From the IMG/VR virus record IMGVR_UViG_3300007960_003894, positions 1 to 26,636 of that record: a stretch of DNA of 26,636 bases, one strand, 5' to 3'. Below, one piece after another: positions 1 through 26,636 of this stretch. Numbering within the stretch: position 1 is the stretch's first letter; each line of letters opens with the position of its first letter. The DNA comes from a virus. Made by a program: the position numbers and the translations under genes. The notes beneath the pieces were generated by a model. The model was given only the letters and a program-made list of their open reading frames with translations, had not been told where the DNA came from and searched no databases.

Positions 1-818
1 GGCAAGAGCAAGGTGCTGGTACTTGGAACTATGTTTCAACAGACCAAACACTTACAGGTGGACAAACTTATTATATTGATATGTGGTGGTATGAAAACGG
101 TGGTGGCGCAGCAGTTAAGTTATATTGGGATCAATCAGGATCAGTTGCATTGGTGCCTAGCTCGGCATATTCATTGACCGATCCTAGTGCATCTTCACCA
201 ACACCATCATATTCTTCTGGTCCAACTTCTGCACAACAAACAAGAATAAACACTGCTATTTCTAATGCTATTACAAGTGGTGAGGGGTCAAAGGTAGACG
301 TAGATGTTACAGGAAATGACAATACTATTTACATTGATCAGGCAGGTGAACCGAGTTATTTACTATTAGATGTAATAGGTAATACAAACATAGTCGACAT
401 TGATCAGGACGCAACTGGCACTACTGGTTATGGTCATTATTCAGAGGTGCTTATAGATGGTGACAGAAACGATTTAGATTTACTTCAATCAGGTGCTGGC
501 AACAAAGCTGCATTTGTAGATATCGATGGTAATGATAATGTGTTAGACATCATACAAAAAGAAGGTGGCAGTCACTATCTACAACTTGATTTAATAGGTG
601 ATGATCACAATGCAAACGTATTACAAGAGGGATCTGGCAATCATGCAGCAACAGTAGAACTGACAAACAGTGGCGGTGGTTGGGACTTTGATTTAATACA
701 AAGTGGTAATACCAATAAAACATATAGTCTACCGCATAGCATGAGTGATGGAACCACTACTAGTGGAACTTGCTACAACGTGTCAGGGTGCACTTTAAGC
801 GTTACGCAAGGCGACTAA
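1..818 (+). CDS. Structural/adhesin-like protein, C-terminal part (PA14-like end plus curlin-like repeats), 5' partial
   Basis: The reading frame is open from base 3 to the TAA at 816-818, so the gene starts outside the window. An internal ATG at 81 is not the true start: the upstream codons continue the same fold. The first ~60 visible residues, including GGQTYYIDMWWYENGGGAA and LYWDQSGSVALVPSS, resemble the end of a PA14 carbohydrate-binding beta-barrel. A Ser/Pro/Thr linker follows, then about six 22-24-residue repeats with a G-N-D-N...I/L-x-x-Q-x-G core, resembling curlin (CsgA) repeats. The C-terminus has two close cysteines and ends LSVTQGD. PA14 domains in phage structural proteins usually bind glycans, so a role in host adsorption is inferred. 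No enzymatic motif is visible. The N-terminal part is needed to tell a tail fibre from another virion protein. Confidence 0.75.
   Translation, partial: QEQGAGTWNYVSTDQTLTGGQTYYIDMWWYENGGGAAVKLYWDQSGSVALVPSSAYSLTDPSASSPTPSYSSGPTSAQQTRINTAISNAITSGEGSKVDVDVTGNDNTIYIDQAGEPSYLLLDVIGNTNIVDIDQDATGTTGYGHYSEVLIDGDRNDLDLLQSGAGNKAAFVDIDGNDNVLDIIQKEGGSHYLQLDLIGDDHNANVLQEGSGNHAATVELTNSGGGWDFDLIQSGNTNKTYSLPHSMSDGTTTSGTCYNVSGCTLSVTQGD
285..716 (+). repeat. Curlin-like protein repeats (about six copies)
   Basis: Within the first gene, six imperfect 22-24-residue units can be aligned on a core of hydrophobic strand, turn with G-N-D-N or G-D-x-N, second strand ending I/L-x-x-Q, then G-x-G/N. Examples are DVTGNDNTIYIDQAG, DIDGNDNVLDIIQKEGG and DLIGDDHNANVLQEGSG. 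The strand-turn-strand pattern with conserved Asn and Gln resembles curlin repeats and predicts a small beta-solenoid. The repeats are diverged in DNA and are a protein-level feature only. Confidence 0.6.
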
Positions 819-821
819 ATA
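815..821 (+). promoter_or_regulatory. Possible late promoter box CTAAATA
   Basis: CTAAATA overlaps the stop codon of the first gene and lies 36 nt before the ATG at 858. Variants of the T4 late box (TATAAATA), including CTAAATA, are used by marine T4-like phages. The position is right for the 858-4903 operon. It is a single 7-mer in AT-rich DNA, so the call is tentative. Confidence 0.35.
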
Positions 822-857
822 TAGTTGCGAAAGCGTTTTTATTATAAGGATATTATT

Positions 858-1301
858 ATGTTTAAAATGTTATGTGTAGCACTCGCAGCATTATTAAGTT
901 TTCCTGTTTACTCTCACGAAATGTTACTTGACCCAGCACTACAAGTACGAGAAGGACTTGACGAACTAAAGTTTGATCATTCTGATATCAAACAAATCCG
1001 TGGAACAGATCTAAAAGAAGCATATTGGGATATCTACGGACACTACCCCTCAAAAGTAAAGTTGTACAAACGAAGAATGAAGTTTAACGTTGACTGCAAT
1101 CCTCTTTCAAAAGAAGACGATTTTTTAGAAGATGGACCACAACCACCAAAGGTTGCGCTCGCTACTATTGCATTAGGAACTATCGATAACTTTATGATAA
1201 AGATTATTCAAATACCACCTGGAGCAGAAGAGTGGATTGCTTGGGATGATGTATCGTTTATAACTCAAGAACATATAAAGAAAATATGCATTAGAGGTTG
1301 A
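858..1301 (+). CDS. Predicted secreted protein, 147 aa
   Basis: I do not recognise this family. The ATG at 858 is preferred over an in-frame TTG at 825: it has AAGGA at 846-850 at good spacing, and it places a clean signal peptide at the N-terminus (MFKMLCVALAALLSFPVYS, likely cut before HE). The mature protein of about 128 residues has two cysteines (in NVDCNP and near the end in KKICIRG) that could form a disulfide in the periplasm. It is the first gene of the accessory operon leading to kdsA and the cyclase, and the next ATG follows its stop by one base. Function unknown; a periplasmic or envelope role is inferred from the signal peptide. Confidence 0.75.
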   Translation: MFKMLCVALAALLSFPVYSHEMLLDPALQVREGLDELKFDHSDIKQIRGTDLKEAYWDIYGHYPSKVKLYKRRMKFNVDCNPLSKEDDFLEDGPQPPKVALATIALGTIDNFMIKIIQIPPGAEEWIAWDDVSFITQEHIKKICIRG

Positions 1302-1302
1302 A

Positions 1303-1455
1303 ATGAAGTACAAGTTGGTCTCATACAAAAATTATGGTTTTAACACAACTGTATACTTTTATAGAGATGTATCGACAAACGTTATGGTGTCGCCATTCTT
1401 TGAATCTAAAGAAGAAGCAGAGGAATGGTTAAAAAAAGAAAAGGAAACGGAATGA
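1303..1455 (+). CDS. Small hypothetical protein, 50 aa
   Basis: A short gene begins one base after the preceding stop (MKYKLVSYKNYGFNTTVYFY...) and ends EEWLKKEKETE. GAGG lies in the end of the previous gene (1293-1296), at a plausible spacing. Its TGA at 1453-1455 overlaps the next ATG (ATGA), which is typical of translational coupling in this operon. The sequence is an aromatic, beta-prone N-terminal half (Y/F/V-rich) followed by a charged helix with SPFFESKEEAEEW, a common arrangement in small phage proteins. No signal peptide or membrane segment; predicted cytoplasmic. Function unknown. Confidence 0.65.
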   Translation: MKYKLVSYKNYGFNTTVYFYRDVSTNVMVSPFFESKEEAEEWLKKEKETE

Positions 1456-1760
1456 AATACTTAGGATTATTATTGCTGTTCTTTGCATTTACAGCACAAG
1501 CAGATGATTCACCTTATTGTTTGACCAAAGCTCATTTAGCAAGAGACATGGCATCACAAATTCTTCAAGGATTAGATCCAAGCAAAATTAACTTTGCATT
1601 TCCTAATGTAAGAAGTCCAGAGGAAGCAAAGAAAGCACAAGAGTTTGCCGATAAACTTATGGCAGAAGTGCTAGAAATGATAAAAACTGAAGATGATACT
1701 AGAGTGATATATGAAACCGTGAAAGCAAAATGTAATGAATCAATTAGCGACGCTATCTAA
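1452..1760 (+). CDS. Predicted secreted protein, 102 aa
   Basis: Start chosen at the ATG in the ATGA overlap with the previous gene, with AAGGAAACGG just upstream. It gives a canonical signal peptide (MKYLGLLLLFFAFTAQA, cut before DD). A longer in-frame start at 1425 would put a basic extension before the signal. The mature part (~85 aa) is mostly helical, with one cysteine near each end (SPYCL and KAKCNES), which could tie the termini by a disulfide. Family not recognised. The 3' end overlaps kdsA by 26 nt in another frame. A periplasmic location is inferred. Confidence 0.75.
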   Translation: MKYLGLLLLFFAFTAQADDSPYCLTKAHLARDMASQILQGLDPSKINFAFPNVRSPEEAKKAQEFADKLMAEVLEMIKTEDDTRVIYETVKAKCNESISDAI

Positions 1761-2538
1761 CGATAAAGAAATACAATTCATACTTGGTCCATGTCAAATA
1801 GAAAGCTATAATCATACTTTGTTTTTGGCATCGGAAATTAAAAAGATATGTAATAAATTAAATGCGAAGTTTATCTTCAAATCGAGTTTTGATAAAGCAA
1901 ACAGAACTAGTATTAATGGTAAACGTGGTCTTGGAATGGAAGAGGGATTAACTGCTTTATATGCATGTAGGCATGCGTATGGTGTTCCTGTTCTAACTGA
2001 TATACACGAACCATGGCAAGCAGAAAGAGTAGCAGAAGTTGTAGATGTAATACAAATCCCTGCTCTCTTGTCACGACAAACTGATCTACTTATTGCTGCA
2101 GGTAAAACTAAAAAGATTGTAAACGTAAAGAAGGGGCAGTTTATGTCACCCTTTGATATGAAGCACGTTGTCGATAAAATCAAATCTACAGGAAATGATA
2201 ACATTTGGTTAACAGAGCGTGGAACGTTTTTTGGTTATAACAATCTAGTGAATGACATGCGTGGTTTAGTTCAGATGCGTGAAAGTAATTGTCCTATAAT
2301 CTTTGATGCAACACATAGCGTACAGTCACCAAGTGGTCAAGGTGATAGTAGTGGTGGGGATAGAACTATGGTTCCTCACTTAGCACGTGCAGCAACTGCG
2401 ATAGGAATAGCAGGGTTGTTTATGGAAGTTCATAACGATCCTGATAACGCAGCAAGTGATGGACCAAACTCAGTAAGATTAGATAATTTAGAAGATATAC
2501 TAAAATCAATAATAAAAATTGACAAGGCAGTGAAATGA
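1735..2538 (+). CDS. kdsA: KdsA, 3-deoxy-D-manno-octulosonate 8-phosphate synthase (class II, metal-type)
   Basis: KdsA condenses phosphoenolpyruvate with D-arabinose 5-phosphate to make KDO 8-phosphate, the precursor of the KDO sugar of lipopolysaccharide; it is cytoplasmic. The 267-aa protein is near full length and shows the family motifs in order: GPCQIES (17-24), KSSFDKANRTS (49-59), TDIHEPWQAE (88-97), IPALLSRQTDLL (108-119), KKGQF (132-136), ERGTFFGYNNLV (161-172), DATHSVQ (191-197), FMEVH (229-233), SDGPNS (241-246). Residues matching the metal ligands of the Aquifex-type enzyme are present: Cys20, His194, Glu231, Asp242. The metal-independent E. coli type has Asn at the Cys position. 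The gene overlaps both neighbours, and its TGA overlaps the cyclase ATG. All visible catalytic motifs are intact, so it is probably active. The related DAHP synthase is less likely given KANRTS and the overall match. Confidence 0.92.
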   Translation: MNQLATLSNDKEIQFILGPCQIESYNHTLFLASEIKKICNKLNAKFIFKSSFDKANRTSINGKRGLGMEEGLTALYACRHAYGVPVLTDIHEPWQAERVAEVVDVIQIPALLSRQTDLLIAAGKTKKIVNVKKGQFMSPFDMKHVVDKIKSTGNDNIWLTERGTFFGYNNLVNDMRGLVQMRESNCPIIFDATHSVQSPSGQGDSSGGDRTMVPHLARAATAIGIAGLFMEVHNDPDNAASDGPNSVRLDNLEDILKSIIKIDKAVK

Positions 2539-4604
2539 AAAAACTATTATCACCATATTGGGCACTGATAACTCTTGCGTTGCTCACGTTTGTGTTTTTA
2601 CAAAAACCAAACTTCACGGAAAGTATAAAATTAAATTATTTCGATTCGTTGATTACTTCTCGTGATGCAGTAGAAAATAATATCTACACAGCAAACATTG
2701 ACGAACAAGCACTAGAGAAATACGGGCAGTATCCGTTTCCGCGAGACGTGTATGCTTCTATCATTGAAGATTTGTATAACAGTGGTGCTGGTTTAGTTAT
2801 ATGGAATATTATGATGCCTGAGGCAGATCGCTTCGGTGGTGATGAACAACTGTCTGCAACGATGACGGAATATCCTGTTATCTTAGCAAGCAGACCGAGT
2901 GATAAAACAAAGAACGAACCAGTAAATCCAGGTGCAGTAATCATTAATGACAACTATCTTGATACATTATTACCTTATGCTGGAATCATTGCTAATATTC
3001 CTATCTTAGAAAACTCCTCAGTTGGTGCTGGTATTGTATCTACTGAACCAGAAATAGACGGTGTGAATCGTAGACTACCTACAGTTGCCGTAGTTGACGG
3101 TGTATTGTATCCCAGTTTAGCATTAGAAACTTTGCGTATAATCGCAGGCGATCCTAGTTTTCAAATTAAACTATCTCCACTTGGTATCGATAAGATGCGT
3201 GTTCCTCAGTTTGGACCAATCACTACAGATGCTGAAGGTAGAGTTTGGATAGATTGGGCACAACGCAGTAAGTCATTCTCCGTATCAGATATGCCTGAGG
3301 ATATCGGTGGCGCAGTGGTTATTGTCGATGTGACTGCTGCAGGTATCGCTAATCCAGTTCCTACACCTATGGGTGCGATGTTCCCTGCTGAGATACAAGC
3401 ATCTATGTTAGGAACTATGTTCAATCAGACTAACATCGAACGACCCTATTGGGCAGAGAATATAGAGATCCTAGGACTCTTTTTAGCGTCACTGACGCTT
3501 ATTATCGTTTCACGATGGATATGGGTAGGGTTAGGACTAACTGTGGTTCTGGCTGCTTCTGTAGTCCCTCTGAGCATGTATTATTTCAATAAAAACCTCT
3601 TTTTACTGGATGCTACCGCTCCAACCATCACTATAATACTTGTTGCACTGCACACCTATGGTATCAAGTTCGTGCGTGAATATCTAGAGAAACAAGCAAT
3701 AAAGAAGCAATTTGCTGGATATTGCTCACCAGAGGTGGTGAAACTATTACAAGAAAATCCATCATTAGTTCAAGACGGTATCAAAAAAGACATTACTATT
3801 TGTTTCAGTGATCTACGAGGTTTCACGAATTTAGGTGAAAAGTATGGTGATGATGTAAAGGGTTTGACTGAAGTGATGAATGGTTATATGGATGCGATTA
3901 CGCAACCAGTGCTTGATGCAAATGGTATGGTGATTAAATATATTGGTGATGCATCAATGCATATACATAATGCACCGATGGATGATCCTAATCATGCATA
4001 TAATGCAGTTCAAACAGGACTAAATATGCTTTCTGCGGTTGATAAATACAATGAGTTTTTGGCAACCAAAGGAATACCTGAAGTCGGCATGGGTGCTGGC
4101 ATAAATTCAGGATTCGGATTTATTGGTGAGATGGGTTCAACTTCTCGCCATGCTTATGATGTGTTAGGTGATGCTGTAAGTACCACTGCAAGACTTGAGA
4201 GTCAATGTAAAAATTATGGCGTGTTATTAATTGTTGGTCCAGAAACATATGCAAGGACTAAAGATGATTTCTTTTATTTGAAACTTGATGATTTAGCAGT
4301 AAAGGGTAAGTCGTATGGTCTAGATATCTATACGGTGTTGCGAGGGAAGAAAGGTGATACATTTTCTTGGGGCAATCACTATATGGTAGATTGGGCTGCT
4401 GATAAAGAACTGCACGATCAAATGCATAATCTTTATCGATTGAAAGATTTCCAAATAGCCATTAGTGTATGTAATAAATTAAAAGGTTCATTTGATGGAC
4501 AAATGGATTCTTATTATGATATGTGGATTGAACGATGTGAGTTTATGAAGACGCAAAAACTTCCAAAAGATTGGAATGGCGTATTTGTAGCCACAACGAA
4601 ATGA
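2535..4604 (+). CDS. CHASE2-domain class III adenylate/guanylate cyclase, membrane-bound
   Basis: A 689-aa receptor-type cyclase. Order: N-terminal TM helix (~7-22); extracytoplasmic CHASE2 sensor (~27-300, with PFPRDVYASIIEDL and VSTEPEIDGVNRRLP); three TM helices (~311-328, 330-349, 356-376); short linker; class III cyclase domain (~415-605); ~85-aa C-terminal tail. Metal aspartates are Asp426 (CFSDLRGFT) and Asp472 (KYIGDA). The substrate-selecting pair Lys468 and Asp542 (AYDVLGD) is the adenine-type pair, so ATP to cAMP is favoured. Arg553 is kept, but the usual Asn seven residues after Asp542 is Ser549. Length and topology fit complete bacterial CHASE2 cyclases. It overlaps kdsA by 4 nt and the next gene by 4 nt. 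Expected in the inner membrane. Whether it is active, and its ligand, cannot be read from sequence. Confidence 0.93.
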   Translation: MKKLLSPYWALITLALLTFVFLQKPNFTESIKLNYFDSLITSRDAVENNIYTANIDEQALEKYGQYPFPRDVYASIIEDLYNSGAGLVIWNIMMPEADRFGGDEQLSATMTEYPVILASRPSDKTKNEPVNPGAVIINDNYLDTLLPYAGIIANIPILENSSVGAGIVSTEPEIDGVNRRLPTVAVVDGVLYPSLALETLRIIAGDPSFQIKLSPLGIDKMRVPQFGPITTDAEGRVWIDWAQRSKSFSVSDMPEDIGGAVVIVDVTAAGIANPVPTPMGAMFPAEIQASMLGTMFNQTNIERPYWAENIEILGLFLASLTLIIVSRWIWVGLGLTVVLAASVVPLSMYYFNKNLFLLDATAPTITIILVALHTYGIKFVREYLEKQAIKKQFAGYCSPEVVKLLQENPSLVQDGIKKDITICFSDLRGFTNLGEKYGDDVKGLTEVMNGYMDAITQPVLDANGMVIKYIGDASMHIHNAPMDDPNHAYNAVQTGLNMLSAVDKYNEFLATKGIPEVGMGAGINSGFGFIGEMGSTSRHAYDVLGDAVSTTARLESQCKNYGVLLIVGPETYARTKDDFFYLKLDDLAVKGKSYGLDIYTVLRGKKGDTFSWGNHYMVDWAADKELHDQMHNLYRLKDFQIAISVCNKLKGSFDGQMDSYYDMWIERCEFMKTQKLPKDWNGVFVATTK

Positions 4605-4903
4605 CAAAACTAATTGCTATATTATTATTGTTTACAACTAATGTCTATGCTGATAGGATAACAGAAATGTTTCCCATGGAAGAATGTCAGTATAGAGCAA
4701 GACTTGCAGCAGGCGCAAGTTGGTTGCGAATACAAAAAAAGGCAGATAGTTGCGAAACATTAAAAATATTTTGGCACGGAGATGAAACGGAATACGAATT
4801 ATCTTATGTTAAAGAATGGATGTGTAAAGGATTTGAATTAAATCTAGATCCTATAAAAACAGGCGATTTGATTTATATAAATTGCATGAAGTTAGTAAAA
4901 TAA
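4601..4903 (+). CDS. Predicted secreted protein with four cysteines, 100 aa
   Basis: The ATG lies in an ATGA overlap with the cyclase stop, and gives a signal peptide MTKLIAILLLFTTNVYA before DRITEM. An in-frame ATG 30 nt upstream would bury the signal behind a polar extension, so it was not chosen. The mature protein (~83 aa) has four cysteines (EECQY, DSCET, WMCKG, INCMK), suggesting two disulfides in the periplasm. The C-terminal part (Y-V-K-E-W-M-C-K-G-F, then DLIYINCMKLVK) has the look of small Rap1a/Tai-type immunity proteins, but this is only a resemblance. It is the last gene of the operon. Function unknown; it could act with the periplasmic CHASE2 domain of the adjacent cyclase, which is a guess from position. 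Confidence 0.75.
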   Translation: MTKLIAILLLFTTNVYADRITEMFPMEECQYRARLAAGASWLRIQKKADSCETLKIFWHGDETEYELSYVKEWMCKGFELNLDPIKTGDLIYINCMKLVK

Positions 4904-4912
4904 GAGATAAGC

Positions 4913-4952
4913 TTTGGTATTTGTGCTTGTACCAAAAACAAATATCATTTTT
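4913..4952 (+). terminator. Terminator-like element with two competing hairpins
   Basis: Two mutually exclusive stems can form. TTTGGTA (4913-4919) pairs with TACCAAA (4930-4936). GGTATTTGT (4916-4924) pairs with ACAAATATC (4938-4946) with one G-U pair, followed by ATTTTT (4947-4952). The second resembles a weak rho-independent terminator ending the 858-4903 operon, just before the strong ribosome site of the 28-aa gene. The stem is AT-rich, so efficiency may be partial. Confidence 0.45.
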
Positions 4953-4973
4953 CAATAACAAAAGGAGACTAAC

Positions 4974-5060
4974 ATGTCTTTAGATTGGAACTTAGCAGTG
5001 CATGTTGCTGTCGTTACTGTAGTTGTTAACTTAGTAGGTAATGCAACAGGTTGGTGGTAA
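4974..5060 (+). CDS. Hydrophobic small protein, 28 aa
   Basis: A 28-codon frame encodes MSLDWNLAVHVAVVTVVVNL and then VGNATGWW. It is preceded by a near-perfect ribosome binding site AAAGGAG (4961-4967) with a seven-base spacer. It sits alone between a terminator-like structure and a clear hairpin terminator. The middle (residues ~7-21) is a run of A/V/L/T long enough for one short membrane helix. No homologue recognised. The strong ribosome site and the isolated position between terminators support real expression; small size keeps confidence moderate. Possible roles such as a membrane-active or regulatory peptide are guesses. Confidence 0.6.
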   Translation: MSLDWNLAVHVAVVTVVVNLVGNATGWW

Positions 5061-5096
5061 GCCACAAACCACGTTAAATATATGAATTGAGGTTTT

Positions 5097-5130
5097 TGGT
5101 GGGTTCCTTAAAAACCCACCATCTTTATTA
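5097..5130 (+). terminator. Hairpin terminator after the 28-aa gene
   Basis: TGGTGGGTT (5097-5105) pairs perfectly with AACCCACCA (5113-5121) around a 7-nt loop, followed by TCTTTATTA. The stem is GC-rich against an AT-rich background, and it stands 37 nt after the stop of the 28-aa gene. The T-tract is broken, so strength is uncertain. No T-tract is present for the minus strand. Confidence 0.65.
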
Positions 5131-5167
5131 TGATAATAATAAAAAATATATAATAGGAGACGGAATA

Positions 5168-5758
5168 ATGGATTTTGTAATAGAACAACTGACCACTTGG
5201 TGGCAGTTTACTGTTGTAGGTATCTTGATTATAATTGGTTGGGTAGTCAATATGTTTGGCGTCGACCAAAAAGATCGAACACTCATTGGATTTTCATACA
5301 AGGATATGCCTTCAATGAAACCCATCAAAATAGAAACCGCAGGAAAAGGTTTTTGGGGTGCTATAAAGATGTGGTTGTTAGGCACAAGAAAGTGGGAAAT
5401 AGATAAAGACTTCCACTATACAATCAATGGCGAAAACTACATCATACCAAAAGGATTCGAGTTTGATGGTGCTAGTGTTCCTAAGTTTCTAGCATCGTGG
5501 TTATCTCCTACTGGCGTTCTACTGATGGGTGGTTTGATACACGACTACGCATACAAGTACGAGACACTTCTCAAGAAAAACAAAAAAGACACCATGGGTA
5601 AACTTACTCAAAAGGGTGCAGATATCATATTCCGTGATATCAATATCGAACAAAATGGATTTCACCTACTAAACTATCTCGCATATTGGGCATTGCGTCT
5701 TGGTGGTTTCATGGCATGGAACGGACACCGCAAACGTAATAGTCAAATAGGACATTAA
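5168..5758 (+). CDS. DUF1353 family protein, membrane-anchored
   Basis: The ATG at 5168 follows AGGAGA (5155-5160) and gives a 196-aa protein; an in-frame ATG-less extension upstream runs through the terminator and is not used. Residues ~13-31 (WWQFTVVGILIIIGWVVNMF) form one TM helix. A central region with RKWEIDKDFHYTI, the core IPKGFEFDGASVPKFLA (~98-114) and GGLIHDYAYKYE (~128-139) matches the DUF1353 pattern of 'PaGF.tD.ASVP' and 'HDylY' found in many phages. A second hydrophobic stretch near the end (NYLAYWALRLGGFMAW) may also touch the membrane. The family has no firmly known activity. Two bases separate it from the nuclease gene, so the two are probably co-transcribed. Confidence 0.75.
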   Translation: MDFVIEQLTTWWQFTVVGILIIIGWVVNMFGVDQKDRTLIGFSYKDMPSMKPIKIETAGKGFWGAIKMWLLGTRKWEIDKDFHYTINGENYIIPKGFEFDGASVPKFLASWLSPTGVLLMGGLIHDYAYKYETLLKKNKKDTMGKLTQKGADIIFRDINIEQNGFHLLNYLAYWALRLGGFMAWNGHRKRNSQIGH

Positions 5759-5760
5759 AC

Positions 5761-6201
5761 ATGTACGAATATAAATGTAAAATAAATCGAGTGGTTGATG
5801 GTGATACGGTTGACGTAGATATTGATCTAGGATTTGGTATTGTATTAGCTAATGAACGTGTAAGAGTTATGGGTATTGATACACCTGAGTCACGCACTCG
5901 TGATAAAGTAGAAAAGAAGTTTGGTCTTGCTGCAAAAGAAAAACTTAAAAGTCTATTAGGCAAAACCTCTATATTGAAAACTCAAATCAATAAGAATGGT
6001 GAAGATATGAAAGGCAAGTTCGGTAGAATACTTGGCGACTTTGCTGTTGAATATAAAGGACAAGAAGGATGTCTTGTTACTGATATTATGATTGATGAAG
6101 GGTTTTGTGTTCCTTACTTCGGTGGTTCAAAAGAAGAGTTAGAGGAAATGCATATGAAAAACAGAAAGAGACTTATCAAAGACGGTATTGTCACTCTATA
6201 A
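5761..6201 (+). CDS. Thermonuclease-like (staphylococcal nuclease, SNase) protein
   Basis: A 146-aa single-domain Ca2+-dependent nuclease of the SNase OB-fold family, which cleaves DNA and RNA phosphodiester bonds. The active-site set is visible: VVDGDTVDVDID (Asp13, Asp15), RVRVMGIDTPES (Arg35, Asp40, Glu43, matching the staphylococcal numbering of Arg35/Asp40/Glu43) and KGKFGRILGDF (Arg89, equivalent to Arg87). No signal peptide, so it acts in the cytoplasm, perhaps degrading host DNA or recycling nucleotides. Such nucleases occur in marine T4-like phages. It follows the DUF1353 gene by 2 nt and converges on gp32; the stop lies at the edge of the shared hairpin. Confidence 0.9.
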   Translation: MYEYKCKINRVVDGDTVDVDIDLGFGIVLANERVRVMGIDTPESRTRDKVEKKFGLAAKEKLKSLLGKTSILKTQINKNGEDMKGKFGRILGDFAVEYKGQEGCLVTDIMIDEGFCVPYFGGSKEELEEMHMKNRKRLIKDGIVTL

Positions 6202-6224
6202 AAAAAGGAGACCCGAAGGTCTCC
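6200..6224 (-). terminator. Rho-independent terminator of gp32
   Basis: On the minus strand GGAGACC, loop TTCG, GGTCTCC is followed by seven Ts. This is a 7-bp perfect stem with a stabilising UUCG loop and a T-tract, 25 nt after the gp32 stop. On the plus strand the stem lacks a T-tract, so it mainly serves gp32. Confidence 0.9.
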
Positions 6225-6249
6225 TCAAAGGGTAGAACAGAAGAGGGCA

Positions 6250-7152
6250 TCACTCCTCTGCTAGTTTTTCAAAGAAGGATAGACTTTCGTCATCCTCATC
6301 CCCGAAAGATACTTCATCACTTACTTTAGGTGCTGGCGCACTTTTAGGTGCAGGTGCAGCAGCAACTGGTGCAGGTTCATAATCTTCTGCTGTAGAAGCA
6401 GGAGCATTCAAACCTAATACACGATCAAGTTTTGCTTTGAGTTCTGCATAAGACTTAAATTGTTTCTTATCTAAGAAGTCTTGCAAAGAGTGTTGTTGAT
6501 TATACACTTTCTCTAATTCGTCATCATCACCTGCCAATAGTGGCGAAGTAGAATCAAATTCAGACTTATCATAGTTCCGATATCCTTCAACCTTACGAAT
6601 CTTCAATTTAAAGTCAGCACCTTCCCAAAAGTCAAATGGGTTTACTGGTGTCTCATCCTCAAACTCAGGATTCATTGATTCGTTGAGTTTATCCCAAATC
6701 TTTTTACCGAAGGAGTATAAAAACACCTTGCCTTCGTTAGCAGGATTAGCAGGATCTTTTACAACATAGATGTTAGCATGGTACTTCAATCGACGTTTCT
6801 GTTTCCTTGCTTGCTCTTTACCAGCTTCGGTTCCGTTGTTCCATAATGTAGAATTTAACTCACCAACTGGATCTTTTTCACCGATAGTTGTAAGAGAGTT
6901 TTCAATATACCATCCTCCTGGACCTTGGAATCCATGATCAAAGATACGCACCCATGGCACGTCCTCATTGGCAGGAGCAGGTAGAAACCGAATCACAGCA
7001 AAACCATTGCCTGACTTATCAACCTCTGGTTTCCAAAAGCGATCGTCGCCACTTCGTGACTGTTGTTGTGCGCCAGTAGATAGTTTGTTAGATTCAGAAA
7101 CTAAATGTGACAAAGAACTGCCACGGGACTTCTTTAGACTTGCAAAAGACAT
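6250..7152 (-). CDS. 32: gp32, single-stranded DNA-binding protein
   Basis: Binds ssDNA cooperatively at the phage replication fork and in recombination. The 300-aa length matches T4 gp32 (301 aa). The N-terminal basic B domain with LKKSRGSSLSHL is followed by the OB core (HGFQGPGGWYIENS, KYHANIYVVKDPANPANEGK, FGKKIWDKLNE, PFDFWEGADFKLKI) and an Ala/Pro-rich linker. It ends in an acidic tail (FGDEDDESLSFFEKL) like the T4 tail that contacts partner proteins. The protein has no cysteine at all, so the T4 zinc site (His64, Cys77, Cys87, Cys90) is missing apart from the His; the loop reads NSLTTIGEKDPVGELN instead. GAGGT precedes the ATG. It has its own promoter and terminator and follows 59 and 33 in T4 order. 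Confidence 0.97.
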   Translation of the reverse strand: MSFASLKKSRGSSLSHLVSESNKLSTGAQQQSRSGDDRFWKPEVDKSGNGFAVIRFLPAPANEDVPWVRIFDHGFQGPGGWYIENSLTTIGEKDPVGELNSTLWNNGTEAGKEQARKQKRRLKYHANIYVVKDPANPANEGKVFLYSFGKKIWDKLNESMNPEFEDETPVNPFDFWEGADFKLKIRKVEGYRNYDKSEFDSTSPLLAGDDDELEKVYNQQHSLQDFLDKKQFKSYAELKAKLDRVLGLNAPASTAEDYEPAPVAAAPAPKSAPAPKVSDEVSFGDEDDESLSFFEKLAEE

Positions 7153-7214
7153 ATGTTTACCTCGTATTTGCGTTGTATGTTAATCGTATCCACAATATCA
7201 TAATATAAGCATCT

Positions 7215-7243
7215 ATTATACTACATTTAGGCAAAGGAGTCAA
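7215..7243 (-). promoter_or_regulatory. Sigma70-type promoter for gp32
   Basis: On the minus strand TTGACT (7243-7238), a 17-bp spacer and TATAAT (7220-7215) form a near-consensus promoter. Transcription would start near 7208, leaving a leader of about 55 nt before the gp32 ATG. The -35 box lies in the last codons of gp59, so gp32 can be expressed apart from 33-59. Confidence 0.85.
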
Positions 7244-7832
7244 GCACTATTTTACGATACTTGCCTTTGTCTATTTGTATCGCCTGATGAAAAAACGGAC
7301 GATACTTATTCATCAGAAACAACAAATCATTCATCATTCTATCATCATACTTTGACCATAATTTAGAATAACCAACCAAATCATCAAGAATGATAAGTGT
7401 TTCCAACGAAATCTTTTTACGAAGATACAAACGATATAACAATGGATGTCTACCGTCTTTCATCTTCAAACATGAATCAAGAGATACATCTTGATCCACA
7501 ATACCTATTATATCCTCTTTAAAGGTATAAGTCAAGGAATCTATTTTCTTTTTCCACTTCTTCATCTGTATCAGATTTTCACCTGACATTAGATTCCCAA
7601 TCCAATGCTCAGTTCCAGAAGTATAGTTTGCTAAAAGGAACTGAACGAATTCTTCTTTCTTAAACTTGCGTGATGCCTTCTCAAAAAAGTATCGATCTTT
7701 TCTGCTGAGAAAGGCAGTTTCACTTGCTCGTACTTTGCCATTATATTTGAAATAATCATAAGTCTTGCGAGTGAAGTGTTGATTCAATGCAAGGTATATT
7801 CTGTATGTGTCAAACGCAGTCATTAGCATCAT
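7227..7832 (-). CDS. 59: gp59, loader of the gp41 replicative helicase
   Basis: gp59 loads the gp41 helicase on gp32-coated forked DNA. The start chosen is the ATG (7832) in the ATGA overlap with the gp33 stop, giving 201 aa (MMLMTAFDTYRIYLALNQHF); a longer frame from 7880 would lie inside gp33. T4 gp59 is 217 aa. Similarity to T4 is visible in the N-terminal DTYRIYLALNQHF...YDYFKYNGKV, SRKDRYFFEKASRKF, the HWIGNLM segment, FKEDI and ISLETLIILDDL. Helical and basic, as in the family. Its place between 33 and 32 is exactly T4 order and strongly supports the call. Confidence 0.92.
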   Translation of the reverse strand: MMLMTAFDTYRIYLALNQHFTRKTYDYFKYNGKVRASETAFLSRKDRYFFEKASRKFKKEEFVQFLLANYTSGTEHWIGNLMSGENLIQMKKWKKKIDSLTYTFKEDIIGIVDQDVSLDSCLKMKDGRHPLLYRLYLRKKISLETLIILDDLVGYSKLWSKYDDRMMNDLLFLMNKYRPFFHQAIQIDKGKYRKIVLDSFA

Positions 7833-8053
7833 ATAGGAAGTTTTGCACCTTCCTTTTTGATCATGTTTAACTCTTGACACTCAACTGTCATCTTTTGTTT
7901 AATCAATGGTGATACAAGTTTTGCTGCAGTTTCAACTTCCATTTGATTATTTTCACACCAATGTAGCACCGCATCGAGATATGTTAGTTTATGATCTCTT
8001 ACCAGTTCTTCTACGATAATAGAGAACTTTTCTTTCGTCATTACATTGATCAT
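7829..8053 (-). CDS. 33: gp33, late-transcription co-activator
   Basis: gp33 bridges the host RNA polymerase beta-flap and the sliding clamp so that gp55-bound polymerase transcribes late genes. This 74-aa version is shorter than T4 gp33 (112 aa) but aligns with its core: FSIIVEELVRDHKLTYLDAV with T4 FIIEKMVEEFGMSYLEA, then ENNQMEVETAAKLVSPLIK with ENSIPETQFAKFIPSGII. The N-terminal extension of T4 is missing. The C-terminal clamp-binding tail is less clear (AKLPI at the end). It is the first gene of the 33-59-32 cluster, with a promoter just upstream. Together with the TATAAATA boxes in this window it implies a T4-type late switch. Confidence 0.85.
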   Translation of the reverse strand: MINVMTKEKFSIIVEELVRDHKLTYLDAVLHWCENNQMEVETAAKLVSPLIKQKMTVECQELNMIKKEGAKLPI

Positions 8054-8085
8054 TCGGGATTCCCTATTGGTTTAGAATAAACTCT

Positions 8086-8114
8086 ATTATAAAGGATTTA
8101 CACCAAAAAGTAAA
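8086..8114 (-). promoter_or_regulatory. Sigma70-type promoter for gp33-gp59
   Basis: On the minus strand TTTACT (8114-8109), a 17-bp spacer and TATAAT (8091-8086) precede gp33, with a start site expected near 8079 and a leader of about 25 nt. The -10 is a perfect match and the -35 matches four of six. It lies in the gap after the Fe-S carrier gene, so the late baseplate genes and gp33 are separate units. A weak AT-only hairpin (AAAAAG/CTTTTT) overlaps the -35. Confidence 0.75.
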
Positions 8115-8119
8115 GCTTT

Positions 8120-8431
8120 TTATGTAGCGAATGACTTTCCACAACCACAGGTCGCTGTTGCGTTTGGATTCTTTATAGTAAACTGAGCATTGAGACCATC
8201 GTCCTGATAGTCTACTGTGCATCCTTGAAGATACTGCATACTCATAGAGTCTATAATAAGGTTATCGACTTCGAAGTCATCCTCCTCTGCCTTCTCCTCA
8301 AACGTGAACCCATAGTTGTAACCAGAACAACCGCCACCTGTAATGAATAATCTAATTTTCATTGTGGTCAAAGATTGCTCTAGTGCAATGTCAGAGATTT
8401 TCTTTTTTGCTGCTTCTGTAAGTTCTATCAT
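8120..8431 (-). CDS. A-type iron-sulfur cluster carrier (IscA/ErpA/HesB family)
   Basis: Carries Fe-S clusters to target proteins in the cytoplasm. The 103-aa length is normal for the family. It has the N-terminal ELTEAAKKKI helix, GGGCSGYNYGF with Cys35, and CGCGKSF with Cys95 and Cys97: the three conserved cluster cysteines. Cys71 (LQGCTVDY) is extra. The middle DSMSMQYLQGCTVDY matches the usual 'D..s...l.G..vDy' segment, with the common L/F-x-G-x-x-I/V-D-Y core. The ATG overlaps the stop of the 812-aa tail gene (ATGA), so it is expressed with late structural genes. HesB-like genes are known in marine T4-like phages; their target is not established. Confidence 0.93.
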   Translation of the reverse strand: MIELTEAAKKKISDIALEQSLTTMKIRLFITGGGCSGYNYGFTFEEKAEEDDFEVDNLIIDSMSMQYLQGCTVDYQDDGLNAQFTIKNPNATATCGCGKSFAT

Positions 8432-10866
8432 GGCAATACCATATCTGGTTTTATACCAGTTTGATTTATTCTCCTCGGAGAAACTGGCATTGTATACGAA
8501 CTACTACTTGACGCACTGGTAGAATTATCTACAACTGTATTGCTGTTATCAACCATCACTACTCCATTTCGAGATTGTGCCTGTGATGCAGATATAGAAT
8601 TTACCGCACTACCTCCAGCCGATGCTGAACCAGTTCTAGACGGACCAATACCACCACCACCACCTTGACTCATAACACCAATGCCATAATACTCACTGGA
8701 CTTACTTCCATAAGCATCTTGTTTGACATTACCAGCTTTTAGTTGTGCTGCACCACCTGCCCCAACTAAGTGTGCTGCAGCAAGAAATCCCGCAACCTCT
8801 TCTGGACTAGACTGATTATCAATAACCTTTTTGCTTTTCAAATATCCTATTTGTTTATTGGTATATTTTCTCATAGCATCTTCTTGCATAGCAGGATTTC
8901 TTAGAAACTCTTCCTTGCTACCCTTCAACCAATTTTTAGGATCATTTAATGCTTTGTTACTGTTAACACCTGACTTCACATATCCTGCATCTTGTAATGC
9001 CATAGCACCCATTTGGTACATACCCAAATATCCTATGGTATTTTCAGCACCATAATCGCCACTACTTTCTCGTATACCTATTGCAGTTTTATATGAAGCG
9101 TAATCAAATCCACCAGAACTAGAAGAGGATGTAACTTGACCGCCAGTAACTTTCGGTTGAGGTTTATTCAACATTCCTTGAGTTAGTGTACCTGCTGCCA
9201 AAGCAGCTACTGCTGCATCACCACCTAATCCTTGTACTTGTTTTACGAACTGACCCATTGCGGCACCGTCGCCAGTTTTTTGTGCTGCAATAAATCCTTC
9301 TTGTAATGTAGTCGCAGTATCTTTAATTATTGTTGGATCGCCACCAATACCAGTTGACATATTGAGTGCTTTTTGTACTAGCAATTTATCCGAATCTCGT
9401 AAATCGTCATGAGCAAGAATTCCTCTAAGTTCACCTTGGGTTAACTCACCAAGACGCGATGCATCAATCTCACTCTTTCCAATATAATCGTGGTCATATA
9501 TACCTTTATCGATAGCAGATTTTAAAGCAAGTTTTTCATTTAATTGTTTTTCAAATTCTTTTGCTTGCGCATCAAATCTATCATCCGCTTCATTGAAACT
9601 ATCTTCTGCAGCCTTGAGTGATCGAAGTAATGATTCACCTGCAGTGCCACCAGCATCTTCAATTAATTTAACTTGTCTAGCAATCTCGTTATATTCATCT
9701 GCAGCAGATTGTCTTTGCTCAAATAGTTTTTGAACAGTAGCCTGTTCAATAGTCGCTGAATCTAAAAATTGTTTTTCACGCATCAACTTATCTTTTTCTA
9801 GTTGATATTCTTTCTCACTCATATTACTTCTGTCAGCTTCTAATGCTGCAAGATTTGCTGCTAATCCTTCTTTTCTTGCTATTAAACTCTCACTAGATTG
9901 TATAAACTCTTTATCGAAATTAGGGTCAAAGTAATCACCGATCCAACCCCCAACCATATTACCTAATGACGCACCAAGTACTGCACCCATTGGTCCACCA
10001 ACAATACCAATTGCTCCACCAATAGCACCACCAATCAACCCACCAAGATCTTCACCTTGTAATTCAGTTTCAATTTTATCATCTAATTCAGCAGAGAAAA
10101 GATCATATCCATCTTTAATGTTGACCGCAAGTGATTCTACAATTGCTACAGGTGGAAAAACTCTAGCAAGTATTTTTGATGCTTTGCTAGCATCTAATGC
10201 TGTATCTGCAATCTTTCCAGCTTTAACTACATCATCTGCTACTGATCCAGATACCTTCCCTGTTTTGCCGCTTTTAATTTTTTCTTCAAGAATTTTTTGT
10301 TCTGCATCTGCTAGTTTTTTAAATCCATTTTGAGATTTTTGTGAAGCTTTGCTATTTGCCAGTCTTTCCTTTGTATCAGCCTTTAATTGTTTCTGGGACG
10401 CTTTTTGTGCTTCAGTAAGCTTTTTAGTTTTTTTAGTAAGATCATCTACAGCATCTGCTGCTTTAGGTGTCTTTGTAAAAAATTTCTTTATTTGATTGAG
10501 ACCAAATGCGCCACCAACAGCAGTAGTAACAGCTTTAGCGATAAAAGATCCAATACCACCTCCACCAGATTCACCATCACCATTACCACCAGTGGTAGCA
10601 CCGACACTAGCACCTGCTAACTTTTGTCTCCGAAGTTGTCGCATTCTTTCTCGACGTGCTTCATCTTCTGATTGGTAGTATTCACTATGAAGTTCGTAAG
10701 TCTCATCTAACCAACTTTCAACTCTACCCAATATTTGAGTTTGGTTATCTAGTTTATCACCGATATCACTAAATCCACTCTTCATCTTTGACGAGAGTTG
10801 AGATTGATTTTTTAGAGACTTTTCTTGATATTCTTTAGTCTTCGAATTAAAAAATGGTAGTGCCAT
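8428..10866 (-). CDS. Large tail protein with C-terminal peptidoglycan-hydrolase domain; tape-measure candidate
   Basis: An 812-aa protein. Order: N-terminal helical segment with basic RRERMRQLRRQKLAG (~71-85); Gly-rich stretch; Lys/Ala-rich helical region (~140-235); glycine-zipper hydrophobic segment (~274-310); long charged helices (~320-450); Ser/Gly linker; lytic transglycosylase-like domain (~586-730) with IGIRESSGDYGAENT (candidate catalytic Glu600), GYLGMYQMGAMALQDAGYV and a helical remainder; then a low-complexity Gly/Ser/Asn tail. The ESSGDYG...GYLG.YQ.G motif is typical of SLT-like domains in phage tail proteins. It follows a gp51-like gene, in the part of the T4 tail cluster that in T4 holds 27, 28 and the tape measure 29. 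Length and glycine zipper would suit a tape measure ejected into the envelope, but a baseplate hub lysin is possible. The gp5 here has no lysozyme, so this is the likely cell-wall opener. Confidence 0.7.
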   Translation of the reverse strand: MALPFFNSKTKEYQEKSLKNQSQLSSKMKSGFSDIGDKLDNQTQILGRVESWLDETYELHSEYYQSEDEARRERMRQLRRQKLAGASVGATTGGNGDGESGGGGIGSFIAKAVTTAVGGAFGLNQIKKFFTKTPKAADAVDDLTKKTKKLTEAQKASQKQLKADTKERLANSKASQKSQNGFKKLADAEQKILEEKIKSGKTGKVSGSVADDVVKAGKIADTALDASKASKILARVFPPVAIVESLAVNIKDGYDLFSAELDDKIETELQGEDLGGLIGGAIGGAIGIVGGPMGAVLGASLGNMVGGWIGDYFDPNFDKEFIQSSESLIARKEGLAANLAALEADRSNMSEKEYQLEKDKLMREKQFLDSATIEQATVQKLFEQRQSAADEYNEIARQVKLIEDAGGTAGESLLRSLKAAEDSFNEADDRFDAQAKEFEKQLNEKLALKSAIDKGIYDHDYIGKSEIDASRLGELTQGELRGILAHDDLRDSDKLLVQKALNMSTGIGGDPTIIKDTATTLQEGFIAAQKTGDGAAMGQFVKQVQGLGGDAAVAALAAGTLTQGMLNKPQPKVTGGQVTSSSSSGGFDYASYKTAIGIRESSGDYGAENTIGYLGMYQMGAMALQDAGYVKSGVNSNKALNDPKNWLKGSKEEFLRNPAMQEDAMRKYTNKQIGYLKSKKVIDNQSSPEEVAGFLAAAHLVGAGGAAQLKAGNVKQDAYGSKSSEYYGIGVMSQGGGGGIGPSRTGSASAGGSAVNSISASQAQSRNGVVMVDNSNTVVDNSTSASSSSSYTMPVSPRRINQTGIKPDMVLP

Positions 10867-10875
10867 AGTTGACTC

Positions 10876-11046
10876 TTATCTTTTTTGGTTATTGAGTTCT
10901 TCTATATCTTGTAAATGTTGTTTCAATAAAGTTACATACACGTCTCGTTCAAACGGTATCATGTTTTCTAGTTCTGTCAATGAATACTTATGATGATGGA
11001 TCAAAGCAAAATTCATCTGATACATGTTTATCAAACTTTCATGCAT
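10876..11046 (-). CDS. Small baseplate-hub assembly protein, gp51-like
   Basis: A 56-aa frame starting in a TGATG overlap with the gp26 stop: MHESLINMYQMNFALIHHHK then YSLTELENMIPFERDVYVTL. The 'hhkYs..ele.M.PfErd.Yv.lL' pattern recurs in short proteins of tailed phages near the tape measure or hub genes, and in T4 gene 51 (hub assembly) follows gene 26. No cysteine or membrane segment. It ends 9 nt before the 812-aa tail protein. Assignment as gp51-like rests on the pattern and position, not on a confident alignment; a tail-assembly chaperone is the alternative. Confidence 0.6.
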   Translation of the reverse strand: MHESLINMYQMNFALIHHHKYSLTELENMIPFERDVYVTLLKQHLQDIEELNNQKR

Positions 11047-11747
11047 CAGACCAACATAAAAAAATCTTTGAGTCCCTCCACCAACGCATAATCTTTTTGT
11101 TTACACTCCTCGCAGTCCCATTCCATCAAATGACTTAACGATGGACCATCAGTAAAGAATGCTAATATCTTTTCAAACTGATCTTTATTTAAATGATCCA
11201 ACCATTCATCTAATTCTTCTGTAGTAAACTCATCATAAACATTTTCACTATCGTAAATATATTCAACATTATCTTTCACCATAGCAAATAGATTTGAAGC
11301 AGTTCTTTCCATCATCTTTTCATCACTGTAGGTCGGATATGTTAGTTTGATTCCGATGCTATCACCCAATTCAATCTTACCATCACTCACGCTACCAGTA
11401 ATCGATAAATCTTCAATGTCGAATACATATTTTGTTTTTGCTTTGCATTCATTATCACTATTGTGACTGAGAATCATTTCTATTTGCTCACCCACCGACT
11501 TCGATCTTATTTGCATAAACAACCATTCGACATCAAATGTTGATAGTTTGTCTACATCAATACCTTTAGTCAATATACAATTTTTTAATAAATCTTTAAC
11601 CGCACCGATGATTGTTTCTTTTTCTCCATCTTCTAATGCAATTAAAAGTATCTTTTCTTCTTTTACTAAAAACGGTCTATATTTTATATTTTTATTTGTA
11701 GATGGTAATTTAGTCTTAAACTCAGGTACAGATAATGTAGGTAACAT
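11046..11747 (-). CDS. 26: gp26-like baseplate hub protein
   Basis: A 233-aa protein of the T4 baseplate gp26 family, needed for hub assembly. The start is the ATG at 11747 with GGAG eight bases upstream; a TTG two codons earlier is not preferred. The N-terminus with PEFKTKLPSTNKNIKYRPFL and VKEEKILLIALE is the hallmark of the family ('lPstgk...yRPFlvkeEK.LLiA.e'). The C-terminus has CEECKQKDY...LKDFF, a two-cysteine knuckle followed by the usual FF ending. Slightly longer than T4 gp26 (208 aa). It lies between the tube-fold protein and the gp51-like gene, a T4-like 26-51 order. Confidence 0.88.
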   Translation of the reverse strand: MLPTLSVPEFKTKLPSTNKNIKYRPFLVKEEKILLIALEDGEKETIIGAVKDLLKNCILTKGIDVDKLSTFDVEWLFMQIRSKSVGEQIEMILSHNSDNECKAKTKYVFDIEDLSITGSVSDGKIELGDSIGIKLTYPTYSDEKMMERTASNLFAMVKDNVEYIYDSENVYDEFTTEELDEWLDHLNKDQFEKILAFFTDGPSLSHLMEWDCEECKQKDYALVEGLKDFFMLV

Positions 11748-11775
11748 TCTCAATCTCCATAATTAAATTATTTTT

Positions 11776-12468
11776 TTATTGTCCAGATGCTAATCCTGTA
11801 AACACTCTAGTTGATGGGCTAAGGGTTGATGCTTCTCTTTGGTCTATTCCAATCAGTATAGGTTTATTTGGATCGCGTGGATCAACAACGATTTCTTCAT
11901 TTTCTTCATTTTCTTCTTCGTGTGTTGTTATATTATAATAACGATGCGCAAACTGCAATGAAAGTTTAGCGAGACTGTCGTCACCCCAACCCATTTGTAC
12001 ACCATTCATAATAATAGGATATGAATCAACAAGTTCTATTGTAGTTCTTAATTTTCCTGTGTCATCAAACTGCCTTATATAAACATTTGATTTATAATTA
12101 TCAAAATATTTTACATTGAACGATCCACCAAATCCTTGTGGAGTTGTATCTATCATACTTTGCATCCACTTTTCAAAAAATATCTTTTCACCCATATTTG
12201 CACTTAATAAAAATGTAATCGTTACATCTGAATGCACTGCAGCATAAGGAACTTTATTAACTGGACCATTCATGGAGAATCTTTGATCTATTGTCATTGC
12301 TGTTCGACCAGGAATTTCAACACTATCTGCTCTATATGTTAGATTTCTTATTTCCTCTGGATCTAAATTAAATGCAGATGGTGGACTAATCAAAACCTCA
12401 AAGTGTGAAGTCTTAGCAACTCCACTTTTAAGTCCATCACTAATCATTTTTCTTATGTTGAATGCCAT
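11776..12468 (-). CDS. Tail-tube-fold baseplate protein, probably tube initiator (gp54-like)
   Basis: A 230-aa protein with the tail-tube (gp19/gp54) look. It opens with KTSHFEVLISPP, then RADSVEIPGRT, VPYAAVHSDVTITFLLS, FFEKWMQSMID and a last strand pair IELVDSYPIIMNGVQMGWGDDSLAKLSLQFAHRYY, comparable to the T4 gp19 ending with DAFP..V..I.LDW and TFQYSYW. An acidic stretch (EEENEENEE, ~186-194) and a short tail are added. The placement among baseplate hub genes, away from any sheath gene, favours gp54 (starts tube polymerisation on gp48) over the major tube protein gp19. TAATG overlap with the gene before. Confidence 0.6.
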   Translation of the reverse strand: MAFNIRKMISDGLKSGVAKTSHFEVLISPPSAFNLDPEEIRNLTYRADSVEIPGRTAMTIDQRFSMNGPVNKVPYAAVHSDVTITFLLSANMGEKIFFEKWMQSMIDTTPQGFGGSFNVKYFDNYKSNVYIRQFDDTGKLRTTIELVDSYPIIMNGVQMGWGDDSLAKLSLQFAHRYYNITTHEEENEENEEIVVDPRDPNKPILIGIDQREASTLSPSTRVFTGLASGQ

Positions 12469-13058
12469 TAGATTGCCCTTCTTGAGTCTCTATAAACTCT
12501 TTGTGTGCTTGCCTTTTCAAATCTTTGCGTTGGTAGCATTAGTGCTATATCCCATTCGGTTGCTGGCACGTTATAAAATCTAGATCTAACATTTGAAGCA
12601 AGGTAATGTTTGAATGTTGGTTTAAACAATCTAAATTTTGAAGCACCTTGTAATGTTTCATATGATAGTCTAAGTTTTGTTGTTCTGTCGTATTTTTTAT
12701 TTGATACAATACCATAAAGATTATCCATCAACTTTGCTCGTAATACTGGTGGTAGATAATGTAAGTTTATACCATAGAAACCACCTGATGCTGGACCAAC
12801 CATAAAAATCAAAGGAAACCTGTCATAGTATGGTAGTGTTTTCTTGCCTTTAGGGTCATAGAAAAAATGATACATTTTACCTACCGTTGGAGATGCTCTT
12901 AAATCTTTATCATCAGCATTCGATAATATCTTATCAGGATTTGCACCTGCCGTTCGTTTAGCAGCTCTTCTAAACCAATCGCGTGCTTCTTGGCTTCGAG
13001 CAGGTGTTTGACCAGCACGAAGTCCTCTTGTTAATATGTCGTCGAATAAGGTTGCCAT
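12468..13058 (-). CDS. Conserved phage protein, possible virion/packaging factor, 196 aa
   Basis: Not firmly recognised. The N-terminal third is basic (TRGLRAGQTPARSQEARDWF, AAKRT). The core has GKMYHFFYDPKGKKTLPYYD, RFPLIFMVGPASGGFYGINL and HYLPPVLRAKLMD. This 'lPyyD.fPl...........G..G.N.HYLpp..R' signature is seen in many marine T4-like phages. The rest is Arg/Lys/Tyr-rich with FKPTFKHYLASNVRSRFYNV and ends EWDIALMLPTQRF plus a basic tail. In T4 the gene next to 4 is gene 2 (DNA end protector), so that role is a possibility from order and basic charge only. Five bases after gp4; TAATG overlap with the tube-fold gene. Confidence 0.55.
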   Translation of the reverse strand: MATLFDDILTRGLRAGQTPARSQEARDWFRRAAKRTAGANPDKILSNADDKDLRASPTVGKMYHFFYDPKGKKTLPYYDRFPLIFMVGPASGGFYGINLHYLPPVLRAKLMDNLYGIVSNKKYDRTTKLRLSYETLQGASKFRLFKPTFKHYLASNVRSRFYNVPATEWDIALMLPTQRFEKASTQRVYRDSRRAI

Positions 13059-13062
13059 GATA

Positions 13063-13500
13063 CTATTTAGTCTTCTTGCCGAATAATTGTTCTTCAGTTA
13101 ACACCTGAAATTTCCAGTTTCTATCTTTACAATAACGAACCGCTGCTTCCCACTTTGCTTGATTAACTCCCCAAGTGGTCACCTCGTTAATGTATTTCTT
13201 TGTGACACGACTCTTTTTCTCTGGAGGACGAGACTGTGCTGCAGGTTTTACTTCAAATACAACTATCTCACCTTTGCTAGTCTTAACAATGAAGTCTGGA
13301 AAATATCGATGTTTTTTGCCGTCGATAGGAGATCGATAGGGTATGGCAAACTCTTCACTGCCCCACCATATTATGTCTGGATTCTTATCAAAGTATGAAC
13401 ACACATTTAGTTCCCAAGAACTGCGATATATAATATTGGTTGGATCGCCTTTATACTTCTCAGGAAACTTTGGTTTAAACCTACCTTGATGATACTTCAT
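13063..13500 (-). CDS. 4: gp4, head completion protein (PD-(D/E)XK nuclease fold)
   Basis: Completes DNA-filled heads before tail joining. The ATG at 13500 gives 145 aa with the family start MKYHQGRFKPKFPEKYKGDP and then TNIIYRSSWE, close to T4 gp4 (KYRGDPKKITYRSNWE). A GTG eight codons upstream is possible but would put the start within the promoter region. Nuclease-like residues are visible: Glu30 (RSSWEL), Asp69 (RYFPDF) and Glu83-x-Lys85 (FEVKP), forming a PD...ExK motif, and the C-terminal KFQVLTEEQLFG. First gene of the minus-strand late cluster. T4 gp4 is sometimes numbered 50/65. Confidence 0.92.
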   Translation of the reverse strand: MKYHQGRFKPKFPEKYKGDPTNIIYRSSWELNVCSYFDKNPDIIWWGSEEFAIPYRSPIDGKKHRYFPDFIVKTSKGEIVVFEVKPAAQSRPPEKKSRVTKKYINEVTTWGVNQAKWEAAVRYCKDRNWKFQVLTEEQLFGKKTK

Positions 13501-13508
13501 ACAATCTG

Positions 13509-13516
13509 TATAAATA
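13509..13516 (+). promoter_or_regulatory. T4-type late promoter TATAAATA (gp48 cluster)
   Basis: An exact match to the T4 late box, 37 nt before the gp48 ATG. A ribosome site AAAGGTG (13542-13548) lies between. It would start the plus-strand baseplate run beginning with gp48 and gp53. It also overlaps the region just upstream of gp4. Confidence 0.8.
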
Positions 13517-13531
13517 GTTAACACAAAAATC

Positions 13532-13539
13532 TATTTATT
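13532..13539 (-). promoter_or_regulatory. Late promoter box AATAAATA (gp4 cluster)
   Basis: On the minus strand AATAAATA matches seven of eight bases of TATAAATA and lies 31 nt before the gp4 ATG. Together with the plus-strand box 15 bp away it forms a divergent pair for the two late clusters. Confidence 0.6.
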
Positions 13540-13553
13540 ACAAAGGTGTATAA

Positions 13554-14594
13554 ATGTCTGCAGCGATGAAGCGAGAAGGTAGAATAGGAGATGGATCTTT
13601 CTATTACTTTTTCCCCCAAGAAGTCACCAATCAAAACTACATGATGCTTCAAGTGTTGGAAAAATCTCGTGACGATAAGTTTGAGGTTCAAGAAGGCAAA
13701 TCAGTTGGTCGTGTTTTCATTTTTCCAATCCCTGCAAATCTATCAGTTGCTTCTAAAACGGATTACGAAAACAAGGGTCTTGGGATTCTAGGCGCATTGG
13801 GCGCAGGACGACTTAACACCACAGGAGCATTAGATGATGTTAGTTCTGCTCTTATGAATGGTGCTTCTGATGTATTTGATGGTAAGGGTTTAGATACGGG
13901 GGATGGCACACAAACAGGATTAGCAATTGGTGCAGTAGGACTAGCGTCTTTTGCTGCTTCAAAAATAGGTAAGAAATTAAAACTTGATGGATTGGCAATT
14001 GGTGGTCTTGCTGGTGCTACAGCTGGTGCAACAGTAGTTGAATCATTAGGACTAAAAGCAGGACTTGCGGTAAATCCACATCTTGCTGTTTTGTTTAAGG
14101 GAGTTGGATTAAGAACATTTGCATTCCAATATAAATTTGTTGCTAGAAATCAACAAGAATCTAATCAACTGCGTGACATAATAAAAAAACTAAACTACCA
14201 CATGCATCCAGATTATTTTGCTGGAAACTTTGCATTTAAATATCCAGATGAGTTTAGAATAGAGTTTTCACAAAATAGAAAAGATTGGTTATTTAATCTT
14301 AAAGATTGCGTAATGACAGATATGACTGTTAATTATAATGGAGAAGGTATGCCATTGTTTTTTGAAGATGTTGGTGGTCCAGTTTCTATTGATATTTCAA
14401 TGTCATTTCAAGAGACTAAGATATTTACAAAACGTGATTATGCTGAAGACTATGAAGTGGAAAGAGATCCTGAGAAACAAGTAGAACCAGAACCGATGAA
14501 ATTTAATGGAAGATTAATTCAGACACCAGAAGAGATAGAGCAAGAACGTCGACAAGATGTAGCAACGGAAGTTGCGCGCTCATTCTTATTATAG
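13554..14594 (+). CDS. 48: gp48-like baseplate tail-tube cap
   Basis: A 346-aa protein (T4 gp48 is 364 aa) that caps the hub and starts the tail tube. The second half carries the recognisable part: NPHLAVLFKGVGLRTFAFQY then KFVARNQQESNQLRDIIKKL, HMHP, and FAFKYPDEFRIEF, NLKDCVMTDMTVNYNGEGMP, SIDISMSFQETKIFTKRDY. The 'LR.F.f.fkf.pRn..E...ir.Ii...k..mhP' pattern is typical of gp48 and contractile-tail tube caps. A Gly/Ala-rich hydrophobic insertion (~77-175) separates the N-terminal strands from the core. ATG follows AAAGGTG and a late promoter. gp53 follows after 11 nt. Confidence 0.8.
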   Translation: MSAAMKREGRIGDGSFYYFFPQEVTNQNYMMLQVLEKSRDDKFEVQEGKSVGRVFIFPIPANLSVASKTDYENKGLGILGALGAGRLNTTGALDDVSSALMNGASDVFDGKGLDTGDGTQTGLAIGAVGLASFAASKIGKKLKLDGLAIGGLAGATAGATVVESLGLKAGLAVNPHLAVLFKGVGLRTFAFQYKFVARNQQESNQLRDIIKKLNYHMHPDYFAGNFAFKYPDEFRIEFSQNRKDWLFNLKDCVMTDMTVNYNGEGMPLFFEDVGGPVSIDISMSFQETKIFTKRDYAEDYEVERDPEKQVEPEPMKFNGRLIQTPEEIEQERRQDVATEVARSFLL

Positions 14595-14605
14595 GAGATT
14601 AATCA

Positions 14606-15181
14606 ATGAGTAATTATTTTTCATATTTTCCCACTACTGAACATGACCTAACTAATATTGGTCAGACGGTTAATCTTACTAATATTATTAGAAGGTTCAA
14701 AGTAAAAAGTTCTTTGTTTACAGATACACGTGCCTATCATGAATATTCTGTACGAGCAGGCGAAAGACCTGACATCGTAGCAGATAAGTTTTATGATGAT
14801 CCTAGTTACGCTTGGTTAGTTTTATTGTTCAACGAGATTGACGATCCAATATTTGGATGGCCACTATTCAACAAAGAGTTTGACGATTACATCATAGGTA
14901 AATATGGTAGCATACCAAACGCACAAGGCACTGTTCATGAGTATCGCAAGGTGTTAACTGAAAAATCAGTTAAGTTTGATGGAACTATTATTGGAAAAAG
15001 AACAGTCACCATAGATTTAACAACATACAATACATTAGGTGAATCTGTGAGAGAATCAATATCAAAGTATGACTATGAAGAAGAACTAAATGATAAGAAA
15101 GCAGAAATAAAAATATTAAAACCAAGATATGTCTCAGAAGTGCGAAAACAGGTTCAAGGTATTTTAAAAGATGGCATCTGA
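14606..15181 (+). CDS. 53: gp53, baseplate wedge protein
   Basis: gp53 joins baseplate wedges around the hub. The 191-aa length is close to T4 gp53 (196 aa). The visible hallmark is the LysM-like core YHEYSVRAGERPDIVADKFY and DDPSYAWLVLLFNEIDDPIF then GWPL, comparable to T4 ...YYIKGSPRPEELANAIYGNPQLYWVLLMCNDNYDPYYGW. The start has AGGAG 10 nt upstream. Its end overlaps the gp27-like gene by 11 nt. In T4, gene 53 follows gene 4; here 4 is divergent and 48 lies between. Confidence 0.88.
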   Translation: MSNYFSYFPTTEHDLTNIGQTVNLTNIIRRFKVKSSLFTDTRAYHEYSVRAGERPDIVADKFYDDPSYAWLVLLFNEIDDPIFGWPLFNKEFDDYIIGKYGSIPNAQGTVHEYRKVLTEKSVKFDGTIIGKRTVTIDLTTYNTLGESVRESISKYDYEEELNDKKAEIKILKPRYVSEVRKQVQGILKDGI

Positions 15182-16526
15182 TGGATATAGACATGCTGGG
15201 GATGTTGAGGTAGAATCTGCAACACTGATACTTTCTAATCAACAGGTTATTGATATATCAGAACTTGTTGCTGAAACCAACATATACCAAGACTTATTTA
15301 ATCACTATATCGAAGCAGATTTTGTGATGAATGACTCTTTCAACCTTTTTGCGCAGGGATGTTCTGGCACAGAGATAGTAGAAATATCATTTAGAAATAA
15401 AGTTGGTCCAGAAGCTTCACCACAACCAGAATTTATTCGTCATGTTTTCTTTGTCTATGAAATTACAGATAAGCAAAGGATATCTGAATTTAAAGAAGCA
15501 TATATTATGAATTGTATTAGTTTTGAAAGATATCAGACGATTCCAGAAAAGATTAGTCGATCATATGGACCGTCATCTATCAAAGACATGGTGCAAAAAA
15601 TAAATTCTGAATTTATCTATAATGATTCTGCTAAAACTTTCTATAGAGAACTTTCTAAAATAACAAATTATACTAAAACAAAAGAAGGTATATTTGATGA
15701 GACAAGTGGGCAGTTTCAATATGTCATACCAAATATGGTGATAGATGATGCAATAGATTTCTTATCTAGTGAATCAGACTCTAACGACCATATACCATTT
15801 TATACTTTCTATGAAGACGCAAATGGATTTAATTTTAGAAATATTTCTAATTTAATATCACAACCTATCGCTGCAACTTATCATCATTTGCCCACAAAAA
15901 CTGATGCACTAGAAAGAGATGCAATTAACGATAGACAGAATGACTCTGCGCAAAACTTTGATGACACATTTAAAATTATATCGTATAATGTAGTCAAACA
16001 AAATAATATATTACAAAATACAAACTCTGGGATGTATAAAAGTAAATCAATAGATATTGATATTCATCGAAGAAAAGCAAACATTTCAACATTTGACTAT
16101 GATAAGTATTCTGACAAGTTTAAGTTTATTCAAAATAAAATTTTAGGTGGATCAGATGGATCGCCTGTAATTTCTTTAGGAACTAGTAGAAAAGGTCATG
16201 AATCTGATAAGTTGTTGTCCGTAGAAAATCATCTACCAAAAAGAACAGATCAAACCAAACCAATTACTGATAGTTACAAAAGATCTATATTTAATGTTGT
16301 AATGGAAGTAATAGTTCCAGGGAGTGATACAATAATTATTGGTCAGATGATCGAACTGATGTTTTATCGTACAATTGGTGATGAAGTAAGGTTAGATGAG
16401 TACGATAAATATCTCAGTGGAAAATATTTAATCACCAAAGTTCGTCAAAAACTTACTGGGGCGAAAACAGGTGTTGACTATGTAACTGTAATAGAATGTA
16501 CCAGAGATGGTATAAAAGAAGACTAA
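15171..16526 (+). CDS. 27: gp27-like baseplate hub protein
   Basis: A 451-aa protein with the look of the hub ring that gp5 sits on (T4 gp27, 391 aa; phage gpD/VgrG-N family). The N-terminal beta domain runs DVEVESATLILSNQQVIDIS, IYQDLFNHYIEADFVMNDSF, then GCSGTEIVEISFRNK and RHVFFVYEITDKQRISE, EAYIMNCISFERYQTIPEKI. A middle IPNMVIDDAIDFLSSES...FYTFYEDANGFNFRN is the typical second domain where a helix is followed by 'f.f.e...g..Fr'. It ends with strands (YLITKVRQKL, DYVTVIECTRDGI). It directly precedes gp5, a T4-type functional pair. Start overlaps gp53. Confidence 0.82.
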   Translation: MASDGYRHAGDVEVESATLILSNQQVIDISELVAETNIYQDLFNHYIEADFVMNDSFNLFAQGCSGTEIVEISFRNKVGPEASPQPEFIRHVFFVYEITDKQRISEFKEAYIMNCISFERYQTIPEKISRSYGPSSIKDMVQKINSEFIYNDSAKTFYRELSKITNYTKTKEGIFDETSGQFQYVIPNMVIDDAIDFLSSESDSNDHIPFYTFYEDANGFNFRNISNLISQPIAATYHHLPTKTDALERDAINDRQNDSAQNFDDTFKIISYNVVKQNNILQNTNSGMYKSKSIDIDIHRRKANISTFDYDKYSDKFKFIQNKILGGSDGSPVISLGTSRKGHESDKLLSVENHLPKRTDQTKPITDSYKRSIFNVVMEVIVPGSDTIIIGQMIELMFYRTIGDEVRLDEYDKYLSGKYLITKVRQKLTGAKTGVDYVTVIECTRDGIKED

Positions 16527-16537
16527 AGGAGAAAGAA

Positions 16538-16717
16538 ATGCCATTACCAGATTCAAAAAGAGCAAAACAAATGCTTGCAGAAATCGTAACTAACGAAGCA
16601 CCAACACCAAAGCGAACACGCAGAACTGCTACGGTAACAGAATCTACTATTAGACCTGCGTTTTTGCAAGAGGTTGTAGAACCAGAAAATCAAATCCCAG
16701 AGGATGACGCTGAGTAA
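16538..16717 (+). CDS. Small hypothetical protein, 59 aa
   Basis: The ATG at 16538 follows AAAGGAG (16525-16531) and gives MPLPDSKRAKQMLAEIVTNE, then a basic Thr/Arg-rich stretch (PKRTRRTATVTEST) and an acidic end (EVVEPENQIPEDDAE). A longer frame from 16496 overlaps the gp27-like gene and lacks a ribosome site. Likely unstructured apart from the first helix. It lies between the two hub genes, so it could be an adaptor or chaperone for the hub or spike; family not recognised. Confidence 0.6.
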   Translation: MPLPDSKRAKQMLAEIVTNEAPTPKRTRRTATVTESTIRPAFLQEVVEPENQIPEDDAE

Positions 16718-16719
16718 AT

Positions 16720-17703
16720 ATGCGTGAGTTTATTGGTAGAAAAGGTTTCACGTGGTTTGTTGGAGTTATAGAGGATAGAAATGATCCTGTAAAACTTGGA
16801 CGATTGCGTGTACGATGCTTTGGTTGGCATACTGAAGACAAGGGACAAATCCCAACGGATAAACTTCCTTGGGCGATGCCGATGAATAGCATTAACTCAG
16901 CACAAACTAACAACATCGGAACATCACCGACAGGATTAGTTGAAGGTGCTTGGGTTATAGGATTCTTTTTAGATGGTGATCGTGCGCAAGAACCTGTTGT
17001 TATGGGAACACTTGCTACTATTCCTTCCGAGTTGGCAAATACTCAGGAAGGATTCTACGATCCCAACGGAAAGTATCCACAGGTGATTGATGAACCTGAT
17101 GTAAACCGTCTATCAAGAAACGATAGTGATAAACCTCATGATGTGCTTGCTAGTAAAGAAAGTGGAAGAACAACAAATGTCACCATAGCAAATGGTGGTG
17201 GTGTTTGGAATGAACCTGTTTCAGCATACAACGCAACGTATCCCTACAATCATGTAAGGGAAACTGAGTCAGGACACATCAAAGAGTTTGATGATACTTC
17301 AGGCAACGAGCGTATACACGAGTATCATAAGAGTGGTACATTCTATGAGGTTCAACCTGATGGAACTAAAGTGACTCGTGTGGTTGGAGAAAACTATACG
17401 ATTGTTGCTAAAGGCAATGATGTAAATATAAAGGGCAACTGCAATCTAACGATTGATCAAAACTGCACTACTTACATTAAAGGCAACTGGGATATACAGG
17501 TTGATGGAAATAAAACAGAGGTTGTAAAAGGTAATGTTGTAGAATCATATGCTCAAGATCAAGGAAGCATACATGCAACCGTAGTTACTGGTTCTAGAAC
17601 CGTAAATGTTTCAGATAATGTAACAGAAGTTGTTGGTGGATACTCTATATTAAATGTAACCAAAAATTATGATGTCGATGCACTAAGAATTGATCTGAAC
17701 TAA
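16720..17703 (+). CDS. 5: gp5-like baseplate spike without lysozyme domain
   Basis: The central spike that pierces the outer membrane. The N-terminal OB fold (FTWFVGVIEDRNDPVKLGRL then RVRCFGWH, PWAMPMNS, EGAWVIGFFLDGDRAQEPVV) matches T4 gp5N and VgrG spikes. The C-terminal part (~215-327) is a repetitive beta-helix: YTIVAKGNDVNIKGNCNLTI, TTYIKGNWDIQVDGNKTEVV, then further G-N and N-V repeats. The T4 lysozyme domain that sits between the two is absent, explaining 327 aa against 575 in T4. The middle has HVRETESGHIKEFDDTSGNE and RIHEYHKSGTFYEVQPDGT, the usual bridging strands. It follows a hub gene and is followed by a 65-aa gene and the PAAR tip. Confidence 0.92.
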   Translation: MREFIGRKGFTWFVGVIEDRNDPVKLGRLRVRCFGWHTEDKGQIPTDKLPWAMPMNSINSAQTNNIGTSPTGLVEGAWVIGFFLDGDRAQEPVVMGTLATIPSELANTQEGFYDPNGKYPQVIDEPDVNRLSRNDSDKPHDVLASKESGRTTNVTIANGGGVWNEPVSAYNATYPYNHVRETESGHIKEFDDTSGNERIHEYHKSGTFYEVQPDGTKVTRVVGENYTIVAKGNDVNIKGNCNLTIDQNCTTYIKGNWDIQVDGNKTEVVKGNVVESYAQDQGSIHATVVTGSRTVNVSDNVTEVVGGYSILNVTKNYDVDALRIDLN

Positions 17704-17900
17704 TGAAAGGTAAGTTTAAAATACTGAATGGCGGTAATGTAATTGAATATGATGATTACAATGATATACCAGTAATTTTTGATAATTTAATTAGTTTTAA
17801 ACCATATTGGCCTGAACCACCACACACAGAAGAAGATCATGCATTAATTGAAACATTTAATGATAAATTAAAAGAACTAATGAAAAGAGAGAAGAAATAA
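17703..17900 (+). CDS. Small hypothetical protein, 65 aa
   Basis: Begins in a TAATG overlap with gp5 and ends in a TAATG overlap with the PAAR gene, so it is translationally coupled to both. Sequence MKGKFKILNGGNVIEYDDYN, a strand-rich half, then PYWPEPPHTEEDHALIETFN and a basic helix ending MKREKK. Acidic and aromatic in the middle. No known domain recognised. Its position between spike and spike tip suggests a role in spike maturation or loading, an inference from order alone. Confidence 0.65.
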   Translation: MKGKFKILNGGNVIEYDDYNDIPVIFDNLISFKPYWPEPPHTEEDHALIETFNDKLKELMKREKK

Positions 17901-18190
17901 TGCCATCAGTAACAAGAAAAGGTGATGCTGACGTTCCGCATTGTTCTGATATGGTAAGAGATGCTCACAGTCCAAATGTCTTTTGTAATGGTATACAAAT
18001 AAGTAGACAAGGTGATGTAAACACAAGACACTTATTACCTGGAGCACCTTGTCCTGTTCATGCTGCACCAATTGCTGTAGGATCAACTACTGTATTTGTG
18101 AATGGTAAAGGTTGTGGTCGTATTGGTGATGCAATTAGTAGTTGCACCTCAGTTGCTGCAGGAAGTGCAAATGTTTTTGCTGGTGGGTAG
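17900..18190 (+). CDS. 5.4: PAAR-motif spike tip protein (gp5.4-like)
   Basis: A 96-aa PAAR protein that sharpens the tip of the gp5 spike; T4 gp5.4 has 97 aa. The repeated pattern is visible: MPSVTRKGDADVPHC, NVFCNGIQISRQGDVNTRH, APIAVGSTTVFVNGKGCGRI, GDAI and ANVFAGG. PAAR tips bind a metal through His and Cys residues; His14, His44, Cys51 and His54 are candidates here. Several extra cysteines (15, 29, 72, 82) are present. Follows gp5 and the 65-aa gene by stop-start overlap, so spike, tip and the small gene are made together. Confidence 0.95.
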   Translation: MPSVTRKGDADVPHCSDMVRDAHSPNVFCNGIQISRQGDVNTRHLLPGAPCPVHAAPIAVGSTTVFVNGKGCGRIGDAISSCTSVAAGSANVFAGG

Positions 18191-18198
18191 TATAAATA
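18191..18198 (+). promoter_or_regulatory. T4-type late promoter TATAAATA (gp25-gp8 cluster)
   Basis: An exact TATAAATA immediately after the PAAR stop codon. It is followed by a leader of about 70 nt before the 56-aa Hc1-like gene and then gp25, gp6, gp7, gp8. Within the leader, AAAGGGGAC is not followed by a start codon, and AAGGA (18265-18269) serves the ATG at 18276. Confidence 0.8.
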
Positions 18199-18275
18199 GA
18201 CTAAACTAACTGTTCTCTCTTTAAAGGGGACATCCTTATTATAACGCGAAGGCGAATTGAAGTCAAGGATTTTTT

Positions 18276-18446
18276 ATGAATATTCATGATTCTATAGTAA
18301 ATTTATTTGAAACGTATACTTTTGAAAGCGAGAAGTTTGCTAGTGGTAATAAATCGGCAGGAACACGTGCTCGAAAAGCACTTGCTGAGATAGCAAAACT
18401 TTGTAAAGAGCGTAGAGCAGAAATACAAAATTTAAAAAACGGGTAG
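18276..18446 (+). CDS. Hc1-like (histone H1-like) mini-protein, 56 aa
   Basis: A 56-aa frame with AAGGA seven bases before the ATG: MNIHDSIVNLFETYTFESEK, FASGNKSAGTRARKALAEIA, then KLCKERRAEIQNLKNG. The motif K-F-x-x-G-N-K-S-A-G-T-R-A-R-K-A-L followed by a basic helix resembles the N-terminal part of Hc1-type histone H1-like proteins of Chlamydia and Bacteroidetes. The long lysine-rich DNA-binding tail of Chlamydia Hc1 is missing. Probably a two-helix hairpin. It heads the late gp25-gp8 cluster behind its own late promoter, four bases before gp25. A DNA- or nucleic-acid-binding role is inferred from family resemblance only. Confidence 0.7.
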   Translation: MNIHDSIVNLFETYTFESEKFASGNKSAGTRARKALAEIAKLCKERRAEIQNLKNG

Positions 18447-18450
18447 ATAA

Positions 18451-18849
18451 ATGGCAGAACCAAAGGCAAATTTCTTCAGCGATATTGCACTGGGATTTAA
18501 CGCACATCCAATTACTGGAAATCTGCAGCGCAAAACCGATGATGAAGCAATCAAACAGTCAGTAAAGTCTTTGGTTTTAACAAATTTTTTTGAAAGACCA
18601 TTCAAACCTAATATTGGTTGCTCAATAAGATATTTGTTGTTTGAGTTATTCACACCTGCAACCAAACAAATGATGGAAAATGCGATTAGTGAGGTTATAA
18701 GAAACTACGAGCCACGTGTGAATTTGCAAACAGTAAACATAAAAGAAGATCAAGATCGTAATCGTTTAGAAGCGACTATTATCTTCCGAATAAAGAACAG
18801 ACCAAACCAACCGATTAATTTAAGCATTATTCTAGAAAGAGTAAGGTAA
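18451..18849 (+). CDS. 25: gp25, baseplate wedge / sheath initiator
   Basis: At 132 aa it has the same length as T4 gp25, the wedge protein with a lysozyme-related fold (without lysozyme activity) that starts sheath assembly. Visible: the DIALGFNAHPITGNLQRKTD opening, AIKQSVKSLVLTNFFERPFK, the PNIGCSIRYLLFELFTPAT segment, NYEPRV and the strand pair ending in NLSIILERVR. The ERPF...G....LFE signature is the family hallmark. TAATG overlap with gp6, with which gp25 forms the core wedge in contractile tails. Confidence 0.96.
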   Translation: MAEPKANFFSDIALGFNAHPITGNLQRKTDDEAIKQSVKSLVLTNFFERPFKPNIGCSIRYLLFELFTPATKQMMENAISEVIRNYEPRVNLQTVNIKEDQDRNRLEATIIFRIKNRPNQPINLSIILERVR

Positions 18850-20612
18850 TGGCTACCGCAAATACATATCTGAAGGTAACTGAAGTAGATTTTGATCAAA
18901 TACGAACAAATCTAAAAACGTATCTAAGCACACAAGATCAATTTCAAGATTACAACTTTGAGGGTTCCGCATTAGCGACGCTCTTAGATGTTCTTGCATA
19001 TAATACTCATTATAATGCATTCTATTTAAATATGCTTGCGAATGAGATGTTCTTAGATACTGCTCAGCAAAGAGACTCGGTTGTATCACGTGCTAAAGAA
19101 CTTGGGTATACACCAACTTCAGCAATTGGAGCACAAGCAAATGTATCACTGACATTTACTGGAATTGCCAATAATGTTTCTCAATTTACCATCCCAAGAA
19201 ATGCAAGTTTCACGACAACAGTTGATGATGTAAGTTACACCTACATTGTTCCTGAGGCAAAAACAGTATATAAATCAGGTGGAAACTGGCAAACATCAGT
19301 TATTATCAAAGAAGGCACACCACTTACTCACCGATTCACTGTAAGTAACGTTACTCCTGAAAGATATATTCTACCAAATGCTAATGTTGACACGTCAAGC
19401 ATTAAAGTTACAGTGCAAGAATCTGCAGCAGACACAACTACTACTGAATATACAAGGGCAACTAATACAAATCAAATTGGTGCCACTTCTGCTGTTTATT
19501 TCCTTGAAGAATCAGCAGATCAAAAATACGAAATTGTTTTTAGTCCAGGAACTTTAGGCAAACCAGTTAAAAATGGAAACATAGTTATAATTGAATATTT
19601 GGTTTGTAATGCTGCGGATACCGATGGCGCAAGCACATTTACCATAGATAATTTAAATTTAGATGTGTCCTATACTTCTTCATCTGTAACAACCAATCGT
19701 ATTTCTTCTGGTGGTAAAAATCAAGAATCTGTTGATTCTATTAAGTTTAATGCACCAAGAAACTTTCAAACACAAAACCGTGCAATTATTGAAAACGACT
19801 ACGAACGAATTATCATCGGAGAAAACTCTGATATATCATCGGTAATTGCCTATGGAGGCGAGAAAGCAGATCCTGCAGTTTATGGTAAAGTTTATGTTGC
19901 AATTAAACCAGTTTCATCATTGTTTTCTACAATAAACAGAAAGGCAAAGTTGAAAGCATCAATTGCTGATAGAACTCCTTTGGGTATTGATACAGTTATT
20001 ATTGATCCAACCTATACATATTTGATACCAACTATCACAAGTTATTATAATGCTACAACTACAACAGCAACACGTGCCCAAGTAGAAGCAGCAATATCTA
20101 CTGCTATTACAAATTTCTCATCTAACAATCTTGAAAAATTTGATAAGAAATTTAGGTTTTCTAGATTCGTTAGATCTTTAGATAATATTACAACTGGAAA
20201 TATATTGAATACTGATGCATCTATTGTTATGCAAAGAAAAATAGTACCTTTGGTAAACGTCGCTCAAAGTATAACAATTTTGTTTAATAATCCAATTACA
20301 GTTTCAACAGTTTCTTCTTCACAGTTTTCTTTTGGAGGATTTAACTGTTTCTTCGACGACAACGGATCTGGATTGATTAGAATATTTCGATATAGTTCAG
20401 GTACAAAGGTTGTTGTAAAAGCAAATGCAGGAACTATAGATTATACAACTGGTAAGGTTATTTTAAATGATTTTGCGCCAACAGCATATGTTGACGATCA
20501 ACTCAAATTTAATGTAACTCCAGAAAAATTAGATGTGATACCAGTGAGAGATCAAATACTGTTAATGAATGCTGCAGACGCAAAAATAACCACAGTGGGT
20601 GAGTACGAGTAA
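18849..20612 (+). CDS. 6: gp6, baseplate wedge protein
   Basis: A 587-aa homologue of T4 gp6 (660 aa), which forms the continuous ring of the baseplate wedge. The N-terminus has TEVDFDQIRTNLKTYLSTQD, then NFEGSALATLLDVLAYNTHY, NMLANEMFLDTAQQRDSVVS and RAKELGYTPTSAIGAQANVS, the family pattern of 'f.Gs....lldvlAynt...a......nE.flDtA..R.sV...Ak.lGY.P.S..ga.a'. Later segments include NRAIIENDYERIIIGE ('taeDYe.ii') and a C-terminal wedge core. No sign of truncation. Stop-start overlaps join it to gp25 and gp7. Confidence 0.95.
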   Translation: MATANTYLKVTEVDFDQIRTNLKTYLSTQDQFQDYNFEGSALATLLDVLAYNTHYNAFYLNMLANEMFLDTAQQRDSVVSRAKELGYTPTSAIGAQANVSLTFTGIANNVSQFTIPRNASFTTTVDDVSYTYIVPEAKTVYKSGGNWQTSVIIKEGTPLTHRFTVSNVTPERYILPNANVDTSSIKVTVQESAADTTTTEYTRATNTNQIGATSAVYFLEESADQKYEIVFSPGTLGKPVKNGNIVIIEYLVCNAADTDGASTFTIDNLNLDVSYTSSSVTTNRISSGGKNQESVDSIKFNAPRNFQTQNRAIIENDYERIIIGENSDISSVIAYGGEKADPAVYGKVYVAIKPVSSLFSTINRKAKLKASIADRTPLGIDTVIIDPTYTYLIPTITSYYNATTTTATRAQVEAAISTAITNFSSNNLEKFDKKFRFSRFVRSLDNITTGNILNTDASIVMQRKIVPLVNVAQSITILFNNPITVSTVSSSQFSFGGFNCFFDDNGSGLIRIFRYSSGTKVVVKANAGTIDYTTGKVILNDFAPTAYVDDQLKFNVTPEKLDVIPVRDQILLMNAADAKITTVGEYE

Positions 20613-23422
20613 TGGCTGTTACAGATAAGATTTCAAAACTGGTTAAAAATCAGTTTCCTGATTTCTATAAAGAAGATGGCGCAAATTTCCTCCAGTTTAT
20701 GGAGGCATATTATGCGTGGATGGAAACTACAGGTCAGATGACCGATGCTATTCAGAATCTAGAATCTTATCGAGACATTAGCACAACCACCGACACCTTT
20801 ATAGATTATTTTACAAATACATTTCTTCCTAATGTTCCGAGAGAAATGTCTGCTGATAAAAAGTTGGCAGTTAAGTATGCAAAATACTTTAACCAATCAC
20901 GCGGAACATTTGAAGCATATAAACTTTTATTTCGTGCAGTATATGGCGAGGACATTGCACTCAATCTACCTGCTGATCAAATCTTAAAAGTTTCTGATGG
21001 CGACTGGAGAATAGATCGTTACCTCGTATCAAAATATGATGATGCAACGTATGCTTTAATTGATAAAACAATTGTTGGTGTTGAATCTGGCGCAACTGCT
21101 ATCGTTGAAGATGTAATTCGCAGAACAATTCGTGGTAAAGATATTATGCAGATTCTTCTGTCTAATATCGTTGGTTCGTTTTATAATCTAGAACCGATTA
21201 AATTAGAAACTGATACTGATGGAACAGGGCATGTTCCAATTATAGAAGCTGGTATTAATAAAATAATACTTTCTTCTGGTGGCGGACAATACGCAAAGGG
21301 AGATGTCGTATCAATTGTCTCTAACGACATTGGAGAATTTGGTAAAGTTATTGTCACTGACACAGTTGATTTGAACGGTGTATTAACTTTTAGCATATCT
21401 GATGGTGGTTCGGGTTATCGTGCTTCGACAGTAGATCCTGGTTCTGACGTCGTTATTGCTGGCGGAGATGGAACTGGAGCATCATTTACAATAGAACCAG
21501 ATGATATTGATAACACCTTTCCAGTCTTTTTAAGATTAAACGATAATATTATTGGAGATAGAACTTTATTTGCAACAAATGCTCCAAGAATAGCAAACGT
21601 TGATGGTAAGTTGCGAAGAATGGAAACATTCGCCAACACTATCATTTGCGCACCAAGATATGGATTTCCAGAAACAACTGCAGCGGTTGCATTTCAAGAC
21701 TACCATGAATATGCTGGAGCAATATTGCGTGTCGCTAACACTGCAGAAATATCAGTTGGAGACGATCTTTTTGGAAACACCTCATTAGCAAATGCTGTTG
21801 TTACTTCAATTGTAAGTGCATCAGCAGGCGATTCATATTTTAAAGTTAGCGCATACAAAAAGTTTAGTGCAAGCGAACCACTACATTTAGGTTCTAATGG
21901 TGGTGCAAATGTAGGAAGTGTAACATCATTTACAGCAAATACTTTTGGGAATCATGTTTTAAATATTGCAAACACCTATACTATTTCTTTGGGTGATGAG
22001 TTAGTTGGCGCATCTTCTAATGCATTTGGAACTGTGACCGAAGTTATTGCTTCTGCCGCATCAAATACTTATGTTAGATTAAGTGCTAATGCAACGTCAA
22101 ATTTATCAACTCAATTTTCTAGTGGTCCAATTAGAGAGTTTGCTAATAACGAAAATATACGCAAGGTTGGTTCTGTAACAGTAGTTGGAACTTCTAAAAA
22201 TAGAACATCAAATGTGGAAACTGAAGATGTTCACACTAGATTAGTTGATAGTCTTGTTTTTGCTACAACTTCAGTTGGCAGTGTAATTTCTCTTTCTAGT
22301 GTTAATGGTGGAACAGGATATAGTACAACTCCAACAGTTAGAGTGTTTGACCCTGATGTAACTAACCTTGAGATTAGAGATTATTACATAACGCTGCAAA
22401 GTGATGATCAAAACTGGGGAACAGGAAACTCATTCTTCACAACTTTAAGTGCTGCAGATAGATTAGTACAAACTTCAACAGGTGCTTCTGGATATGTTAT
22501 TGCTTCTGCAAACACAGGAACCCCAATCGCTGCAACTCAATATTCTAATGGAACATACGAGACTTCTATAAGAGTTTGGCAGGATGTTAGACAAGCAAAC
22601 TTTACTGCGTTTGCTAATAACGCATCTATAAATCTTGAGACATACTTAGGTTCATATATTCAAGGAACTCCTTCACCAGATACAAGAACTAAAACTAACG
22701 ATGGAACTGCAACCGTTGTAAGTATCAGAACAGATGGAATTTTAGGAAATAATGCAATAATTACAAATTCTATTGGTGCTAATGGTTCTATTACTGGGTT
22801 GCGTGTTTTAGATTCTGGATTCTCTTATAAAGATGACGAACCAATTACACTTGCTTCTAGTGGAAGAAACTTAGCATTTGCAGCACAAGGTGCATTGTTA
22901 TTAAGGGGTGCAGCAAACTCAGAAGGATACTATGCTTCTTCAAGAAGTCATATTTCTAGTACACGTGGTATTCTTCAAGACGGAAGATACTATCAAGAAT
23001 ACTCATATGAAATTATTTCCCCGATTGCTTTGCAACGATATCGTGACATTGCTCTTGAGTTAGCGCACCCATCAGGACAGGCATTATTTGGTAAATTCTC
23101 ATTGCAATCTAATGTGTATCTTGATGTTGTAACTGCAGTTGGAAGCAAGAAAAGACTCAAGGCAAACGGAACAATTTCGATTACGCAGAACAGTAGAAAC
23201 ATTATTGGTACTGGAACATCTTTAACTGGCAACTACGCTAACAGCGGTGAAATAATTGTTGAATATTCACCAAGATCCTTCTATACTTTACGACTAAATA
23301 AGGTATCGAACACTACTTTTGCAAACACAACTATCGCTTGGTCTAATACTAGCATTTCTTCTGCTAACATATATTATACTAGCACAAGCAGTAGTGCAAA
23401 TATTTATTATCAGGTAAGCTAA
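20612..23422 (+). CDS. 7: gp7-like baseplate wedge protein
   Basis: A 936-aa protein in the position of T4 gene 7 (1032 aa), between 6 and 8. The N-terminus with ISKLVKNQFPDFYKEDGANF, FMEAYYAWMETTG, then DTFIDYFTNTFLPNVPREMS and LFRAVYGEDI is the recurrent pattern of this wedge protein in marine T4-like phages ('fp.fi.edy..f..Fi.aYYeW.e'). The rest is beta-rich with repeated hairpin units ending G-S-G-Y or similar (SISDGGSGYRAS, SVNGGTGYSTTP, VLDSGFSYKDDE), and the C-terminal GYYASSRSHISSTRGILQDG with YYQEYSYEI is conserved in such proteins. Assignment to gp7 rests on order, size and N-terminal pattern. TAATG overlaps on both sides. Confidence 0.78.
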   Translation: MAVTDKISKLVKNQFPDFYKEDGANFLQFMEAYYAWMETTGQMTDAIQNLESYRDISTTTDTFIDYFTNTFLPNVPREMSADKKLAVKYAKYFNQSRGTFEAYKLLFRAVYGEDIALNLPADQILKVSDGDWRIDRYLVSKYDDATYALIDKTIVGVESGATAIVEDVIRRTIRGKDIMQILLSNIVGSFYNLEPIKLETDTDGTGHVPIIEAGINKIILSSGGGQYAKGDVVSIVSNDIGEFGKVIVTDTVDLNGVLTFSISDGGSGYRASTVDPGSDVVIAGGDGTGASFTIEPDDIDNTFPVFLRLNDNIIGDRTLFATNAPRIANVDGKLRRMETFANTIICAPRYGFPETTAAVAFQDYHEYAGAILRVANTAEISVGDDLFGNTSLANAVVTSIVSASAGDSYFKVSAYKKFSASEPLHLGSNGGANVGSVTSFTANTFGNHVLNIANTYTISLGDELVGASSNAFGTVTEVIASAASNTYVRLSANATSNLSTQFSSGPIREFANNENIRKVGSVTVVGTSKNRTSNVETEDVHTRLVDSLVFATTSVGSVISLSSVNGGTGYSTTPTVRVFDPDVTNLEIRDYYITLQSDDQNWGTGNSFFTTLSAADRLVQTSTGASGYVIASANTGTPIAATQYSNGTYETSIRVWQDVRQANFTAFANNASINLETYLGSYIQGTPSPDTRTKTNDGTATVVSIRTDGILGNNAIITNSIGANGSITGLRVLDSGFSYKDDEPITLASSGRNLAFAAQGALLLRGAANSEGYYASSRSHISSTRGILQDGRYYQEYSYEIISPIALQRYRDIALELAHPSGQALFGKFSLQSNVYLDVVTAVGSKKRLKANGTISITQNSRNIIGTGTSLTGNYANSGEIIVEYSPRSFYTLRLNKVSNTTFANTTIAWSNTSISSANIYYTSTSSSANIYYQVS

Positions 23423-25224
23423 TGGCATCTTACAGATACGCAACTAAAGAATTATCTATAACTAATGCAAAGGCATTCGTGCGTAATGCTACAATGGTAG
23501 CAGGCACTGCCTCAGATGAAGACGGCAGAAATACAAAAAACTCTATCATACTCTATGTTGGAGTAGGTAGAACGGAAGATTGGCCAGCTGAACCAAATCC
23601 ATCTATACCTGAAGATAACGATCAATATCTTAGATATCAAACACACCGCAATATGTTTGGTGCGAAAAAAGTTAGAGCGTCAGATATCAGTCATGTTACA
23701 GATCGACACGACTGGACTTCAGGAACTGTGTATTCGATGTACCGTGACACAGATACCGATATGTATGAAAGACAGTGGTATGTTCTAACCGAAGACAATA
23801 ATGTGTATGTTTGTTTGTACAACAACAAAGGTGCTACTTCTACGATTAAACCAACTGGGTTTTCTACTGTAGCATTTTCTACTTCTGATGGATATCGATG
23901 GAAATATATGTATACCATCGATCTAGGTGATGCAAACAAATTCTTAACAACTTCATATATGCCCGTTAAGACTCTTTCTAGTAGCGATGGTTCTACGGAA
24001 GAAGATCGTCAACTTGCAGTTCAAAACGCTGCAGTAAATGGAGCGATTGAGGTTGTTGAAACTGTAACTGTCGGATCAGGTTATCCATATGTTGCGAACG
24101 GTGCAGTAACTGCTGGTGGTAAATTTACACTAAGACTTTCTAGTGGTACTGCAACAGGTGCTTCTGCTATCGATAACTTTTACAATGGTTCTTCAATTTA
24201 TATTTCTGATGGAACTGGAGCAGGGCAGTTGCGTAGGGTTATAGATTATGATGGACCTTCGAGAACACTAACTGTTAATACTGCCTTTTCAACTGTTTGC
24301 AATACTGACTCTCGTGTAGTCGTTTCTCCGACACTTACTATTATTGGTGACGGAGCAGGCGCAAAGGGTTACTGTACTGTTAATACACAAATTAATTCAG
24401 TTGAAGCAATAACAATGGTTAACAGAGGAAGTAAATATACTACTGCTATCGGATTAATCAGTTCTAACGCAGTACATGGTTCAGGCGCAACTGCTAATGT
24501 TATTATCTCTACTATTGGTGGACACGGAAGTGATCCAATTAGAGAACTGGCAGCAGACAAAATTATGTTGAATGTTCAGTTAGACAACAACATGGGAACT
24601 TCTGTAACAGGTGCAGGATATACTCCTTCAAATACAGAGTTTAGAATTATCAGCATTATGAAAGATCCTATGCTGAAAGTCAATTCTAATAATGTTGTTA
24701 TTGCAACGGAAGTTGTAGCAAACACTTCTAACTCACCGTTGTACTTGAGAACTTCTACTAAAATGAAATTCTCATACGATCAAATGGATGGTAGTACACC
24801 AATTAATCCATTGGCAGTTAATGATGTGTTAACAAACAAGCGTGTTCTTGACAGAGCAAAAAATGGAACATTAGAATTTATAACTGAACTTGGATCAGTT
24901 GAGAGAGAAAATAATGCTCTTGTAAATGCACTTAGAGCAGCGAATGCAACCATAACATATATTCGTGATGCTGAGGATGAATCTGATAATTCGATTTATT
25001 CAGTATACATAAATAATGTTGAAAGTTATGCAAACTATCCCGCTTTTCAAGATAATGATACAATTTTGAAGAGCACAAGTGAAACAGAAATAGGCACGGT
25101 TCTTGATGTTCAAGGACCAGAAGCGAACACTTATTCTGGTGAAATACTTTATGTGGAAAATATTCAACCAACACTTAGAGACCCAGATCAAATTGAAGAT
25201 ATTAAAATCATTTTAGATTTTTAA
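23422..25224 (+). CDS. 8: gp8-like baseplate wedge protein, enlarged
   Basis: The first ~210 residues match T4 gp8: SIILYVGVGRTEDWPAEPNP, MFGAKKVRASDISHVTDRHD, WTSGTVYSMYRDTD, then WYVLTEDNNVYVCLYNNKGA and FSTSDGYRWKYMYTIDLGDA with NKFLTTSYMPV. The whole protein is 600 aa against 334 in T4; the extra length is beta-rich and contains hairpin units similar to those of the gp7-like protein (VTVGSGYPYVA, MVNRGSKYTTAIG). It ends YSGEILYVENIQPTLRDPDQ and IEDIKIILDF, the last part resembling gp8 C-termini of related phages. gp8 dimers bind the wedge outer face with gp7. TAATG overlap with gp7. Confidence 0.88.
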   Translation: MASYRYATKELSITNAKAFVRNATMVAGTASDEDGRNTKNSIILYVGVGRTEDWPAEPNPSIPEDNDQYLRYQTHRNMFGAKKVRASDISHVTDRHDWTSGTVYSMYRDTDTDMYERQWYVLTEDNNVYVCLYNNKGATSTIKPTGFSTVAFSTSDGYRWKYMYTIDLGDANKFLTTSYMPVKTLSSSDGSTEEDRQLAVQNAAVNGAIEVVETVTVGSGYPYVANGAVTAGGKFTLRLSSGTATGASAIDNFYNGSSIYISDGTGAGQLRRVIDYDGPSRTLTVNTAFSTVCNTDSRVVVSPTLTIIGDGAGAKGYCTVNTQINSVEAITMVNRGSKYTTAIGLISSNAVHGSGATANVIISTIGGHGSDPIRELAADKIMLNVQLDNNMGTSVTGAGYTPSNTEFRIISIMKDPMLKVNSNNVVIATEVVANTSNSPLYLRTSTKMKFSYDQMDGSTPINPLAVNDVLTNKRVLDRAKNGTLEFITELGSVERENNALVNALRAANATITYIRDAEDESDNSIYSVYINNVESYANYPAFQDNDTILKSTSETEIGTVLDVQGPEANTYSGEILYVENIQPTLRDPDQIEDIKIILDF

Positions 25225-25235
25225 AGGTATATCAA

Positions 25236-26636
25236 ATGTCAGATATTGAAACTAATCTTAATCAAAGTCCATATTACGACGATTTCGACGAGGATAAAAA
25301 CTTCCATCGAGTATTGTTCCGACCAGGATATGCTGTTCAGGCACGTGAACTTACTCAACTTCAAACAATGCTACAAAAGCAAATTGGAAGATTGGGAAAT
25401 GAGATTTTTTTAGATGGGGCGATTGTAAAGAACGCATCTTTAGGAGTTAAGATAGTTGATTATGTCAAGTTGAGAGACAAAGATGCAAATAATCGTGTTA
25501 TTTTGGTTGGTGATTTCTTTTCTGGCGGAAAAATTGCTAATGCAATTGTAACTGGGACAACAACAGGAGTTACTGCACAACTACTTTCTGCTACAACTGG
25601 TTCTGAGGACAATGCTCCAGATTACATGACAATTCATGTAAACTATACAAACTCTGGTTCTAACAACACCGTAAAGGGATTTTCAAATAATGAAACCCTT
25701 ATAGTTCGCAGTGCTTCCAGCAACTCATTTATAGTTGCAGCAAATACTATAACAACTGGAGCAACAGGATTTGGAATGAAGGTCAACATACGTGATGGTC
25801 TTATATACCATAAAGAAAACATAATCAAATTAGAACCACAAAGTTTAATTTTAAGCAAATATAGTGTGACACCAAATGCATATATTGGACTCACTACAAC
25901 AGAAACTATCGTAGATTCTAATGACGACCAATCACTATTAGACAATGCTTCTGGATCATCTAATTATACTGCTCCTGGTGCAAATAGACTAAAAATAACA
26001 CCAACGTTAACTGTTAAACCATTTGGATTTGCTAACACTGCATCGTTTTTCCGCATTGCTGAAGTTGTTAATGGTGTAATTAAATTAAAACCATTAGACA
26101 GACAACTGTCAACGGTTGGTAAATTTGTTGCTGAAAGAGTATATGATGCAAGTGGTAACTTTGCAGTTACTCCATTTAACATTCGAGTTCGTGAACATTT
26201 AAATAAAACCAATTCTTTGGGAAGACTAAGTGTTGCACAAGGCGGAAATGGAAATAAATTAATTGCTGAGGTTGAACCAGCAATTGCTTATGTCAATGGA
26301 GAAAGAATTAAATTAAATGTAACTGAGATTTTAGAATTAGACAAAGCAACTGATGTCGACACTGAAGACGCTGTTGTTGTTGGTCAGCAATATGGTCACT
26401 ATGTAAACGTAAAAGAAGTTGTTGGTACTTGGGACTTCCAAGGATTACGCACAGTTTCTTTGCGTGATACTAGACAGCACGGTATTTCTGGAGAAAACTT
26501 AGGTGCTCAAGCAGTAAGTGGTACAGAAATTGGTACTGCACGTGTTCGTGGTGTTGAGTGGGACTCAGGTACAGCAGGAACATATAATGCACAGTATAGG
26601 ATCTATTTGTTCGATATTTCTATGAACAGTGGACAA
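25236..26636 (+). CDS. DUF4815-type virion protein, N-terminal part (3' partial)
   Basis: The ATG at 25236 follows AAAGG at 25223-25227; the frame stays open for 467 codons to the window end. The N-terminus has NQSPYYDDFDEDKNFHRVLF and RPGYAVQARELTQLQTMLQK, then QIGRLGNEIFLDGAIV, the hallmark of DUF4815 ('yyDdf....f.rvLFrpG.avQarELtqlQ..lq.Qi.r.g..if.dG'). Such proteins are common in marine T4-like phages and lie after gp8, in the place of T4 genes 9 and 10 (wedge periphery and short-fibre attachment). The visible rest is beta-rich. Function within the virion is not established; a peripheral baseplate role is inferred from order. Confidence 0.85.
   Translation, partial: MSDIETNLNQSPYYDDFDEDKNFHRVLFRPGYAVQARELTQLQTMLQKQIGRLGNEIFLDGAIVKNASLGVKIVDYVKLRDKDANNRVILVGDFFSGGKIANAIVTGTTTGVTAQLLSATTGSEDNAPDYMTIHVNYTNSGSNNTVKGFSNNETLIVRSASSNSFIVAANTITTGATGFGMKVNIRDGLIYHKENIIKLEPQSLILSKYSVTPNAYIGLTTTETIVDSNDDQSLLDNASGSSNYTAPGANRLKITPTLTVKPFGFANTASFFRIAEVVNGVIKLKPLDRQLSTVGKFVAERVYDASGNFAVTPFNIRVREHLNKTNSLGRLSVAQGGNGNKLIAEVEPAIAYVNGERIKLNVTEILELDKATDVDTEDAVVVGQQYGHYVNVKEVVGTWDFQGLRTVSLRDTRQHGISGENLGAQAVSGTEIGTARVRGVEWDSGTAGTYNAQYRIYLFDISMNSGQ

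Follow-up and report, generated by a model that had tools for sequence, protein, structure and literature searches.

Pelagiphages are known to carry a T8SS/curli module (HTVC008M gp014-gp019; Melnitz; PMC9599517, PMC7029224). In the accessible part of PMC9599517, this module is described as including a second curli repeat gene, a FecR gene and a cyclase gene, as being of alphaproteobacterial origin and as having spread ocean-wide; in the accessible parts of PMC7029224 and PMC9004378, csgF and csgG are described and csgA and csgB are taken to be missing. The reason why phages carry curli genes is debated: an uptake pore, a lysis timer and 'sibling capture' (proposed in PMC7029224) have been put forward, as has a superinfection shield (PMC9599517). 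The second curlin appears in the available text of the module papers (PMC9599517, PMC7029224) as a second CsgA/B or as a hypothetical protein. In the accessible text of PMC9599517, PMC7029224 and PMC9004378 the term 'PA14' does not occur, nor does 'lectin' in two of them; more generally, neither PA14, exchangeable tips, a Cys cap nor a curlin tail on FecR was found in the available parts of published accounts of the pelagiphage module. PA14–curlin fusions and the exchange of phage curlin tips were not found either in the literature searched, as far as its text was available (a scope that leaves outside most subscription papers and all preprints). While the module itself is thus already known, we found no earlier account, in the literature read, of the exchangeable tip on a Cys-capped chassis, of the DNA evidence for its exchange or of the curlin tail of FecR.

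Two other described systems bear comparison. In yeast flocculins (Flo1, Flo5, Epa1), too, the N-terminus is a PA14 lectin borne by a stalk of repeats; this stalk contains amyloid-core sequences and the proteins serve in cell adhesion, according to the accessible part of PMC8398270. Their stalk is unrelated, however, and their secretion and anchoring are different, so that they offer a working analogy at most, and we claim no shared ancestry of the whole proteins. The PA14 lectin of the Marinomonas primoryensis RTX adhesin (5j6y, 6x7j) has the same PA14 fold with a DcisD Ca/sugar motif (PMC8092209, accessible part), but it is bacterial rather than phage-borne and lies within a 1.5-MDa RTX adhesin, not a curlin.

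The DNA analysed here (the window) is the whole of record IMGVR_UViG_3300007960_003894, an IMG/VR virus fragment of 26,636 bases whose gene set is T4-like. In a comparison with 50,697 phage records, the closest counterparts of its baseplate wedge protein were those of HTVC008M (39.0%), Melnitz (36.1%) and Mosig (35.5%). The first ORF (3-818, +) runs in from beyond the contig start and encodes the C-terminal 271 residues of a PA14–linker–curlin protein. It is the 3' end of 'curlin2', the second curlin gene of a csgF-csgG-curlin1-FecR-curlin2-adenylate cyclase module. The signal peptide, the part of PA14 that carries the DDG motif, FecR and csgG/csgF would lie beyond the contig start, and for the window we infer them from relatives. 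What remains of the protein comprises the 3' part of the PA14 domain (3-172, about its last 57 residues), a Pro/Ser-rich linker with a predicted SAQQTRIN helix (184-275), an array of about 5.5–6 curlin repeats of ~23 residues (285-710) and a C-terminal Cys-pair cap that ends in psi-x-psi-x-Q (768-815; TCYNVSGCTLSVTQGD), the latter recognized by a regular expression over curlin2 proteins.

The preliminary description of this DNA, whose coordinates were correct, had reported curlin-like repeats, and had named beforehand a lack of curlin similarity in HMM searches as a possible refutation. Such similarity was found. The ORF belongs to Pfam family PF07012 (E=2e-8, 34.5 bits for a curated cut-off of 20.7, in three stretches), and the NCBIfam CsgA and CsgB models match it with E-values of 1.3e-9 and 2e-8; in the PDB, its sequence matches 8c50 (E 5.9e-9) and the major curlin subunit 8enq (E 0.003). 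The motif [N/D/H]-x-psi-x-psi-x-Q occurs five times in residues 91-245, with starts at 107, 129, 156, 179 and 202 (spacings of 22, 27, 23 and 23), a count reached in none of 20,000 shuffles (shuffled mean 0.24), and the five copies are followed by a sixth, degenerate half-repeat, WDFDLIQ, recognized by eye. The repeats resemble those of E. coli CsgA and CsgB in length (~23 residues), in their N-x-psi-x-psi-x-Q pattern and in their sequence and fold matches. Unlike these proteins, curlin2 scores far below the NCBIfam equivalog cut-offs (38.2 vs 160 bits for CsgA, 34.1 vs 165 bits for CsgB), its curlin part is acidic (27 D+E vs 5 K+R in 155 residues), the second strand of its repeats is less canonical, and it has an N-terminal lectin-type domain together with a C-terminal Cys pair.

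The PA14-like end was likewise borne out. Pfam PA14 (PF07691) does not match the ORF 3-818 fragment, since the contig retains only the last 57 or so residues of PA14. When a profile was made from the PA14 parts of phages other than the window, it recognized residues 1-61 in a search with the whole ORF (E 3.3e-23), and full-length relatives exceed the Pfam PA14 cut-off of 24 bits (L012, 37.8; L004, 40.1; HTVC008M, 27.7), with PA14 and curlin found by Pfam within one protein. All 12 phage PA14 parts examined contain DDG, at the position of the DcisD Ca/sugar motif of Ca-dependent PA14 lectins (PMC8092209, accessible part); the corresponding part is missing from the window. Stretches resembling PA14 with DDG were seen or suspected by eye in L129, L147 and L168 and, as Pfam did not confirm them, were left out of the PA14 counts.

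For a fold, we relied on a model of the full-length relative L012, of moderate confidence (mean pLDDT 67, pTM 0.44), in which a beta-sandwich (residues 26-170) is followed by a helix (199-213), to which the linker helix of the window corresponds, and by strands throughout residues 218-356. The beta-sandwich would be of the PA14 type. Indeed, Foldseek matched the model to the PA14 lectins of Marinomonas (6x7j, E 3.5e-7), Epa1 (4d3w, 1.2e-5) and Flo5 (2xjr, 7.9e-5), the top match being 6qdi, a domain of an anti-sigma-factor-domain protein (E 1.3e-7); with VIA-align, the MpAFP PA14 domain 5j6y gave a Z of 15.8. E. coli CsgA (8enq) aligned with residues 237-357 at Z 11.3, although an rmsd of 8.4 over 110 residues makes this match weak in detail. 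The repeats are predicted to form a solenoid-type structure, as had been suggested from the sequence, and the other refuting outcome named in the preliminary description, a non-solenoid fold, did not arise.

In relatives, the surroundings of the gene are those of the pelagiphage module. A tblastn search in phage records matched six records, namely HTVC008M (two entries) and four Melnitz isolates: the window protein is 30.2% identical to HTVC008M gp018 with 99% of the query covered, and 33.9% identical over 46% to the Melnitz proteins. The order is csgF-csgG-csgB-hyp-curlin2 homologue-cyclase in HTVC008M (hyp being a FecR annotated as hypothetical) and csgF-csgG-curlin-FecR-curlin2 homologue-adenylate cyclase in Melnitz, so that the window gene corresponds to the 'second Curli repeat' gene of the published module, as far as its accessible descriptions go. 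The order csgF-csgG-curlin1-FecR-curlin2-cyclase recurs in IMG/VR relatives. Where more than 4 kb was available upstream of curlin2 (99 of 115 cases), CsgG was found within 3 kb in 98/99 and CsgF in 99/99; where more than 2.2 kb was available downstream (95 of 115), a cyclase was found in 91/95, within 500 b in 58, at 0.5-2.5 kb in 24 and further away in 9. L002, a near relative of the window, has part of csgG, curlin1 and FecR upstream of curlin2.

In the window, curlin2 is followed by the CHASE2 class III adenylate/guanylate cyclase that characterizes the pelagiphage-type FecR/cyclase module and is its final gene (2535-4604, +; PF05226, E 8.2e-34; PF00211, E 1.2e-16). Inserted between the two are genes for two small predicted secreted proteins (852-1301 and 1452-1760, both +), neither with a Pfam, NCBIfam or PHROG match and with DNA ~90% and ~92-93% identical in L002/L003, respectively, and for KdsA, 3-deoxy-8-phosphooctulonate synthase (1735-2538, +; NCBIfam NF003543, 401 bits for a cut-off of 242; TIGR01362, 381.6 bits for a cut-off of 314). 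A gene of LPS core synthesis (KdsA being KDO-8-phosphate synthase) thus sits inside a phage curli module. In L012, about 6.3 kb of other sequence separates curlin2 from the cyclase (10822-17178), and the gap between these genes may therefore be a hotspot for cargo.

To describe curlin2 more widely, we examined 200 FecR loci, 163 of which had a downstream curlin2 candidate. These gave 124 distinct complete ORFs and, after removal of nine false ones (L108, L110, L114, L119, L120, L140, L163, L206, L208), 115 curlin2 proteins; for L047, the first ORF was replaced by the next one. The layout common to full-length relatives begins with a signal-like stretch and an N-terminal domain, continues with a linker centred on S-A-Q-x-T and with the curlin repeats, and closes with a Cys pair at the C-terminus. 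A signal-peptide-like start was scored in 122/124 relatives by a crude rule, which looks for a hydrophobic run and chooses the most favourable start codon, and the Cys pair was recognized by a regular expression in 108/115 proteins; the seven without it are a frame-broken fragment (L093, whose PA14–curlin gene is split over two frames), an over-long ORF (L121) and five short forms. The N-terminal position is occupied quite differently from one protein to another: 71 of the 115 have no domain there, 14 have a GIFT/ThuA-like domain, 13 have PA14, and the remaining 17 have F5/8C with ITD (6), F5/8C alone (2), ITD alone (2), NVSG (3), the L147-type (2) or another domain (2), where ITD, NVSG and L147-type are labels coined here for unnamed domains. 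Pfam found PA14 in 9 and F5/8C in 1 of a first set of 22, and F5/8C in 7 and PA14 in 1 of a second set of 22. The GIFT/ThuA-like label stands for 'Rossmann-like, tentative', because the Foldseek match is weak (5fms, E 1.2e-3), the model behind it has a mean pLDDT of 63 and Pfam gives no match. Note that a first phmmer clustering of the N-terminal parts merged PA14, GIFT and F5/8C through their low-complexity linkers and was abandoned in favour of specific profiles and fragments. Curlin2 is, then, a conserved Cys-capped curlin chassis with an exchangeable N-terminal domain.

The exchange can be read directly in the DNA, whose similarity breakpoints place the boundary between tip and chassis in the linker. 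The window is ~90% identical to L002/L003 from bp 184 to 1297 and 92-93% identical from 1452 to 4600; upstream of bp 184 it has no match to L002, which has a different tip. With L012, which has the same tip, the situation is the reverse: 177 of 180 bases (about 97%) are identical over bp 61-240, past which identity drops to about 35-43 per 60, the chassis being ~63% identical. Aligned by codons, the N-terminal part of the two is 95% identical (88% at third positions), the curlin part 65% (45%) and the cyclase 51% (34%). DNA matches of the window to ten other PA14 loci stop at bp 172-184. The curlin parts of HTVC008M (PA14) and L042 (GIFT-like) are 88% identical in nucleotides, while their N-terminal parts have no useful alignment (41%).

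A FecR tree agrees with this picture (111 rows; of the 'quick' kind, its branches supported by SH-aLRT values alone). Mapped onto it, tip class requires 24 changes, where the minimum possible is 4 and the shuffled mean 40.9; as FecR itself may recombine, these 24 changes measure the discordance between FecR and tip and not tip events alone. PA14 needs 10 changes for 12 rows, at least 9 of them forced by the starred branches, against a shuffled mean of 11.6 (32 of 500 shuffles were as low as 10), and its spread is thus nearly random relative to the neighbouring gene. The GIFT-like tip needs 9 changes for 14 rows. The tip is a cassette that has repeatedly been exchanged between phages, probably by recombination within the linker, akin to the swapping of tail-fibre tips.

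FecR, for its part, carries a piece of curlin. In each of 153 distinct and complete FecR ORFs from phages, the extreme C-terminus is psi-x-psi-x-Q, a curlin half-repeat (e.g. L016, 9560-10663), and the final I-x-I-x-Q is invariant in a 10-row alignment. This tail is a physical candidate for a link between the fibre and cyclase signalling. As to the cyclase, the residue that follows GDxV is Ser in the window protein and in 77 of 133 distinct phage cyclases, and Asn, which we take to be the catalytic residue, in 24 (e.g. HTVC008M); the other 32 fall outside the pattern. Judging from these residues, it is possible that catalysis is altered or lost in the cyclases with Ser.

We think it reasonably likely that curlin2 is a secreted, amyloid-anchored, lectin-tipped curli subunit found on the surface of the infected cell and not in the virion. 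Its signal peptide would send it through Sec to the periplasm, from which the phage CsgG/CsgF pore would export it; the curlin array would then fold as a beta-solenoid and stack on curlin1, as in an amyloid, and through this stacking the N-terminal domain, here a PA14 lectin-type domain that may bind sugars, would be displayed outside. The purpose would most likely be either to bind cells or particles nearby, which would help progeny to reach hosts, or to shield the infected cell. That phages keep swapping a lectin-type tip points to the recognition of something outside this cell. The presence of both curlin genes in the operon answers the objection that pelagimyophages and Melnitz lack fibre subunits, and the debate becomes testable as a question about the binding target of each tip.

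Besides the truncation of the window at bp 1 and the moderate confidence of the model, several points count against a displayed lectin. CsgG probably lets chains through in an unfolded state, so that a folded N-terminal domain of ~150 residues would need to lose its fold for export or else be left behind. The tip is not essential, as shown by the 71 of 115 curlin2 proteins without one. Finally, Melnitz caused no clumping in cytograms or TEM, according to the accessible part of PMC9004378, although Melnitz curlin2 has no tip domain. A wider reading, that T4-like phages of aquatic bacteria display self-made curli on infected cells, with swappable recognition tips (among them PA14, F5/8C and GIFT-like ones) on an unchanging chassis with a Cys cap, coupled to the CHASE2 cyclase via a FecR ending in a curlin half-repeat, and that the tips aim the cell rather than the virion, is one that we put forward more tentatively, as somewhat short of probable.

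The difficulty of exporting a folded domain could be turned into an explanation: the curlin array would thread through CsgG while the bulky N-terminal domain stays in the periplasm, anchors the base of the fibre and reports to FecR and to the CHASE2 of the cyclase. As any folded domain would suffice, this would account for the several unrelated types found at one position; the half-repeat of FecR, being universal in our set (153/153), makes a periplasmic or pore-side link plausible, and CHASE2 is a sensor. We nevertheless consider it unlikely, because most curlin2 proteins (71/115) would have no stopper, and because neither the DDG kept in 12/12 PA14 parts nor the use of known carbohydrate-binding folds (PA14 and F5/8C) is needed by a mere stopper. 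Less probable still, and to our mind quite doubtful, is the proposal of the Melnitz authors (PMC9004378, accessible part) that CsgGF is a gated pore or a pinholin that times lysis, in which case the curlins would be regulators or leftovers. The available text of that paper states that csgA and csgB are lacking, yet in the Melnitz GenBank record two genes of this very operon are annotated as curlins, curli repeat genes are reported in pelagiphages of the same type (PMC9599517, accessible part), and the recurrent exchange of tips favours a function outside the cell.

A virion-type protein serving as a stalk or tail-tip spacer, as first suggested for this ORF, is very improbable and was rejected: PA14 and beta-solenoid parts are known from phage fibres, but curlin2 lies in a curli secretion operon (in HTVC008M, Melnitz and the IMG/VR relatives) and outside tail and baseplate gene blocks, its relatives have signal-peptide-like starts, and no PHROG family matches the window ORF or the curlin2 of L012 or L002. 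What stands of the preliminary description is PA14, curlin, the predicted solenoid and, as the possibility it was offered as, an amyloid-like surface role; the observation was sound, the virion reading is unsupported, and it is the exchangeable tip that merits further attention.

Finally, we looked for bacterial counterparts of the lectin-tipped curlin. The ORFs of 80 CsgG loci on bacterial genome contigs, out of 296 confirmed relatives, gave no PA14 or GIFT profile match. In samples of 289, 274 and 295 genomes from three bacterial classes, no one ORF combined PA14 and curlin matches: a PA14–curlin profile matched 8, 8 and 7 genomes, and each of the matches listed was confined to one of the two parts, PA14 or curlin. 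As the genomes searched are samples, the fusion may exist elsewhere. Four loci in bacterial bins (L258, L263, L267, L271) do have the module with a Cys-capped curlin; since L267 and L271 lie amid T4-like replication genes, as seen by eye, we read all four as phage contigs in bacterial bins. On a 705-kb contig of Hyphomonas TMED17 (L269), a csgF-csgG-curlin-FecR-CHASE2 cyclase cluster, with neither curlin2 nor the FecR curlin tail, contains the sole bacterial FecR of the module type found in our searches; among 105 genomes of its family, TMED17 alone matched the FecR profile at E 1e-20, over positions 13-265 of the 380 in the profile. This cluster is a possible donor form.

A few further observations concern the distribution of the module and the rest of the window. 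The phage-type module occurs on several of L256-L263, L267, L271 and L297, which are MAG contigs labelled Rhodobacteraceae, Flavobacteriaceae, Sphingobacteriales etc., and FecR or cyclase relatives occur on contigs of 200-350 kb, a jumbo-phage size (L098, L113, L141, L165, L179 and others). In the window itself, a gene for an A-type iron-sulphur carrier-like protein is found at 8120-8431 (-; PF01521, E 7.6e-15) and a TnsA-like endonuclease N-terminal domain is encoded at 13063-13524 (-; PF08722, E 6.2e-23).
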